The position numbers and the translations under genes are program-made. From Hymenobacter tibetensis (GTDB lineage Bacteria > Bacteroidota > Bacteroidia > Cytophagales > Hymenobacteraceae): a stretch of 64,000 bases of DNA. The stretch is from NCBI RefSeq assembly GCF_022827545.1, contig NZ_CP094669.1, positions 5,635,001 through 5,699,000 on the forward strand. The letters are read 5' to 3'. Shown here piece by piece: positions 1 through 64,000 of the stretch (position 1 is the first letter of the stretch; the number at the start of each line of letters is the position of its first letter). The notes under the pieces were generated by a model. It saw only the letters and a program-made list of their open reading frames with translations. It ran no database searches and had not been told where the DNA came from.

Positions 1-2352
1 TGTTTTGCGCCCAAGCACGTTGTTGGTGATGCCCGCGCTGGTGATGGTGTTGGCCGGCACAAACACGCCCCGGTTGGCTTCGTTGTCTAGCGTGAAGTAC
101 GGCCGGTCCGCCAGGTTGCGGTCCAGGTACACGTAGTTGTCGCGGGTGTAAGAGTACACCAGGTTCAACCCCACCCGCAGCCAACTCTTCACAATGCGGT
201 TCACACTCAGGTTGGCCTTGTAAATGTTCGGCACCTGCAAATCCTTGTCGTTCAAGTTGATGGTGGACACATATGGCACACCCGGCAGCAAGCCCGGAGC
301 CGAGGAAGGGTCGGCGCGGTAGGCCGGGAAGTCGGGGCGGGGCACTGGGTTTTCGCCTGTGGCTGGCCGGGTCACATCAATGGAAGCCACCTGGGTGCCG
401 CTGTTCTGGATGTTGTTGACCTGCGCGTAGTTGACAGGGTTGGCCGAGAAGATGCCCGCACCCAGCCGCACAATACTTTTCCGCTCGCCCTTCACGTCCC
501 AGGTCAGCTGCACCCGTGGCTGGATGTTGTTCCAGTCGGTGGGGTTGTTGTCGGTCCGCAGGCCAAGGGTTTCGTTCAGCACCGGGTTGTAGGCTCCCGC
601 CGTGAGGTAGCTGGTCATGTCCCAACGTACCCCCACAATCGCCTCCACGTTGGGCAACGGCGTGTACTGCGCCTGCCCAAACAACGACGTATTGAGCACG
701 TACTGCTGCACCGATGGCACGCCTTGCAGCGGCACTTCCCGGGCGTACCGAGTTGGATTCAAATTGTCAAACTCCTGCACGCTGTTGAACACAAACCGCC
801 CGTTTTGCTCGCTGGAAATGTAGGTATCCAGGTACGTCAGGGTGTTGTCGGTGCCGAAGGTGAAGTTGTAGCGGCCCTTGGTCAGGTAGGTGGTGTTCAC
901 CAGTTGAATCTGGTTTTCCAGGTTGTTTTCCGGGGTGAAGCGCTGGCCGCCGAGCTGCACCGAGGTGCTGCCCTGACGCCCGTTGGGCAGGCGCGAGCGA
1001 ACCGTCACAATGGCCCGCGGAATGTTGGCTGCCGGCAGCTGGTCGTTGGGCGTGTAGTCGCGCCTCACGGTCTGGTACTGCACCTTCAGCTCGTTCAGTA
1101 GGTTAGGGCTGAACTGCGTGCGCAACGAAGCCAAGGTGCTGTTCTCGCGCGACTTAAAGTTGCCGTACACCTCGTACAGGTTGATGGCCGAGTTGTCGTC
1201 GGTGCTGTTGGGGTTGTCGTAGTCGCTGTAGTTGTTGCGCAGCGTCAGGCGGTTCCGCTCGTTGATCTGCCAGTCGAGGCGTGCGAAGAATGTGTTGTTT
1301 ACCGTGCGGCGGCCAAACTCGCCGGTCTGGGCGGCACTGCTCAGGCCGTACTTGGTGCGGGCAATGGTCAGTACCGTGTCCAGCGCCCCGCGGCTAATAC
1401 CGAGGGCGTTAGCATCGGCATCCGACTTGATATCGGCAATGAAAAACGGCGCCGACTGATCTTGCCGGTCCAGGGCCGTGAAGAAGTGCAGCTTGTCTTT
1501 GATGATGGGGCCACCGAGGCTGAAGCCGTACTGGTTGGTGGTGAAATTTTGGGTGCGGCGGTTGCCCCGAATGTCGTAGGGGCTGGCCAGAAAATCGGCG
1601 CGGTAGTAATCGAAGATCGAACCAGTTAAGGTGTTGGTGCCCGATTTCGTGACGGCGCTGATGGTGCCACCACCCTGCCGGCCTTGGGTTACATCATACA
1701 CGTTGGTGGCTACCTCAAACTCACGAATTGCCTCCAGCGACAGTGAGTACGGCCCGTTGCCTACCGCCCCCGACGTGAGGTTGTTGCGGGCGCTTACTCC
1801 ATCAATCAGGTAGTTGGTTGATGATGGTAACTGCCCCCCAACGCTCCCCCCGTTCGAGGTGGGAGCCAACGCGGCCAGGTTGGCAAAGCTGCGGTTTAGC
1901 ACCGGAATCTGCCGGATGGTTTGGTCGGTGATGGCCGTGCTGCTGCCGAGCCGGTCGATGCGGCTGTTGAGGGCATTGCCGCGCACCACCACTTCCTGCA
2001 AGCCCACCGTAGCAGGCTGCATGGTGAAATCCACGGCTAGCTGGTCGCCGAGGTTCAGCGCCAGCTCGTTTTTCACTTGGTTGGCCGAGCCGATGTAGCT
2101 GGCCCGCACGGTGTAGGGCTTGCCGAGCGGCAGCTGCCGCAGCAAGTAGCGGCCTTCGGCATTAGTAACCGTAGTGGTTTGAAAACCAGTTGCTTCATTA
2201 CGAACTACTACGGTCACGCCCGGCAGCGTCACCCCTTTTTCGTCTACGATGCGCCCCGCAATGGACGCGTCCGTCGATTGGCTGAAACCAGAGCTGGCAC
2301 TCAGCAGCGCTACTGAACAAACGGTGGAAAAGAGAGGAAAATCTTTGCGCAT
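1..2352 (-). CDS. TonB-dependent outer membrane receptor (Oar-like), 3' end cut by window edge
   Basis: The frame is open from an ATG at 2352 to the window edge, so about 784 residues are visible and the C-terminal end of the barrel is missing. The N-terminus (MRKDFPLFSTVCSVALLS) is a signal peptide. It is followed by a carboxypeptidase-type regulatory domain (about residues 25-110, with SIAGRIVDEKGVTLPGVTV) and a plug region containing NYLIDGVSARNNLTSG and GGGTISAVTKSGTN. The rest is barrel-like, with alternating aromatic strands and an N/D-rich surface. The family imports or secretes substrates across the outer membrane using TonB energy. The Oar-type arrangement is often not siderophore-specific, so the substrate is unknown. 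No SusD-like partner is visible, though one could lie beyond the edge. A near-consensus promoter box lies at 2376-2403 on the minus strand. Confidence 0.88.
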   Translation of the reverse strand, partial: MRKDFPLFSTVCSVALLSASSGFSQSTDASIAGRIVDEKGVTLPGVTVVVRNEATGFQTTTVTNAEGRYLLRQLPLGKPYTVRASYIGSANQVKNELALNLGDQLAVDFTMQPATVGLQEVVVRGNALNSRIDRLGSSTAITDQTIRQIPVLNRSFANLAALAPTSNGGSVGGQLPSSTNYLIDGVSARNNLTSGAVGNGPYSLSLEAIREFEVATNVYDVTQGRQGGGTISAVTKSGTNTLTGSIFDYYRADFLASPYDIRGNRRTQNFTTNQYGFSLGGPIIKDKLHFFTALDRQDQSAPFFIADIKSDADANALGISRGALDTVLTIARTKYGLSSAAQTGEFGRRTVNNTFFARLDWQINERNRLTLRNNYSDYDNPNSTDDNSAINLYEVYGNFKSRENSTLASLRTQFSPNLLNELKVQYQTVRRDYTPNDQLPAANIPRAIVTVRSRLPNGRQGSTSVQLGGQRFTPENNLENQIQLVNTTYLTKGRYNFTFGTDNTLTYLDTYISSEQNGRFVFNSVQEFDNLNPTRYAREVPLQGVPSVQQYVLNTSLFGQAQYTPLPNVEAIVGVRWDMTSYLTAGAYNPVLNETLGLRTDNNPTDWNNIQPRVQLTWDVKGERKSIVRLGAGIFSANPVNYAQVNNIQNSGTQVASIDVTRPATGENPVPRPDFPAYRADPSSAPGLLPGVPYVSTINLNDKDLQVPNIYKANLSVNRIVKSWLRVGLNLVYSYTRDNYVYLDRNLADRPYFTLDNEANRGVFVPANTITSAGITNNVLGRKT

Positions 2353-2743
2353 AGCAACAGGGTAGAATGAAGCCGCAAAGGTTCCTACTTGGTGTAAAGC
2401 CAATATTATGGCTGTAAGACGATGGTGTTATCGTTTTGCCAGGATAAGCCTGCACTTTTCACAGAGACTTCATACACCGCATAGCATCGGCACACCAACC
2501 GCCTGCTTTCTTATAGCCGTTGGGCTTACGTACTACTGTTAGTATCTGCACGTAGCAGGAATGCCGCAAGCTTTGTGCCTTGCCTACTCTATATAGAAGC
2601 TCTCTGTGGCTTTTTGGAGCCTACATCCCAGTTCTCGGCAAGGCTTTGTGGGAATTGGCACGGTTTTGTAATTACAGTCTGCAACACCGGCTTTTCTGCG
2701 ACGCGCAACGCACCTCCGGTTCACAACTCTCACCTTCCCTGCT

Positions 2744-3526
2744 ATGAATACGAAGCGACTTTTCGGCCGCCTGGCCGCGGCTACCCTTTTGTTTTCCGCT
2801 TTCACCCTCTCCGCCCAAGCGCAGATTCAGCCCCACCGCGTGCCGAAATACCAAGGCAATTATCAGGGCAAAGCCCAAGCTCGCCCTGTATATTCCACTC
2901 GGTCTAGCGGCTCCACCCCAGGCGTGCAAATCGGTATCCGGGCTGGCGTAAACGTGTCCGACTGGTCGGGCGACGCGGTGCAGAGCGTAATGAACGTCAC
3001 TGACTTCACTAACGGAGCCGTAACCAAAGAAATGAAGCCCGGCTTCCACGCAGGCCTTTACGCTACCCTGCCTCTGGGTTCAAGCTTTGCCATCGAACCC
3101 GGCATTAGCTATTCCGAGAAAGGCACCAAGTTGGTCGGTACCATCCCGTTTGAGCCTCTCGATTTCCTGAACACCCGCGTGACGGCCACTTCCCGCATGG
3201 CCTATATTGATGTGCCCGTGCTGGCCAAAGCCTACATCACGCCTGGCTTCTACATTTTCGCCGGTCCGCAGGCGTCGTTCTTGGTGAGCAACCAAGCCCG
3301 CGTAGAAGCCAGTGCCCTAGGCTTCTCGGCCTATAAGCAAGACTTCGACATCAAAGACCAGTTCCGCCCCGTCGATTTCAGTGTGGTAGGTGGCCTCGGC
3401 TATCAGTCAGCTGCTGGCTTTGGCATCAGCGCCGGCTACGACTACGGCCTCTCGTCACTCGACAAAAGCAACCGCTTCGACGTGTATAACCGGACCATCA
3501 AAGCGTCCGTGAACTACTCGTTTTAA
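2744..3526 (+). CDS. Outer membrane beta-barrel protein (porin/PorT-like family)
   Basis: This is a 260-residue protein starting at ATG 2744. It has a clear signal peptide (MNTKRLFGRLAAATLLFSAF, cleavage near AQAQ at about residue 27) and a spacer of about 35 residues rich in Q, R and S. The rest alternates hydrophobic and polar residues and ends in a terminal aromatic (VNYSF), as expected for an eight-stranded barrel inserted by BamA. Segments such as GVQIGIRAGVNVSDWSGD and VVGGLGYQSAAGFGISAGYDYGL are typical of the Bacteroidetes outer membrane beta-barrel (PF13568-type) family. No specific ligand or function can be read from the sequence. It is a single gene convergent with the lipoprotein gene at 3620, from which a long perfect hairpin separates it. 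Confidence 0.85.
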   Translation: MNTKRLFGRLAAATLLFSAFTLSAQAQIQPHRVPKYQGNYQGKAQARPVYSTRSSGSTPGVQIGIRAGVNVSDWSGDAVQSVMNVTDFTNGAVTKEMKPGFHAGLYATLPLGSSFAIEPGISYSEKGTKLVGTIPFEPLDFLNTRVTATSRMAYIDVPVLAKAYITPGFYIFAGPQASFLVSNQARVEASALGFSAYKQDFDIKDQFRPVDFSVVGGLGYQSAAGFGISAGYDYGLSSLDKSNRFDVYNRTIKASVNYSF

Positions 3527-3547
3527 ATATCCTTTTCCAAAGTAGTT

Positions 3548-3613
3548 AACAAGCCATTACAGGACGGAGCCCAACTAATTGATCAGTTGGGCTCCGTCCT
3601 GTAATGGCTTGTT
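3548..3613. terminator. Long perfect hairpin between convergent genes
   Basis: The arms 3548-3575 and 3586-3613 are exact reverse complements (28 bp), extended by one T-A pair, with an 8-nt loop. The hairpin sits 21 nt after the stop of the beta-barrel gene and 6 nt before the stop of the convergent lipoprotein gene, so it can terminate both transcripts. There is no long T-tract on either side, so it may act as a 3'-end stabiliser as much as an intrinsic terminator. Confidence 0.75.
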
Positions 3614-3619
3614 GATTTC

Positions 3620-5257
3620 TCACTTCTTTTCAAGACGAGCTATTTCTTCTTTTAGCTCGACCATACTAACGGGGCGAAAGGCAAGATTTTCTTCTGTACG
3701 GTCACTAAGTATTGTTTCCAGTGAGGCAAGATATGTTGTGCCGTTGCGCTGTTTGATGGCAATTATAGTTGCGGGTTCGTTTTGGGGTACGCTTCGAAAT
3801 CTTGTTTGGAACCCAACCCTTTCACCAGCGAGTACGCTTCGCTTGTTCTTAAAAACCAATTTTATATCCGTATCAGCATCGTCTTCACTCACGGCAAACG
3901 TGATGAGCGGTTCTGACGAATTGATGAACCTGTCGCAGTTAATCCACCCTAGTTGCGCGGCGCTGAACAGATAGTTGCTAATGCCACCCGTAGAAGCTTG
4001 GCTGAGCGTAGAGCCGGTGAATTGCCGTTCAAACGCCTGCACAAAATCGGCTGCTTTAAGTTGCCGTATGGCTTCTAGTTTATCATAATAGTCGTCCACG
4101 AGAATTTTGCCATTGGCAGTGAATCTTACGGTAATGGTGCATGTGCTAGGAGTAGCTACTCCCAGCCAGCGCGCCGGTGACCAACGGGGCAGTGCGCGTA
4201 CTGCCGAAAGGACTTCAGCTTGTAGGTCGGAAGAGTACACACCTCCTTGCGCTTCAGGAGTTAGCACCTGTCCGTTTTCTGCTATTGTGATACGAACATG
4301 CATTACCGCAAGTACCGGTTGCCCTAAGTTGCGCGACAGGCGGCGCAGTTCGCGTCGGTTTGGTTTAGAGGGACGCATTGCTTTCAACTGGCGTCGTAGA
4401 CTTGGTGCGTAATCTATGCCTTTGCGCAACTGCTGACGCAATACCCCGCTACCACCCACAAATTTAGGCGGCTGGATGTCAGTTGATTCCATCAAACCAA
4501 CTACTGCCTGCGGCCTTGGGGCTTGCCAATCCAGTTGCTCGGAAGAAGTAGTTTTTATTCCCTTAAACAATTGCATATCCGGCTGTGGACGGCTGGTTGG
4601 CATCCGCAACAGTAACTGGACGCCTTCGCGCAAGGCACAAATCTGTCCCGACGTGCTGCTGGCTTCCAACTGCAGCATGCCACCGGTTTCCAATAGTTGC
4701 TCGCCAGCGCGGGTGCTCAGGTTGTTGAGCACCATATCGGTCAGGGAGTAGAACTCGCGTATGCGCAACTCCACCGGACCGACTACTGGAACTTGGCTGC
4801 CAACAGTTACAAACGCATGAGCGGGCACGAGCACCATCGTGCCTTCGGTAGCCCGCAATACTGTATCCCGGCCAGGCTGAATAAGGAAGGACTGCGCAGG
4901 CTTGACCTGCCGAGCGTAGAAATCTGCTAGCTTCTGCTCCCCTGCCAGAGGGGTCAGCGTACCAACTTCTTGGGTTTTGATTCTTACTGTTGGTTTAGGT
5001 AGACGAGTAATAAGAGACGGGTAAGTCGCTGTGCGGGCCCGTGCTGCTGGTGGCTGGCTTAGCGCAGGAGGCACAGCAGCAGATAGCGAAGCGGATGATA
5101 TTGCTGGAGCGTTTGCCTGGGGTGTGGTTGCCGGAACCTTAGGTGCTACCGAAACGGGACTAGTTGGTTTTGCCGCGTCGGCTAGTTGCGGATCCCGACC
5201 GGAGCAAGCCGCCAGAGCAGACACCAAAAACAGAGTTGCGAGGAGATGTGAATGCAT
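3620..5257 (-). CDS. Lipoprotein with internal TonB-C-like domain
   Basis: This is a 545-residue protein with an ATG at 5257. The N-terminus MHSHLLATLFLVSALAAC is a lipoprotein signal peptide with the lipobox LAAC (Cys18). A low-complexity A/P/S linker follows (about 25-75). A conserved segment then runs from about 90 to 250, including VLVPAHAFVTVG and VELRIREFYSLTDMVLNNLS, a type found in Bacteroidetes envelope proteins. From about 314 to 389 there is a TonB C-terminal-like fold: VRITIAENGQVLTPEAQGG, EVLSAVRALPRWSPA, then VTVRF-like strands. The C-terminal 150 residues (NYLFSAAQLGWINCDRF onwards) are soluble and unrecognised. The lipid anchor argues against classical TonB, which has an N-terminal transmembrane helix. 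It probably acts at the inner leaflet of the outer membrane or on the surface; its function is unknown. Confidence 0.75.
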   Translation of the reverse strand: MHSHLLATLFLVSALAACSGRDPQLADAAKPTSPVSVAPKVPATTPQANAPAISSASLSAAVPPALSQPPAARARTATYPSLITRLPKPTVRIKTQEVGTLTPLAGEQKLADFYARQVKPAQSFLIQPGRDTVLRATEGTMVLVPAHAFVTVGSQVPVVGPVELRIREFYSLTDMVLNNLSTRAGEQLLETGGMLQLEASSTSGQICALREGVQLLLRMPTSRPQPDMQLFKGIKTTSSEQLDWQAPRPQAVVGLMESTDIQPPKFVGGSGVLRQQLRKGIDYAPSLRRQLKAMRPSKPNRRELRRLSRNLGQPVLAVMHVRITIAENGQVLTPEAQGGVYSSDLQAEVLSAVRALPRWSPARWLGVATPSTCTITVRFTANGKILVDDYYDKLEAIRQLKAADFVQAFERQFTGSTLSQASTGGISNYLFSAAQLGWINCDRFINSSEPLITFAVSEDDADTDIKLVFKNKRSVLAGERVGFQTRFRSVPQNEPATIIAIKQRNGTTYLASLETILSDRTEENLAFRPVSMVELKEEIARLEKK

Positions 5258-5365
5258 AGGTTCAGTAAAGAATATAGGAACGTATGCATTCTTATAAATA
5301 ATATAACGCAGCCCGGATTTTCAGCGTCCTCAGTTGCTACCTCTCATAGACTTTACGCAACAGAA

Positions 5366-5395
5366 AAAGGCTCCACCGGAAGTGATGGAGCCTTT
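5366..5395 (-). terminator. Intrinsic terminator downstream of the VWA gene
   Basis: The arms AAAGGCTCCA (5366-5375) and TGGAGCCTTT (5386-5395) form a 10-bp stem with a 10-nt loop. Read on the minus strand, the stem is followed by a run of T, as in a Rho-independent terminator. It lies about 130 nt beyond the stop of the VWA-domain gene (5527) and upstream of the next minus-strand gene. Confidence 0.7.
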
Positions 5396-5411
5396 GCTAA
5401 TGAATACCAAA

Positions 5412-5505
5412 GGTCAGGCTGGGCGCAACGGGTAACGTGCAACCGGTAGTCTGCAACCAACCGGAACTCCCGCCGCAATAGGTGAGTGAAAGTCCCAGCC
5501 TGACC
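5412..5505 (-). other. 94-nt potential structured RNA element in the 3' region of the VWA gene
   Basis: A 12-bp perfect inverted repeat (GGTCAGGCTGGG at 5412-5423, CCCAGCCTGACC at 5494-5505) closes a 70-nt interior. Inside it a 5-bp stem (5443-5447 with 5460-5464) can form. On the minus strand this lies just after the VWA gene stop and before the terminator at 5366-5395, so it would be transcribed as 3' UTR. I do not recognise it as a known riboswitch: no complete cobalamin, TPP or FMN core is present. It could be a small RNA or 3'-UTR structure. Confidence 0.35.
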
Positions 5506-5526
5506 CAATATCTTGTTTGCTTCTCT

Positions 5527-7518
5527 TTAGCGGGAGCCGTAGCCGTTTGTGTTTGGTTGCAACCCGTCCGCAATTTTAATTAAACGCACTAATTCTGCGC
5601 GGTAGCCCTCCCCGTCTTTTCCCCGTGCTTCATTTGCCAGCTGGGCTGTACTCGCGAAAGTAGCAGTGCCTCTGTGGGTTGACTCCCGTAGTAGCATTCC
5701 AAATTGAGCAACAGCAGTAGCGAAACGTATGTTTTCGGAAGCTCGTTCCAATGGCATTACAGGTCCGCGCAAGGTGCGCTCAAACAACCGGCTGGTACTG
5801 CCCTGCGGCTCTTTATAACGCAACTTCACCGTCATCACGTCGGCGGATGCTGGGGCTGGCTTTTCGGGGTTGGAGCTGGGCTGGTATTTCAGCTTATCAA
5901 CGGTAGTGGGAGCCCCAACGGGCACCACTTCGTAGAGGGCCGTGACGGTGTGACCCGCGCCCATTTCGCCGGCGTCTTTGCGGTCATTGTTGAAGTCTTC
6001 GGCGGCCAGGGTGCGGTTCTCATAGCCGATGAGGCGGTACTCGCGCACCCGGGCGGGGTTGAACTCCACTTGCAGCTTCACGTCTTTGGCTAGTGTGAAG
6101 AGCGTGCCGCCGAACTGCCGCACTAGCACCCGCCGGGCCTCGTCGAGGTTGTCGAGGTAGGCGTAGTTGCCATTGCCTTTGTCGGCCAGCAGCTCCATTT
6201 TCTTGTCTTGGTAATTGCCCTGACCCACGCCGAGCACCGTCAGGAACACGCCTGATTCCCGCTCCTGCTCTATCAGGTGTTCCATGGCGTCGTCGCTCTG
6301 CTCGCCTACGTTGAAGTCGCCGTCGGTGGCGAGCAGCACGCGGTTGTTGCCGTTCTTGGTGAAGTTTTCGCGGGCTACTTGGTAGGCCAGGCGCAACCCG
6401 GCTCCGCCCGCTGTGGAGCCACCGGCCCGTAAGTCGTCAATAGCCCGCAGAATCTCGTTGCGTTTGTCGCCGGCTGTGGGAGGCAGCACCAGGCCAGCAG
6501 CCCCGGCGTACACCACCAAGGCCACCTTGTCCTGGGGTCGTAATTCCTTCACCAGCAGCCGTAAACCAGCCTGCACGAGCGGCAGCCGGTCTTCTTCATC
6601 CATGGAGCCCGACACGTCCACTAGAAACACCAGATTGGCGGGCGGCAGCTTATCGGTAGCGACTTGCTTGCCTTGTAATCCCACGTGCACCAGCTGATGC
6701 GCCGGGTTCCAGGGGCAGGCGGCCAGTTCGGTAGTCACCGAGAATGGCTCGGGGCCGGTGGGCTGTGGGTAGTCGTACTGAAAGTAATTCAGCATCTCCT
6801 CGATGCGGACGGCGTCGGGGGGCGGAAGTTGGCCCTGGTTGAGGAAGCGGCGTACGTTGCTGTAGCTGGCTGCATCCACATCAATGCTAAAGGTGCTAAG
6901 GGGGTCTTTGGTGGTGAGATGAAACCCGTCTTCCTTGACGTGCGCATACGACTCCCCAGCACCAGGCACCGGGCGCGGCGTAGGAAAAGAGTGCTGACCT
7001 ATTATAGAGCTTGCACTCTGGCTGCGGGCACCTGACTTCTTTGATTTAGCGCCCCTCACTCTTGAACCGGATGTGACGCGCACGCCGGCAACTCTGCCGG
7101 ATAATACTTGGCTTACGTGTGCGGGCGCAGTACCCGATACCACCACTTCCTGTAGTTGGTGTACGCTCGGAGTAAGCGTCACATCCAGTGTACGGAGGCT
7201 TCCTACTTTCACTTCTCGCGGATCATACCCCACAAAGCTCACGACCACCGTGCGGCAGCCCTTCGGCAACAGCAACGCGTACGTACCGTCTTGGCTGGTG
7301 GAAGTACCTGTGCTTGTACCCTTAGCAACCACTGTCACGCCAGGCAAGCCTTGTCCCGTGCTGGCATCGGTTACGCGGCCGCGAACGGTTAGGGTGTCGG
7401 CCGGGGCTGCCAGACGGGATGACTTGGTGGGTTTGCGTTGCGCTTCGGCAACCGGCGCAAAACTGAACACCATACTACCAGTGGCAACCAGCAGCGGCAG
7501 AAGCAAAGAGTTCTTCAT
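5527..7518 (-). CDS. von Willebrand factor A domain protein with carboxypeptidase-like domain (YfbK-type)
   Basis: A 663-residue exported protein with ATG at 7518 and a signal peptide ending near EAQ (about residue 27). Domains in order are: a carboxypeptidase regulatory-like domain (about 42-115, VRGRVTDASTGQGLPGVTV); a basic/serine linker; the N-terminal YfbK-type domain (about 195-285, with FSIDVDAASYSNVRRFLNQG); and a VWA domain (about 290-460) with an intact MIDAS motif DVSGS near residue 302 and later ATDGDFNVG. A C-terminal DUF3520-like region (about 480-650) completes it. VWA/YfbK proteins bind a divalent metal and partners in the envelope; the partner here is unknown. It is transcribed alone on the minus strand. 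A hairpin lies directly in front of the start codon and a terminator follows. Confidence 0.88.
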   Translation of the reverse strand: MKNSLLLPLLVATGSMVFSFAPVAEAQRKPTKSSRLAAPADTLTVRGRVTDASTGQGLPGVTVVAKGTSTGTSTSQDGTYALLLPKGCRTVVVSFVGYDPREVKVGSLRTLDVTLTPSVHQLQEVVVSGTAPAHVSQVLSGRVAGVRVTSGSRVRGAKSKKSGARSQSASSIIGQHSFPTPRPVPGAGESYAHVKEDGFHLTTKDPLSTFSIDVDAASYSNVRRFLNQGQLPPPDAVRIEEMLNYFQYDYPQPTGPEPFSVTTELAACPWNPAHQLVHVGLQGKQVATDKLPPANLVFLVDVSGSMDEEDRLPLVQAGLRLLVKELRPQDKVALVVYAGAAGLVLPPTAGDKRNEILRAIDDLRAGGSTAGGAGLRLAYQVARENFTKNGNNRVLLATDGDFNVGEQSDDAMEHLIEQERESGVFLTVLGVGQGNYQDKKMELLADKGNGNYAYLDNLDEARRVLVRQFGGTLFTLAKDVKLQVEFNPARVREYRLIGYENRTLAAEDFNNDRKDAGEMGAGHTVTALYEVVPVGAPTTVDKLKYQPSSNPEKPAPASADVMTVKLRYKEPQGSTSRLFERTLRGPVMPLERASENIRFATAVAQFGMLLRESTHRGTATFASTAQLANEARGKDGEGYRAELVRLIKIADGLQPNTNGYGSR

Positions 7519-7520
7519 AA

Positions 7521-7553
7521 CAGACAGGATTAGGTGAAGCGGATACCTGTCTG
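7521..7553 (-). promoter_or_regulatory. 5'-UTR hairpin abutting the start codon of the VWA gene
   Basis: CAGACAGG (7521-7528) and CCTGTCTG (7546-7553) form a perfect 8-bp inverted repeat with a 17-nt loop. In the mRNA the stem ends two nucleotides before the ATG at 7518, so folding could block ribosome access. Alternatively it could be a dyad operator at the DNA level. Its role is inferred from position only. Confidence 0.4.
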
Positions 7554-7623
7554 ATGCTCACGCATTCCGGATTCCATACCGAGACGCAAGAATTTTTGTG
7601 GGGTACTCTACTAGTGTCCCACA

Positions 7624-7662
7624 AAAAAGCAGGCCACCCAATCTGTGGGTGGCCTGCTTTTC
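7624..7662 (-). terminator. Intrinsic terminator of the GH64 gene
   Basis: The arms 7625-7640 and 7646-7661 form a 16-bp perfect stem with a 5-nt loop. It lies 18 nt beyond the GH64 stop codon. On the minus strand it ends in a run of T. It is a strong Rho-independent terminator. Confidence 0.85.
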
Positions 7663-7679
7663 GTGCTAGCTAAGTTTGT

Positions 7680-9908
7680 TTATTTCTGGAAGCGGCGGAC
7701 AAGGATTTGCTGGTCTTTTGTACTGACTTCCAACAGGTATAAGCCAGCCGGCAACGTGCTAACCGGGGCCGTACCCTCGTTGAACGTACCGCTGCCCACC
7801 ACGCGGCCGCGCACATCGAGGATGCGGTAGCGGCTACCGACCAGCTTCAGCCCCGAGTTGCTGAGGTGCAGTTGGTCGACTACGGGGTTGGGGTAAAGCT
7901 GTACATCGGCGGTGGCGGCATCAGAGTTTTTGGTGGCCAGTGCCGTGCGGGCACTACCGTTCTGGGTGATGCGCACCCAATTGATGTTCCAGCCGCCGGT
8001 CTGGGCGTAGATGCCGAAGTTGTAGGTGCCAGCATTGACGGTGACGGTCCGCGACACGGTGGTCCAGTTCTGCCAGCCGCCCGTGCCGGGAATCGTGGTG
8101 TTGCCAAGTTGGACGGTGCCCCCATTCAGGTCGGCCGACACGGTACCGCCCGCCGCGCCGCTGGCTACGCGGTACTCGATGGTATAGGTGCCTGAGGTCG
8201 GGAAATTGATGCCGTTCCACACCAGATAGTCGCCCTGGTCAACGAAGCCCATATTCTGGCCACCCTCGGCGCAAGCTTCCACGGTCATGCCGTTGTTTAC
8301 GTTGGCGGCTTCGGCTTCCAGCTGCCGGCTGGAGGCGGCGGTAGCCGTTTGCACTCGCACCGAAGTAGCCTTGTCGTTCCAGTTGCCGGTCCCGAGTGGG
8401 GTGTTCACTAGGCAGCTGTTGCCAGCACTGCCCACCGTGAGAGAGGCGCCCGTGAAGTTGTCGTTTTCATAGAGCACCACCTGGTAGCCACTGTTGACCC
8501 GGAGCGAAGAAATGTCGTTGTCCAGTATGCCCCGGCTCTGGAGCTGGCTTAGCGTGTAGTTGCCGACCGGCAGCGCAACGGCGGTACCGGTGTAGTTGCA
8601 GTCTTTATAAGAGGTAGCCACGCCGCCGCTCGGAGTGGTGCCCGTGCCTGCGTAGCCGCCGAACGTGGCCACCACGCGGGTTGGCTGCGGAGTTTGGAGC
8701 GTAGCCGACTGGTCGTTCACGTCGTCGTAGGCGAAGCCGTAGCTAAGCTGGTCTACGCTGATGCCGGGCAAGTGCCAGAAGCGCGCGTAGTAGTTCATAG
8801 GCGCGGTTTGGTAGTAGCGGCTGGCGTCGTACCAGTTCTGCTGACCGGGGTTGGGCGTGGTGGTATTTACTACGTGGCGGTTGATGGCGGCCGTTAGCTG
8901 GGCCTGCACCACCAGGTCGCAGTCTCCGTCGCCCACGCGGTTGTCGAGCACTCCTTTGCCCTCGAATGCTTCTTGCGTGGTAGGCTTGCGTGCCACAACC
9001 CCCGTCCGGCCCGTGAAGGCCCCCGACTGCCCCACCACCGTGAGCCGGCCGTTACTGATGCGCCCCTTGAATACGCCCGCGTTGCCGGCGAAGAAAATCA
9101 AATCCTCGTTCACGTACTTGTTCCAGATGGCGTCGATGTAGGAGCCGAAATAGTTGCCATAGGGGCCGGGGGTGGTGCCATTGGTACCGTCGTAGAAAGC
9201 CGCCGTTTTGGAGGGGAAGGTGATTTCGCCGGTGGTGTTGTTTACCGTACCCTGAAACTCAGTGGGCACGTTGGCTTTGTAGGCCGCCACAATATCGGGG
9301 TGCGACTTCAACTCGCCGGTGCGCTTCTGGTAGCCGTTGCCGAACAGCTCTAACCCCATCGGGTACTTGTAAGAATCGACGCGGGTGGTGTTGCCGAAGA
9401 AGCCGAACTGGTTGTTGGTCAGCTCGATGAACTCGTACAGAATACCGCGGTTGGGGTCACTCGGGTTCTGGGCGTTGGGCGCTGCGTAGCCCGAGGGCGC
9501 CCCCGTCGAACCGTAGAAATAGAAGTACAGCTGCTGCCCCTGCGCAATGAACACCCGACAACCCGCAATGTAGGGCAAGGTGAAGGTCTTGTTCGGGATG
9601 TCGCTCAGCCGATAAAAACAGGAGGCATAGCGCGAGTTCTGCCCCGGTCCGGTGTTGCCGTTGTAGGTCGGGCCGAGTACGGTGTTGTACGAGGAGTTCA
9701 TGGGCAGCACTTGGCTGGTCCGCGGGTCAATCCAGACGTGCTGCCCCGCGGGGTTGAGCCCCACAATGGCCACGTACAGCGTGTTGTCGGCATAAGGCGA
9801 GTTGTTGGCAATCGTAAACGGAATGCTGCCCTGGGCCAAGCTGCTGGCAGGCAGCAGCCAGGCGCCTAGCAGCAAGACAAGGATGGATAGTAGAGGTAGC
9901 TTTTTCAT
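7680..9908 (-). CDS. Secreted GH64 beta-1,3-glucanase with beta/gamma-crystallin, CBM6 and type IX sorting domains
   Basis: A 742-residue protein with ATG at 9908 and a signal peptide (residues 1-25). Residues about 28-395 match glycoside hydrolase family 64, which releases laminari-oligosaccharides from beta-1,3-glucan. Glu162 in FIELT and Asp178 in RVDSY fit the catalytic pair of the family, with the 16-residue spacing I recall for the Streptomyces enzyme. Residues about 405-520 look like a beta/gamma-crystallin domain (SGYQVVLYENDNFTG, NDKATSVRV). Residues about 528-655 are a CBM6 (QLEAEAANVNNG, GWNINWVRI). The last 75 residues (VQLYPNPVVDQLHLSN to ILVRRFQK) are a type IX secretion sorting domain, so the enzyme should be exported to the surface or medium. 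It is transcribed as a single gene with its own terminator. Likely targets are fungal or plant glucans. Confidence 0.88.
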   Translation of the reverse strand: MKKLPLLSILVLLLGAWLLPASSLAQGSIPFTIANNSPYADNTLYVAIVGLNPAGQHVWIDPRTSQVLPMNSSYNTVLGPTYNGNTGPGQNSRYASCFYRLSDIPNKTFTLPYIAGCRVFIAQGQQLYFYFYGSTGAPSGYAAPNAQNPSDPNRGILYEFIELTNNQFGFFGNTTRVDSYKYPMGLELFGNGYQKRTGELKSHPDIVAAYKANVPTEFQGTVNNTTGEITFPSKTAAFYDGTNGTTPGPYGNYFGSYIDAIWNKYVNEDLIFFAGNAGVFKGRISNGRLTVVGQSGAFTGRTGVVARKPTTQEAFEGKGVLDNRVGDGDCDLVVQAQLTAAINRHVVNTTTPNPGQQNWYDASRYYQTAPMNYYARFWHLPGISVDQLSYGFAYDDVNDQSATLQTPQPTRVVATFGGYAGTGTTPSGGVATSYKDCNYTGTAVALPVGNYTLSQLQSRGILDNDISSLRVNSGYQVVLYENDNFTGASLTVGSAGNSCLVNTPLGTGNWNDKATSVRVQTATAASSRQLEAEAANVNNGMTVEACAEGGQNMGFVDQGDYLVWNGINFPTSGTYTIEYRVASGAAGGTVSADLNGGTVQLGNTTIPGTGGWQNWTTVSRTVTVNAGTYNFGIYAQTGGWNINWVRITQNGSARTALATKNSDAATADVQLYPNPVVDQLHLSNSGLKLVGSRYRILDVRGRVVGSGTFNEGTAPVSTLPAGLYLLEVSTKDQQILVRRFQK

Positions 9909-10482
9909 ACGGGTAAGGGTTGTGGTGGGAAAAGGATTGGACAGGGCACGCGGACTAGTTCTACCTCAAGGGCAGGCAAAACCAGTGTGTAGGGGTGCTT
10001 TCTCGGCAGCAGAACGCCAGAAACAGGCGAGATTATCCTCTATCAGTTAAGCAGTTGCTTTGCAATAGTGCTACTAGGTGCGGGCCAAGAACGGAAGGGG
10101 TATGCCGAGACGCTGATAGGATATTGCCAAGGTAATGGTGTTCAACCGGAAAGAAAAAGCCGGGAAATGTAGGCCAACTGCCCGCTAGTTGGTGGCTGCT
10201 CACTTACGTCACACGGCGCCAAGGCGCGCTGTACTTCTTACCCACCCACTGGCCCGCGCTACACTGTTCTAAACCCCATATATGCAGCGCGGTTGAACAC
10301 TTACAGCACAAGTAGCCGGCTGCTTACATCACCACCCCACCCCCAAATCTTGTAACATTTTTCAGGAGAGTGTACTGGGCAAAGGAAGTGGGCGACTTCA
10401 TCTGCTCGCTCCCTACGTGGCAGCAACAGCATCCTCTGTTCTACCAGTTGCCTCGCAACTTGGCAGTTCCGGGCGGTGGGTG
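9909..10482. other. 574-bp intergenic region without a supported gene
   Basis: This lies between the divergent GH64 gene (minus) and glyA (plus). Open frames here are short and have no recognisable protein features. It must hold both promoters; only the glyA-proximal box at 10460-10490 could be identified. Confidence 0.5.
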
Positions 10483-10490
10483 TACCTTTG
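10460..10490 (+). promoter_or_regulatory. Bacteroidetes-type promoter of glyA
   Basis: TTG at 10460-10462 and TACCTTTG at 10483-10490 are separated by 20 nt, matching the -33 / -7 (TAnnTTTG) pattern of the Bacteroidetes primary sigma factor. The glyA ATG follows only 5 nt after the -7 box, so the transcript would be leaderless or nearly so. This also supports 10496 as the start. Confidence 0.65.
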
Positions 10491-10495
10491 AACTT

Positions 10496-11788
10496 ATGGA
10501 AACGCAAGCCCCAACCCTGACCCAAGACACCGCCATCTTCGACCTGATTCAGCGCGAAAAAGAGCGGCAAACGCATGGTATTGAATTGATTGCCTCCGAG
10601 AACTACGTCTCGGAGCAGGTGATGCGGGCACAGGGCTCCATCCTAACCAACAAGTACGCCGAAGGCCTACCCGGCAAACGCTACTATGGTGGTTGCGAAA
10701 TCGTCGACCAAATCGAGCAGCTGGCTATCGACCGCGCCAAGGAATTATTTGGCGTGGAGTGGGTGAACGTGCAGCCGCACTCCGGCGCGCAGGCCAACGC
10801 CGCTGTTATGCTGGCCATCCTCAACCCCGGCGACAAAATTCTAGGCTTCGATTTGAGCCACGGTGGTCACCTCACCCACGGCTCGCCTGTCAACTTTTCG
10901 GGCAAGCTCTACCAGCCTAGCTTTTATGGTGTGGAGCGCGAAACAGGCCTCATCGACTGGGAAAAAGTAAAGGAAACTGCCCGCCGTGAGCAGCCGAAGC
11001 TTATCATCTGCGGCGCCTCGGCCTACTCCCGCGACTGGGACTACAAAGCCCTGCGCGAAGCTGCCGATGAAGTAGGCGCCTTGCTGCTAGCCGATATTTC
11101 GCACCCCAGCGGCCTGATTGCCAAAGGCTTGCTCAACAACCCCTTCGAGCATTGCCACATCGTCACGACGACCACGCACAAAACCTTGCGCGGCCCCCGC
11201 GGCGGCCTTATCCTATTGGGTAAAGACTTCGAGAATCCGTTTGGCTTGAAGACGCCGAAAGGTGAGCTCCGCATGATGTCGGCGCTACTGGACTCAGCCG
11301 TATTCCCCGGCACACAGGGTGGCCCCTTGGAGCACGTTATCGGCGCGAAGGCCGTGGCCTTCGGTGAATGCCTGAGCGACGCGTATACCGACTACACCCA
11401 GCAAGTGATTCGCAACGCGCAGGCGCTAGCCAAAGGCTTCACCGACCGTGGCTACGAAATCATTTCGGGCGGCACCGACAACCACCTCATGCTAATTGAC
11501 TTGCGTAGCAAAGGCCTTACCGGCAAGCTAGCCGAGAACACGCTCATCAAGGCCGACATCACCATCAACAAAAACATGGTGCCCTTCGACGACAAGTCGC
11601 CCTTCGTGACCAGCGGTATGCGCATCGGGTCGGCGGCGGTTACTACCCGTGGCTTGCGCGAAACCGACATGGCGCGCATCGTCGATCTGATTGACGACGT
11701 GCTCATGCACAACGACGACGACGCTTACTTGCTGCGCGTACGTGGCCAAATAAACGAGTGGATGCAGCAGTTTCCACTCTTCGCCTAA
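10496..11788 (+). CDS. glyA: Serine hydroxymethyltransferase
   Basis: A 430-residue cytosolic PLP enzyme that interconverts serine and glycine with tetrahydrofolate, feeding one-carbon metabolism. The N-terminus [17 protein letters not shown] stretch, [30 protein letters not shown] and the PLP lysine region [15 protein letters not shown] are diagnostic. The length is normal for the family. I chose ATG 10496 because an upstream in-frame extension of 42 residues is unlike any SHMT and would include the promoter box. It is followed by tatC on the same strand after a 178-nt gap with a long inverted repeat. Confidence 0.97.
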
Positions 11789-11797
11789 ATTCAGTAC

Positions 11798-11919
11798 CTG
11801 AGTAGCGGAGTAACGGCGTATTTACCAGTGAATCGAGGCTTGGTACATCTTGGATGCTCCAGATTTCGTTTGTGCTGTACGCTTTGCCTTTCGGCTTACT
11901 CAGTTACCCCGCTACTCAG
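11798..11919. repeat. Inverted repeat in the glyA-tatC gap
   Basis: CTGAGTAGCGGAGTAAC (11798-11814) and GTTACCCCGCTACTCAG (11903-11919) are complementary with one mismatch and enclose 88 nt. The right arm is followed by a short T-run (about 11923-11927) on the plus strand. It could be a long-range terminator for glyA or a processing site. The right side also carries two copies of ACTCAGTTAC. Confidence 0.4.
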
Positions 11920-11966
11920 TTACTTTTTCCGTGGATCAACAACACCTTTCTTCCGGGCACCCTGTG

Positions 11967-12803
11967 ATGGGGCAACAGCAGGAAATGTCTTTCATTGACC
12001 ACTTGGAGGCCCTGCGGTGGCATATCATCCGCTCGGCTATTGCCATTGTGGTGTTTACTACGGCTGCTTTCTTAGCCAAGGATTTTCTGTTTCATGACTT
12101 GATCCTGGGCCCATCCCGCGGCGACTTCTGGACTTACCGCGCTTTCTGCAAGTTCGGCCAGTGGGTTCACGCCGAGGGGTTGTGCATCGGGGAGCCAACC
12201 TTCGATTTGCAGAACCGCCAGATGAGCGGGCAGCTAACTATGCACATCAGTTCCTCCTTTGTGGTGGGGCTGGCGCTGGCGTTTCCGTACACGTTCTGGG
12301 AAATCTGGCGCTTCATCAAGCCGGGGCTTTACCCACACGAGCAAGCCAACTCGCGCGGCGCGGTGTTCTTCGTGTCGGTGTTGTTTATAATTGGGTTGCT
12401 GTTTGGCTACTTCATTGCTGCACCGCTCAGTATCAACTTCTTGGCCTCGTACCAACTGGATTCAACCATTGAAAACCAGATCGACTTGCAGAGCTACATC
12501 AGCACGCTGACCACCATGAGTTTGTCGTGCGCCGGGGTGTTTGAGTTGCCCATGATCGTGTTTTTCCTGGCTAAGGCCGGCATCGTGACGCCCGAAATCA
12601 TGCGGCTTTATCGCAAACACGCCATTGTGGTTATCCTCGTCATTGCAGCCGTCATCACGCCTCCCGACATTTCGGCTCAGATCATTGTCACGATTCCGAT
12701 TGTGCTGCTTTATGAGCTGAGTATCAACATTGCTCGCGTCGTGACCCGCAACCGCACCAAAATGCTGAACGACCGGCTAGCCGAAAACGGCGGGGTAAGC
12801 TAA
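11967..12803 (+). CDS. tatC: Sec-independent protein translocase subunit TatC
   Basis: A 278-residue polytopic membrane protein with about six transmembrane helices. It forms the twin-arginine signal recognition core in the cytoplasmic membrane and works with TatA. The N-terminal motif MSFIDHLEALRWHIIRSA contains the conserved Glu used in signal-peptide contact, and SFVVGLALAFPYTFWEIWRFIKPGLYPHE and the FELPMIVFFLAKAGIVTPE region are characteristic. ATG 11967 was chosen; the frame stays open upstream, but those residues are unlike TatC. No tatA is adjacent. The gene is followed by rpiB on the same strand. Confidence 0.95.
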   Translation: MGQQQEMSFIDHLEALRWHIIRSAIAIVVFTTAAFLAKDFLFHDLILGPSRGDFWTYRAFCKFGQWVHAEGLCIGEPTFDLQNRQMSGQLTMHISSSFVVGLALAFPYTFWEIWRFIKPGLYPHEQANSRGAVFFVSVLFIIGLLFGYFIAAPLSINFLASYQLDSTIENQIDLQSYISTLTTMSLSCAGVFELPMIVFFLAKAGIVTPEIMRLYRKHAIVVILVIAAVITPPDISAQIIVTIPIVLLYELSINIARVVTRNRTKMLNDRLAENGGVS

Positions 12804-12941
12804 ATTCTACAGCATGCATTAGTTCTGGATGTGCAGAAGAAAAGAAACTACAGCTGTAACGGCTCCTGCTTCTCTCCTTCTGCACATTCTTATTTTTACG
12901 CGCCACTACTTCTTCACATCGAACCACATTTTCACTGCTCT

Positions 12942-13370
12942 ATGATTATTGCCCTCGGTTCCGACCACGCTGGCTTCGAGTACAAGCAAATGCTAGCCCA
13001 CTGGCTGCGCGACAACGGCTACGAAGTGCGCGACTTCGGCACCCACTCCCCCGACTCGGTGGACTACCCCGATTTTGTGCACCCCCTCGCTGAATCCATT
13101 ACCAGTGGCGAGCTGGAACGCGGCATTTTGGTATGCGGCTCAGCCAACGGGGTGTGCATCACGGCCAACAAGCACCGCGGCATTCGGGCGGCTATTGCCT
13201 GGGAACCGGAATTGGCTTCCCTTGCTCGTCAGCACAACGACGCCAATATCTTGTGCGTGCCCGCTCGTTTCATCAGCGAAGAAAATGCCCGTGCTATTGC
13301 CAGCCAGTTCCTCAACACCGCTTTCGAGGGGGGCCGGCATCAAACCCGCGTCAGCAAGATTGATTGCTAG
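12942..13370 (+). CDS. rpiB: Ribose 5-phosphate isomerase B
   Basis: A 142-residue cytosolic enzyme of the RpiB/LacAB family that interconverts ribose 5-phosphate and ribulose 5-phosphate in the pentose phosphate pathway. It begins MIIALGSDHAGFEYKQML, with the substrate-binding Asp-His pair, and contains LVCGSANGVCITANKHRGIRA, carrying the catalytic Cys in VCGS. The length is normal. ATG 12942 is preferred over an upstream in-frame start, because homologues begin at this position. It is the last gene of the glyA-tatC-rpiB run and is convergent with the membrane protein gene at 13437. Confidence 0.95.
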   Translation: MIIALGSDHAGFEYKQMLAHWLRDNGYEVRDFGTHSPDSVDYPDFVHPLAESITSGELERGILVCGSANGVCITANKHRGIRAAIAWEPELASLARQHNDANILCVPARFISEENARAIASQFLNTAFEGGRHQTRVSKIDC

Positions 13371-13389
13371 GCGCCTAGCTGCTGCCATA

Positions 13390-13434
13390 GGAAAGGCGGG
13401 TTGCTGTTCCCCTGGAACGGCAACCCGCCTTTCC
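13390..13434. terminator. Bidirectional terminator hairpin
   Basis: GGAAAGGCGGGTTGC (13390-13404) pairs with 13420-13434. The stem continues through a wobble pair and GTTCC/GGAAC to a 3-nt loop, giving about 21 bp. It lies between rpiB and the convergent minus-strand gene and has a T-rich flank on the plus strand. Confidence 0.8.
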
Positions 13435-13436
13435 CT

Positions 13437-14849
13437 TTATTTTAGTTGGTATACCCGGGGGGTTTTGGTGAGCTGATAGCGGCCGAAGATGGCGGGTGCC
13501 TTGTATTGCAGCTCTTTGAGGTGGTTGGTTTGATCGATGATGACTGTGGGCGGGGCGGCCGACAAATTGCGGGAGATACGATAGATAGCAGCGTACTGCC
13601 CCAGGTGGCCGAAGTCCGCTTGCGCCAGGCGCCAGTCGAGGTAGGGAGACCCGATGGAGTTGGTGAGGTAGGGGCGCAGGTCGGCGCCGAGTACCAGCAA
13701 GCGCTGTCCGCGCAGGTTGGCGTAGTGCGGGTTGGGCTGCACGGCGTACCGAGCTTCCAACGGAAACTGCAGCAACCCATCGAGGGCTAGCACACCCCGG
13801 TAGCGCACACCTACTACCAACCCTAGCAGCCCCAGAAACAGCACTTCAGCCACCCAGGCCCGCGGCGCCTTCTGCCACAGAAACAAGCTGAAGTACGTTA
13901 CGGGCGGCAGCAACAGTCCGAGTGTACCGGGCGCTGTGCCTCGGCCAACCGCCATCATGAGGGCCGCTACCAGCAGCCACACCAGCATCAGCTGCTGAAA
14001 CTTCACTTGGAATACCAACCCAAGCGCGGTGGTGAACGACCGGGCTAGCGCCAACACCAGCACCACGCCTGGCAAGATCAACAACCGCCACTGCAAGGGC
14101 AGCGGCAAGCCGTCGGCCCCCATCACGAGGCCACTAAGGGTGGGCACCAAGTGAAACTGCCGGAAAGGGGGTATGGCGTCGTTGTAGAGGAAGAACGTGG
14201 CGACCACCGCATACGGAAACCCAAAGCCGCACAGCAGCAGCAAAAAGCTTCGGAACGAGTTGGCCGCAAACACGATAACGGCAAACAAGCCAACCAGCAG
14301 AAACAGCGCGAGCGGCAGGTAGCATAGCGCCGCCACTCCTATCAGAAACCCCGCTCGAAACAGCCGGCGGTTGTCGTAGCCCTCACGCGAAGTAGGCAGC
14401 AAGGCACTGAGTCCCAGAATAATAAACGTGTGCCCCACCAACAGCGGCGACAATGTATCCAAGTCGGTGGTGACGCTGGCCAGCAGCAGGTACGTAACGG
14501 CCGCCAAGTACCCCCGCTCGGGATGTACATCGGCACGGTTGAGCACGAAGTTCAGGCGGAACGCTTGGGTTAGGAGGAGGGCCAGCGCCAGAACGCGGTA
14601 CAGCCACAGGGGCCGCGACGCTACCACGTCGAGCGAAGCGAAAAGCGCAGCAGCCAGCGGGGCCGTAGCGTCGTACAAGTCGCGGTAGGGCAGGGCCCCG
14701 GCGTGCAGCCGCTCCCCTACCAGCATGGCGCGCAACTCGGCCATGGTGAGCGGCACGCCAAACCACAGCAGCGGCAACCGCACCGCCAGCACCAGCAGCA
14801 GCAGCAGTACCAGACGAGTTGGCAGTGGGCTTTTAAAGAATTGAAGCAC
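13437..14849 (-). CDS. Polytopic membrane protein, unknown function (GT-C-like topology)
   Basis: A 470-residue protein starting at GTG 14849. About ten to twelve hydrophobic helices occupy residues 10 to about 350 (LVLLLLLVLAVRLPLLWFG, LFRAGFLIGVAALCYLPLALF and similar). They are followed by a soluble C-terminal domain of about 110 residues with LLVLGADLRPYL and PPTVIIDQTNHLKEL. The early loop GERLHAGALPYRDLYDATAPLAA resembles the first external loop of lipid-linked-sugar glycosyltransferases of the GT-C fold, with acidic residues after helix 1. That is only a topology-level similarity. It is transcribed alone, convergent with rpiB; a TAGCTTTG box lies about 50 nt upstream. Function is unknown. 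Confidence 0.7.
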   Translation of the reverse strand: MLQFFKSPLPTRLVLLLLLVLAVRLPLLWFGVPLTMAELRAMLVGERLHAGALPYRDLYDATAPLAAALFASLDVVASRPLWLYRVLALALLLTQAFRLNFVLNRADVHPERGYLAAVTYLLLASVTTDLDTLSPLLVGHTFIILGLSALLPTSREGYDNRRLFRAGFLIGVAALCYLPLALFLLVGLFAVIVFAANSFRSFLLLLCGFGFPYAVVATFFLYNDAIPPFRQFHLVPTLSGLVMGADGLPLPLQWRLLILPGVVLVLALARSFTTALGLVFQVKFQQLMLVWLLVAALMMAVGRGTAPGTLGLLLPPVTYFSLFLWQKAPRAWVAEVLFLGLLGLVVGVRYRGVLALDGLLQFPLEARYAVQPNPHYANLRGQRLLVLGADLRPYLTNSIGSPYLDWRLAQADFGHLGQYAAIYRISRNLSAAPPTVIIDQTNHLKELQYKAPAIFGRYQLTKTPRVYQLK

Positions 14850-14899
14850 TATTCAGGCAACGGGATTGACAGGTGAGTAGCGGACAAGGGCTTGGGTTG

Positions 14900-14907
14900 C
14901 AAAGCTA
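14900..14907 (-). promoter_or_regulatory. TAGCTTTG -7 box upstream of the membrane protein gene
   Basis: CAAAGCTA on the plus strand reads TAGCTTTG on the minus strand, matching TAnnTTTG. It lies about 50 nt upstream of the GTG start at 14849. No good -33 element was found at the expected spacing, so support is moderate. Confidence 0.4.
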
Positions 14908-15000
14908 CGTGCATCGCCACGTATTAGTCCGGTATTCTCTTCCAACAGTATAATACCCGTTGCCTTTTCACTTCGCACCGCATCACCTCATCCCCTTTCG

Positions 15001-15008
15001 TACCTTTG
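15001..15008 (+). promoter_or_regulatory. TACCTTTG -7 box in front of rbfA
   Basis: TACCTTTG matches the Bacteroidetes -7 consensus and ends 9 nt before the rbfA ATG (15018), implying a very short leader. No convincing -33 element is visible. Confidence 0.5.
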
Positions 15009-15017
15009 TCGACTCTT

Positions 15018-15452
15018 ATGGAAAGCAAACGACAGCAAAAAGTATCCAGCTTGTTACAACAAGAGCTGGCCACCGTATTTCAGCGCGATTTACCGCACTT
15101 GTTTCCGGGCCTAGCACCAGGTATTGCCGGGGTGCGCGTGTCCCCCGATTTGGGGGTAGCCCGCGTGTACCTAAGCCAGTTGCTGATGCGGGAAGGCAGC
15201 GGGCAGGAGATGCTGGATCTGGTGCAAGACAACCTGAAACAAATCCGCCAGGCCTTGGCTAAGCGTGTCCGTCAAACGCTACGCATTGTGCCCGACTTGG
15301 TGTTCTTCCTCGACGACTCGGCGGCATACGCTGCCAAGATGGACGAGGTGCTTAGCAAGCTCGATATTCCAGCCCCCGAGCCCGAGGCAGAGGATCAGCC
15401 TGAACCGGAGGCCCCCAAACGCCCCAAACTCTTCACCGACGACAGCGAGTAA
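15018..15452 (+). CDS. rbfA: 30S ribosome-binding factor RbfA
   Basis: A 144-residue protein with the KH-like RbfA fold, which binds 16S rRNA and promotes 30S maturation. The start MESKRQQKVSSLLQQELATVF, then VRVSPDLGVARVYLSQL and RVRQTLRIVPDLVFFLDDS, are conserved family positions. An acidic, proline-rich tail (PEPEAEDQPEPEAPKRPK) extends beyond the core. ATG 15018 is chosen; an in-frame TTG four codons earlier would overlap the promoter box. It is followed on the same strand by a methyltransferase and an FtsX-type permease. Confidence 0.93.
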   Translation: MESKRQQKVSSLLQQELATVFQRDLPHLFPGLAPGIAGVRVSPDLGVARVYLSQLLMREGSGQEMLDLVQDNLKQIRQALAKRVRQTLRIVPDLVFFLDDSAAYAAKMDEVLSKLDIPAPEPEAEDQPEPEAPKRPKLFTDDSE

Positions 15453-15554
15453 CTGTGAAGCGGTGGCACAACATCCGGTGGTGGGTGTCGATAACTCACC
15501 TGTTTGTTGTTCCTATTTTCGCAACTTCACACCTTCACAAACGCACCAGATACC

Positions 15555-16364
15555 TTGCATTACGACCCGATAAAACGCTCTTTGGGCGAGGTCTTCAACC
15601 GCACTCCGTTGCTGCGGCGCCTGTTCTATCACATGCTCGACCTGCTCTTGTTGCGCACGTGGCATGTGCATCGGGAGCTACGGCAGTGGGCGAAAGGCCG
15701 CACCAACGAAGCGCTCAATATCCTGGATGCCGGCTCTGGCTACGGGCAGTACACCTACTGGCTTTCCGGGTTAAGCGAGAAGTGGCACATTCTGGCGGTT
15801 GACGTGAAAGACGAGCAGATTGCCGATTCCAACAAGTTCTTCCGAGAGATTGGCCGCACCAACGTGCAATTTGCTGTGCAAGATCTGGTGCTCTACCAGG
15901 AGCCCAACACCTTCGACATGGCGCTGGCCGTGGACGTGATGGAACACATTCTGGAAGACGTGGAAGTGTTTCGCAATGTGCACGCCTCACTCAAAGACGG
16001 GGGTATGCTGGTCATCTCCACTCCCTCCGACCAAGGTGGCTCCGACGTGCACTCCGACGGCGAGACCAGCTTCATTGAAGAGCACGTTCGGGACGGCTAC
16101 AACATTCACGAGATTCAGCAGAAGCTGCGCACAGCTGGCTTCGAGCGGATAGAGGCGCAGTATAGCTACGGAGAACCCGGCCAGATATCGTGGCGCCTCA
16201 GCATGAAGTACCCCATTCTGATGCTTGGCAAGTCCAAGCTGTTCTTTATCCTGCTGCCCTTCTACTACCTCGTCACGTTCCCGTTCTGCTTGCTACTGAA
16301 CTGGCTTGACGCCAACACCAAGCACGACTCCGGCACCGGCCTCATCGTGAAAGCTTGGAAGTAG
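15555..16364 (+). CDS. Class I SAM-dependent methyltransferase
   Basis: About 269 residues. Motif I is ILDAGSGYGQYTYWLSG (about residue 55), followed by an acidic residue after LAVDVKD and the post-motif region DMALAVDVMEHILEDV. That places it in the class I Rossmann methyltransferases of the UbiE/Methyltransf_11 type. A hydrophobic segment near the C-terminus (LFFILLPFYYLVTFPFCLLLNW) suggests membrane association, so a lipid or quinone-like substrate is possible but unproven. No ATG is available near the N-terminus. TTG 15555 gives a start MHYDPIKRSLGEVFNRTP; an upstream TTG at 15504 would add 17 residues. A box similar to TAnnTTTG (TATTTTCG) near 15514 favours the shorter form. Confidence 0.8.
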   Translation: MHYDPIKRSLGEVFNRTPLLRRLFYHMLDLLLLRTWHVHRELRQWAKGRTNEALNILDAGSGYGQYTYWLSGLSEKWHILAVDVKDEQIADSNKFFREIGRTNVQFAVQDLVLYQEPNTFDMALAVDVMEHILEDVEVFRNVHASLKDGGMLVISTPSDQGGSDVHSDGETSFIEEHVRDGYNIHEIQQKLRTAGFERIEAQYSYGEPGQISWRLSMKYPILMLGKSKLFFILLPFYYLVTFPFCLLLNWLDANTKHDSGTGLIVKAWK

Positions 16365-16635
16365 ACCTTTTTGCGTGCGGCGGCGTATCTTGCTCCAAAG
16401 CAGTAACGCTAGCCACCACCCAGATAATGCGTCGAACAAGCCTGATTCAATGCGTGTCAAGAAGACTTTGGACTTCGTGCAGACGAGCGGAACAAGTAGC
16501 CGCAACCATGGGCGTAAGCCCCCGTTTACTTTCCATATCACTGAGGAACGTTTGCCAATTTCACGGAGTCTATGCGTGGCGTTAGCTAAATAGTAGACCT
16601 TTTTTACCTCCCAAGCCCCACCTTCCACGCCCCGC
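16365..16635. other. Intergenic region bracketed by a 13-nt direct repeat
   Basis: AGTAGACCTTTTT occurs at 16360-16372 (including the methyltransferase stop) and again at 16592-16604. Between them only a doubtful GTG-started frame of 72 codons (16375-16593) exists, with no recognisable features. The repeats may mark an old duplication or a remnant. Confidence 0.35.
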
Positions 16636-17868
16636 ATGGACGTACCCTTGCTCATTGCCCGGCGTTATTTTCTCTCGAAGAAGAAGCGCAACATCATTAG
16701 CATCATTTCCAACATCTCCATGATTGGCGTGGCGGTGGGAACCATGGCGTTGGTTATTGTGCTGTCGGTATTCAACGGACTAGAAGACCTCGTCCGCACC
16801 CTCTACGGCAAGTCTGACCCCGATTTGCTCGTGACGGCCGTGCAGGGCAAGTCATTCCCCATAGAGGCCAAAATGCTCGACAACCTGCGCCGGCTGCCCG
16901 GTGTCGGGTTACTGACGGAGGTTATCGAAGACAACGCCCTGCTCCAATACCACAACCGCCAGATGGTGGTGAAAATGAAGGGAGTATCGGAAAACTACTA
17001 CACCCAAAGCCGCATCGACTCGGCCATTGTAGAAGGCGACCACCGGCTGCTTAGGGGCACCAACGAGCCGTATGCGCTGCTAGGAGCGGGCGTGCAGCAC
17101 GAGCTAAGCATTGCCCTCAACAACCGGCTTTCGCCCTTGCACTTGCTGTATCCGCGCAATACCGGCCGGAAGACCCTTTCGATGAACCCGGAAACGGCTT
17201 TCACCGAGCAAACCATTCTGGCCGGCGGCGTCTTCCTGATCGAGCAGCACATGGACGACAGCTACATCTTCGTACCGCTGGAATTTGCTCAGAGCTTGCT
17301 GCAATATGGCAACCGCCGCACGGCGCTGGAGGTGAACGTCGGCGATGAGCACGACATTCAGGAAGTGAAAGCCTTGGTGAAAGAGCAGCTCGGTTCCAAT
17401 TTCCAGGTGCTTGATTCCGATGAGCAGCATGTGAGTTTGCTGAAAGCCATTAAGGTGGAGAAGATGTTCGTGTTCATTACCTTCGCCTTCATCCTGCTTA
17501 TTGCGTCACTGAACATCTTCTTCTCGCTCTCGATGCTCGTCATCGACAAGCGCAAGGATGTAGCTATTCTGCTGGCCATGGGTGCTACGCCGCAAAATGT
17601 TCGGCGCATTTTTCTGCTGGAAGGTGCCATCGTGGCATTTGTAGGCGCCTTCACCGGCTTGGCGTTGGGCATTGGCATTTGCTGGGCCCAGCAAACGTTC
17701 CATATCGTGAGCATGGGCATGGCCACTAGCGTTGTGGATTCCTATCCCGTGAAGATGCAGTTCTCCGACATTGCCCTCACCGGACTAGCTATTATTCTTA
17801 TCACGCTAGTTGTCTCGATCCGGCCAGCTCTCAACGCCGCCCAAATCGACGTACGCGAAAACCTGTAA
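16636..17868 (+). CDS. FtsX-like ABC transporter permease (LolC/LolE or MacB type)
   Basis: A 410-residue inner membrane protein starting at ATG 16636 (MDVPLLIARRYFLSKKKRN). It has one N-terminal transmembrane helix (about 20-45, NIISIISNISMIGVAVGTMALVIVLSVFNG). A periplasmic MacB-like domain follows (about 50-265), then three C-terminal helices forming the FtsX domain (KMFVFITFAFILLIASLNIFFSL, then IFLLEGAIVAFVGAFTGLALG, and a last helix near 380). This is the architecture of lipoprotein-releasing permeases. No ATPase gene is adjacent. It follows rbfA and a methyltransferase, an order I have seen in other Bacteroidetes. Whether it is LolE-like or another FtsX-type permease cannot be decided from this alone. 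Confidence 0.88.
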   Translation: MDVPLLIARRYFLSKKKRNIISIISNISMIGVAVGTMALVIVLSVFNGLEDLVRTLYGKSDPDLLVTAVQGKSFPIEAKMLDNLRRLPGVGLLTEVIEDNALLQYHNRQMVVKMKGVSENYYTQSRIDSAIVEGDHRLLRGTNEPYALLGAGVQHELSIALNNRLSPLHLLYPRNTGRKTLSMNPETAFTEQTILAGGVFLIEQHMDDSYIFVPLEFAQSLLQYGNRRTALEVNVGDEHDIQEVKALVKEQLGSNFQVLDSDEQHVSLLKAIKVEKMFVFITFAFILLIASLNIFFSLSMLVIDKRKDVAILLAMGATPQNVRRIFLLEGAIVAFVGAFTGLALGIGICWAQQTFHIVSMGMATSVVDSYPVKMQFSDIALTGLAIILITLVVSIRPALNAAQIDVRENL

Positions 17869-18047
17869 GCAACCCAGGTAAGCGTTCCTAGCTGTATACA
17901 GGCCAGATTTGCTTCTGGCCAAGGAAACTGTGTCCTAAACTCATCAATATAATTATTTAGATAATAAGTTTTATTATTTGCTTTAAACTGTAATATTTAA
18001 CATCTGTAGTTACTTTTAAAGCTTCATATTGGTCGGTCTTTATTATT

Positions 18048-21023
18048 ATGAAGGTTTCTACTTCTCAGCCTTTTCAAATTGTTTATTCGTTGCTGGAGCA
18101 CGAATATCTAGGCTATCTATTTGAATCTTACGTAGTTCAGCGAAACGCTAAGGGCCAACTTACACTCCAGCACCAGACCGTATCTGCAAAAAACGCGTCG
18201 GAATTCGCTGACGGTCTCGATGCCGTTGATTTCGAGTTGATTGCCCTGACCGACCAAATTCAACAGGACGCCGTTATCAAGGAATACTCAGCTAAGAAGA
18301 CTACGCCGGCCGATTTTTTCCTGAAAGTATACGACCCTGAGAAAGGCGACAAAGCCCTGCAGGAAGAGATTTGCCGCTACGTGCAGGAGCGTATGGGCCA
18401 GGTACTGGCGCGCCTATCGGGGAAGCTGGTGTTCATTATGGGCAAGGACGGTGAGCCCACTTGGCACGAGATAGGAATGGCGGCTGAAGCGGCTTCTATC
18501 CTGTTCCACTTTCGGCGCAACGACGACAACACGCACTATTTTCCTACTATCCAGTACCAAGGCCAACGCCTTGATTTCCAGTATAAAAACGCCGTTATCG
18601 TGTGTGAGCAACCGGCGTGGCTGCTGCTCAACGACACGCTCTACTATTTCCGCCACGAGGTCGACGGCAAGAAGCTGCGGCCGTTTCTAAACAAGAAGTT
18701 TATCGTTATTCCCCGGCAAGTAGAGGACAGCTACTTTCAGCGCTTCGTGGCGCCGTTGGTGGAGTCGTTCGATGTGCACGCTCGGGGCTTTGATATTCGC
18801 TCGGAGCGCTACGCCGCGCAGCCGCAGCTTACGTTTTCAGACGTGCCTACGGCCACTATTGTGGCCGAGGAAGACCGGCGGCGTCCCACGCAAGGCCGCG
18901 GCCGCGCGGCTTCCGTTGCTACGGCTTCCGCGGTGGCGGCCATGCCCGTATCCGACCACATTCACTTCGACCTTTCGTTCCGCTACGGCAACTACACCGT
19001 ACACAACGGCCACGACAAGCGCGTGTATGTGCAGCTGGAGAAGAAAGAAGACAACTACATTTTTCATCGCCTAGTACGCAACCTCGACCAGGAGCAGGAA
19101 ATCATCCGGGAGCTAGCCGACCGGGCCCTCGAAGTGCGCAATGGCCGGGCGGTGCTGGAGAAAGCCACGGCCTTCCGCTGGCTGCACCACAACTCCGACG
19201 AGCTAGCGCGCCTGGGCTTTACGGTGCAGCAAGGCAGCACCTCCGGCAAAGACTACTTCATTGGGGCAGTGAGCGTGCAAGTGGGTATTTCGGAGGCCAA
19301 CGACTGGTTTGACGTGCGCGGTACCGTGCGCTTTGGCGATTTCGAGATTCCGTTCATCAAGTTGCGGCCTTACATTTTGCAGCGCCGCCACGAGTTTCGG
19401 CTACCCAACGGCCAGATTGCCATCATTCCCGAAGAGTGGTTTACGCAGTACTTAGAGTTGTTTGCCTTCGCCGAAGAGCACGAGCAGACGCTTACGCTGC
19501 GCAAACATCACCTGGCCTTGGTGTCGGACCTGCAAAACGGCAACCTGGCCACCGTAGTGATGAGCCACAAGCTGGAAAAGCTACGCGGCTTTGAAACCGT
19601 GGAAGACCAGCCCATGCCGGTTGGTTTCCGGGGCGAGTTGCGGCCCTACCAGAAGGCTGGCTACAACTGGCTGCACTTCGTGAAGGACTACCACTTCGGC
19701 GGCTGCCTCGCCGACGATATGGGATTGGGCAAAACCATCCAGACGCTGGCGCTGCTGCTGCACCGCAAGGAAAGCGGCGAGTCGGGCGGTGCGGCTTCCT
19801 TACTGGCCATGCCTACCTCCTTGGTGTACAACTGGTTGAGCGAAGCGCAGAAGTTCACACCGGGCTTGCGCATCCTCACCTACACCGGCACCTACCGCGA
19901 CAAAAACGTAGCCCAATTTGCCGACTACGACGTGGTGTTGACCAGCTATGGCATTGTGCGGCTAGATGCTGAGCTACTGAAAACCTACAAGTTCGACTAC
20001 GTCATTCTGGACGAATCGCAGGCCATCAAGAACCCTGGCTCCACCACTTCACACGCCGTGCGTGGCTTACTCTCGCGCTACCGCCTTATTCTGACTGGGA
20101 CGCCCGTGGAGAACAGCACCATGGACTTGTGGTCGCAGATGTCGTTTATTAATCCGGGGCTATTGGGCACGCAGGCCTTCTTCCGCAAGGAGTTCCTCAA
20201 ACCCATCGAGAAAGGCAAGGACGAGGGCCGCACGCGCAAACTCCATGCGCTGATCAAGCCCTTCATTTTGCGCCGTCACAAGGCCCAGGTAGCCCGCGAG
20301 CTGCCCGACAAAATCGAGCACCTGAGCTACTGCCCTATGACCGAGGAGCAGGAGCACTGCTACGAGGAAACCAAGAGCTACTACCGCAACAAGATCCTGC
20401 AAAACATCGAGGAGCACGGCACGGCCAGCACGCAGTTCATGCTGCTGCAGGGCCTCACCAAGCTCCGCCAGATTGCCAACCACCCCCGCATGGCCGATGA
20501 GGACTATGTTCACGAGTCGGGCAAGCTGCGCGAGGTAATCCGGATGATCAAAAGTGTGGTTTCTGAAGGTCACAAGGTACTAGTGTTCAGCCAGTTTGTG
20601 AAGCACCTCGACATTGTGCGGGCTTCGCTAGACGAGCGCCAAATAGAGTACGCCTACCTGGATGGCAACACCCGCGAGCGGCACAAAGTGGTAACGCATT
20701 TTCAAGAAACCGAAGACCTGCGAGTGTTCCTTATCTCGCTGAAAGCTGGGGGCGTCGGCCTCAACCTCACCGCTGCCGACTATGTGTTCATCCTTGACCC
20801 GTGGTGGAACCCTGCCGTGGAAGCCCAAGCCGTAGACCGCGCCCACCGCATTGGGCAAGAGCGGACGGTCTTCACCTATAAGTTCATCACGAAGGGTACC
20901 GTGGAAGAGAAAATCCTGGCGTTGCAGCACAAGAAGATCCAGCTCGTCACGGACCTTATCACCACCGACGAGGCCATTATCAAGAGCCTGACCAAAGAGG
21001 ATATCGAGGAACTGCTGGGCTAA
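18048..21023 (+). CDS. SNF2-family DNA-dependent ATPase/helicase
   Basis: A 991-residue protein. The N-terminal half (1-530) is poorly conserved and includes a basic, low-complexity stretch around 285-300. The core has Walker A in LADDMGLGKTIQTLALLL (about 553-570), a DESQ box in VILDESQAIKN (about 652), motif III LTGTPVEN, and the helicase C-domain with VLVFSQFVKHLDIV, GGVGLNLTAADYV and the QAVDRAHRIGQ arginine fingers. This is the bacterial SNF2/RapA-like group, which moves along double-stranded DNA and remodels protein-DNA or RNA polymerase complexes. The upstream 110 nt are very AT-rich and probably carry the promoter. No restriction or defence genes are adjacent, so a housekeeping role is more likely. 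Confidence 0.93.
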   Translation: MKVSTSQPFQIVYSLLEHEYLGYLFESYVVQRNAKGQLTLQHQTVSAKNASEFADGLDAVDFELIALTDQIQQDAVIKEYSAKKTTPADFFLKVYDPEKGDKALQEEICRYVQERMGQVLARLSGKLVFIMGKDGEPTWHEIGMAAEAASILFHFRRNDDNTHYFPTIQYQGQRLDFQYKNAVIVCEQPAWLLLNDTLYYFRHEVDGKKLRPFLNKKFIVIPRQVEDSYFQRFVAPLVESFDVHARGFDIRSERYAAQPQLTFSDVPTATIVAEEDRRRPTQGRGRAASVATASAVAAMPVSDHIHFDLSFRYGNYTVHNGHDKRVYVQLEKKEDNYIFHRLVRNLDQEQEIIRELADRALEVRNGRAVLEKATAFRWLHHNSDELARLGFTVQQGSTSGKDYFIGAVSVQVGISEANDWFDVRGTVRFGDFEIPFIKLRPYILQRRHEFRLPNGQIAIIPEEWFTQYLELFAFAEEHEQTLTLRKHHLALVSDLQNGNLATVVMSHKLEKLRGFETVEDQPMPVGFRGELRPYQKAGYNWLHFVKDYHFGGCLADDMGLGKTIQTLALLLHRKESGESGGAASLLAMPTSLVYNWLSEAQKFTPGLRILTYTGTYRDKNVAQFADYDVVLTSYGIVRLDAELLKTYKFDYVILDESQAIKNPGSTTSHAVRGLLSRYRLILTGTPVENSTMDLWSQMSFINPGLLGTQAFFRKEFLKPIEKGKDEGRTRKLHALIKPFILRRHKAQVARELPDKIEHLSYCPMTEEQEHCYEETKSYYRNKILQNIEEHGTASTQFMLLQGLTKLRQIANHPRMADEDYVHESGKLREVIRMIKSVVSEGHKVLVFSQFVKHLDIVRASLDERQIEYAYLDGNTRERHKVVTHFQETEDLRVFLISLKAGGVGLNLTAADYVFILDPWWNPAVEAQAVDRAHRIGQERTVFTYKFITKGTVEEKILALQHKKIQLVTDLITTDEAIIKSLTKEDIEELLG

Positions 21024-21135
21024 AGGTCACTTGCCGTACTAGCGACTATCGTTGCGCTCTGCCTGCAAACCAAAGTATCTGGCTCTATAGCTCAGGTTGA
21101 ACTGTTATATACCTGTTATTCAAGTGTTTATTTTT

Positions 21136-21720
21136 ATGAAAAGGATTCCCTGCATTGCTGTTGCGCTGAGTGGCCTATTCTTCTCTCATTGCACTAGCAA
21201 GCCAGACGTGGAGCCGGCACTCAACTACGACCAAGCCAGCCAGGCGCTCATGCAGGAAGTAGCCCTGCAACTGGTAGGTACATGGAAGCTGCGCCAAGTG
21301 CATGTTTCGTACAAGCGGTTGTCGGGCCATGCCTTCATTCCCTTGACCCGCGATACCCTATTTCAGGAATTTGCCACTCTGCTCGTTCAGCGTGCTGTTG
21401 CTCCGCGCACCTCACCTGAGCACCCGTTGTATCCCGAGTTTCAAGGAACGCTTACGTTCCGTGGAAAGGCCCTCCCAGTGTACTTTCAATTGATTGCCAA
21501 CCCTGAACAGGTTGTAAAGCAACAGGGTCCGCAGGCCTTGTTTATGCTGGACACCAATTTTCCAGCAGGCTCACGCACTAGTGGGCCAGAAGAAGACTTT
21601 ATGGAAAACCTGGGACTTCTACGAGAGAACTTCTCGCTGGAACTCACCTCCGGGCAGCCAACGATGATTTGGCGCGGTCTAAATCACGGCGTTGACCGAA
21701 TCGAACTGCAAAAGCAGTAA
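21136..21720 (+). CDS. Small lipoprotein, unknown function
   Basis: A 194-residue protein starting at ATG 21136. MKRIPCIAVALSGLFFSHC is a lipoprotein signal peptide with Cys19. An in-frame upstream start would add 13 residues and spoil the signal. The mature part (VGTWKLRQVHVSYKR, FQGTLTFRGKALPVYF, NLGLLRENFSLELTSG) is predicted to be mostly beta strand with conserved-looking tryptophans, similar in texture to lipocalin-like lipoproteins. That match is weak. The gene stands alone on the plus strand between the helicase gene and the nitrate locus. Confidence 0.65.
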   Translation: MKRIPCIAVALSGLFFSHCTSKPDVEPALNYDQASQALMQEVALQLVGTWKLRQVHVSYKRLSGHAFIPLTRDTLFQEFATLLVQRAVAPRTSPEHPLYPEFQGTLTFRGKALPVYFQLIANPEQVVKQQGPQALFMLDTNFPAGSRTSGPEEDFMENLGLLRENFSLELTSGQPTMIWRGLNHGVDRIELQKQ

Positions 21721-22337
21721 CCGCCCGTACGCGTCGATTTCTTGCGGCGCTACACTACACCTGCCTACCCTACTCACACAGTCTGGGTAAATGCGTTGTT
21801 TTCTGCTGCCTTCTACCTACTACGTGAACAGCAGGCGTCATTGGTGTGTCCTTCTAATTCTTTCTCGTTGCCATTGGCCGGGGCTGGTAGCTTCCTTGCT
21901 GGAAGCTAGTCGGGGTCTAGTACGCTCCGGAAAGCCAAATGCTCTGGCACTAGACTCTTCTGTTTTCAGGGTTGTTTACAGGCTTCCTGCCCTGCCATAG
22001 CAGGGCCTCTGCACCATAGGAAAGCTCCACGATGTGCACCTGCGCAGTATGGCTCTGCGGTGGCTCAACACACTCTTCCATTACCCACAATCGTGTATAT
22101 ACACCCCATAAATTTGAAGGCCATTTGGAATAATAATTACCTGTTTTATGAAAATACACCTTGCCAAATAGGGTCAAATATGCTAGACTTGTAATTACAC
22201 GGCTGAAAGCACCCTATTTTTTTAGGCATTTAACGCCTTTGCTTGCTTTTTTCACTAAGCTGTGTATCCCGCTCTACCTCATCCTTCCCACCCACCTTCT
22301 AACTCGTCTTATTTCGCACCTCTAACCACCGGGTAGT
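21721..22337. other. 617-bp region upstream of the nitrate locus
   Basis: No supported gene. The last 260 nt are AT-rich and must contain the nirB promoter, but I found no exact TAnnTTTG box. A small perfect stem-loop (TAGCTTCC at 21888-21895 with GGAAGCTA at 21901-21908) is present without a T-run. Confidence 0.4.
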
Positions 22338-24842
22338 ATGGCACCGCAGTATCTCCGCACCGTTGTTGTCATTGGCAATGGCATGGTTGGTTACAAGTTT
22401 TGCGAGAAGCTTCTTGCTAAAACTTCCGCCTTTAAGCTGGTCGTTTTCGGGGAAGAGCCCCGCGTAGCGTACGACCGGGTGCATCTGAGCGAATATTTCG
22501 GGGGCAAAACCGCCGACGACCTGCAAATGGCGCCCTTACAGTGGTACGAGGAACACGGCATCACGCTGCACCTCGGCGACCCGGTGCAGGAAATCGACCG
22601 GAGCAGCCAAACGGTGCATTCGCGCGGCGGCCTGGTGCAACCCTACGACTACTTGGTGCTAGCCACCGGCTCATCGGCTTTCGTGCCCGACATTCCGGGG
22701 GTGGAAAAGGAAGGCGTGATAGTGTACCGCACCATTGAGGACTTAGAAGAAATTAAAGCGGCAGCCGCTACAGCCCGCACCGGGGCAGTGCTGGGCGGGG
22801 GCCTGCTGGGCCTGGAAGCCGCCAAGGCACTGCTCGATTTGGGTGTGCCGGAAACGCACGTAGTGGAATTTGCCCCACGGCTGATGCCTCGGCAAATAGA
22901 TGCCGCTGGCAGCCAGATGCTGCAAAGCAAGCTGGAAGCGCTGGGCCTACAGATTCATTTAAGCAAAGCCACGTCCAGCATTGGAGGCGAAGGCCGGATA
23001 GATGCGCTGCACTTCGGCGACGGCTCCATTCTGGAAGTGGATATGCTGGTGATTTCCGCTGGTATCCGGCCCCGCGACGAGCTGGCTAAGCTTTCGGGCC
23101 TAGAAGTGGGCATGCGGGGCGGCATCATCGTCAACGACGAGATGCAAACCAGCGACCCGTGCATCTTTGCCATCGGAGAGTGTGCCTTGCACAGCGGCAT
23201 GATTTACGGTCTGGTAGCTCCCGGCTACGACATGGCCGAGGTGGTAGCCAGCCAGCTCACCCAAGGCGCGCGCGCCTTCACCGGCTACGATATGAGCAGC
23301 AAGCTCAAGCTGATTAGCGTGGACGTGGCCAGCTTCGGCGACCCGTTTATTGCCGAGCCGCACAGCCGCTCCATCGTGTTCGAAGATGCGCATAATGGCG
23401 TGTACAAGCGCATCAACATCAGCCCCGATGGCAAGTACCTGCTTGGCGGCGTGCTCATCGGCGACGCCGAGGCCTACAACATGCTGCTGCAAACCGTAAA
23501 CAACAAAATCGTGCTGCCGCCGCATCCCGAGGACCTGATTCTGGGCGCCAGAGGCGGTGAAGCTGCGGAAGGTGCTGGGGTAATGAGTTTGCCCGAGGAA
23601 GCGCTGGTCTGTTCGTGCGAGGCCATAACCAAAGGCGCCATCTGCACTGCTGTGACCGAGCTGAACGTGACGTCGGTGGAGGGCATGAAGAAGTGCAACA
23701 AGGCCGGTACCGGCTGCGGCGGCTGCATCCCCATGGTCAAGGATTTGATTAATGGCACGCTCACCGCGCAGGGCGCCTACATCAAAAACGTGCTGTGCGA
23801 GCATTTCGACTATTCGCGCCAGGAGCTGTTCGACCTGTTCAAAATCAACGACATCCGCAGCTACGATGCCGCCCTCGACCATTTCGGGAAGGGCGACGGC
23901 TGCGAAACCTGCAAACCGGCCGTGGGCAGCATCTTGTCGGGCCTCTGGAACGACTTGGTGGTCAAGCACAACACCATTCAGGACACCAACGACCGGTACC
24001 TAGCCAACATCCAGAAGGGCGGCAGCTACTCGGTGGTGCCTCGAATTGCGGGCGGCGAGGTGACGCCCGAGAAATTGATTATAATTGGGTCGGTGGCCAA
24101 GAAATACGGTCTGTACACCAAGATTACCGGCGGCCAGCGTATTGATATGTTCGGGGCTCACGTCGGCGACTTGCCCGACATTTGGGAAGAGCTTATCAAT
24201 GCCGGTTTCGAGAGCGGACACGCCTACGGGAAGTCGTTGCGCACCGTGAAAAGCTGCGTGGGCAGCACCTGGTGCCGGTTTGGACTGCACGACAGCGTAT
24301 CGTTTGCCATCGAAATCGAGAACCGCTACAAGGGGATTCGCTCGCCCCATAAGCTGAAAAGCGGCGTGAGTGGCTGCGTGCGGGAGTGCGCCGAGGCGCA
24401 GGCCAAAGACTTCGGCATCATTGCCACCGAGAAAGGCTGGAACTTGTACGTGTGCGGCAACGGCGGCTCGAAGCCCCAGCATGCCCAGCTGCTCGCCACC
24501 GACCTCGACAGCGAAACCTGCCTGAAATACCTGGACCGGTTCCTGATGTTCTACATCAAAACCGCCGACCCGCTGGCCCGCACCGCCACCTGGCTCAACA
24601 AGATGGACGGCGGCATGGCTTACCTCAAAAACGTGATTATTAACGACAGCTTGGGCATCAACGACCAGCTGGAAGCGGAAATGCAGTTGCTCATCAACAC
24701 CTACCACTGCGAGTGGAAAGAGGTGGTGGAGAATCCCGAGCTGCGCAAGCAGTTTGCGCACTTCGTGAATGCGCCCAAGGAAAAAGACCCAACCGTAGCC
24801 TTCGAGCCGGTGCGGGGGCAAAAGGTGGTGAAGGCCTGGTAG
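22338..24842 (+). CDS. nirB: Nitrite reductase [NAD(P)H] large subunit
   Basis: An 834-residue cytoplasmic enzyme that reduces nitrite to ammonium with NirD. Domains are: a pyridine-nucleotide disulfide oxidoreductase (FAD/NAD) at about 1-400 (VVIGNGMVGYKF at the start, GGGLLGLEAAKAL for NADH); a BFD-like [2Fe-2S] domain from about 425 (VCSCEAITKGAIC ... CNKAGTGCGGC); then the ferredoxin-like half domain and the 4Fe-4S/siroheme module. The latter has an intact C-x5-C (KSCVGSTWC, Cys640/646) and C-x3-C (SGCVREC, about 680). The length is normal for NirB. ATG 22338 is the only sensible start. First gene of the assimilation locus; nirD follows after 151 nt. Confidence 0.96.
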   Translation: MAPQYLRTVVVIGNGMVGYKFCEKLLAKTSAFKLVVFGEEPRVAYDRVHLSEYFGGKTADDLQMAPLQWYEEHGITLHLGDPVQEIDRSSQTVHSRGGLVQPYDYLVLATGSSAFVPDIPGVEKEGVIVYRTIEDLEEIKAAAATARTGAVLGGGLLGLEAAKALLDLGVPETHVVEFAPRLMPRQIDAAGSQMLQSKLEALGLQIHLSKATSSIGGEGRIDALHFGDGSILEVDMLVISAGIRPRDELAKLSGLEVGMRGGIIVNDEMQTSDPCIFAIGECALHSGMIYGLVAPGYDMAEVVASQLTQGARAFTGYDMSSKLKLISVDVASFGDPFIAEPHSRSIVFEDAHNGVYKRINISPDGKYLLGGVLIGDAEAYNMLLQTVNNKIVLPPHPEDLILGARGGEAAEGAGVMSLPEEALVCSCEAITKGAICTAVTELNVTSVEGMKKCNKAGTGCGGCIPMVKDLINGTLTAQGAYIKNVLCEHFDYSRQELFDLFKINDIRSYDAALDHFGKGDGCETCKPAVGSILSGLWNDLVVKHNTIQDTNDRYLANIQKGGSYSVVPRIAGGEVTPEKLIIIGSVAKKYGLYTKITGGQRIDMFGAHVGDLPDIWEELINAGFESGHAYGKSLRTVKSCVGSTWCRFGLHDSVSFAIEIENRYKGIRSPHKLKSGVSGCVRECAEAQAKDFGIIATEKGWNLYVCGNGGSKPQHAQLLATDLDSETCLKYLDRFLMFYIKTADPLARTATWLNKMDGGMAYLKNVIINDSLGINDQLEAEMQLLINTYHCEWKEVVENPELRKQFAHFVNAPKEKDPTVAFEPVRGQKVVKAW

Positions 24843-24993
24843 CCTGCCACGCGCAAAATTCTTGCATGCCCTAGTGTGCCTAGCTGCTCTTGCGTGGGAG
24901 TAGGCTCGGCAGCCCAACAAGCAACCTTTTTCGGGTAGACGGCGCAGTTGCGCTGCGTGCCCTCCTGTTCACTCTTCATTGCTTTGAAACCCT

Positions 24994-25344
24994 ATGGAAA
25001 CTGTCATTGACATAGCATGGCTGCCCGTGTGCAAAACCACGGATATTCCGGCCGATGGCGGCGCTTGCGCCCTGGTAGAAGGCGAGCAGATAGCCATTTT
25101 CAACTTTGCCCGGCGCGGCGAGTGGTACGCCACCCAGAACCTATGCCCGCACAAGCAGCAAATGGCGTTGGCCCGCGGCATGATTGGCAGTACCGGCGAA
25201 GCGTGCGAGCCTAAAGTGGCTTGTCCGTTCCATAAGCGCACCTTTTCGCTGCTCACGGGCGAGTGCCTGAACGGCGACGAGTGCAGCATCCAAACCTACC
25301 CCATCAAGGTCGAGGGGGATGTCGTGTACATCGGTTGGGCGTGA
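24994..25344 (+). CDS. nirD: Nitrite reductase small subunit (Rieske-type)
   Basis: A 116-residue Rieske-fold subunit partnering NirB. Both metal-binding clusters are present: C-P-H in NLCPHKQQMALARG and C-P-F-H in VACPFHKRTFSLLTG. A [2Fe-2S] cluster could therefore be bound, unlike short NirD proteins that lack the ligands. Start ATG 24994 (METVIDIAWLPVCKTTDIP) matches the family. It lies between nirB and the NarK gene on the same strand. Confidence 0.93.
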   Translation: METVIDIAWLPVCKTTDIPADGGACALVEGEQIAIFNFARRGEWYATQNLCPHKQQMALARGMIGSTGEACEPKVACPFHKRTFSLLTGECLNGDECSIQTYPIKVEGDVVYIGWA

Positions 25345-25392
25345 TGCCGCCCGCTGCCTGCTTCACTTTCACCCGTACCCAACCTCTTGCTT

Positions 25393-26709
25393 ATGGACGC
25401 TCCACTTGCCAATCAGCAGCCGCTTAGCTACCTCAACATCTTCGCTACCAAGGGTGTGCAGATGCGCACGTTCCATCTGACCTGGCTTACGTTCTTCTTC
25501 TGCTTTTTCGGGTGGTTTGGAATTGCGCCCCTGATGCCGTTAGTGCGCGAGCAGCTGCACCTCGACAAAGGGCAGGTGGGCAACATCGTTATTGCGTCGG
25601 TGTCGGCTACTATTCTGGCGCGCCTGCTGATGGGCAAGCTCTGCGACACGCTGGGGCCGCGCCTGGCGTACACGCTGCTGCTGGTGGTGGGCGCTATTCC
25701 GGTGATGCTGATTGGGCTCAGCAACAGCTACGAAAGCTTTTTGCTGTTCCGTTTGGCCATTGGCATTATTGGGGCGTCGTTCGTTATCACGCAGTTTCAT
25801 ACTTCCATGATGTTTGCGCCCAACGTGGTGGGCACGGCCAATGCCGTAGCTGGCGGCTGGGGCAACCTGGGCGGGGGCATTGCCAATATGGCCATGCCGC
25901 TGGTAGCGGCGACTTTCGTGTCGTTGGGTTACGTGGACAAGGCCAACTCCTGGCGCTTGGCCATGGTGGTGCCCGGTTTGGTGCTGCTGCTGATGGCCTG
26001 GCTGTACTACCGCTACACCACCGACACGCCCCGCGGCAACTACGCCGACATCCAGCGCGCCACCGCCGAAAAGCCGAAGGGTACGTTTCTACTGGCCTTG
26101 CGCGACTACCGCACCTGGGTGCTGGCGTTGGCCTACGGGGCCTGCTTCGGCATCGAAATCACCATCGACAACGTGGCCGCGGTGTACTTCGTCGACCACT
26201 TTCAGGCGAGTTTGGTAATGGCGGGCATGCTGGCGGGCATCTTCGGCTTCATGAACATTTTTGCCCGCGGCCTGGGCGGCTGGGTCAGCGACCGGGCCGG
26301 GCGCGCCTACGGCTTGAAAGGCAAATGGCTGCTGCTGAGTGGGCTGCTAGTACTGGAAGGCATTGGTATTGTGCTGTTTGCGCTAGCTCCTAGTCTGCCG
26401 TTGGCTATTGCCGCCATGCTCGGGTTTGCCTTGTTTCTGAAAATGGCCAATGGCTGCACCTACTCCATTGTGCCGTTCGTCAACAAGAAAGCCATGGGCA
26501 GCGTGAGCGGCGTGGTAGGCGCGGGTGGCAACCTGGGTGCTATGCTGGTGGGCTTCCTGTTTAAGTCGGCTACCATCAGCTACACCACGGCGTTTTTGTA
26601 CATCGGGCTGGGGGTAGCGGCCGTGGGCGGACTGGTGCTGCTGGTACGGCTGGTGCGCAAAGAAATCGGCGAAGCCGCTCCGGAATCGTTAACGCTGGCC
26701 CGCGCCTAA
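25393..26709 (+). CDS. narK: Nitrate/nitrite transporter, NarK/NasA-type major facilitator
   Basis: A 438-residue polytopic membrane protein with twelve predicted helices. The N-terminus (RTFHLTWLTFFFCFFGWFGIAPLMPLVREQL), the nitrate-signature region AGGWGNLGGGIANMAMPLV, and the second signature VVGAGGNLGAMLVGFLF mark the nitrate-nitrite porter family. The conserved arginine of helix 2 (AR in SATILARLLMGKL) is present. Start ATG 25393 is chosen over an in-frame TTG two codons earlier. The locus context points to nitrate uptake for assimilation. Confidence 0.93.
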   Translation: MDAPLANQQPLSYLNIFATKGVQMRTFHLTWLTFFFCFFGWFGIAPLMPLVREQLHLDKGQVGNIVIASVSATILARLLMGKLCDTLGPRLAYTLLLVVGAIPVMLIGLSNSYESFLLFRLAIGIIGASFVITQFHTSMMFAPNVVGTANAVAGGWGNLGGGIANMAMPLVAATFVSLGYVDKANSWRLAMVVPGLVLLLMAWLYYRYTTDTPRGNYADIQRATAEKPKGTFLLALRDYRTWVLALAYGACFGIEITIDNVAAVYFVDHFQASLVMAGMLAGIFGFMNIFARGLGGWVSDRAGRAYGLKGKWLLLSGLLVLEGIGIVLFALAPSLPLAIAAMLGFALFLKMANGCTYSIVPFVNKKAMGSVSGVVGAGGNLGAMLVGFLFKSATISYTTAFLYIGLGVAAVGGLVLLVRLVRKEIGEAAPESLTLARA

Positions 26710-26750
26710 GTAAATCCTTATCAACCTCCTGCACAGCTAATCCACTGCCT

Positions 26751-29700
26751 ATGTTGTTGCCTTCCGCCGCTGTACCTTCTGTTTGCTGCTACTGCGGCGT
26801 GGGCTGTGGGGTACTGGTTAAGCCGGAAAAGAACGGCGACGTATCGGTGGTAGGCAACCCCGACTACCCCGTCAACCGCGGCGCGCTGTGCAGCAAGGGC
26901 CTCAACCTGCACTACACCGTCAATGACCGGAGCGACCGGCTGCTGTACCCGCAGATGCGCTACAGCAAAAGCCGCCCGCTTCAGCGCGTAAGCTGGGACG
27001 AAGCGCTAGCGCGCACGGCAGCCGTATTCAAAACCTTTATTGCGCAGCACGGACCTGAATCGGTGGCCTTTTATGCCTCGGGGCAGTGCCTGACCGAAGA
27101 GTATTACGTGCTCAACAAGCTGATGAAAGGCTTCATCGGCAGCAACAACCTCGACACCAATTCGCGTCTGTGCATGAGCAGCGCGGTGGTCGGCTACAAA
27201 ATGGCTCTGGGCGAAGACAGCGTACCAGTATGCTACGACGACATTGAACTTGCTGACTGCCTGCTGGTAACCGGCGCCAACCCCGCTTGGTGCCACCCTA
27301 TTTTGTGGCGCCGCGTGGAAGCGCACAAAGCCGCTAACCCCGACACCAAGATTATCGTCGTTGATCCGCGCGTGACGGATACCTGCGCCTTGGCCGACGT
27401 GCATTTGCAGCTGATTCCGGGTACCGACGTGGTATTGAACCAAGCCCTGGCGCGGGCCCTAATAGAAAACGGCGACATCGACCTCTCATTCATCGAGCAG
27501 CACGCCGACGGCTTCGAGGAGTATCAGCGCCTGGTGTTCGAGCGTACTGTGGCGGAAGCGGCGCAGCTGTGCGGAGTGCCGGAAACTGATATTCGGCTGG
27601 CGGCCCGCTACATCGGGGCGGCCAAAGGCTTCGTTTCAATGTGGACCATGGGCCTCAACCAAAGCGTGGTAGGCGTGGATAAGAACCTGAGCTTGTTGAA
27701 TCTGCACCTGATTACGGGGCAGATTGGCAAGCCTGGTGCGGGCCCTCTTTCCCTCACCGGCCAGCCCAACGCCATGGGCGGGCGCGAAGTGGGGGGCCTG
27801 TCCAACCTGCTGCCGGCTCACCGCAACCTCGCCAACCCCGCGCACCGCGCCGAAGTACAGCAGTTTTGGGGTAGTGGCCCCTTGGCCGACAAGCCTGGCT
27901 TCACGGCTACCGAGATGTTTGAGGCGCTGGAAGACGGGCGCCTGAAAGCTATTTGGATACTCTGTACCAACCCGCTCACCAGCTTGCCCAACGTACGGCA
28001 AGCCGAAGCAGCTCTGGCCAAAGCCAAGTTTGTCGTGGTGCAAGACATCAGCAACAAGCCCGAAACCCTGGCCTATGCCGACGTGGTACTGCCCGCCGCT
28101 GCTTGGGCGGAAAAAGAGGGCACCATGACGAATTCGGAACGGCGCATCAGCTACTTGCCTCGGGTGGTAGCTGCTCCCGGCGAAGCCCTGCCCGATGCCG
28201 AAATCATCTGCCGTTTTGCCCAGGCCATGGGGTTTGCCGGCTTCGACTATGCCAGCCCCGAGGCCATCTACCAGGAGCATACCCGCCTGACGGCCGGCAC
28301 CACGCTTGATATTTCTGGGCTCAACTACTCTATTCTGCGCGAGTTAGGCTCGGTGCAGTGGCCCTACCGCGCCGGCCAGACTGCCCCCGGTACTCCCCGC
28401 CTCTTCACCGACCAGCAGTTCTACACCCCGTCCGGCCGGGCCATGATTCATCCGGTGGCCGCCGTGTTCCGCAGCGAAGTACCCGACGAGGCGTTCCCCT
28501 TCATTCTGACCACCGGCCGCATCCGGGACCAGTGGCACACCATGACCAAAACTGGGAAAGTCAGCAAGCTCAAGCAGCACCTGCCGCAGGCTTTCCTGGA
28601 GTTGCACCCGCAAGACGCCGCCGCTCTGGCAGTGGAAGAAGGCGACCTGGTGACGGTAGAGTCGCGGCGCGGGAGCGTGCGGGTGGCCGCGCGCCTGAGC
28701 AGTGGCATCCGGTCGGGGGTGGTGTTTTTGCCCATGCACTGGGGCAAGCAACTGGGCTCCGACCTGCACCGCGCCAACAACGTCACGTCAGGCGCAGTGG
28801 ACCCCATTTCCAAAGAGCCCGACTTCAAGTTTTGCGCGGTACAGCTAACCAAGTACCGCAAGCCCAAGCAGCGCATTGTAGTGGTAGGTGCGGGCGCGGG
28901 CGCGTATGGCTTTGTGAAAGCGTACCGCCAGCTGAAGCAGGACGACGACATCACCATCTTCAGCAAAGAAGACCTGCCCTTCTACAACCGCGTGATGCTG
29001 CCCGACTACATCAGCGGCCACCAGGATTGGGCGCAGCTCGTGAAGATGCGCGACGAAGAAGAGCCCACTTATAATATCTCGCTGCTGCGTGGGGTGAGCG
29101 TGGAATCGGTAAACCGGGCCGAAAAGTACGTGGTGGATTCTCGTGGCCAGCGCACCCCCTACGATGTGCTGATTTTGGCTACGGGCAGCCGCGCGGCCGT
29201 GCCCCGCAACGTGCCCACCCTACCCGGCATCTTCACGATGCGCAGCCGCACCGACGCCGACGAATTCAAAAGCCACCTGCCCGCTCAAGCGCATGTGGTG
29301 ATAGTGGGCGGCGGGTTGCTGGGGCTGGAGATGGCGGCTTCCCTGCGCGAAGTGGGCACTAAGATCTCGATTATCCAGCGTACCTCCCGCTTCCTCGACC
29401 GGCAGCTCGACCCCTTAGGCAGCCAGCTGCTCCAAGACGAAATGCGCGACCAAGGCTGCGACCTGTACTTCAACGACGAAGTGGAGCTGTACTACGGCCG
29501 CGCCCGCCTCACCGGCGTGGGCCTGAAAAGTGGCCGCCGCCTGGAATGCGACGCCCTGATTCTGGCCATCGGGACGGTGCCCAACCTGGAACTGGCCCGC
29601 GAGTGTGGCCTGGAGTGTCGGCGCGGCGTGGTGGTCAATGAGCGGCTCGAAACCAGTGACACGAGTGTTTTTGCGCTGGGCGAAATTGCTGAATTTCAAG

Positions 29701-30263
29701 GTGTACTCTACGGCATTACGGCCGCCGCCGAGCAGCAAGCGGCCGTGGTGGCGCGCTACCTCAGCGGCGACGTGGGCAGCCACTACCACGGCAGCACGTT
29801 CATGAACATCATCAAGATTCATGGCTTCGACTTGTGCAGCATTGGCCTGCCCGAATGCCCTGCTACCGGGGGCTACGAGGAAATTGTGTTCATCGACAAA
29901 GCCCAGCGCTACTACAAGAAGTGCATCATTCACCAAGACCGGCTGGTAGGCGCCATCCTGATTGGCGACAAAAACGAAATGCAGGAGTTCCGGGCCCTGA
30001 TTGCTAACAAAACCGAACTCAGCGACAAACGCTTGCGCCTGCTGCGTAGCGGCCAGCCCGCCGTACCGGTGCTAGGCAAGCTGGTGTGCAGCTGCAACAA
30101 CGTGGGCGCCGACAACCTACGCCATGCCATTGCCGCCGGGTGCGAAACCCTGCCGGCGCTATGCGCCAGCACGGGCGCGGGTACGGGCTGCGGCTCGTGC
30201 CGCCCCGAGGTCCAACGCATTCTGGCGGCTGAACTGGCGGTGCTGGCCCCCGTCATCACCTAA
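26751..30263 (+). CDS. nasA: Assimilatory nitrate reductase fused to NirB-like flavoprotein and [2Fe-2S] domain
   Basis: A 1170-residue fusion. Residues 1 to about 700 are a molybdopterin oxidoreductase of the NasA/NapA type: the N-terminal [4Fe-4S] motif C12-x2-C15-x3-C19, with the fourth Cys in GALCSKG; SNNLDTNSRLCMSSAV carrying a Cys suited to bind Mo; and a C-terminal molybdopterin-dinucleotide domain (LTTGRIRDQWHTMTKTG). From about 709 to 1105 a second module begins (RIVVVGAGAGAYGFVKAY) with two dinucleotide folds, like NirB's FAD/NAD part. Residues about 1110-1165 are a BFD-like [2Fe-2S] domain (LVCSCNNVGADN ... GTGCGSC). Electrons from NAD(P)H can thus reach the Mo site within one chain, replacing a separate NasB/NasC. 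It follows narK by 41 nt. Confidence 0.93.
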   Translation: MLLPSAAVPSVCCYCGVGCGVLVKPEKNGDVSVVGNPDYPVNRGALCSKGLNLHYTVNDRSDRLLYPQMRYSKSRPLQRVSWDEALARTAAVFKTFIAQHGPESVAFYASGQCLTEEYYVLNKLMKGFIGSNNLDTNSRLCMSSAVVGYKMALGEDSVPVCYDDIELADCLLVTGANPAWCHPILWRRVEAHKAANPDTKIIVVDPRVTDTCALADVHLQLIPGTDVVLNQALARALIENGDIDLSFIEQHADGFEEYQRLVFERTVAEAAQLCGVPETDIRLAARYIGAAKGFVSMWTMGLNQSVVGVDKNLSLLNLHLITGQIGKPGAGPLSLTGQPNAMGGREVGGLSNLLPAHRNLANPAHRAEVQQFWGSGPLADKPGFTATEMFEALEDGRLKAIWILCTNPLTSLPNVRQAEAALAKAKFVVVQDISNKPETLAYADVVLPAAAWAEKEGTMTNSERRISYLPRVVAAPGEALPDAEIICRFAQAMGFAGFDYASPEAIYQEHTRLTAGTTLDISGLNYSILRELGSVQWPYRAGQTAPGTPRLFTDQQFYTPSGRAMIHPVAAVFRSEVPDEAFPFILTTGRIRDQWHTMTKTGKVSKLKQHLPQAFLELHPQDAAALAVEEGDLVTVESRRGSVRVAARLSSGIRSGVVFLPMHWGKQLGSDLHRANNVTSGAVDPISKEPDFKFCAVQLTKYRKPKQRIVVVGAGAGAYGFVKAYRQLKQDDDITIFSKEDLPFYNRVMLPDYISGHQDWAQLVKMRDEEEPTYNISLLRGVSVESVNRAEKYVVDSRGQRTPYDVLILATGSRAAVPRNVPTLPGIFTMRSRTDADEFKSHLPAQAHVVIVGGGLLGLEMAASLREVGTKISIIQRTSRFLDRQLDPLGSQLLQDEMRDQGCDLYFNDEVELYYGRARLTGVGLKSGRRLECDALILAIGTVPNLELARECGLECRRGVVVNERLETSDTSVFALGEIAEFQGVLYGITAAAEQQAAVVARYLSGDVGSHYHGSTFMNIIKIHGFDLCSIGLPECPATGGYEEIVFIDKAQRYYKKCIIHQDRLVGAILIGDKNEMQEFRALIANKTELSDKRLRLLRSGQPAVPVLGKLVCSCNNVGADNLRHAIAAGCETLPALCASTGAGTGCGSCRPEVQRILAAELAVLAPVIT

Positions 30264-30307
30264 ACTACCCGCTGGCAATAGCCGCCTCACTTGCTTGTGC
30301 TTATTTT

Positions 30308-31807
30308 ATGACGCCCTCTGACTCCTCGCTTTCCATCGTCGCTGTGAACCTGCCGGGCGGTATTGTGCCGACCGGCGACCTGCTGGCCGTGCTGGCTGCG
30401 GCGGAGGCTGCCGGGATTGAGCACGTGCAACTGGGGCACCGTCAGCAGTTGTTGTTGGCGGTGGAGCCTGCCCGGCGCCGGGCGCTGCTGCAAGCCCTGG
30501 CAGCGGCCGGGGTGCTGGCCGAACCCGACCCCGAGGCCCACCCCAACATCGTCAGCTCCTATGTGGGCGAAGACGTGTTTTACAATGCGCCCTGGTTGCG
30601 GGAAGGGGTCTACAAGGATATTTTGGATTTGTTTGACTACCGGCCCCGCCTGAAAATCAACCTCGTAGACAGCCGTCAGACCTTCGTGCCGTTCTTTACG
30701 GGCCACCTGAATTTCATTGCTGCCGATACCAGTAACTACTGGCACCTCTACCTGCGCTTCCCCCGCACGGGCACCCTCTACGCCTGGCCTCACCTAGTGT
30801 ACTCCGAGGATGTGGCCGTGCTAAGTGCCGCCGTAGAGCGCGTGCTGCTAGCCGACCCGAAACAGTTTACGGACCCCACCACGGCCGGCGAACGGCTGCA
30901 CGCCCTAGTAAGTGCCGCGCAGCCCTTGGGGCCGCGGGTGGTGGCCGGGCCGCTGGCCTTGCCGGCCTTTATGCTCCCCTACTACGAAGGCTTCAACCGC
31001 AGCGGGCAACAGTTGTGGCTGGGCATCTATCGGCGCAACGAGCTGTTTGCCGTGGCTTTTTTGCAGGATTTGGGCCGGGTGTGCTTGCAAACCCGAGTAG
31101 GCCAGCTCTGCACCACGCCCTGGAAATCGTTGATAGTGAAAGGCATAGACCCCACCGACCGGGTGCTTTGGGACGCTGTGCTGTGTCGGCACCGCATCAA
31201 TGTACGGCACGCGGCCAACGAGCTGAACTGGCAGGTGGAAGACAGTTGCCCGCAAGGGGTGGCACTCAAGCACGAGCTAGTGCGCTACCTCAACGAGGAA
31301 GATGTGCGCACGTATCAGCTTTGCTTTGCCATCAAAACCCGGCCGCAAACCGGCTTGTTCTGTTCCATTGTGGTGCGCACCCAGGTGGAGCGCGCCAGTG
31401 AGCAGTACGAGATTCTGCACACCCGCGACTTCAACCCCAACTCCCGCGACTTCGTGCTGTTCCGCCAGCACGTGCGCCGCGACCGGCTAGGCTGGTACTT
31501 GGCCGAGCTTTGCCACCAGTTCTACGCCCAAGTAGGTGCCACTCTTGAACCCGCGGCCCCCGACACATTCCCCTCACCGCTTCCCGAGCATCCGGCCACC
31601 GTGGCCCCTCGCCTGCCTCGGTGCCGCCACTGCCTAACGGTGTACGACGTGGTGTACGGCGACCCAGCCCAGGCAGTAGCCGCCGGCACTCCCTGGGACA
31701 CGCTGCCCGACTATCACTGCCCGACGTGCGAAGCACCCGCTGCTGATTTCGAGTGGTGGGAAGAACCGATTACTGCCGGAAAGGAAACCCACGGGGCACT
31801 CACCTGA
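30308..31807 (+). CDS. Sulfite/nitrite-reductase-like protein with C-terminal rubredoxin domain
   Basis: A 499-residue protein. The N-terminal part (VNLPGGIVPTGDLLAVLAAAEAAG, then VQLGHRQQLLLAV) resembles the ferredoxin-like half domain of sulfite and nitrite reductases. The middle part (about 80-420) continues in a similar style, but I see no C-x5-C plus C-x3-C siroheme/[4Fe-4S] ligand set, so it is probably not a reductase itself. Residues about 437-485 form a rubredoxin: CRHC and CPTC pairs either side of TPWDTLPDYHCP, giving a Cys4 iron site. The gene lies 44 nt after the nitrate reductase and 44 nt before the siroheme dehydrogenase. Electron delivery to the nitrate or nitrite reductase is the natural inference; no biochemical role is established to my knowledge. 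Confidence 0.85.
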   Translation: MTPSDSSLSIVAVNLPGGIVPTGDLLAVLAAAEAAGIEHVQLGHRQQLLLAVEPARRRALLQALAAAGVLAEPDPEAHPNIVSSYVGEDVFYNAPWLREGVYKDILDLFDYRPRLKINLVDSRQTFVPFFTGHLNFIAADTSNYWHLYLRFPRTGTLYAWPHLVYSEDVAVLSAAVERVLLADPKQFTDPTTAGERLHALVSAAQPLGPRVVAGPLALPAFMLPYYEGFNRSGQQLWLGIYRRNELFAVAFLQDLGRVCLQTRVGQLCTTPWKSLIVKGIDPTDRVLWDAVLCRHRINVRHAANELNWQVEDSCPQGVALKHELVRYLNEEDVRTYQLCFAIKTRPQTGLFCSIVVRTQVERASEQYEILHTRDFNPNSRDFVLFRQHVRRDRLGWYLAELCHQFYAQVGATLEPAAPDTFPSPLPEHPATVAPRLPRCRHCLTVYDVVYGDPAQAVAAGTPWDTLPDYHCPTCEAPAADFEWWEEPITAGKETHGALT

Positions 31808-31851
31808 GTACTACCTGTAGTCGTTTTTTCTCCCTTATTCTTCCCAGCCTG

Positions 31852-32565
31852 ATGTCTACCCTACCCATCGCCAACCCCCTCTTTCCGGTTTTTCTGAAGC
31901 TAGAGCAGCTTCGGGTGCTACTAGTAGGCGGCGGCAATGTGGGCCTCGAAAAGCTAACGGCTATTCTGCGCAGTAGCCCCGCCACCACCGTCACGGTGGT
32001 CAGCATCACATTTCTGCCGGAGCTGCGGGAGCTAGCCGCCCGGCACCCGGCCGTACAGCTGCACCAACAAGCGTACAACGATACGTTTCTGGACGACGCC
32101 GACGTGGTATTTGCCGCCACCGACGACCCCGCCCTGCACCGCCGCATCAAGGAAGCGGCCCGCACCCGCCGCCTGCTGGTGAACGTGGCCGATACCCCGC
32201 CGCTCTGCGACTTTTATTTGTCATCGGTCGTGCAGAAAGGTGCTTTGAAAGTGGCTGTATCCACCAACGGGCAGTCGCCGACGGTGGCCAAGCGGCTGCG
32301 GGCCGTCTTGGAAGAAGCCCTACCCGACGAGCTAGATGCCGTGCTGCAAAAGATGCCCGCTATTCGGCAGCAGCTAGCCGGCGACTTCGCCGAAAAAGTC
32401 CGGACCCTGAACGCCGTGACGGCTGGGCTGGCGGGTGGCCCCGGCTATGAAGCGCCCGCAACCCGGTGTTGGCGGCGCGTGGCCCTGGGAGCCCTGCTGG
32501 CCGCTGGCGCCTTAGCTGCGGCACGCTTCCTGCCGGCGCCGGAAGCTCGAAAAAACATCGAATAA
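31852..32565 (+). CDS. Precorrin-2 dehydrogenase / sirohydrochlorin synthesis (CysG N-domain type)
   Basis: A 237-residue protein that oxidises precorrin-2 to sirohydrochlorin with NAD, and may also chelate iron to give siroheme for NirB. The Rossmann motif VLLVGGGNVGLEKL near the N-terminus, then VFAATDDPALHRRIKEAA, VNVADTPPLCDFYLSSVV and VSTNGQSPTVAKRLR, are diagnostic. It lacks the methyltransferase half found in CysG, which is the next gene. Unusually, the C-terminus carries a hydrophobic stretch (RVALGALLAAGALAAARFL) that could be a membrane anchor. ATG 31852 fits the family start better than an upstream in-frame extension overlapping the preceding gene. Confidence 0.9.
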   Translation: MSTLPIANPLFPVFLKLEQLRVLLVGGGNVGLEKLTAILRSSPATTVTVVSITFLPELRELAARHPAVQLHQQAYNDTFLDDADVVFAATDDPALHRRIKEAARTRRLLVNVADTPPLCDFYLSSVVQKGALKVAVSTNGQSPTVAKRLRAVLEEALPDELDAVLQKMPAIRQQLAGDFAEKVRTLNAVTAGLAGGPGYEAPATRCWRRVALGALLAAGALAAARFLPAPEARKNIE

Positions 32566-32587
32566 CCCTGATAACGCTACCGTGAGT

Positions 32588-33379
32588 ATGGCTGACATTG
32601 TGCCGGAGTTGTATGTGGTAGGTGCCGGCCCCGGCGACCCAGAGTTGCTGACGATGAAGGCCTATAAGGTGCTGCAAACCGCGGCCGTTATCCTATATGA
32701 TAACCTCGCCAACCAGGAACTACTAGCGCTGGCCCCCGCCGCCTGCGAGTGTATCTACGTGGGCAAAAAGCCCTACGGCGACTACACGCCCCAGGAAACC
32801 ATCCACGAGCTTATTGTGGAAAAGGCACTGGCGCGGGGCCGCGTGATTCGCCTGAAAGGTGGCGACCCATTCATCTTCGGGCGCGGGTTTGAGGAGGTGT
32901 TGTTTGCCCGCGCCCATGGCATTGCTACCCACTACATTCCGGGCATTTCCAGCATGCAGGCCGTTGGCTTCGAAGACATTCCGCTTACGCACCGGGTGGT
33001 GAGCGAAGGCGTCTGGATGCTGACAGGCACCAAAAAAGACGGCAGCCTATCCGCCGACCTCCGGCTGGCCATGCAAAGCAACTCCACGGTGGTGGTGTAC
33101 ATGGGGCTCAAGAAAGCGGCGGAAATTGCGGCCACCTACTGCGAGATGGGCAAAGGCGACACGCCCGCCGCCATCATTCAGCACGTATCATTGCCCCACC
33201 GGAAACTAGCCGTGGGGCCGGTGCGGCAGCTGCCCGAACTAGTGGCCTCCCACGGCATCACCTACCCGGCACTCCTGGTGATTGGTGGCGTGGTAGCGCT
33301 GGGCCACAGTGCAGTGTGCGGCAAGCAGAACGCTACTACGCCAGCGCCTTGGCTATCAGCGCTTGTGCATCAGGCGTAA
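32588..33379 (+). CDS. cobA: Uroporphyrinogen-III C-methyltransferase
   Basis: A 263-residue SAM enzyme making precorrin-2, the first step towards siroheme. VVGAGPGDPELLTMKAYKVL, VIRLKGGDPFIFGRGFEE and YIPGISSMQA are the family signatures. ATG 32588 is used; GTG 32582, two codons earlier, is possible. It directly follows the dehydrogenase gene by 22 nt, so the two steps of siroheme synthesis are coupled to nitrite reductase. Its last 44 nt overlap the convergent DUF4202 gene. Confidence 0.95.
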   Translation: MADIVPELYVVGAGPGDPELLTMKAYKVLQTAAVILYDNLANQELLALAPAACECIYVGKKPYGDYTPQETIHELIVEKALARGRVIRLKGGDPFIFGRGFEEVLFARAHGIATHYIPGISSMQAVGFEDIPLTHRVVSEGVWMLTGTKKDGSLSADLRLAMQSNSTVVVYMGLKKAAEIAATYCEMGKGDTPAAIIQHVSLPHRKLAVGPVRQLPELVASHGITYPALLVIGGVVALGHSAVCGKQNATTPAPWLSALVHQA

Positions 33380-33929
33380 GGGGCAGCTGCAATGCCAGCT
33401 CGTGGCCGCGTGGGGTCATCTTGCCCCAGGTTTTCTGTACGATGTCTATTACCTTCTCTTCAGGGTGCTGGCGGGCGAAATCCAGGAAGTAGTGCTCTAG
33501 AAACACCAGACAAATCACGTCTTCCAGCAGTTGCATATCCGGGTCGCGGGTGAGCTGCTGCTTCTGCAAGAGGGCCTGCACGCGGGCAATGGTCGGCGGG
33601 TCGTAGCTCACCTCGGCGAGTAGCTGCCCGGCCACCTCGGCGTGATATTTTTTGAGCGTATTGCGCCATTGATGGTAGCCCACCCGGTCCATGGGGAAGC
33701 TCTGGCGCGGAATAGACCAGCGCCGGATGTGCTGGCAGCGTGCGGCCAAGTGTACGGTTTCAGGGGCCTCGGGCGCAACGCGGGTCAGGCAGGCGCTCAT
33801 GCGGTGGCCATAGAGCAACTCTTTCGGCCAGGTCTGGCCTGTGGCGTCGGCTTCCTGGTTGGGGTCTTCGGCGTTGGCCGCGTCAAACTTTTCGAGGGCT
33901 GCCTGGAAGTGGGGAGAAAACGAACTCAT
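33336..33929 (-). CDS. DUF4202 family protein
   Basis: A 197-residue soluble protein starting at ATG 33929 (MSSFSPHFQAALEKFDAANAEDPN). Conserved-looking stretches are KELLYGHRMSACLTR, AARCQHIRRWSIPRQSFPM, YHQWRNTLKKYHAEV and FLEHYFLDFA. They include several His and Asp residues, which suggests a metal-dependent HD-like or other hydrolase fold, though that is not proven. DUF4202 has no assigned function that I know of. It is the only minus-strand gene in the nitrate locus: its 3' end overlaps cobA by 44 nt and its 5' end is divergent from the HPP gene. This placement suggests a role tied to nitrogen or siroheme metabolism, or control of the locus. Confidence 0.8.
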   Translation of the reverse strand: MSSFSPHFQAALEKFDAANAEDPNQEADATGQTWPKELLYGHRMSACLTRVAPEAPETVHLAARCQHIRRWSIPRQSFPMDRVGYHQWRNTLKKYHAEVAGQLLAEVSYDPPTIARVQALLQKQQLTRDPDMQLLEDVICLVFLEHYFLDFARQHPEEKVIDIVQKTWGKMTPRGHELALQLPLTPDAQALIAKALA

Positions 33930-34085
33930 ACAGGGAAGAACGCAAAAATCAGCCAATCTAAGCGGGGCTGCGCAACTAAGGTATGGGTAAACCACCCCCT
34001 TCTTGCCGGCGCGGGTGCTGAAATCTTGCTCGGTAGTGGTCATCTTTGCCTGCGAATACCCGTAGCGCCCACCCGATTTTCAAGC

Positions 34086-34670
34086 ATGCGAACCAGACTG
34101 CGCAGACACGCCCGCCGCATCAAGGTCATTGTCTACCAAGAAACGTTATTCGATTACAAGGAACACTTCTGGACCTTTTTAGGCGCTTTTGTGGGCATTG
34201 CCTTGGTGGGTTTGATGAACCGTTATCGGCTGCCCGCCACCGATGCTCCCTTGCTGATTGGCTCGTTCGGTGCGTCTTCAGTCCTGATTTACGGGGTCAT
34301 CAACAGCCCCTTGGCCCAGCCCCGCAACCTGCTTGGCGGCCACGTACTAAGCGCCATCATTGGCGTGACTATGCAGCGCTGGATTCCGCACGAGATGTGG
34401 CTGTCGGGGGCGCTGGCGGTGTCGCTTTCCATCGTGGGTATGCAGGTCACCAAAACGCTGCATCCGCCGGGCGGTGCCACCGCCCTTATTGCCATTATTG
34501 GCTCTCCGCAACTTAAGGCGCTCGGCTACTGGTATGTACTGACGCCGGTGCTAACGGGCGTGCTGGTGCTGTTGGGAGTAGCCTTGCTATTCAACAATAT
34601 CACAACAACACGCCGCTACCCGGCCAACAAGAATTGGTACCGTTTCTGGCTGCGAAAATACGAAGGCTAA
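34086..34670 (+). CDS. HPP family membrane protein, candidate nitrite transporter
   Basis: A 194-residue integral membrane protein starting at ATG 34086 with a basic N-terminus (MRTRLRRHARRIKVIV). It has about four hydrophobic helices and the family's HPP motif in TLHPPGGATALIAIIG. A related motif, FGASSVLIYGVINSPLAQPRNLLGG, is also present. HPP proteins include nitrite transporters of chloroplasts and cyanobacteria, so at the end of a nitrate/nitrite locus it probably moves nitrite. The gene is divergent from the DUF4202 gene with 156 nt between the starts. Confidence 0.88.
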   Translation: MRTRLRRHARRIKVIVYQETLFDYKEHFWTFLGAFVGIALVGLMNRYRLPATDAPLLIGSFGASSVLIYGVINSPLAQPRNLLGGHVLSAIIGVTMQRWIPHEMWLSGALAVSLSIVGMQVTKTLHPPGGATALIAIIGSPQLKALGYWYVLTPVLTGVLVLLGVALLFNNITTTRRYPANKNWYRFWLRKYEG

Positions 34671-34758
34671 GCGCTAAAGGCACGACGGGCACAGTTACTA
34701 ATGGTTTGATATTAAATACATTACCTTAGCTACAGCGCCTTTCACACCCCTCTGTGCC

Positions 34759-36417
34759 TTACTGCACCGCTTGCGCCGCCGCTCGTCCGGCAATGCGACC
34801 GGAGAACAGGCAACCGCCCAAGAAGGTACCTTCCAGAGCCCGGTAGCCGTGCATGCCGCCGCCCCCAAAACCGGCTACCTCACCGGCCGCGTACAGCCCC
34901 GGTACAGGCTGCCCATCGGGGCCGAGCACGCGGCTGGAAAGATCGGTTTTCAAGCCGCCCAGGCTTTTGCGGGTGATGATGTGCAAGCGAACCGCAATGA
35001 GAGGGCCTTTGGTGGGGTCGAGCAGTTTGTGGGGTTTGGCTGTCCGGATTAGCTTGTCGCCGAAGTAGTTGCGGGCACCGCGGATGGCCGTAATCTGGCC
35101 GTCCTTGCTGAACTTGTTGTCTAGCTGTTGGTCGCGGGCTATGATTTCGCGCTCCAGTGTCTGGAAGTCAATGAGCTGCTCCCCGGTCAGGTCGTTCATG
35201 CCTCGCACCAGGTCGGCGAGGGTGTCGCGCACCACAAAATCAACGCCGTGCTGCTTGAAGGCCTCCACCGGCGCCGGCGCCCCTTTACCAAAGGCCCGGC
35301 CCAGGGTTTGGCGCCAACTTTTGTTGGTGAGGTCGGGGTTCTGCTCGGAACCCGAAAGCGCAAATTCGTGGCGGATGATTTTCTGGGTGAGCACAAACCA
35401 GCTGTAGTCGTGGCCGGTTTGGCGCAGGTGCTTGAGCGTGCCCAGCGTGTCGAAGCCGGGGTACAGCGGACCCGGCAGGCGGTTGCCGCGCGCATCCAGC
35501 CACAACGACGAAGGTCCCGGCAGTATGCGAATCCCGTGGTTGCCCCAAATCGGGTTCCAGTTCTGGATGCCCTCGGTGTAGTGCCACATCCGGTCTTGGT
35601 TGATGAGGTGCCCGCCTGCCGCTTCCGTGATGCCAAGCATCAAACCGTCCACGTGTTCGGGCACCCCGGAAAGCATGTGCTTGGGAGCCCCGCCCAGGCG
35701 CGCTGGCCAGTTCTTGCGTACCAGCTCGTGGTTGGCCCCGAGGCCGCCCGCCGTCACGATAACGGCCTGGCTACGAAAGCTGAATTCTTTTACCATTAGC
35801 CGGGACGTTTTCTCGCCCCGTGGCGCCGCACTGGGTTCCAGGATTTCGCCTCGCGCCCCTACTACTACCCCGTTGCTTACGGTAAGCTCCGTTACCCGAT
35901 GCCGGAACTTCAAGACTAGCAAGCCTTTTGCCACTGCTTCGCGGACGCGTTGCGCAAAGGGGGCAACTACGCCCGTGCCCGTACCCCAGGCCACGTGGAA
36001 GCGCGGTACTGAGTTGCCGGGCCCGCGGGCACCGTAGCCGCCCCGCTCGGCCCAGCCCACCACCGGAAACAGCTTGATACCCGCTTGCTGAAGCCAGCTG
36101 CGCTTTTCGCCGGCCGCCCACCCCACGTACGCTTCCGCCCAGCGGCGGGGCCAGGTGTCTTCGGGCCGGTCGAAGTCGGCGTTGCCGAGCCAGTCTTGCA
36201 GGGCTAGTTCGTAGGAGTCGTGGATGCCCATGCGGCGCTGCTCAGGCGAGTCAACGAGGAACAAGCCGCCGAGCGACCAGAAGGCCTGGCCTCCCATATT
36301 CTGCTCGGGCTCCTGATCCAGCAGCAGCACCCGCTTGCCGGCGTCGGCTAGTTCGGTAGCAGCTACCAGGCCGGCTAGGCCCGCCCCAATAATCAATACG
36401 TCCGCCTCGGTTTGCAT
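34759..36417 (-). CDS. FAD-binding dehydrogenase (ketosteroid-dehydrogenase/fumarate-reductase fold)
   Basis: A 552-residue flavoprotein. The N-terminal dinucleotide motif ADVLIIGAGLAGLVAATELADAGKRVLLLDQE (residues 4-35) is followed by GGQAFWSLGGLFLVDSPEQRRMGI. The C-terminus ends with LYAAGEVAGFGGGGMHGYRALEGTFLGGCLFSGRIAG, which binds the flavin. This matches the conserved putative FAD-binding dehydrogenases of the FAD_binding_2 group; the substrate is unknown. ATG 36417 is chosen; the ATG at 36450 would add an atypical N-terminus. The gene is convergent with the HPP gene. Confidence 0.87.
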   Translation of the reverse strand: MQTEADVLIIGAGLAGLVAATELADAGKRVLLLDQEPEQNMGGQAFWSLGGLFLVDSPEQRRMGIHDSYELALQDWLGNADFDRPEDTWPRRWAEAYVGWAAGEKRSWLQQAGIKLFPVVGWAERGGYGARGPGNSVPRFHVAWGTGTGVVAPFAQRVREAVAKGLLVLKFRHRVTELTVSNGVVVGARGEILEPSAAPRGEKTSRLMVKEFSFRSQAVIVTAGGLGANHELVRKNWPARLGGAPKHMLSGVPEHVDGLMLGITEAAGGHLINQDRMWHYTEGIQNWNPIWGNHGIRILPGPSSLWLDARGNRLPGPLYPGFDTLGTLKHLRQTGHDYSWFVLTQKIIRHEFALSGSEQNPDLTNKSWRQTLGRAFGKGAPAPVEAFKQHGVDFVVRDTLADLVRGMNDLTGEQLIDFQTLEREIIARDQQLDNKFSKDGQITAIRGARNYFGDKLIRTAKPHKLLDPTKGPLIAVRLHIITRKSLGGLKTDLSSRVLGPDGQPVPGLYAAGEVAGFGGGGMHGYRALEGTFLGGCLFSGRIAGRAAAQAVQ

Positions 36418-36450
36418 GAGCTGCGCGCTAGCTACCCGTTGCAGAGGCAC

Positions 36451-36916
36451 GGCGCTTCTGACAACAGATGAAGTTGGTTTGATTGCTTGTCTAGCGAATA
36501 TAAGCAGGATGTTGGCTAATGACGGCCCACCTTGGCAGCTGCGCTGGCCGGCTACCGACAGGACTTCATTTACAGGCTATTAGGTCCGCGCGAAGCGTGG
36601 CAACACGCCTGAATATGCGCGGATTTTTAGCACTTCATGGCGCATAGTGCAAATACTAGCTTCTTGGTTTGCAGTTTTCACCAAACAAACCTTGCCCTCT
36701 TATAAAGCTGGTTGTCATTCAGTAGGTACAGCTGTTGTAGCCCTGGCCGCGCAGCCCCGAAATGTGCTGGCAGTACTTACCTGGTGCTTCAGGTATTATG
36801 TAATTGTAACTATTCATTTTTCGGCCGCCCATTCGTTTTTAATCTGGGTTCGTGGCCTGTCATTTGTATACCTATATAGCATAAGCAAGAAGTATTGATA
36901 CGAAACATACACGCCG
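36451..36916. other. 466-bp intergenic region
   Basis: Divergent intergenic region between the FAD-dehydrogenase gene and the outer membrane protein gene. No supported gene, repeat or clear promoter match was found. The last 130 nt are AT-rich and likely contain the promoter of the downstream gene. Confidence 0.4.
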
Positions 36917-37555
36917 ATGCCCCTTACTACACTTACTATCTCGCGCCGACTGCTGTTGGCTGCTTTACTTATTTCTTCGGCCACTGTAGCTACCGCGCAG
37001 GTTTCCCAACCCCAACTGCCACCGGCGTACAACAGCATGGTGCGGCTGGGAGTGGACCACTTGGCAATGCCCGAGCACGTGGGGGCGCGGTACCTGGGGC
37101 AGTATGCACGGCACCTTCTCCACGACCGGGTGGTGGTAGCTGGCAGCGTTGGGTACTTGAACGTGGCTAATCCGTACCAGCTTGGTGGCGTGCCTTACGT
37201 GGTGCAGGGCCGGCGGATCGTGCGTCTTACAACCGACCTAACGGCCTCGTATGACTTCCTGCGTAGCGCCACGCAGGCTCTCCGGCTAGGCGCGGGTCCC
37301 TCGCTCTGGTATTGCCAAGACGAGAGTGCCTTGTACACCAATCAAACCGTCAACCCTGATGGTAGCCTGGCCAGCGTAGAGCTTCGGGTGGCTCGTTCGC
37401 AACGGATGAACGTAGGGCTCAATATCCTGGCGGAATATGAGCTGGCGCTAGGCTCTCGTACCGCTCTTGGTACACGGGTAGGAGTAGCCAGCATCCGCCA
37501 TTCGGGTGGTGGCCTCACTGGCATCTTGGGCCTGACGCTGGGGTATCGGTTGTAG
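36917..37555 (+). CDS. Outer membrane beta-barrel-like protein, unknown function
   Basis: A 212-residue exported protein starting at ATG 36917, with a signal peptide ending near TAQVSQ (about residue 28). The mature part consists of short alternating strands (RVVVAGSVGYLNVANPYQLGG, ALRLGAGPSLWYCQDESAL, RMNVGLNILAEYELALGSR) and ends in LTLGYRL, as in small outer membrane barrels. It shows no specific family signature. It is followed by the SRPBCC gene after 71 nt and may be co-transcribed with it. Confidence 0.65.
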   Translation: MPLTTLTISRRLLLAALLISSATVATAQVSQPQLPPAYNSMVRLGVDHLAMPEHVGARYLGQYARHLLHDRVVVAGSVGYLNVANPYQLGGVPYVVQGRRIVRLTTDLTASYDFLRSATQALRLGAGPSLWYCQDESALYTNQTVNPDGSLASVELRVARSQRMNVGLNILAEYELALGSRTALGTRVGVASIRHSGGGLTGILGLTLGYRL

Positions 37556-37626
37556 TAAGTTGGCACGCTTCCCTGGTGGGCAGCCCAATGGTGTCGAACA
37601 CCATCGGACCGTTTTGGTTGTAGGGT

Positions 37627-38097
37627 ATGCACCTCTACATTCGCACCCACGTAGCTGCCACCCCTACTCAGGTCTGGACGGGCTTCACCCGGGAATTGTT
37701 TCTGGCTCTGGCCCCTCCCTTCCCTCCTTTTCAGTTGTTGCGCTTCGATGGCTGCCACCGCGGCGACGAGGTGCATATTCAGCTGGGGGTCGGACCGCTC
37801 AGCACCCGCTGGAACTCGCTCATCACCGACCACGGCACCACTCCCGATGGCACCTATTACTTCGTGGACAAAGGCCAGTTGCTACCGGTGCCGCTACGCT
37901 ATTGGCAGCATCGGCACCTCATGCAACCCGCCCCAGGCGGAGGCTGCTTTATAGTGGAAGACATTGAATACCGCACCGCTTCGCCATTGTTGGACCGCCT
38001 GCTGTGGCCGGTGATGTGGGCGCAGTTTGTATGGCGCCGGCCCATCTATCAGCGCCTGTTTGGCACGCCTGCCACGCCTAATGCTCAGGCCACCTGA
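37627..38097 (+). CDS. SRPBCC/START-like family protein
   Basis: A 156-residue soluble protein with the helix-grip fold pattern seen in SRPBCC ligand-binding proteins. It opens with MHLYIRTHVAATPTQVWTGF, followed by a strand-rich middle with DGTYYFVDKGQLLPVPLRYWQHRH. A C-terminal long helix contains PLLDRLLWPVMWAQFVWRRPIYQRLF, a hallmark of this family in Bacteroidetes. The ligand is unknown. Its last 13 nt overlap the convergent Na/phosphate symporter gene. Confidence 0.75.
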   Translation: MHLYIRTHVAATPTQVWTGFTRELFLALAPPFPPFQLLRFDGCHRGDEVHIQLGVGPLSTRWNSLITDHGTTPDGTYYFVDKGQLLPVPLRYWQHRHLMQPAPGGGCFIVEDIEYRTASPLLDRLLWPVMWAQFVWRRPIYQRLFGTPATPNAQAT

Positions 38098-39071
38098 GGC
38101 TTCAGGGTGCTGCTTGGCTGCGGGTCGGTGGTATCCGGCAGGGCCGCTTCAAGCAAACGCTGGCAGAGCGGCAATAGTGGGGCAAACAGCAACACGCCCG
38201 CTACATTGAACAGCACATGCGCGTGGGCAATTTGCCGGGCCACATCGGCATGGCCAGCCAGCAAAAGAACAAGGGCCGTGAACGGCTTGACTAGCAGCAG
38301 CCCCAAACTGATGCTGATTAGGTTGAATACCAGATGAAACACGCCCGTGCGAACGGCGGGCCGGCCGCGGCCTACGGTCGCCAGCAACGTATCGGAGCAG
38401 GTGCCTAGCTCGGCGCCTAGCATCACGGCAATACCTGCCGGTAACGTCAGCAACCCTTTGCCTGCCAACTTGATAACCATGCCTAGCGTAGCCGACGAGG
38501 ACTGCACCAGCAGGGTAATGAGGGCCCCGGCGCCAGCACCCCGGACCGGATTTTCCAGCTTCAGCAGCCACGCCTGCACTCCTTTATATTCTTTGAGTGG
38601 GGCCGCTGCTTCGCCAATAATAAACAAGCTGAAAAACAGCAGCCCGAAACAAAACAACGCCCGGCCGGCAGTGCGCCCGTTGCGTTTCTTGCTGAGGGAG
38701 AGCAACAGTAGCCCGGGCAACATGGCCAGCACCGCATATTGCCCTAAATCAAACGCAAACAATTGGCTGGAAATAGTGGTACCGATATTGGCCCCCAGCA
38801 CTACGCCCAGCGAATTACGAAACGGCAACGCTCCGGCACTTACCAAAGCAATAACCAGAATGATAACCACCGACGAGGAATCGAGCAGGGTGGTAACCAC
38901 CGTGCCGGTGATGATGGCGGCCGGAATACTCTTGGTGCAGCGGTGCAGAATGTCTTTGGTCCGCTCGCCGGCCACGTGACGCAGGGCCAGCGCCAGCCGG
39001 CTCACCGCGTACAAAAATAGTACGAGTCCGGAAGCAGCTAGCAAGCTGATAGAAAGCGGAGAAGAGGCCAT
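38085..39071 (-). CDS. Na/phosphate cotransporter family protein
   Basis: A 328-residue inner membrane protein of the NptA/PF02690 family with about eight helices. Two inverted repeats each carry the substrate signature: TVVTTLLDSSSVVIILVIAL (first copy, QSSS-like with D-S-S-S) and ITLLVQSSSATLGMVIKLAG (second copy, intact QSSS). It is predicted to take up inorganic phosphate with sodium. The first signature is degenerate at the glutamine (Asp in place of Gln). No PhoU domain is fused. ATG 39071 is the start. Its 3' end overlaps the SRPBCC gene by 13 nt. Confidence 0.88.
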   Translation of the reverse strand: MASSPLSISLLAASGLVLFLYAVSRLALALRHVAGERTKDILHRCTKSIPAAIITGTVVTTLLDSSSVVIILVIALVSAGALPFRNSLGVVLGANIGTTISSQLFAFDLGQYAVLAMLPGLLLLSLSKKRNGRTAGRALFCFGLLFFSLFIIGEAAAPLKEYKGVQAWLLKLENPVRGAGAGALITLLVQSSSATLGMVIKLAGKGLLTLPAGIAVMLGAELGTCSDTLLATVGRGRPAVRTGVFHLVFNLISISLGLLLVKPFTALVLLLAGHADVARQIAHAHVLFNVAGVLLFAPLLPLCQRLLEAALPDTTDPQPSSTLKPQVA

Positions 39072-39253
39072 ATGGGGAAGCTGGCTACGTAGGAAACCAA
39101 CCGGTACCTTTCAACGCAGAGCTAGCACCGGATGCCACTGTTGGGTCATGAAGAAATTGTTACGTCACCCGACCCCACCGCTTTCACGTACCTTCCGTTA
39201 TTCCGATATCTGGCAAGCTGCCGGATTCGTTTGCTTTCTCCTGCCGCTTTTCT

Positions 39254-39802
39254 ATGCTTATGCGCTTTCTGCCCGTCTGTCGGCCGTCGTTTCTTTCGTT
39301 GACATCTGGAATCCTGCTGTTGCTGGGAGTGGGCACCTCTAGCTGTCAGAGCACCAAAGTGGCGTATCAGTTTCGGCCAGCGGCGGCCTCATCAACTGCC
39401 GCACGGGTGCCGAAGCCGAAGGCGCAACCCGCTCCTGCTGTTTTCGCGCAGCCTGTTTCAACTCCTGCGCCTGTTGTAGCAACCCCTTCTACTCCAGTCC
39501 GGATACCGGCACGCCGCCTGGCTCGGCTCCAACGGCAAGTAGCTTCGGCTGTGGCAGTTGCTCCTAAGGCTGTAGTTCGGCTACGGCAGGAGTCGGCCAC
39601 GCAAAAGGTGCAGCGGCACCAGGCCCGACCGCACAGCACCACGGAAGTCGGCTTAGGCACTACGGTGTTAGGGGTACTGGGGCTGGTTGTACTGCCCATT
39701 TCGCTGATCGGCCTGTTGATCTGGGGCGGACCTGTCTGGGCTATTCTGGCTGGACTTTCTGCGTTGGCTATCCTCGTTGCCTACCTCGATCCTTTCGGGT
39801 AA
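39254..39802 (+). CDS. Lipoprotein with C-terminal transmembrane segments, unknown function
   Basis: A 182-residue protein; the start is ATG 39254 or 39260. The N-terminal hydrophobic stretch ends in the lipobox TSSC (GVGTSSCQSTKVAYQ). A proline/alanine-rich linker and a basic region (RIPARRLARLQRQ) follow. The C-terminal 60 residues hold two hydrophobic helices (TVLGVLGLVVLPISLIGLLIW, AILAGLSALAILVAYL). The lipid anchor plus helices suggests an inner-membrane lipoprotein with unknown role. Downstream is the convergent GNAT gene. Confidence 0.6.
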   Translation: MLMRFLPVCRPSFLSLTSGILLLLGVGTSSCQSTKVAYQFRPAAASSTAARVPKPKAQPAPAVFAQPVSTPAPVVATPSTPVRIPARRLARLQRQVASAVAVAPKAVVRLRQESATQKVQRHQARPHSTTEVGLGTTVLGVLGLVVLPISLIGLLIWGGPVWAILAGLSALAILVAYLDPFG

Positions 39803-39864
39803 GCGACGCGCACCCCTGAACGCTTCAGTGGGTTGAAAGGCCGGATTTCTCCCAGAAAACTGCG

Positions 39865-40326
39865 CTACATATCGAGCACCATTTTCACGTCGGTGCGCTG
39901 GTAGGGGCTGGCGGGTACGGGCACATGGCGGAAGCCTAGCTTGCGGTACAGTGCCAGCGCGGGCACCAGGCGGGAATTCGACAGCAGCTCCACCTGACGG
40001 GCACCCAACTCACGCGCTTTCACAACGGCGGCTTTCCCCAGCGTATACCCAATACCAAGCCCTTGCACCGCCGGCGACACCGCCATTTTGGCTAGTTCAA
40101 ACACGCCGTGCCCTTCGTTGAGCAAAGCGCACGTACCAACCAGGGCACCCTGGTATTCCGCCATCAGAATAGCGCCTCCGGGTTCCAAGATGTAGCGTTG
40201 CGGCTCGTCAAGCATTTGGTAATCTGGGGCTTCCATTGTAAAGAACTGCATTATCCACTCTTCGTTGAGCTTGCGAAACACTGGCTGGTGCGCCGGGATG
40301 TAGTCGAGGATTTGGGTGGCGTGCAT
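39865..40326 (-). CDS. GNAT family N-acetyltransferase
   Basis: A 153-residue acetyl-CoA-dependent acetyltransferase. It contains the acetyl-CoA-binding motif A as ELAKMAVSPAVQGLGIGYTLG (Q-G-L-G-I-G) and a C-terminal LYRKLGFRHVPVP motif B. ATG 40326 (MHATQILDYIPAHQPVF) is preferred over an upstream extension of 66 residues that lies in the intergenic promoter region. The substrate is unknown. It is divergent from the methyltransferase at 40502. Confidence 0.88.
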   Translation of the reverse strand: MHATQILDYIPAHQPVFRKLNEEWIMQFFTMEAPDYQMLDEPQRYILEPGGAILMAEYQGALVGTCALLNEGHGVFELAKMAVSPAVQGLGIGYTLGKAAVVKARELGARQVELLSNSRLVPALALYRKLGFRHVPVPASPYQRTDVKMVLDM

Positions 40327-40464
40327 GAGCAAACAAGATAGATTCTTCCACTGAAGATAGGACGGCCAACCCGCTACCTGCGTTTGGTAGGCGCAGCCAG
40401 GGGCTACTACGTGTCTTTCATCAAAGGAATGGCCGGAGGTGAAGACCACCAAATGGCTTTGGCG

Positions 40465-40472
40465 TACCTTTG
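40465..40472 (+). promoter_or_regulatory. TACCTTTG -7 box upstream of the RlmI-type methyltransferase gene
   Basis: TACCTTTG lies 29 nt before the ATG at 40502 and matches TAnnTTTG. No clear -33 element was found at 19-21 nt. Confidence 0.45.
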
Positions 40473-40501
40473 GGCTTTCTTGTTTTGTTTGCCTCCCCCT
40501 C

Positions 40502-41689
40502 ATGCCCGCTACCATCACGCTCAAGCCCGGTAAAGACCAATCCCTCCGTCGTCGTCACCCGTGGGTGTTTTCGGGGGCCATTGCCCGCATGCAGGGCGAG
40601 GTAATAGAAGGCGAAGTGGTGCTGGTGCAAGCCTCGAACGGCGAGGTATTGGGCATGGGCCACTATGCACCCGGCTCTATTGCGGTGCGCATGCTGGACT
40701 TTGGCCCCGCCGCCCAGCTGCCCGACGCCAGCTTTTGGGAAGCTCGTATCCGCAACGCCTACCAGCTTCGGCAGGGCTTAGGCTTAACGGGCACCGGCAG
40801 CACCAACGTCTACCGCCTTACCCACGCCGAGGGCGACGGGCTGCCCGGCCTTATCATTGATGTGTACGGCGACGTAGCCGTGGTGCAGGCCCACAGCGCC
40901 GGCATGTACAAGGCGCGTCCGCTGATTGCGGCAGCATTGCAGGCGGTGATTCCCGGCCTCCGCGCCATCTACGACAAGAGCGCCGAAACCGTACCTACCA
41001 AAGCGGCTCCCGATGCCAAAAACGGCTACTTGCTGGGCGAAAGCAACGGCGCGGAGCATATTGTGCAGGAAAACGGCCATCCTTTCGCGGTGGATTGGGA
41101 AACGGGTCAGAAGACTGGTTTCTTCATCGACCAGCGCGACAATCGCAGCTTGCTAGCGCGCTACGCCCCTGGCCGCCGCGTGCTCAACACGTTCTGCTAC
41201 ACCGGTGGCTTTAGCTCCTACGCCCTGCAAGCTGGGGCCGAGCTAGTGCACTCCGTTGATTCCAGCAAGAAAGCCATCGAGCTAACCGAGCGCAACGCCG
41301 CCCTCACTGGCCTCGACAACAAGCACGCTGCCTACGCCGAAGACGTGTTCAGCTTCCTGAAAAGCAGCCAGGAGCAGTACGATCTTATCGTGCTCGACCC
41401 ACCGGCGTTTGCCAAGCACCTCTCGGCCCGCCACAACGCTTTGATGGGCTACAAGCGCCTCAATGCCGCTGGTATCAAGCAGATTGCGCCGGGCGGACTA
41501 CTCTTCACGTTCAGCTGTTCGCAGGTGGTATCGGCCGAGCTGTTTGAGGGCGCCGTGCTGGCGGCTGCTATCGAAGCAGGCCGTCCCGCCCGCATCCTGC
41601 ACCGCCTCACCCAACCCGCCGACCACCCCGTGAGCTTGTTCCATCCCGAGGGCGAGTACCTCAAGGGGCTGGTACTGGCCGTGGAGTAG
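40502..41689 (+). CDS. rlmI: Class I SAM-dependent rRNA methyltransferase, RlmI-like
   Basis: A 395-residue protein with an N-terminal PUA domain (about 1-80; ITLKPGKDQSLRRRHPWVFSGA). A central RlmI-like region follows (VYRLTHAEGDGLPGLIIDVYGD). The SAM domain has VLNTFCYTGGFSSYALQAGA and the catalytic LIVLDPPAFAKHLSA, with a cysteine in TFSCSQVV. The family makes m5C in 23S rRNA (E. coli C1962); the site here is assumed by homology. ATG 40502 fits the PUA start; an upstream in-frame start would extend through the promoter. Confidence 0.9.
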   Translation: MPATITLKPGKDQSLRRRHPWVFSGAIARMQGEVIEGEVVLVQASNGEVLGMGHYAPGSIAVRMLDFGPAAQLPDASFWEARIRNAYQLRQGLGLTGTGSTNVYRLTHAEGDGLPGLIIDVYGDVAVVQAHSAGMYKARPLIAAALQAVIPGLRAIYDKSAETVPTKAAPDAKNGYLLGESNGAEHIVQENGHPFAVDWETGQKTGFFIDQRDNRSLLARYAPGRRVLNTFCYTGGFSSYALQAGAELVHSVDSSKKAIELTERNAALTGLDNKHAAYAEDVFSFLKSSQEQYDLIVLDPPAFAKHLSARHNALMGYKRLNAAGIKQIAPGGLLFTFSCSQVVSAELFEGAVLAAAIEAGRPARILHRLTQPADHPVSLFHPEGEYLKGLVLAVE

Positions 41690-41713
41690 CAGCCAGGGTA
41701 GCAGTTGCTTGGC

Positions 41714-42430
41714 TTATGCTCCTGCCTTCCGTAGCCGGGGCATAGCTTTCAACGCCTTCTTCACCAAATGGTCGGTAACGTAACCGGAACTCGGTTGAAA
41801 GAAGCCGGGAGTACCCCGCTCAGTGTGCTTCGAAACCACTTCCCCAGTGGCCCGATATACGGTTAGATCTACCCTCACTTCTTCGATAAAACCCGACGCA
41901 GTAGGCACCAAGGTAACAGTAGCGGGCGTGGTAGACTCAGCGGCTACTGCCTGCACCTGTTGCAGCGCCCCGTGGAATATTCGCTGATGATACACGTGCG
42001 TGACCACTACCAGCGCACTCTTTTCACTAGCCGCCAAAGAACGGGCCCAAACGGCATCTGACTGCATGGCAGTAACAGGCTTCGCGGTTTCACCGGGTAT
42101 CGCCACGGTGGCTTTGCGGGCGTGCTTCAGAAACCATACCTGCAACCGGTCATGGATTTGGTTGGCCTCGGCAGCGGCCACAATAGGCTCCGGGAGCAAT
42201 ATAGAACCATTGGGCGGGGTAACGATGTACGACACGATGGGTAGAGGCAACGCCACTATAAGTGCGGCTCCTGTAGCACCAGAAGATGTAGTGTGCGGGG
42301 GCAACCACTCGACAGCAAGGCCACCAGGGCAACCATCATGGGCGGATGTGTAAAAGAAGAAAACATATAGCAGCTGATAATGGTAGAACGGGTAACCTAT
42401 TTTCGGGTACTGAGGCCAGCATGATGCCAT
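41714..42430 (-). CDS. Hypothetical protein, start uncertain
   Basis: Up to 238 residues from ATG 42430. The first 40 residues are unusual (aromatic/cysteine-rich), and a downstream GTG at VEWLPPHTTSSGATGAALIVALPLPIVSYIV would give a more natural membrane/signal segment. The rest (IHDRLQVWFLKHARKATVAI, KSALVVVTHVYHQRIFHG, VRVDLTVYRATGEVV) looks like a soluble alpha/beta or beta domain without an identifiable family. It is divergent from crtD and convergent with rlmI. No function can be assigned. Confidence 0.5.
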   Translation of the reverse strand: MASCWPQYPKIGYPFYHYQLLYVFFFYTSAHDGCPGGLAVEWLPPHTTSSGATGAALIVALPLPIVSYIVTPPNGSILLPEPIVAAAEANQIHDRLQVWFLKHARKATVAIPGETAKPVTAMQSDAVWARSLAASEKSALVVVTHVYHQRIFHGALQQVQAVAAESTTPATVTLVPTASGFIEEVRVDLTVYRATGEVVSKHTERGTPGFFQPSSGYVTDHLVKKALKAMPRLRKAGA

Positions 42431-42468
42431 TGTCAGTACATGCCCCGCTGCTGGCTATTACATTTTAA

Positions 42469-43980
42469 TTGCGCTGTTTGAAAGCCACTTCCATTACACC
42501 TGCTTCCCAGCCTGCGGCCATTGTTGGGGCGGGCATTGGCGGTATTGCCACCGCCGTACGGTTGGCTGTGCGCGGGCACCGCGTTACGGTGTTTGAGGCG
42601 CAGGAAAGCTTTGGGGGCAAAATGCACCAGTTGGAGCTGCCGGGCGGCTACCGGTTCGATGGGGGGCCGTCGTTGTTTACGCTGCCGCACCTCGTCGATG
42701 AGCTGTTTGAGCTAGCGGGCCGCAACCCCGCCGTTTACTTCCGCTACCAGCGCCTCGACCCGATTACGCAGTATTTTTTCGCCGATGGTACCCGCCTCAC
42801 GGCCTGGGCCGACGAAGAGAAATTTGCGGCCGAAGTGGAAACCAAGCTGCACGTCCCGGCCGCCGACGTGCTGGCTTTTCTGAAGCGCAGCCGCCACGCC
42901 TACTCGGCCACGGCGGATACGTTCCTGCAAAAATCGTTGCACAAAGTCGGCACCTACCTCAGCCCCGATGTGCTGAAAGCCATGGCGGCAGTGCCTCAGC
43001 TTGGCTTACTGGAAACCATGCACCAGCGCCATCAGGCGGCCTTCCCGCAGGATGCACGCCTTGTGCAGCTCTTCGACCGGTTTGCCACCTACAACGGCTC
43101 CGACCCCTACCAGGCACCGGCCACGCTCAGCATGATTCCGCACCTCGAGCATGGGCTGGGCGCGTTCTACCCCGAAGGCGGCATCTATGCCATTGCACAA
43201 AGCCTGGTGCGGCTAGCCGAAGAACTAGGGGTAGAGTTTCGCTACCAAGAACCCGTGCTGGAAATTCTAACGGCGGAAGGCCGCGTAACGGGTGTCCGTA
43301 CCGAGCAAGATGTGTACGATGTCGGGCTGGTGGTCAGCAACATGGACGTGGTGCCTACCTACCGCCGGCTGCTGCCTACGCAGCCTGCCCCGGAGCGTAC
43401 GCTCAGCCAGCCACGGTCGTCCTCGGCCCTGATTTTCTATTGGGGAGTGGCGCGGCGGTTTCCGGAGTTGGGGGTGCACAACATCTTTTTTTCGGAAAAT
43501 TATCAGCAGGAATTCGAGGCTATCTTTCAGCAAAAGACCGTTAGCCCCGACCCTACGGTGTACGTCAACATCACGAGCGGCCACACGCCCGCCGATGCGC
43601 CACCCGGCCACGAAAACTGGTTTGTGATGGTGAACGTACCCCATGACCAAGGCCAGGATTGGTCGGCCCTCATCAACCAAACCCGGCAAGCCGTGCTAGC
43701 GCGCGTCAGCCGGGCTCTGGGTACCGATGTAGCCGCGCTGATCCGGGCCGAGCACGTGTGGGACCCGCCGGGTATTGCCGCGCGTACGTCGTCGTTTGGG
43801 GGAGCCTTGTATGGCAGTTCCAGCAACAACACCATGGCAGCTTTTCTGCGGCATCCCAACTTTTCGCGGAAGCTGGAAGGGCTGTACTTTTGCGGCGGCT
43901 CGGTGCACCCAGGTGGCGGCATTCCGTTGTGCCTGCTCTCGGCCCGCATCGTTTCCGACTTAGTTAAGAACGAGAAATGA
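42469..43980 (+). CDS. crtD: Carotenoid desaturase, CrtD/CrtI-type
   Basis: A 503-residue FAD-dependent phytoene-desaturase-superfamily enzyme. It has the N-terminal motif AAIVGAGIGGIATAVRLAVRGHRVTVFEAQE (about 17-46), the substrate-region FDGGPSLFTLPHLVDELFE, and the C-terminal signature GLYFCGGSVHPGGGIPLCLLSARIVSDLV. Together with the adjacent CruF this suggests a 1-hydroxycarotenoid 3,4-desaturase acting on hydroxylated gamma-carotene or torulene derivatives in the membrane. No ATG is available: TTG 42469 or TTG 42478 (nine nt later) is the likely start. It is divergent from a hypothetical gene. Confidence 0.88.
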   Translation: MRCLKATSITPASQPAAIVGAGIGGIATAVRLAVRGHRVTVFEAQESFGGKMHQLELPGGYRFDGGPSLFTLPHLVDELFELAGRNPAVYFRYQRLDPITQYFFADGTRLTAWADEEKFAAEVETKLHVPAADVLAFLKRSRHAYSATADTFLQKSLHKVGTYLSPDVLKAMAAVPQLGLLETMHQRHQAAFPQDARLVQLFDRFATYNGSDPYQAPATLSMIPHLEHGLGAFYPEGGIYAIAQSLVRLAEELGVEFRYQEPVLEILTAEGRVTGVRTEQDVYDVGLVVSNMDVVPTYRRLLPTQPAPERTLSQPRSSSALIFYWGVARRFPELGVHNIFFSENYQQEFEAIFQQKTVSPDPTVYVNITSGHTPADAPPGHENWFVMVNVPHDQGQDWSALINQTRQAVLARVSRALGTDVAALIRAEHVWDPPGIAARTSSFGGALYGSSSNNTMAAFLRHPNFSRKLEGLYFCGGSVHPGGGIPLCLLSARIVSDLVKNEK

Positions 43981-43991
43981 CAAACGAAAAA

Positions 43992-44021
43992 GGGGCCTGA
44001 AACGTCAACAGACGCAGCCCC
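43992..44021 (+). terminator. Small stem-loop between crtD and cruF, possible attenuator
   Basis: GGGGC (43992-43996) pairs with GCCCC (44017-44021), and an inner CGTC/GACG stem closes an AACA loop. It has no T-run. It may attenuate or punctuate transcription between two same-strand genes. Evidence is structural only. Confidence 0.3.
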
Positions 44022-44058
44022 GCGTTGCTTTTCTCTTCTTGATTCATACTTCCTTTCT

Positions 44059-44742
44059 ATGCCCGATCCAACTCAACAATATCCAGCCCCAGCCACCACA
44101 CAGTTGGCCGCTCAGCAACGACGGCTGCGTATTGCACAAGGCATTCTGCTTTTGTTTCATGTAACGGGCTTCATCGGCCTTGGCTTCTCCCAAGATCCTT
44201 CGTTCTACTTGCAGTTTGTGCCCCTCAATCTGCTGCTCACGGTTGGGCTGCTGCTGGCGTTTCAACCACAGCGCAACATCACGTTCGTGTGGTTCTGCCT
44301 CGTGACTATGGCCGTGGGCTTCTTTGTGGAAGTAGCTGGTATCCGAACGGGGTTGCTGTTTGGCCAGTATGAATACGGCCCAACTCTGGGTAGTAAGTGG
44401 TTAGGCGTTCCCTTGATCATTGGGGTGAACTGGCTGATGCTCACTTACACCACGGGTATTCTGGCGCGCTACCTGCCATTGCCAGCCTTCGGCCGAGCCT
44501 TGGTGGCTACGTTCCTGATGGTAGGCCTCGATGTGTGTTTGGAGCCCATAGCCGTTCGTTACGACTTCTGGCAGTGGCGTTTCGACGTAATTCCTTTCCT
44601 CAATTTCAAAGGATGGTTTATCGTCTCACTTATCTTACAGGTGTTTTTCAACCGCTCGGATTTTGTGAAGCGTAACGACTTGGCTCCCTTCGTGTACATG
44701 GTGCAGCTGTTGTTCTTTTTCGGCCTGAGTTTTTTAGGCTAA
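44059..44742 (+). CDS. cruF: Carotenoid biosynthesis protein CruF (carotene 1,2-hydratase family)
   Basis: A 227-residue polytopic membrane protein with about six helices. The family motif appears as FFVEVAGIRTGLLFGQYEYGPTLG and later GLDVCLEPIAVRYDFWQW, both characteristic of CruF/PF04240. It adds water at the 1,2-double bond of gamma-carotene-type ends, which CrtD then desaturates. The pairing with crtD fits monocyclic, hydroxylated carotenoids of Hymenobacter-type bacteria. ATG 44059 is the start. A TetR-like regulator follows. Confidence 0.9.
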   Translation: MPDPTQQYPAPATTQLAAQQRRLRIAQGILLLFHVTGFIGLGFSQDPSFYLQFVPLNLLLTVGLLLAFQPQRNITFVWFCLVTMAVGFFVEVAGIRTGLLFGQYEYGPTLGSKWLGVPLIIGVNWLMLTYTTGILARYLPLPAFGRALVATFLMVGLDVCLEPIAVRYDFWQWRFDVIPFLNFKGWFIVSLILQVFFNRSDFVKRNDLAPFVYMVQLLFFFGLSFLG

Positions 44743-44838
44743 CGCATTCAGTGAAAATAACTTCGTTTAGGAATACTATTTGCTAGTGCTAATTACGTTA
44801 ACATCCGAAGCCCACGTCTCATCCAATTAGTTTCTCCT

Positions 44839-45450
44839 ATGGAGCAAGTAGTACTCCATCAATTACTTGATAAAGCAAACCTATTGTTCCGGTCCGTGGG
44901 ATTAGGTCTTTTGCACGAAGAGCAAATAGCCGTGGCGCTGGACCTAAGCTTGCTGGCATTTCGGAACCAGTTCGGGTCCAAAGCAGAGCTAGTTACGCAG
45001 GTTATTCGCCGCAACTTAGAGCGGCAGCGTTACGAGCACGACCAGCTATTCGGCAACTTAGGTACACCGGTGGAATGTCTGCTGGCGTTGCTCCACCACA
45101 GTCTTCACGAGTTGCGCCGCTCGCCCCACTACGACTACCATGTGATGCGTGACCAATATCCGCAGGCTTGGAATGCTATTCAGGACTACCTGGAGCAGTA
45201 CTCGTACCCGCTGCTCACGCGTTTGCTGCAGGAAGGCATCATCGAAGGGCAGTTCCGCGCCGACCTCAACGCACCATTTATTGCCCGCATCATGCTGGCA
45301 CAGTTCAGCCTCGTAGTCAATGAGCAACTCTTCCCCCCTGACTACAACAACCTGGCTGATGTGTACCGCAACATCTTCTTTTATTATGTACGTGGCCTTT
45401 GCACCGAAGAAGGTGCCCGTCTGGCTACCACGCACTTTCTTCGCATGTAG
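44839..45450 (+). CDS. TetR-like transcriptional regulator
   Basis: A 203-residue all-helical protein. Its first 60 residues contain a helix-turn-helix typical of TetR/AcrR proteins (EEQIAVALDLSLLAFRNQFGSKAELVTQVIRR). The C-terminal domain is a ligand/dimer region with no recognisable specificity. It follows cruF on the same strand with about 97 nt, so it may control the carotenoid genes, but this is a neighbourhood inference only. Confidence 0.75.
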   Translation: MEQVVLHQLLDKANLLFRSVGLGLLHEEQIAVALDLSLLAFRNQFGSKAELVTQVIRRNLERQRYEHDQLFGNLGTPVECLLALLHHSLHELRRSPHYDYHVMRDQYPQAWNAIQDYLEQYSYPLLTRLLQEGIIEGQFRADLNAPFIARIMLAQFSLVVNEQLFPPDYNNLADVYRNIFFYYVRGLCTEEGARLATTHFLRM

Positions 45451-45479
45451 TGAGCGAGGTTTGTCTGCCAGCGCGGACA

Positions 45480-45541
45480 GTCCCTACAAACCAATCGGGC
45501 CCCGACTTCTTGAAGTCGGGGCCCGATTGGTTTGTAGGGAC
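45480..45541. terminator. Perfect 30-bp hairpin downstream of the TetR-like gene
   Basis: The arms 45480-45509 and 45512-45541 are exact complements separated by only TT. The hairpin lies 30 nt after the stop of the TetR-like gene and about 200 nt before the next gene. It could stop transcription or act as an RNase III substrate. It lacks a T-tract. Confidence 0.7.
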
Positions 45542-45744
45542 CATAGACCACCTTGCGCAGGAACCCACAACCCTTCCTAGTCGTTTGGTTTAGTGTAACC
45601 CGGAGCATATCAATGGCCTGTTGGCCTTTGCTTCCCTCCTACTGATTTCACGCTCGTTAACAGCCACTTACACTTGCTCAGCGCAGCTCGGCAGCTTGTG
45701 CTAGGCGTAGCGTTGCGCGGGTCTTTCCACTGCTTTTCCTTTCT

Positions 45745-46329
45745 ATGCAAAACATAATTTTCTTCGGTGACAGCCTGACGGCCGGCTATCAGCTACCCGC
45801 CAGCGCGTCCTTCCCAAGTGTGCTCCAGCAGCGAATCGACTCGCTGGACTTACCCTACAAGACTTTCAACTACGGCGTAAGCGGCGAGACTAGCGCGGGC
45901 GGCCGACTGCGCCTTGCCAGCGTGCTGAACCGCCAACCCGTTGATGTATTTGTGCTGGCATTGGGCGCCAACGACGGCCTGCGCGGCATCCCGGTCCGCG
46001 AAACCACCCAAAACCTGCAAACCATCATCGACCAAGTAAAGCTCAAGTACCCGGATGCCCGCATTGTGTTGGTTGGGCTGGAGTTCCCCTTCGACTTGGG
46101 TCCGTTGGGTGGCCACCGTATGGCGCGTTATGCACTCGAATTCAAGGCTTTATTCCGTGAATTAGCCGAGAAAAACAGCGTGCCCTTCGTGCCCTTCTTG
46201 CTGCAGGGGGTAATCGGCCGCCGCGAGCTAAATCTCCCCGATGGTGTGCACCCCAACGCCGCTGGCCAGAAGATTCTGGCGGACAACGTGTGGGCTGTCT
46301 TGAGCGATGTACTAGCAGCTAAGGTCTGA
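45745..46329 (+). CDS. SGNH/GDSL hydrolase (arylesterase/TesA-like)
   Basis: A 194-residue hydrolase with the SGNH blocks: block I FFGDSLTAGYQL (Ser10), block II VSGETSAGGRL, block III ALGANDGLRG with the Asn, and block V LPDGVHPNAAGQ with the Asp-His pair. This is the arylesterase/lysophospholipase (TesA) type. Unlike E. coli TesA it has no signal peptide (MQNIIFFGDSLT), so it acts in the cytosol. ATG 45745 is the start. It is convergent with the phosphorylase-like gene. Confidence 0.9.
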   Translation: MQNIIFFGDSLTAGYQLPASASFPSVLQQRIDSLDLPYKTFNYGVSGETSAGGRLRLASVLNRQPVDVFVLALGANDGLRGIPVRETTQNLQTIIDQVKLKYPDARIVLVGLEFPFDLGPLGGHRMARYALEFKALFRELAEKNSVPFVPFLLQGVIGRRELNLPDGVHPNAAGQKILADNVWAVLSDVLAAKV

Positions 46330-46336
46330 AGCCAAC

Positions 46337-46414
46337 GAAAAGACTAGTGGCTAACGAACTAGTTTCCCTCCTTGAAAGAAAGGGGAAGCTAGTTTGTTAG
46401 CCACTAGTCTTTTC
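46337..46414. terminator. Long near-perfect hairpin between convergent genes
   Basis: GAAAAGACTAGTGGCTAAC (46337-46355) is exactly complementary to 46396-46414. The stem continues inward with two G-T type interruptions. It lies between the esterase gene (plus) and the phosphorylase-like gene (minus) and can terminate both. Confidence 0.75.
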
Positions 46415-46435
46415 AGCCGTTAATTATGTCTTGGG

Positions 46436-48088
46436 CTACTTGGCGTTGTACAGCTTCTGGTAGTACTCAGTGGCCATGCGGTGTGACTCGAACTCGGGTT
46501 CTACTTCGCGCATTGCGGTTTTCACTACTTCCAGGTACTTATCGGGCTGGCCGTAGTAGAGCGGCACGATTTCGTTTTCCAGTACATCGAGCAAGTTGGT
46601 GGCTTCGATGTCGTCCTTCACATTGTCGGCCTGGTAAGGGTCGGTGTGGGGGATGATGAAGCTGTTTTCGCCGTGACGAGCAAATTCGGGTACCCAACCG
46701 TCGGCGATGCTGAGGCTAACGGAACCGTTCATGGCGGCGGTCATGCCGCTGGTGCCGGAGGCTTCGCGGGGGTAGCGGGGTGTGTTCAGCCAGATGTCGG
46801 AACCGCGCTTGAGGTAGCCTGATAGGGTCAGCTCATAACCCGTCAGCACCGCGCAGTTGTTGAGCGGCTTGACTTTGCGGATGATGTCGTTGAAGAGGCC
46901 GATGGCGCCGTAGTCCTTCGGATAGGGCTTGCCGGCCCACAAGACCTGCACGGGACGGTCGGTGTTGTTGATGATGCCAAGGAACCGCTCGAAATGACGC
47001 AGAATCAGGTCGGCGCGTTTGTAACCGGCGAAGCGGCGGGCCCACACTACGGTCAGGACGTCGGGGTTGAGCAGAGTGCCGGTTTGGTCGGCTACGATGT
47101 CGAAGAGTTGCTTTTTCAGCTTGCGCTTGCGGGCGAGCAGGGCCGTATCGTCGTTGGCTTCGAGGGCGGCGTGCAGTTGCTGGTCGCGCCAGTAGGTGCC
47201 GTTTTGGGCGTTGGTGATGGCAATGATGGGACAGATGCCTTTGTTGCTGCCCCACATTTCGTTGGCAACGGTGCCGTGCACTTTGCTTACGCCGTTGGAG
47301 AGGCGCGAAAAGCGCAGGGCGGTAAGTGTGTAGTTCAGTTGGCCGTTTTCCACGCCCGCTACGCGGGTGATTTCCTCGGCGGGCACCGACCCGAAGAACG
47401 ACATCTTCGCCAGCAGTTGCAGCGGGTGCTCCTCGTTGCCGGCTAGCTCGGGCGTGTGCGTGGTGAATACCAAGCGCTTCCGCACTTCTTCCAGCTGCCG
47501 ACCGTGCTTTTCGTAGAGGTAGAACGCCAGCGGCAAACCGTGACCCTCGTTGAGATGGTACACATCCACGTTCACGCCTAATATGTCGAGCAGCTTACCG
47601 CCGCCCACGCCGAGCAAGATGCTTTGCGCGATACGAGCGGCCGTGTCGGCGTCGTAGAGGTGGTGGGAGATGGTGCGCGAGATAAAGTCGTTTTCGGGAA
47701 TGTCGGTGGTGAGGAAGAACATCGGGGCCGTGCCGAACGTGTCGGGGGCTAGGTAGAGGGCCTTCACGTGCACATCCACATCGTGGATGGTGATGGGGAA
47801 GGTGATGCCGGTGTCCTGGAGGAAGGAATACGACTTCTGGCGGAAGTCGGCGCGCATGGTTTGGTCTTCGTTGCGACCTTGGTCGTAGTAGCCGAAGCTC
47901 CACAGAATGCCAATGCCCACCAGGTTTTGCTTGAGCTCGTAGGCCGAGCGCATGTGCGAGCCAGCTAGGAAGCCGAGGCCCCCGGAATAGGTTTTCAGGG
48001 CCTGATCCAGGGCAAATTCCATGGAGAAGTACGCCGCCTGCGTCGTGAATTCGGCAGCGGGAGAGTAGGGTTTAAATTCGAAAGCCAT
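46436..48088 (-). CDS. glgP: Alpha-glucan phosphorylase-family protein (short GT35 type) lacking the PLP lysine
   Basis: A 550-residue cytosolic protein of the short alpha-glucan phosphorylase family. AAYFSMEFALDQALKTYSGGLGFLAGSHMRSA and NVDVYHLNEGHGLPLAF at the N-terminal side, then VWARRFAGYKRADLILRHF, are family features. In the PLP-binding motif, usually EASGTSGMK, this protein reads EASGTSGMTAAMNG, with Thr450 where the Schiff-base lysine is expected. The substitution is in the raw sequence (46739-46741). It may be a non-PLP glycosyltransferase relative rather than a true phosphorylase. It is divergent from the lipoprotein and amylase genes, consistent with glycogen or maltodextrin metabolism. 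Confidence 0.85.
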   Translation of the reverse strand: MAFEFKPYSPAAEFTTQAAYFSMEFALDQALKTYSGGLGFLAGSHMRSAYELKQNLVGIGILWSFGYYDQGRNEDQTMRADFRQKSYSFLQDTGITFPITIHDVDVHVKALYLAPDTFGTAPMFFLTTDIPENDFISRTISHHLYDADTAARIAQSILLGVGGGKLLDILGVNVDVYHLNEGHGLPLAFYLYEKHGRQLEEVRKRLVFTTHTPELAGNEEHPLQLLAKMSFFGSVPAEEITRVAGVENGQLNYTLTALRFSRLSNGVSKVHGTVANEMWGSNKGICPIIAITNAQNGTYWRDQQLHAALEANDDTALLARKRKLKKQLFDIVADQTGTLLNPDVLTVVWARRFAGYKRADLILRHFERFLGIINNTDRPVQVLWAGKPYPKDYGAIGLFNDIIRKVKPLNNCAVLTGYELTLSGYLKRGSDIWLNTPRYPREASGTSGMTAAMNGSVSLSIADGWVPEFARHGENSFIIPHTDPYQADNVKDDIEATNLLDVLENEIVPLYYGQPDKYLEVVKTAMREVEPEFESHRMATEYYQKLYNAK

Positions 48089-48539
48089 TGAAAAAGGAGG
48101 TCAGAGAAAAGGTAGCTCAACCAAGCCACCCACAGCCCCGGCATACGGCCAGCACAGCAATACGTTCGGGGCAAGCGCCGGCCAAGGTGCGGACATTCCA
48201 AGTGAAAAACAAAGCGTACTAGGTGCGCCTCAGTGTGCCCCAAGCGGAATCATCGGAAAATCAAGGGCAAGAGCAGCCGCACTTACGGCAGCCGGAAAAC
48301 ACATGTAAGGGGTAGCTACTCGGCGTTTTGTGGTTTGAAAAGCAGAGCTGTCAGGTTGGAGGGATACAGGTATAAATAGGCTAATTCATATGACTATATG
48401 GAGCAGTCTGCACAAGGCCAAGATTGGAAAACTGTTGTAAGTTGACACAACCGTAACATTTAGTTTGGTCTAACTAGCTGATTGACTAGGTAGTTTTGCG
48501 CTCTTGTCCTACTCCAACCCCAACCCTAAACAAGCTTAG
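48089..48539. other. 451-bp divergent intergenic region with promoter box
   Basis: No supported gene. It separates the phosphorylase-like gene (minus) from the lipoprotein gene (plus). TAGTTTTG at 48491-48498 fits the -7 consensus for the plus-strand gene, with TTTG at 48464-48467 upstream at a slightly long spacing. Confidence 0.45.
48491..48498 (+). promoter_or_regulatory. TAGTTTTG -7 box upstream of the 48540 lipoprotein gene
   Basis: TAGTTTTG matches TAnnTTTG and lies 42 nt before ATG 48540. A TTTG at 48464-48467 is a candidate -33 element, but the 23-nt spacing is longer than usual. Confidence 0.45.
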
Positions 48540-49982
48540 ATGAAGTTCACTCCTTTACTTGCCACCGCGCTACTGACGCTGTCGATTGCCTGCTCCAAAG
48601 TAGAGCCTACGCCAAGCGCTGCTCCTAGCGTAACTACTGCCGCTGCCGATGTTAGCGCCGCAGGATTTCCGGAAGGGTTTGAAACCGGCACCAAAACCGC
48701 CTACACCACCGGCTCCGTCACACTCGGCTCCGGCTCCTGGACCTTGAACGACGCCCTGATCGGCAACACCACCGCCGACGCCAAAACCGGCAGTCAATCG
48801 GTGCGAGTGCGCAACGTGGGCACGGTGGGCATGAACTTCAATACCACTACGGGCGCGGGTGTCGTGACGGTTAACCACGCGGTGTATGGCACCGATGCTA
48901 GCTCGCAGTGGGAGCTATGGGCAAGCCAAAACAGCGGCAGCTCCTACGTGAAAGTGGGCAGCACCATCACGAGCAGCAGTGCTACGCTGAGCACGGCTTC
49001 GTTCAGCGTGAACCTGAGCGGCAGCGTGCGGCTGCAAATCCGCAAGATTTCCGGCGGCACCAACCGCATCAACATCGACAACGTGACGGTGGAGCAGTAC
49101 GGCAGCGGGGGCGGCACCACGCCCCCACCTGCTACCGGCGGCAAGAAGTTTCTCTTTGACGGTTCGCACGGCGAGCTGGCCGGCAATGCCGATTGGGTGC
49201 TCGACGTGAACAGCGGGGTGGCTTCGCGCTACCCATCGCCGGCCCAAAGCGGCATCACCAGCACCACCTCCGAAACCTACTGGACCGGCGCTATTTCGGC
49301 GTGGGGCGTGGCCTTGGCCAAGCAGGGCCACACCGTGGAGCAGCTACCGGCCGGCGCGGCCATCAGCTACGGCAACACCGCCAACCCGCAGGACCTGAGC
49401 TACTACAGCGTATTTGTGGTCGATGAACCCAACATCATCTTCACGGCCACCGAGAAAACGGCCATCCTGCGGTTTGTGCAGAACGGTGGCGGCTTGTTCA
49501 TGATTTCCGACCACGACATCTCGGACCGCAACAACGACGGCTACGACTCACCCGACATCTGGAATGACTTGATGCAGAACAACTCGGTGCAAGCCAACCC
49601 CTTCGGCTTCACGGTGAACCTCGACAACATTGTGGAAAACAGCAGCAACGTCCGCACCGGCACCAACCCCATCCTGAATGGCTCGCAAGGCGCCGTGTCG
49701 CAGCTCTCCTTCCACAACGGCGCGACCATGACACTTAACCCCACCGCCAACAGCACGGTGCAGGGCCTAATCTGGCGCAGCTCCGCCACGCAGGGCAACA
49801 ACTTGGCTATGGCTGCCAGCAGCACCTTCGGCTCGGGCCGCGTGGTTATCATCGGCGACTCTTCTCCTGCCGACGACGGCACCGGCTCGCCCGGCAACAC
49901 CGTGTACGACGGCTGGGGCGAAAACGTAAGTCACCCCCGCTTGCACCTCAACGCCTCGCTCTGGTTGGCCAAGCTGCAATAG
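48540..49982 (+). CDS. Lipoprotein with beta-sandwich and ThuA/GATase-like C-terminal domain
   Basis: A 480-residue protein with lipoprotein signal MKFTPLLATALLTLSIAC (Cys18). A beta-rich domain (about 40-190, FPEGFETGTKTAYTTGSVTLGSGSWTLND) resembles the domain that accompanies secreted nucleases and hydrolases in Bacteroidetes. After a G/P linker (GGGTTPPPATGG) comes a domain of about 270 residues with KKFLFDGSHGELAGNADWVLD, FVVDEPNIIFTATEKTAILRFVQNGGGLFMISDHD and GSGRVVIIGDSSPADDGTG. This resembles the class I glutamine amidotransferase-like/ThuA or DUF4350 fold; a catalytic Cys is not obvious. A T-run terminator follows at 50034-50068. Role unknown. Confidence 0.7.
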   Translation: MKFTPLLATALLTLSIACSKVEPTPSAAPSVTTAAADVSAAGFPEGFETGTKTAYTTGSVTLGSGSWTLNDALIGNTTADAKTGSQSVRVRNVGTVGMNFNTTTGAGVVTVNHAVYGTDASSQWELWASQNSGSSYVKVGSTITSSSATLSTASFSVNLSGSVRLQIRKISGGTNRINIDNVTVEQYGSGGGTTPPPATGGKKFLFDGSHGELAGNADWVLDVNSGVASRYPSPAQSGITSTTSETYWTGAISAWGVALAKQGHTVEQLPAGAAISYGNTANPQDLSYYSVFVVDEPNIIFTATEKTAILRFVQNGGGLFMISDHDISDRNNDGYDSPDIWNDLMQNNSVQANPFGFTVNLDNIVENSSNVRTGTNPILNGSQGAVSQLSFHNGATMTLNPTANSTVQGLIWRSSATQGNNLAMAASSTFGSGRVVIIGDSSPADDGTGSPGNTVYDGWGENVSHPRLHLNASLWLAKLQ

Positions 49983-50033
49983 CGTCCTCGTAAGAGATAG
50001 AACAAGCTCACTTAGCTCTTCCTATTCGTTTCC

Positions 50034-50068
50034 GAAAGCCCTGCCAGCCGGTGGGGCTTTCTGTTTTT
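50034..50068 (+). terminator. Intrinsic terminator of the 48540 lipoprotein gene
   Basis: GAAAGCCC (50034-50041) pairs with GGGCTTTC (50054-50061), followed by TGTTTTT. It lies about 50 nt beyond the stop. Confidence 0.8.
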
Positions 50069-50171
50069 AGACAGTACCTGACCTGTGGTGACAAACGACG
50101 ACAACCGAGGATACTAGGGTTCTACGGAGGTGCTTGTTACCTTACCGCTCCCATTCAAGTCCCAAATTCCC

Positions 50172-52076
50172 ATGAAATCGTCCCACTTCCTGCTGCCAGC
50201 GCTGGTAGCTAGTCTGTTGGCGGCACCTGTTGCCCAAGCACATTCTAGCACTGACTTAACCAGCTCCCCAACTGCTCCGGCTAAAAAGCCCGCCGGCATC
50301 ACCCGCATAGACCCAACTTTCTGGTGGGTGGGCATGAAGAACCCGAAACTCCAGTTGCTGGTGCACGGTCCCGGCATAGCCAGCAGCACGGCTAGCTTGC
50401 GCTACGAAGGTGTGACGCTGGACGGCACGCAGAAGTTGGAAAGCCCTAACTATTTGGTAGTCAACCTTACTATCAGCCCCACCGCCAAGCCGGGCCAACT
50501 GAAGCTGGAGTTTAAAGGAGCCAAGAACTTCAGTTACAGCTACGAGCTGAAAGCCCGCTCCACGCCCGGCGACAAAACGCAAGTGCAGGGCCTTAGCACG
50601 CAGGATTTCATCTATTTCCTGATGCCAGACCGGTTCTCGAACGGCGACCCCAAAAACGACTACATCAAAGGCATGAAGGCGCCCGCCGCGGCCCGCGACT
50701 CGATGTACAGCCGCCACGGCGGCGACCTGAAAGGCATTGTCAATCACTTCGACTACTTCAAAACGCTCGGCGCAACGGCCTTGTGGCTCACGCCCATCGT
50801 GGAAAACGACCAGCCCAAGGCCAGCTACCACGGCTACGCCCTCACCGACTACTACACCGTGGACCGCCGCTACGGCACCAACGAAGAGTACCGAACCTTT
50901 GTGCGCAACGCCCACCAAAACGGCCTGAAAGTGGTGCAAGACGTGGTGCTCAACCACATGGGCTCGGAGAGCTACCTGTTCCGCGACCAGCCCGCCAAAG
51001 ATTGGTTTCACCAGTGGCCCACCTTCACGCGCAGCTCCTTCCGCGACGCGGCCTTCAACGACCCGCACGGCTCCCAATACGACCGGAAGCTGTTCGGCGA
51101 AGGCTGGTTTGACACCACCATGCCCGACCTCAACCAGAGCAATCCGCTGGTGGCCACCTACGTCATCCAGAACAACCTGTGGTGGGTGGAAAACACGGGC
51201 ATCGACGCCTACCGCATCGACACCTACTCTTACTCCGACCGCAACTTCCTGATGCAGTGGGGCCAAGCGTTGCTAGATGAGTATCCGCAGCTCGGCATGT
51301 TCGGCGAAACGTGGGTGCAGGGGACGGCGCAGCAGGCCTACTTCGCCCGCAACATCCTGCCATCTACCGACGGGTTCAAGAGCAACCTGCCCGGCGTCAC
51401 CGACTTTCAGCTGCAATACGCTATCAACGAGGCGCTGACCAAGGACGCTGGCTGGACGGAGGGCATCAGCAAGCTCTACTACACCCTGCATGACGACTGG
51501 CTTTATGAAAATCCCATGCGCAACGTGGTCTTCCTCGACAACCACGACATGAGCCGCTTCTACTCGGTGATAGGGGAGGACTTCGCCAAGTACAAGATGG
51601 GGCTGGCGTGGCTGCTCACCACCCGCGGCATCCCGCAGCTTTACTACGGTACGGAGGTGCTGATGAAGAACTTCTCGAACCCCGACGGCAAAGTGCGCGA
51701 GGACTTCCCCGGCGGCTTTCCCGGCGACAAAAAGAACCTGTTCACGTCGCGCTCCGGCCAGGAAGCTGAGGCGTTTGACTACGTGAGCAAGCTGGCCAAC
51801 TACCGCCGCACGCACGAGTTTTTGCACGCTGGCAAGCTCATGCAGTTCATCCCCGACCAAGGCGTGTACACCTACTTCCGCTACTCCGATGTGGGTACGG
51901 TGATGGTGATGATGAACTCCAACAAAGAAGAGAAAACCGTGGACATGGCGCGGTTTGCGGAACGACTCAACGGGTTTTCCTCGGGTGTAGAAGTGACCAC
52001 AGGGGCAGCCATTGCAGATTTGAAAACCGTAAAGATTCCGGGGCGGACGGCGTGGGTGGTGGAGTTAAAGAAATAG
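50172..52076 (+). CDS. Secreted GH13 alpha-amylase/neopullulanase (cyclomaltodextrinase-like, SusA type)
   Basis: A 634-residue protein with signal peptide (MKSSHFLLPALVASLLAAPVAQA, start ATG 50172; an upstream ATG would extend it unnaturally). A beta-sandwich N-domain of cyclomaltodextrinase type (FWWVGMKNPKLQLLVHGPG) is followed by the GH13 barrel. The catalytic set is visible: nucleophile Asp350 in GIDAYRIDTYSY, acid/base Glu379 in MFGETW, and transition-state Asp459 in FLDNHDMSRF. It hydrolyses alpha-1,4 and possibly alpha-1,6 bonds in starch or pullulan, probably in the periplasm. It forms a run with the next GH13 gene and the MFS transporter. Confidence 0.93.
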   Translation: MKSSHFLLPALVASLLAAPVAQAHSSTDLTSSPTAPAKKPAGITRIDPTFWWVGMKNPKLQLLVHGPGIASSTASLRYEGVTLDGTQKLESPNYLVVNLTISPTAKPGQLKLEFKGAKNFSYSYELKARSTPGDKTQVQGLSTQDFIYFLMPDRFSNGDPKNDYIKGMKAPAAARDSMYSRHGGDLKGIVNHFDYFKTLGATALWLTPIVENDQPKASYHGYALTDYYTVDRRYGTNEEYRTFVRNAHQNGLKVVQDVVLNHMGSESYLFRDQPAKDWFHQWPTFTRSSFRDAAFNDPHGSQYDRKLFGEGWFDTTMPDLNQSNPLVATYVIQNNLWWVENTGIDAYRIDTYSYSDRNFLMQWGQALLDEYPQLGMFGETWVQGTAQQAYFARNILPSTDGFKSNLPGVTDFQLQYAINEALTKDAGWTEGISKLYYTLHDDWLYENPMRNVVFLDNHDMSRFYSVIGEDFAKYKMGLAWLLTTRGIPQLYYGTEVLMKNFSNPDGKVREDFPGGFPGDKKNLFTSRSGQEAEAFDYVSKLANYRRTHEFLHAGKLMQFIPDQGVYTYFRYSDVGTVMVMMNSNKEEKTVDMARFAERLNGFSSGVEVTTGAAIADLKTVKIPGRTAWVVELKK

Positions 52077-52231
52077 CGCTTTATTTATAGTGGTTTCACG
52101 ACTCTTAGTGGCAGAAGGCGTTGATGCTCCCTGTTTGCCAGAACCGTGTAAGCCTTCTGCCTAACCGTGTGCGCTAACTGTGAGCCCGCACAAATGCTCG
52201 CAGCCACGCAAACTTCTGCCCCCCGCCCCGT

Positions 52232-54070
52232 ATGAAGAAACTTGTCTTGCCGGCAATGCTTGCGTTGGCCGCTTTTACTTTTCCACTTTCGCGTATAGCT
52301 CAGCCCGTGTCCGATACTGTCTTCCTTGCGGATCCCAACACCACCGAAGAGGTTCCTCAGGACCACAAACTGGTCGTCTATCAGTTGATGACCCGCTTGT
52401 TTGGCAACAAAACCACTGTCAACAAACCCTACGGTACCGTGCAGGAAAACGGCACCGGCAAGTTCAACGACATCACCGACAAGGCGCTCCAGGAAATCAA
52501 AAAAATGGGGGTCTCGCACGTGTGGTACACCGGCGTGATTGAGCACGCCACCATGACCGACTACACCGCGCAGGGCGGCCCCGGCCCCGACGATGCCGAC
52601 ATCGTGAAAGGCCGCGCCGGCTCGCCCTACGCCATCAAGGACTACTACGACGTGGCCCCCGACTTGGCCGTGAACGTGAAAACCCGGATGACCGAGTACG
52701 AAGCCCTCATCAAGCGCACCCACGCCAACGGCCTACAGGTGCTTATGGACTTCATCCCCAACCACGTAGCCCGCAGTTATAAGTCGGATGCCAAGCCGGC
52801 CGGCGTCATCGACCTCGGTGCCCAAGACGATAAGACCAAGGCTTTCGCGCCCAACAACAACTTCTACTACCTGCCCGGCCAAAGCTTGGTGGTACCCAAA
52901 GAAGGCAACCCGCTCGGCCCGGCCCTCGGCCCGCGTGAGGACGGCAAATTTGCTGAAACGCCCGCCAAAGCCACTGGTAATGATGTGTTTTCGGCCACGC
53001 CGAGCGTGAACGACTGGTACGAGACGGTGAAGCTTAACTATGGTGTCGATTACCAAAACAACCGCAAAACCTACTTCGAGCCGATACCGGACACCTGGAA
53101 GAAGATGCGCGACATTCTGCTGTTTTGGGCCAAGAAAGACGTGGACGGCTTTCGCTGCGACATGGCCGAAATGGTGCCCGTCGAGTTTTGGGCGTGGGTG
53201 ATTCCGGAGGTGAAAAAGGTGAAGCCCGACATCGTGTTCATTGCCGAAGCCTACAACCCCAAGGAGTACCAGACCTACTTCGAGAAAGGCAAGTTCGATT
53301 TCCTCTACGACAAAGTGGGCCTCTACGACGCCCTGCGCCGCTTGATGACGGGGGGCGGCAACACCGAGGAAATCACGAAAGTGTGGCGCGAGGAAAGCCG
53401 CGGCTACTCGTCCCGGATGTTGCGCTTCCTTGAAAACCACGACGAGCAACGCATTGCCTCCAAGGACTTTGCCACCGACCCGCGCACCGCTATTCCGGCT
53501 ATGGTCGTCACGGCTACGTTGGGCTCGGGCCCGGTGATGCTGTACTCGGGGCAGGAGGTGGCCGAGCCAGCGCTGAAGTCAGAGGGCTTCTCTAGCGAGG
53601 ACGGCCGCACCACCATCTTCGATTATTGGGGCGTGCCGGAGCACCAGAAATGGATGAACGGCGGCAAGTTCGATGGTGGCCAACTCTCGGAAAGCCAGAA
53701 GCAGCTCCGCGACTTTTATTGCCGCTTGCTCAACCTGAGTAGCACCAGCGAAGCCATCCGCAAGGGCAAGTTCTACGAGCTACAAGATGCCAACAACCTC
53801 GGCAAAGACTACGACCAGAAGCACGTCTACAGCTACCTACGCTACACCGACAACCAGCGCCTGCTCATCGTAGTCAACTTCAGCCGCGACAAAACCTCGA
53901 AGCCGACCATCCAAATCCCGCGGGAGGTGCGCCAGCGCATGGGCCTCAACCCCGACCAGTTCTGCACCTACACCGACCTGCTCAACAACACGCCACCCAC
54001 TGAATACCTAACGCTCAACCTGCCCCCGCTGAGCGCCTACGTGTTCGAAATCAAGCCGAAAGGCAACTAG
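52232..54070 (+). CDS. Secreted GH13 alpha-amylase
   Basis: A 612-residue protein with signal peptide (MKKLVLPAMLALAAFTFPL). The GH13 catalytic residues are Asp310 in DGFRCDMAEM, Glu339 in VFIAEAYN, and Asp404 in FLENHDEQR. The early barrel has VYQLMTRLFGNKT and FIPNHVARSY. The C-terminal domain is a small beta-sandwich (TIQIPREVRQRMGLNPDQF). It differs from the preceding amylase in lacking its N-terminal domain and in sequence, so the two probably act on different chain lengths. It is likely co-transcribed with it. Confidence 0.93.
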   Translation: MKKLVLPAMLALAAFTFPLSRIAQPVSDTVFLADPNTTEEVPQDHKLVVYQLMTRLFGNKTTVNKPYGTVQENGTGKFNDITDKALQEIKKMGVSHVWYTGVIEHATMTDYTAQGGPGPDDADIVKGRAGSPYAIKDYYDVAPDLAVNVKTRMTEYEALIKRTHANGLQVLMDFIPNHVARSYKSDAKPAGVIDLGAQDDKTKAFAPNNNFYYLPGQSLVVPKEGNPLGPALGPREDGKFAETPAKATGNDVFSATPSVNDWYETVKLNYGVDYQNNRKTYFEPIPDTWKKMRDILLFWAKKDVDGFRCDMAEMVPVEFWAWVIPEVKKVKPDIVFIAEAYNPKEYQTYFEKGKFDFLYDKVGLYDALRRLMTGGGNTEEITKVWREESRGYSSRMLRFLENHDEQRIASKDFATDPRTAIPAMVVTATLGSGPVMLYSGQEVAEPALKSEGFSSEDGRTTIFDYWGVPEHQKWMNGGKFDGGQLSESQKQLRDFYCRLLNLSSTSEAIRKGKFYELQDANNLGKDYDQKHVYSYLRYTDNQRLLIVVNFSRDKTSKPTIQIPREVRQRMGLNPDQFCTYTDLLNNTPPTEYLTLNLPPLSAYVFEIKPKGN

Positions 54071-54092
54071 ACCAGGGTCAAGAACAAAAAGA

Positions 54093-54274
54093 GAACGTCA
54101 TGCTGAGCGAAGCCGAAGCATCTCGCTAGGGTGGTAAACCCCAACGCTTGCCTAACGATTCGAGCGAGATGCTTCGACTACGCCTCCGGCTTCGCTCAGC
54201 ATGACGATGTACCATTGAAGTACCTGCATGCCAGAGCTTCCACTTTGCCTGCCGCTCTGTTCAGCATGACGTTC
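54093..54274. repeat. Inverted-repeat element (REP-like) downstream of the amylase genes
   Basis: CGTCATGCTGAGCGAAGC and onward (54096-54127) is matched by a complementary arm at 54163-54206 with a 12-nt insertion. A third short copy (TCAGCATGACGTTC at 54261-54274) is the exact complement of 54093-54106. The short palindromic modules resemble dispersed REP/MITE-like sequences in this group. I cannot tell whether copies exist elsewhere in the genome; none was found elsewhere in this window. Confidence 0.55.
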
Positions 54275-54333
54275 TTTTGCTATCTTACTCGTTGTCCCCT
54301 TCACCGCATCCCCACCTAAAATTCCCACACCTT

Positions 54334-55743
54334 ATGGCAACCGGCGTAGCGGCGGCTCCTAGCAGCACCCGCACAAAACCTCGTTTGAGCTTCTGGCAAA
54401 TCTGGAACATGAGCTTCGGTTTCATGGGCATTCAGTTCGGGTTTGCTCTCCAGAATGCCAACACCAGCCGCATCTTCTCGAACCTCGGCGCCAACCCCGA
54501 CGACATTCCGATTCTGTGGGTGGCGGCCCCGCTGACGGGGTTGTTGGTGCAGCCCGTCATCGGCTATATGTCGGACCGCACGTGGAGCCCTCGTTGGGGG
54601 CGGCGGCGGCCGTTCTTTTTGGTGGGCGCCATCTTAGCGTCGATAGCTATGCTGATTATGCCCAACTCGCCCACGCTGTGGATTGCGGGTGGCATGCTCT
54701 GGATCATGGATGCCAGCATCAACATCAGCATGGAACCGTTCCGGGCGTTTGTCGGCGACAAGCTGCCGAACGAGCAGTATACCAGCGGCTTCGCTATGCA
54801 GTCGTTTTTTATTGGGGTTGGGGCCGTGGTGGCGTCGTTGCTGCCTACGCTGCTCACCAAATTTGGGGTAGCCAATGAAGCCGCTGCCGGCATTGTGCCC
54901 AACTCGGTGAAGTACGCTTACTACCTCGGCGCGGCGGCATTTTTTCTGTGCGTGCTCTACACCGTGCTAACCTCAACCGAGTACCCACCCGAAGACATGG
55001 AGGCGTTCGAGCGGGAGAAAAGTTCGGTTACGTTCATGCAGGGCGTCAAGGAAACCTTCTCGGGCGCTTTGCACATGCCGAAGGTGATGAAGCAGCTGGC
55101 AGTGGTGCAGTTTTTCACGTGGTTTGGCCTGTTTTGCATGTGGATTTTCACCACGCTGGCCGTTACCAAGCACCTTTATGGCACCACCGATTCTAAGTCG
55201 GCGGCCTTCAACGAGGGCGCCAATTTTGTGGGTGAGGCCTTTGCCATGTACAGTGGAATATCGGCTGTATTTAGCTTGCTGCTGCCTTGGGTTGCTCGCA
55301 AACTGAGCCGCAAACTAACTCATATGGTTTGCTTAACGGCTGGTGGTCTTGGTCTTATGTCAGTGGCCTTTATCACTGAGCCCTGGATGCTGCTCGTATC
55401 GATGGTGGGCGTGGGCATCGCCTGGACTTCCATCTTGTCGGTGCCGTATGCTATGCTGGCCGGCTCGATTCCGGCGCACAAAATGGGCCACTTTATGGGG
55501 GTTTTCAACGCCTTTATTGTGCTGCCGCAGGTATGCGCTTCGTTGGGCTTGCCAGCTATCATGAAACAGTTCCCGAGTCTCGACCCACTGAATGTGGTGG
55601 TATTGGGCGGAGTGCTGATGGTTATAGCCGGCATATTCACGCTGCGCGTCGACGACAACGAGAAAGTGGCGTTGCCGCTTGCCGACGACCAGCCCATCAA
55701 CCCCGGATACGACCCCGGTGCTATTCCCGACACAAGAGTTTGA
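54334..55743 (+). CDS. MFS sugar transporter, SLC45-like (maltose/sucrose type)
   Basis: A 469-residue polytopic protein starting at ATG 54334. After a Gly/Ala/Ser-rich start it has SFWQIWNMSFGFMGIQFGFALQ, and the MFS signature between helices 2 and 3 as SDRTWSPRWGRRRPFFLVGA (R-x-G-R-R-R-P). ISMEPFRAFVGDKLPNEQYTSGF is typical of the SLC45/GPH-related family of sugar:proton symporters. It follows two amylase genes, so import of maltose or maltodextrin is the likely role. A terminator lies just downstream. Confidence 0.88.
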   Translation: MATGVAAAPSSTRTKPRLSFWQIWNMSFGFMGIQFGFALQNANTSRIFSNLGANPDDIPILWVAAPLTGLLVQPVIGYMSDRTWSPRWGRRRPFFLVGAILASIAMLIMPNSPTLWIAGGMLWIMDASINISMEPFRAFVGDKLPNEQYTSGFAMQSFFIGVGAVVASLLPTLLTKFGVANEAAAGIVPNSVKYAYYLGAAAFFLCVLYTVLTSTEYPPEDMEAFEREKSSVTFMQGVKETFSGALHMPKVMKQLAVVQFFTWFGLFCMWIFTTLAVTKHLYGTTDSKSAAFNEGANFVGEAFAMYSGISAVFSLLLPWVARKLSRKLTHMVCLTAGGLGLMSVAFITEPWMLLVSMVGVGIAWTSILSVPYAMLAGSIPAHKMGHFMGVFNAFIVLPQVCASLGLPAIMKQFPSLDPLNVVVLGGVLMVIAGIFTLRVDDNEKVALPLADDQPINPGYDPGAIPDTRV

Positions 55744-55764
55744 CTTTCTCTCCTGCACTTCTCG

Positions 55765-55794
55765 CCCCGACTGCTTCTGCGGTCGGGGTTTTTT
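55765..55794 (+). terminator. Intrinsic terminator of the MFS gene
   Basis: CCCCGAC (55765-55771) and GTCGGGG (55782-55788) form the stem, followed by TTTTTT (55789-55794). Confidence 0.88.
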
Positions 55795-55976
55795 GTTGTG
55801 CTTGGGCTTGCCGATGTGCTTGAAATACTGCGTGTTTATACGGACAGCGCAAGCAGTAAAATACGCATTTACCTCACAACGCATTAGCAGCTACGCGCCG
55901 TACACCCTAAGCAAACCAGGGCTGCACCTTCTCTCCTGCTTCGAACGGTGCGACCTATTCCCCCATATAGCCGCCT

Positions 55977-57077
55977 ATGTTGCTCTCGATTATCTTTTTG
56001 GGCTTGTTTTTCGGGCTCTTTATTGTGTTTTTGGTGCTGCTGCTGCTCGCCAAACCGGCCCCGGCCGGTACCAAAGCCCGGCCCCGAGTAAGCATTCTGA
56101 TTGCGGCGCGCAACGAAGAAGCGACTATCGAGCGGTGCCTTACTTCCCTAACCCGCCTCAATTACCCGTCGGAGCTGATGGAAATTCTGATTGCCGATGA
56201 TGCGTCTACCGACAACACGGCGGCCGTTGTGGCGCACTTCATCAAAGACAAGCCGCAGTTCCAGCTGCTGAGCGTGCGGCACCGCTTGGGCACGGCTCGC
56301 GGCAAAAGCAACGCCTTGGCTCACCTCTGCCGCGCCGCCACCACCGACTACTTTCTGCTCACCGACGCCGACATGGCCCTTGCGCCCGAATGGGTGGAAA
56401 CCATGCTGGCCGCCACCGAAACCAACAACGTGGGCGTCGTAACGGGCATTACCACCGCCAATAGCACCGTGTTTGGCCGCCTCCAGGGCCTCGACTGGCT
56501 GTTTGGCCTCAACGTCATTCGGTTGCTGTCTGACACTGGCGTGCCAGTTACATCGGTTGGCAACAACATGCTTGTTACGCGGGCAGCCTACGAGTCCATT
56601 GGCGGCTACGAGGCGTTGGCTTTTAGCATCACGGAAGACTTGCAACTCTTCTCCAAGATTGTCGCGCAAGGTTGGGGCTTCCGCAACCTCTGCGACCCAC
56701 GCATACTAGGCGTAACGGTGCCGCAACCTACTATGCGCCATCTGCTTTGGCAGCGTAAGCGTTGGATGAAAGGCGCTGTCCGGCTCCCTAGCCAACTTTC
56801 GTTGCTGTTTGGAACCTACGGCATCTTCTACCCCTTTTTGTTTTGGCCTGGTTTGCACACTCCCCTATTTATGCTTGGGGTATACGCCGCTAAGATTCTG
56901 TGTCAGACGCTGTTTCTGGCCATCACGCTCCGGCAAGTAGGCCGCCGCGAATCGTTGGGGCTGCTGTTACTTTACGAGCCCTACCTCTGCGTTATGTCGC
57001 TGGCTGTTATTGGCTACACTCTTTGGCCCGGCTATATCCAATGGAAGCAGCGCCGCTATCAGTGGGCCGAAGGTTGA
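55977..57077 (+). CDS. Family 2 glycosyltransferase, membrane-anchored
   Basis: A 366-residue GT2 enzyme with an N-terminal transmembrane helix (MLLSIIFLGLFFGLFIVFLVLLLL). The GT-A domain has VSILIAARNEEATIERCLTSL, the DDAS motif in LIADDASTDNT (about residue 72), the metal-binding TDADM (about 129), and the QxxRW motif in QRKRWMKG (about 259). Two or three C-terminal helices follow. This is the processive GT2 (cellulose/hyaluronan-synthase-like) layout, but the product is unknown. ATG 55977 is used; it is a single gene convergent with the M28 peptidase. Confidence 0.9.
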   Translation: MLLSIIFLGLFFGLFIVFLVLLLLAKPAPAGTKARPRVSILIAARNEEATIERCLTSLTRLNYPSELMEILIADDASTDNTAAVVAHFIKDKPQFQLLSVRHRLGTARGKSNALAHLCRAATTDYFLLTDADMALAPEWVETMLAATETNNVGVVTGITTANSTVFGRLQGLDWLFGLNVIRLLSDTGVPVTSVGNNMLVTRAAYESIGGYEALAFSITEDLQLFSKIVAQGWGFRNLCDPRILGVTVPQPTMRHLLWQRKRWMKGAVRLPSQLSLLFGTYGIFYPFLFWPGLHTPLFMLGVYAAKILCQTLFLAITLRQVGRRESLGLLLLYEPYLCVMSLAVIGYTLWPGYIQWKQRRYQWAEG

Positions 57078-57099
57078 GTTGCCTATTGTAGATAGTCAC

Positions 57100-57140
57100 A
57101 AAAAAGAAGCCCTGGCGCATATTGCCAGGGCTTCTTTTTT
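57100..57140. terminator. Bidirectional intrinsic terminator
   Basis: A perfect 17-bp stem (57100-57116 with 57124-57140) and a 7-nt loop, flanked by A-run and T-run, terminates the GT2 gene and, on the other strand, the M28 peptidase gene. Confidence 0.9.
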
Positions 57141-57196
57141 ATGACTCACTGAAAGTAGCTAGATCATATACGACTGTCAGCCACTGCTATCAATTT

Positions 57197-58897
57197 CTAT
57201 TTGCTAGCTAGGCTTTTCTCGCGGGTAGCCTTGAACTCAGAGCCGGGCTTCCACTTGGGGAACGTGCTTTCTTCGGCGAGGCGCTGACCAATGCGGAAGA
57301 GCAAGCGTGCATCCTGCTCCATGCCGCGCAGGTCCCACTTGGGGTCGTATTCGTCGGAGGGCTGGTGGTAGTTTTTGGCGGTGTAGGCTTGCATCTGTTG
57401 GGCGGCGTACTCTTTGCCGCGGGCGCGACTGTCGAAGGCACCTTTGGCATCAAGAGCAGGCACGCCCACGAAGGCAAAGCTGAAGTGGTCGGAGCGGTAG
57501 AAGCTGCCTTTTTCGGGGTGCTGGTCGGGTAGGATGTAGCGGTTCTGCTCTTTGGCCGCGTCGCGGGCATAGTCGTCTAGCTCCGATTGGCCGAAGCCGA
57601 TAACTGTTAGGTCGCGCATGGGACCGAAGGCTGCTAGAGCGTCCATGTTCAAATCAGCCACCGTTTTCTTGAGTGGGAACACGGGGTGAGCAGCATAGTA
57701 AGCCGAGCCTAGGAGGCCTTGCTCTTCACCAGTCACGGCCAGAAACACGATGCTCCGGCCGGGCGCTTTAGGCAATTGCGTGTACGCTTTGGCAATGTTC
57801 AACAGCGCAGCGCAACCGCTGGCGTTATCCACAGCACCGTTGTGGATGGAGTCGCCGTTGATGGCCGCCCCGATGCCGAGGTGGTCCCAATGCGCGGAGT
57901 AGATAATGTATTCGTCGGCGCGGGTGGAGCCGGGCAGCACGGCCAGTACGTTTTTGGAGGCGGTGCGGCGCAGCTTGTTTTTCACGCTCGTGCTCATGGT
58001 CAGGCCACCGAGCGGGCGAGCCTTGAAGCCAGGCTTGTTGGCCGCGGCATAGGCTTCTTCGTATGATTGGCCGGCGGCCGTAAACATCTTCTTCGCGGCA
58101 TCCAACGTCATCCAACCTTCAATCACGCACTTGCTGGCGCCTTTGTCGGCGCGCTGCGGCCGGAGTTTGGCCCCGGAGTAGCTGCTTTGCACCACCGACC
58201 ACGGATAGGCGGCTGGCTCAGTGTCGTGCACGATAATTAGGCCGGCAGCGCCTTGGCGGGCGGCTTCCTCGTATTTGTAAGTCCAGCGGCCGTAGTAGGT
58301 CATGGCCCTGCCCTTGAAAAGGGTGGTGTCGTTGCCGGCGTTACCGGGGTCGTTGACGAGTACCACCACGGTTTTGCCTTTCACGTCGAGGCCAGCGTAG
58401 TCGTTCCACTTGTATTCGGGAGCTACCACTCCGTAGCCGGCAAACACCATTTCCGAGTTTTGCAGCGCTACGGCAGGCTTCTCCTGCTCCGTGAAAGCCA
58501 CATAATCGATTTTGTAGTTGAGCGTGATGGGGCCGCCTTTGCCGCCACTTATTTGCATAGTGGGGGCCGGCTGGCCCGTAATTTCCACCAAGGGCACGTT
58601 TTGGAAGTAGGTACCATCGGGGCCGGGCTTCAAGCCAAGCTTCCGAAATTGGTCGGTGAGGTAGGCTACGGTTTTCTCTTCGCCCACCGTGAACGGCTTG
58701 CGCCCCTGAAACTCATCGGAGGCCAATATTTTAGTTTGCTCACCGATGTACGCCGCCGTAATCCCATCGGGCGGCGAAACAATAGTGGTATCGGTAGGAG
58801 CGGCGGCCGTGCCCCCAGCTTCCGACGACGAAGTGGACTTGCTCTGGCAGCCGGCTAGTGCCGCGAGTACCAGCAGATAGGAAACAGAAATGCGCAT
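57197..58897 (-). CDS. M28-family metallopeptidase lipoprotein
   Basis: A 566-residue protein with lipoprotein signal MRISVSYLLVLAALAGC (Cys17). An inserted PA domain (about 140-290) splits the region before the peptidase. The M28 zinc ligands are visible in order: SAHWDHLG (about 337), GAVDNASG, GEEQGLLGS, LNMDAL and RSDHFSFA. It is probably an outer-membrane-anchored aminopeptidase acting on peptides in the periplasm or on the surface. ATG 58897 is the start. It is convergent with the GT2 gene. Confidence 0.93.
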   Translation of the reverse strand: MRISVSYLLVLAALAGCQSKSTSSSEAGGTAAAPTDTTIVSPPDGITAAYIGEQTKILASDEFQGRKPFTVGEEKTVAYLTDQFRKLGLKPGPDGTYFQNVPLVEITGQPAPTMQISGGKGGPITLNYKIDYVAFTEQEKPAVALQNSEMVFAGYGVVAPEYKWNDYAGLDVKGKTVVVLVNDPGNAGNDTTLFKGRAMTYYGRWTYKYEEAARQGAAGLIIVHDTEPAAYPWSVVQSSYSGAKLRPQRADKGASKCVIEGWMTLDAAKKMFTAAGQSYEEAYAAANKPGFKARPLGGLTMSTSVKNKLRRTASKNVLAVLPGSTRADEYIIYSAHWDHLGIGAAINGDSIHNGAVDNASGCAALLNIAKAYTQLPKAPGRSIVFLAVTGEEQGLLGSAYYAAHPVFPLKKTVADLNMDALAAFGPMRDLTVIGFGQSELDDYARDAAKEQNRYILPDQHPEKGSFYRSDHFSFAFVGVPALDAKGAFDSRARGKEYAAQQMQAYTAKNYHQPSDEYDPKWDLRGMEQDARLLFRIGQRLAEESTFPKWKPGSEFKATREKSLASK

Positions 58898-59060
58898 ACG
58901 ACAGAGTAGGTGGAGAAATAGGCAACAAAAGTTGCCCGCACCCCAAGGTGTCGAAAATGTCGCAAATGATAGAAACGGAACTGCCTCTGCCTCGCAGTAA
59001 TGCTGCGCTAACTACTTGAACAGCAAACGCCGTAGTTGCCGACAGGGCCTGGCAATCTAC

Positions 59061-59474
59061 TTATGAGCGGCTTTGCAACCACTCCTGCGCGGCTTGCTCT
59101 TCCGTGAAAACCCGCATGGCCATGCTGTCGGACACCGAATCAGTGGCCATTTCTTCGGCCAAACGCTGGCTTAGCGTCTCGGCGTGGTAGGGCAACACGA
59201 GGTAGGCGAGGCAAGGCCGAACGCCGGGGAGTGCGCTAGTTAGCTGCTCGCGGAAAGAAGTAACCACCCAACGAAAATCGATAGGGTCGGCTAAGCCGCG
59301 GCTGCGTAGGTCAACCAGCCAGCGGCCTACCTTCTCGCGCTGCGCTAGTTCGAGGGCTGCTTGATACCCACTCCGGTGCTCTTGTGAGGTAGCCGGGCGA
59401 GTCCAACGTAAAAACACCTGGCCCAGGTCGGGGCGGTGAGAAAGGTGCAGATATTCGAGGTTGGTTACAAGCAT
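59061..59474 (-). CDS. Hypothetical protein, STAS/SpoIIAA-like texture
   Basis: A 137-residue soluble protein (MLVTNLEYLHLSHRPDLGQVFLRW) with alternating strands and helices and a WLVDLRSRGLADPIDFRWV stretch, in the style of the STAS/SpoIIAA-like or small Bacteroidetes hypotheticals. It has no catalytic motif. It lies on the minus strand beside the M28 peptidase gene with about 160 nt between them. Function unknown. Confidence 0.55.
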   Translation of the reverse strand: MLVTNLEYLHLSHRPDLGQVFLRWTRPATSQEHRSGYQAALELAQREKVGRWLVDLRSRGLADPIDFRWVVTSFREQLTSALPGVRPCLAYLVLPYHAETLSQRLAEEMATDSVSDSMAMRVFTEEQAAQEWLQSRS

Positions 59475-59746
59475 GACAGCAGCAAAAGCCGGTAAATATA
59501 AGTGCCAATTCTAGTAGTCAACCTATACTCACTTTATGAATTTGTAATGAAGTGCCCGTTTTCTTAACAAGTTTCAGAGCAAGTAACCCGACTCACCTTA
59601 TAAGTTGCATCAATTTGACATAAAAAGCGGTTGTTGGAATCAATTTTTGTGTGTGGTTTGTACTAACCTCATGCGTCCGTGTCTGATAAGATCCGTCTAT
59701 TGGGTGTTTATCGTCACAACACAGTTTTTCCTTTTTTATATACCAT

Positions 59747-62700
59747 ATGACCTTGAAATCGATTTGGCTGCTAAGTCTGGGTATGGCATTGGCTTTGCCG
59801 CCTGCTACGGCGCAGCAGAAGCCCGTTAGCAAGCCTGCCACTGCTAGTACGGGCGGTACTCGTCTGGTGGAGAAAGTGACCCGCAAAGGCAACGAACTGA
59901 TGATTCCATACGAGAAGTATGTATTGCCGAACGGCCTGACGTTGCTGATCCATGAAGACCATTCCGATCCGCTGACCCACGTTGATGTAACCTACCACGT
60001 AGGATCAGCGCGCGAGCAAATCGGCAAATCGGGATTTGCGCACTTCTTCGAGCATATGATGTTCCAGGGTTCCGACCACGTCGGCGATGAGCAGCATTTC
60101 AAGCTTGTGTCGTCGGCCGGCGGTACCCTCAACGGCTCCACCAACCGCGACCGAACCAACTATTACGAAACCATCCCGAACAATCAGCTGGAAACGGCGC
60201 TGTGGTTGGAAGCCGACCGGATGGGTTTCTTGCTGGATGCTGTAACACAGCAAAAGTTTGAAGTGCAGCGTTCGACCGTGAAAAACGAGCGGGGCCAGAA
60301 CTACGATAATCGTCCGTACGGGCTAGCCAGCGAGAACATTGCCAAGACGCTCTACCCGTATGGCCACCCCTACAGTTGGCTAACCATCGGCTACCTCGAA
60401 GATTTGGATCGATCGGACGTCAACGACCTGAAAAACTTCTTCTTGCGCTGGTATGGCCCCAACAATGCCACCATTACGGTAGGCGGCGACGTGAAGCCCG
60501 CCGAAGTAGTGAAGATGGTGGAAAAGTATTTCGGCCCCATCAACCGCGGCCCTGCCGTGCAGAATATGAAGCTGCCCGAGCCGGTGCTTTCCGCCGACCG
60601 GTACGTGAGCTACGAAGACAATGTGCGCTTCCCAATGCTGCAAATGGTATTCCCGACCGTGCCGCAGTACCACCCCGATGAAGTGGCCATTGATGCGCTG
60701 GCAGAGATAATTGGGGGTGGCAAAACGTCGTTGCTCTACAAAAACCTCATTAAAACCCAGAAGGCGGTACAAGCGCAAGCGTATCATCCTACCACCGAGC
60801 TGGCTGGCGAGTTTACCATCACCAGCAGAAGCTTGCCAGGGAAAGGCCTCGACAGCACGGAAGTGTTGGTGCGTCGTACGTTAGCTGAGTTCGAGCGCAT
60901 CGGCGTAACCGACGACGATATAGCTCGCTTTAAGGCTAGCCGCGAAACCGACCTCATCAACGGCCTAAGTAGTGTGAGCGGCAAGGTCAGCCAGCTGGCG
61001 GCATTCCAGACGTTTTCGGGCAACCCTAACCGCCTGCCTCTGGAGCTGCAAAAAGTGCGCAGCCTCACCAAAGCCGACGTGCTACGCGTTTACAACAAGT
61101 ACATCAAAGGCAAGCACGCCATTGTTCTGAGTGTAGTGCCGAAGGGTGCCGGCAACTTGGTAGCCAAAACCAGCAACTTCACGGTGAGCAAGGAAGGCTA
61201 TAAGGCGCCGCAAGACGAATACTCAGGCTTGACGTATGCCAAAGCAACCGACAGCTTCGACCGGAGCCAGCAGCCCAAAAGTGGCGCCAACCCCGTAGTG
61301 CAGGTACCGACCGTGTGGCGCGAAGATTTTGAAAACGGGTTGCGCGTGATGGGTAGCCGCAACACCGAAATTCCAACCGTGACCATGTTGCTGACTTTGC
61401 GCGGCGGCCACCGTTTGGAGCAAGCCAACCCCAACAAGGCAGGACTTGCCTCTCTCACGGCAGCTATGCTCAACGAGGGCACCCAGAAATACACTGGCGA
61501 GCAGTTCTCCGCAGCCTTGGACCGGTTAGGCAGCACTATTCAGGTGTATGGCGGCGAGGAGAACACGCAAGTGGTGGTGAGCAGCCTTACCAAAAACCTG
61601 CCCGCTACGCTAACCTTGTTGGAGGAGGCACTGCTGCACCCACGCTTCGATCAAGCAGATTTTGACCGGGTGAAAAAGCAAACGCTGGAAGGCATTGCCA
61701 ACCAAAACACCCAGCCCGTGGTCATTGCCAACAAAACGTACACGCGTCTGCTCTACGGCCTCACCGACATCATGAGTGTGCCCGTATCAGGCACTAGCAC
61801 CACCGTTCAAAGCCTGACGCTCGACGACGTAAAGAAATTTTACGCCGAAAACTATGCGCCCAACGTGAGTTACCTCACCCTAGTAGGCGACGTAGACCAG
61901 AAGACAGTGGTACCGCGCATGGCCTTCCTGAAAACGTGGGCTCGCAAGAACGTGACGCTGCCCGCTGGCAACCGTGTCGTGCAGCCCGACAAAACGCGCA
62001 TTTACTTCGTCAATAAAGATGGCGCTGCGCAGTCGGAAATTCGGGTGGGCTATCTAACTGACCTACCCTATGATGCCACCGGCAATTACTACCGCGCATA
62101 TCTGGCCAACTACATCCTGGGCGGCGCTTTCAACTCCCGCATCAATCTGAATTTGCGCGAAGACAAAGGCTACACCTATGGCGCCCGCTCTGGCTTCCAG
62201 AGTTCCCGCTACGTAGGTCCCTTCACGGCGCAGGCCGGCGTTCGGGCCGATGCTACGGCGGCTTCAGTGAAGGAGTTCATGAATGAAATCAAGAACTACC
62301 GCACCGGCGCCACCGACGAAGAGCTACAGTTCCTGCAAGCGTCGGTGGGTCAGCAAGATGCCCTTCGCTACGAAACCGGCCAGCAGAAAGCCGCCTTCCT
62401 TGGCCGCCTGCTCGAGTACGACCTGCCCAACGATTATGTGCGGCAGCAAAGCGAAATCTTGAAGAACCTGAAGCGCGAAGACCTGCAAGCCAGTGCCCAG
62501 AAATACCTACCAGCCGACAACATGTACGTGGTAGTAGTAGGCGACCGGGCCAAGGCTTTCCCAGGCTTAAGCGAGCTTGGCTATGAAGTGGTAGAACTAG
62601 ATTTGGAAGGCACCCCCGTTACGGCTCCTGCGCCCGCAACAGCCCCTTCTGCCGCCACCCCAACTCCTGAGGCGGCTACTGCCGAAAAGATGAAGATGGT

Positions 62701-62779
62701 AACCAAGGACAGTAAAGGCAAAAAGGAAAAGCGTAAGCAGAAAACTAACGAAGATGGCACTGCTGGCAAAGGCAAATAA
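59747..62779 (+). CDS. M16 insulinase-family peptidase, double-domain
   Basis: A 1010-residue exported protein with signal peptide (MTLKSIWLLSLGMALALPPATA). The N-terminal M16 unit has the inverted zinc motif H-x-x-E-H as HFFEH (His99-His103) and a distal Glu in STVKNERGQNYDN. The second half (about 520-930) repeats the fold (VMGSRNTEIPTVTMLLTLRGG) without a zinc motif, so the two halves form the closed chamber. The C-terminal 50 residues are a low-complexity Ala/Pro then Lys/Glu tail (KGKKEKRKQKTNED). It probably degrades peptides in the periplasm. A T-run terminator with a GAAA tetraloop follows. Confidence 0.93.
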   Translation: MTLKSIWLLSLGMALALPPATAQQKPVSKPATASTGGTRLVEKVTRKGNELMIPYEKYVLPNGLTLLIHEDHSDPLTHVDVTYHVGSAREQIGKSGFAHFFEHMMFQGSDHVGDEQHFKLVSSAGGTLNGSTNRDRTNYYETIPNNQLETALWLEADRMGFLLDAVTQQKFEVQRSTVKNERGQNYDNRPYGLASENIAKTLYPYGHPYSWLTIGYLEDLDRSDVNDLKNFFLRWYGPNNATITVGGDVKPAEVVKMVEKYFGPINRGPAVQNMKLPEPVLSADRYVSYEDNVRFPMLQMVFPTVPQYHPDEVAIDALAEIIGGGKTSLLYKNLIKTQKAVQAQAYHPTTELAGEFTITSRSLPGKGLDSTEVLVRRTLAEFERIGVTDDDIARFKASRETDLINGLSSVSGKVSQLAAFQTFSGNPNRLPLELQKVRSLTKADVLRVYNKYIKGKHAIVLSVVPKGAGNLVAKTSNFTVSKEGYKAPQDEYSGLTYAKATDSFDRSQQPKSGANPVVQVPTVWREDFENGLRVMGSRNTEIPTVTMLLTLRGGHRLEQANPNKAGLASLTAAMLNEGTQKYTGEQFSAALDRLGSTIQVYGGEENTQVVVSSLTKNLPATLTLLEEALLHPRFDQADFDRVKKQTLEGIANQNTQPVVIANKTYTRLLYGLTDIMSVPVSGTSTTVQSLTLDDVKKFYAENYAPNVSYLTLVGDVDQKTVVPRMAFLKTWARKNVTLPAGNRVVQPDKTRIYFVNKDGAAQSEIRVGYLTDLPYDATGNYYRAYLANYILGGAFNSRINLNLREDKGYTYGARSGFQSSRYVGPFTAQAGVRADATAASVKEFMNEIKNYRTGATDEELQFLQASVGQQDALRYETGQQKAAFLGRLLEYDLPNDYVRQQSEILKNLKREDLQASAQKYLPADNMYVVVVGDRAKAFPGLSELGYEVVELDLEGTPVTAPAPATAPSAATPTPEAATAEKMKMVTKDSKGKKEKRKQKTNEDGTAGKGK

Positions 62780-62804
62780 TTGCTGACAATCACTTTTCAA
62801 TGCA

Positions 62805-62836
62805 AAGCCTGGTTCGGAAACGAACTGGGCTTTTTT
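62805..62836 (+). terminator. Intrinsic terminator of the M16 peptidase gene
   Basis: Arms 62805-62816 and 62821-62832 pair over 12 positions (two wobbles) around a GAAA loop, ending in a T-run. Confidence 0.85.
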
Positions 62837-62898
62837 GTGCACTACACAGCCTTCAGCCAGCATCGGAATTCTATAATGCTCCACCAAAAGACAAACAA

Positions 62899-62927
62899 AA
62901 AGCCCGCTAGCAATACCAGCGGGCTTT
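62899..62927 (-). terminator. Intrinsic terminator of the roadblock-like gene
   Basis: AAAGCCCGCT (62899-62908) pairs with AGCGGGCTTT (62918-62927). On the minus strand the stem is followed by a T-rich run. Confidence 0.8.
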
Positions 62928-62950
62928 CTACGATAAGGCAGATCTACTAC

Positions 62951-63313
62951 TTAGTTCAGAACAGCCGTCTGAGACTTCAAAATCTGACGAGCAACGGCTA
63001 GGTTGGTGTCGCGGGAGTTAACGGCCAAGTAGATGAACTTGTCACCTTTAGGCGACAACTTGATAACGTGCAGTTGGTCGGTTAGCGTGAGCAGGATGTC
63101 CTGTACAGTCTGGTTCAACTTAAGGGCTTGTACAGCCTTCAGTTTCTGCTTTACCACTTCCGTGTTGTAAGCAGCAGCAGTTTCAATATCGAAATCAGAT
63201 AGGTTGGAGTGCGATGCCAGGGGCATACCAGTTTCGGTTTCTACAACAGCAACGGCTAGCAGAGTAGGCAGTTCGTTTAGGATTTCTTTTACGGCTTGTT
63301 TAGCGGATGACAT
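62951..63313 (-). CDS. Roadblock/LC7-like small protein, copy 1
   Basis: A 120-residue soluble protein (MSSAKQAVKEILNELPTLLAVAVVETETGMPLAS) with the alpha-beta-beta-alpha-beta pattern of roadblock/LC7 proteins. These often act as dimers controlling small GTPases or signalling in bacteria; no MglA-like GTPase is in the window. The segment LTDQLHVIKLSPKGDKFIYLAV and DTNLAVARQIL are shared with the neighbour at 63354, so the two are paralogues. A terminator lies just downstream. Confidence 0.75.
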   Translation of the reverse strand: MSSAKQAVKEILNELPTLLAVAVVETETGMPLASHSNLSDFDIETAAAYNTEVVKQKLKAVQALKLNQTVQDILLTLTDQLHVIKLSPKGDKFIYLAVNSRDTNLAVARQILKSQTAVLN

Positions 63314-63353
63314 AACTGAAAATTTAAAATGAGAAGTGAAGTGAAATTTTAAT

Positions 63354-63782
63354 CTAGAGTTTAGCGGTATGGCGCCGAAGAATTTCGGAAGCCATACCTA
63401 AGTTGGTATCGGCGAAGCGGACCGCTAGAAAACAGTAACACGAACTATTCGGCAAGGGCCGTACTATATGCAATTGATCTTCCGTGAGCAGCACCATTTC
63501 CGAGAGGGGCCCACCCGGAATTTGCTTGGCAGCGAGAGCCGCATCGGTAGCACGAAGCAACTTCGCATACCGCAAGCTGATTTGGTTCGGGTTGAGGGCC
63601 GCCGCCGTTGTGTAGGAGGCTAGTACTCGGCCGGAAGGGACGTCCACCAGGCAAGTCAGGAGTAACTCCGGCAGTTCGTTGAGCAACTGCTCGATAACCG
63701 TTCGGGCTACTCGGCCAGCATCATCGGCTGTACCAACCGTGATTTTGCGTATGCTGGGCCTGTTGAGAAACGGAAATTGCAT
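63354..63782 (-). CDS. Roadblock/LC7-like small protein, copy 2
   Basis: A 142-residue paralogue of the preceding gene: LTEDQLHIVRPLPNSSCYCFLAV and DTNLGMASEIL align with its neighbour, with an N-terminal extension (MQFPFLNRPSIRKITVGTAD). It has a similar roadblock fold. The two genes are 40 nt apart on the minus strand and probably one transcription unit. Partner unknown. Confidence 0.72.
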   Translation of the reverse strand: MQFPFLNRPSIRKITVGTADDAGRVARTVIEQLLNELPELLLTCLVDVPSGRVLASYTTAAALNPNQISLRYAKLLRATDAALAAKQIPGGPLSEMVLLTEDQLHIVRPLPNSSCYCFLAVRFADTNLGMASEILRRHTAKL

Positions 63783-63831
63783 ATAGAATAGAAATACTGA
63801 ATAACTGGTACGCTAGCTTGCTAGTGGCCTA

Positions 63832-64000
63832 TTAAAAAATCCACCAGCGCTTTTTCTTCGCTGTTTCGCGGGGCAACAAGGTCACGTTTTGTGCGCCCCG
63901 GCCTTTGATTTGAACTTCTTCCTCTTCGTAGCCGGCGTAGGCAAATTGCACCAGTGGAGCTTGGCCAGCCAGAACAGGCAGGGAGTAGTTACCAGCAGCA
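63832..64000 (-). CDS. C-terminal end of a carboxypeptidase-like regulatory-domain protein (5' cut by window edge)
   Basis: The minus-strand frame is open from the window edge to a TAA (63832-63834), encoding 55 residues. They include AGNYSLPVLAGQAPLVQF, YAGYEEEEVQIKGRG and NVTLLPRETAKKKRWWIF. The pattern of an immunoglobulin-like carboxypeptidase-regulatory domain is recognisable. The rest of the protein lies outside, so no function can be given. It reads into the roadblock-like pair about 50 nt downstream, so they may be one operon. Confidence 0.6.
   Translation of the reverse strand, partial: AAGNYSLPVLAGQAPLVQFAYAGYEEEEVQIKGRGAQNVTLLPRETAKKKRWWIF

Follow-up and report, generated by a model that had tools for sequence, protein, structure and literature searches.

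A rubredoxin-carrying relative of nitrite reductases encoded next to the fused assimilatory nitrate reductase of Bacteroidota: a candidate electron relay subunit

The nitrate assimilation locus of the window

The window, the whole stretch of 64,000 nucleotides from Hymenobacter tibetensis that was analyzed, contained a run of genes that were all located on the + strand in the order nirB-nirD-narK-nasA-RUB-precorrin-2 dehydrogenase-uroporphyrinogen-III methyltransferase. NirB, the large subunit of NADH nitrite reductase (22338..24842), was assigned by TIGR02374 above its cut-off and by Pfam, and the small subunit NirD (24994..25344) by TIGR02378 above its cut-off. The NarK-type nitrate/nitrite MFS transporter (25387..26709) reached 306.4 bits with TIGR00886, slightly below the cut-off of 311.7, and matched MFS_1. 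The nasA gene (26751..30263) encodes a fused assimilatory nitrate reductase with a [4Fe-4S]/Mo part, an FAD part carrying a Rubredoxin_C domain and a BFD [2Fe-2S] domain (Pfam, 2.3e-13). A Rubredoxin_C domain was found by Pfam in NirB of the window too.

The next gene (30308..31807), supported by its open reading frame, Pfam and the alignment of its homologues, encodes a protein of 499 residues, here called RUB. It is followed by the genes of two enzymes of siroheme synthesis, precorrin-2 dehydrogenase (31852..32565; TIGR01470, translated from 31855, and Pfam) and uroporphyrinogen-III C-methyltransferase (32582..33379; TIGR01469 above cut-off and Pfam). The spacing of 44 nt on either side of RUB, as given in the original prediction, was correct, with NasA ending at 30263 and the next ATG at 31852.

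The rubredoxin domain

Two Pfam families matched RUB above their curated cut-offs, namely Rubredoxin at residues 438-481 (E 1.1e-11) and NIR_SIR_ferr at residues 9-67 (E 6.5e-7), while none of the NCBIfam models reached its cut-off. The predicted C-terminal rubredoxin was thus recovered; it spans residues 434-486 (31607..31765, + strand) and displays the CxxC...CxxC arrangement and fold of rubredoxins with Cys 439, 442, 471 and 474. The original prediction depended on the conservation of these cysteine pairs, and they were kept in 283, 285, 282 and 282 of 286 unique sequences, respectively, all four being present in 282. The remaining four were a partial record (P0058), the gene of Hymenobacter coccineus counted twice (L055, P0059) and the sequence of genome G126 (L006). 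In H. coccineus (L055:10022-11434) the C terminus diverges ahead of the rubredoxin cysteines, and a further RUB match follows in another stretch. No PF00301 rubredoxin other than RUB was found in the genome of the window.

In 244 of 284 sequences, including the window protein, neither knuckle has the glycine that normally follows the CxxC, so that iron in this domain is not assured. PF00301 matches were missing in the Runella clade; a loss of the domain was ruled out there, as the four cysteines are kept and the loop is shortened. Both features would fit a structural zinc ribbon, which would leave RUB as only a binding platform or regulator. We consider such a zinc site very unlikely.

The body of RUB

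The similarity to nitrite/sulfite reductases that had been predicted was borne out, but not the proposed half domain, since the complete core with both halves of the SiR/NiR fold occupies residues 9-413 (30332..31546, + strand). The profile of this body was nearest to NirA-type reductases. When 22 of 85 RUB rows were aligned with five NirA and five CysI sequences, three of the four ligand columns were gapped in all 22 RUB rows and the fourth contained Q, R, K, S, Y, D or N, in agreement with the predicted lack of siroheme and [4Fe-4S] ligands. Nor did these rows show a cysteine up to three columns to either side of a ligand column. RUB therefore lacks the four cysteines that the [4Fe-4S] and siroheme centres of nitrite/sulfite reductases require. 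Alignment and modelling together show the body as a nitrite/sulfite reductase minus the cysteine-bearing cofactor loops. An earlier structure model (37 rows, pTM 0.54) was replaced by a later one.

Other cysteines of the body were considered as well. C314 and C339 were invariant in the first 37 sequences, but among 286 a cysteine was kept at these positions in 175 and 163, respectively, and both were rejected as ligands. A CxxC in a body helix (residues 256-259, the region of 31231 in the window) lies outside the SiR ligand columns; Cys 256 was present in 246 and Cys 259 in 278 of 286 sequences, and the window protein has G256.

Sixteen polar residues of the body were kept in at least 97% of the 286 sequences, among them R45, Q46, N80, K116, N118, Q124, N135, E227, R243, E305, K321 and T335. 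R45 is the Arg of the TTRQ motif (282/286) and belongs, with N80 and K116, to the anion pocket; N80, K116 and N118 were kept in 285, 280 and 283 sequences. In the E. coli and spinach enzymes, the pocket residues serve to bind the anion in the active site. The match of K116 to a member of the SiR Lys pair hinges on a one-residue gap in the alignment, and the second pocket Arg is replaced by P79 in RUB. The conserved polar residues and the body CxxC could belong to a cryptic enzyme or sensor, whose pocket would still hold a ligand (nitrite, a tetrapyrrole or another metal) that it reduces or senses, the rubredoxin supplying the electrons. Rubredoxins are fused to N-oxide enzymes elsewhere (flavorubredoxin, class III HCP). 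However, the SiR ligand columns without cysteine, the inconstant C314 and C339 and the lost pocket Arg all count against such a role, which we regard as most improbable.

Distribution and co-occurrence with NasA and NirB

Of 7999 scored candidates, 1971 were homologues of RUB at E <= 1e-3. The named ones among the 120 matches listed were from Bacteroidota, except for three MAG records labelled Janthinobacterium or Pyrinomonadaceae. In a sample of 296 genomes of the phylum, 94 matched RUB, of which 23 were full length (E < 1e-50) and the other 71 covered the rubredoxin end only. Fused NasA (>1000 residues) was present in 27 and NirB in 22 of these genomes, and RUB, NasA and NirB occurred together in the same 22. 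Among 251 genomes of the order, RUB was found in 89, NirB in 87, NasA in 89 and all three in 86. Four positive genomes are common to both samples (G000, G190, G194, G249), and some of the counted matches are partial or split (e.g., G369, G374, G405, G418, G425).

RUB genomes thus encoded fused NasA in 22 of 23 cases in the phylum and 87 of 89 in the order, so that the predicted tie to nitrate genes extends beyond the window. RUB beside the nitrate reductase is carried by many Bacteroidota living on nitrate. RUB without NasA was seen in G126 of the phylum sample and in G395 and G494 of the order sample (72% and 69% complete). RUB without NirB was seen in G126 again, and in G391 and G494 (84% and 69% complete). 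Genome G126 encodes neither fused NasA nor a full NirB, and its RUB-like frame (L116:63-1556), with the contig start just upstream, has no rubredoxin. Another genome (G457) encodes, besides a normal RUB, a distant RUB-like protein of 471 aa (L135:7907-9322) that matched only NIR_SIR_ferr, with no nitrate genes adjoining within 16 kb.

In the opposite direction, all NirB genomes encoded RUB (22/22 in the phylum, 87/87 in the order), and no NirB without RUB was found among the 251 genomes of the order. Two genomes of the order had NasA without RUB: in G458 the contig stops at the 3' end of NasA and the next gene is therefore unreadable, and G507 is an assembly of 970 contigs. Five phylum genomes (G219, G050, G008, G155, G179) had fused NasA without RUB. 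None of them had a NirB above the cut-off, and in all of them a NirA-type reductase was encoded no more than 3 kb from NasA (Pfam-checked in three). The NirA-type nitrite reductases of these RUB-less clusters (L111-L115) were 590-675 codons long. Pfam confirmed a flavodoxin and an FAD reductase in G219 and an FAD reductase in G050; beside the NirA-type reductase itself, a flavodoxin and an FAD/NAD reductase were matched in L111 and an FAD/NAD reductase in L112.

The strict relation to NirB, the five RUB-less genomes and the conserved pocket residues R45, N80 and K116 would be consistent with a scaffold, the dead nitrite reductase body bridging NasA and NirBD for the hand-over of nitrite and the rubredoxin serving as a docking or control module. 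However, three genes of one pathway are gained and lost together, and any of them would be expected to co-occur in this way. For the same reason, co-occurrence alone cannot name the partner of RUB. We regard a scaffold as unlikely.

Linkage of RUB to nasA

Named loci were obtained for 80 of 396 confirmed cases. In 79 of the 80, RUB was the next gene downstream of the BFD end of NasA on the same strand, and the predicted nitrate setting therefore recurs well outside Hymenobacter tibetensis. The gaps measured up to 646 nt in the named loci, and were at most 60 nt in 66 of 95 loci with a start found, a set in which some regions are counted twice and a few starts are miscalled. Six of the 80 (L033, L061, L065, L066, L070, L108) displayed a 4-nt start/stop overlap, as in translational coupling. 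The sole exception was L098, where NasA is on another contig and a frame of 838 codons is probably NirB; RUB stands apart from NasA there (L098:9995-12190), followed by a TauE/SafE-type transporter gene. In its linkage to and co-occurrence with nasA, the RUB gene behaves as would be expected for a subunit of the assimilatory nitrate reductase.

Family f53 differed from this arrangement. RUB overlaps the end of NirB in G421, lies 0.5 kb behind NirB in G394 and is located between NasA and NirB in G343, an adjacency that would suit a scaffold. Tree distances over 38 loci did not help in telling the partners apart (r 0.876 with NasA, 0.870 with NirB). Trees built for NasA and for RUB from 33 loci agreed broadly, with the second copies of genus g200 and L117/L136 placed differently. 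Outer-membrane-type genes with Alginate_exp (PF13372) were observed in or beside three nitrate clusters (L127:8545-10074, L137:7312-8685, L139:3486-4862), and their products are perhaps candidate nitrate porins.

Of the 17 Hymenobacter loci, 14 had one or both siroheme genes directly 3' of RUB on the same strand, against none of the 63 other named loci, in a tblastn survey with the window genes as queries that diverged copies could escape. The siroheme genes that the original prediction placed behind RUB are there in the window, but among the 80 named loci they adjoin it directly only in Hymenobacter. They lie outside the conserved association, and the survey ruled them out as core partners. 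In some genomes the methyltransferase gene was near RUB in other arrangements (L119, L121, L123, L137, L140).

This distribution also counts against RUB as a maturation factor, which would aid the loading of NasA or NirB with Moco, Fe-S or siroheme and use the rubredoxin as electron source. Many reductase chaperone genes adjoin their reductase gene, and RUB likewise adjoins nasA. A rubredoxin is reported to be needed for the accumulation of photosystem II (PMC3772215). However, PF01077, taken as the mark of a sulfite reductase, was matched in 140 of the 296 phylum genomes and RUB in 23, indicating that siroheme proteins in general can do without RUB. A maturation role appears decidedly unlikely.

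Second NasA/RUB pairs in genus g200

Four genomes of one genus, g200 (G389, G427, G439, G477), each encode two NasA, two RUB and one NirB. The second NasA (L127:13123-16494, L129:3100-6459, L131:2869-6240, L133:4078-7569) is 1119-1163 residues long, keeps the [4Fe-4S] motif and stops ahead of the BFD [2Fe-2S] domain. In G389, Pfam found Mo and FAD domains with Rubredoxin_C in NasA2 and no BFD domain. The strict BFD cysteine pattern was present in 91 of 98 NasA, the other seven being the four g200 NasA2 and three with changed letters.

RUB2 starts 23-26 nt after NasA2, and its rubredoxin cysteines are present. In G477, RUB2 is split into two frames and RUB1 stops before the rubredoxin, so both copies look broken. 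NasA1 of these genomes keeps the BFD domain; NasA1 and RUB1 of G389 are separated by a gene for an aldehyde dehydrogenase. The NasA2 operon of G389 also contains genes for an NMT1-type binding protein, a permease and an ATPase, and a MoaA-type gene after RUB2 that would suit a maturation factor. The second RUB accompanies a second NasA and not a second NirB, which speaks against a scaffold. In this one lineage, the pairs favour NasA as the partner of RUB and suggest that RUB can take the place of the [2Fe-2S] domain.

Proposed role of RUB

Our main reading, to which we give a probability of about 0.45, is that RUB serves the NADH-dependent assimilatory nitrate reductase as an accessory subunit, acting as a docked rubredoxin electron relay. 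The metal-stripped reductase body would dock on NasA, and the rubredoxin, in which the four cysteines are present and iron is presumed, would pass single electrons from the NirB-like NADH/FAD module of NasA, ending in a rubredoxin-reductase-type domain, to its [4Fe-4S]/Mo domain. The predicted path would be NADH - FAD - rubredoxin - [4Fe-4S] - Mo, working beside or instead of the BFD [2Fe-2S] domain of NasA. RUB probably originated from a NirA-type nitrite reductase that was retired where NirBD takes the nitrite step. Rubredoxin potentials lie near 0 mV and would be better suited to nitrate reduction than to siroheme nitrite reduction.

The position directly after NasA, with its six overlaps, the pairing of RUB2 with a BFD-less NasA2, the Rubredoxin_C domain of NasA, RUB as the sole rubredoxin of the genome and the closeness of the body to NirA all argue for such a relay; so does G126, where NasA, NirB and the rubredoxin are missing together. 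On the other side, the Rubredoxin_C domain of NirB means that this domain does not single out the rubredoxin partner, and with its BFD cysteines mostly intact NasA looks self-sufficient. The RUB-less fused NasA, the stricter relation to NirB and the f53 loci, the single genus with NasA2 and its broken copies, the undiscriminating tree distances and the replaced glycines also count against it. As an electron carrier or docking protein for nitrate or nitrite reduction, the role originally put forward, RUB is a plausible candidate. The wider claim, that a metal-less siroheme nitrite reductase with a rubredoxin is a new relay subunit, able to replace the [2Fe-2S] domain of NasA and used across Bacteroidota wherever NirBD and not NirA makes ammonium, appears doubtful. 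If the relay is real, RUB would be an example of a siroheme reductase that became a pseudoenzyme and took over electron transfer, and many Bacteroidota would use a component of nitrate assimilation that has yet to be named.

Comparison with known systems

The databases name RUB 'rubredoxin', 'rubredoxin domain-containing protein', 'rubredoxin-type Fe(Cys)4 protein' or 'hypothetical protein', and once 'rubredoxin/sulfite reductase beta subunit-like hemoprotein'. Among the open-access papers listed for RUB or its setting, none was seen to describe the protein; subscription literature was mostly outside the scope of the search, and a description may exist. A Pedobacter genome paper names narB and nirBD for nitrate assimilation (PMC4642753), in a strain that may or may not encode RUB.

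Compared with NirA and E. coli SiRHP/CysI, RUB is without cysteine in all four columns of the [4Fe-4S]/siroheme ligands and has an extra C-terminal rubredoxin; the N-terminal stretch of NirA is missing as well. Like flavorubredoxin NorV, class III HCP and AlkB-AlkG (for the AlkB-rubredoxin fusion, PMC10113152), RUB has a rubredoxin-fold Cys4 domain fused to a larger protein. In contrast to these fusions, its partner domain appears from the alignment to be devoid of its catalytic metals. In contrast to rubredoxins, the glycine after both CxxC is usually replaced.

The NasC of the Klebsiella type is a flavoprotein and the electron-transfer part of an assimilatory nitrate reductase. In mycobacteria, NasN contains a diflavin electron-transfer part (PMC7816997, PMC11162112). 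RUB would resemble both in feeding electrons to a Mo domain. However, in the window the flavin module is already inside NasA, and the extra protein would be a metal-stripped reductase with a rubredoxin instead of a flavoprotein.
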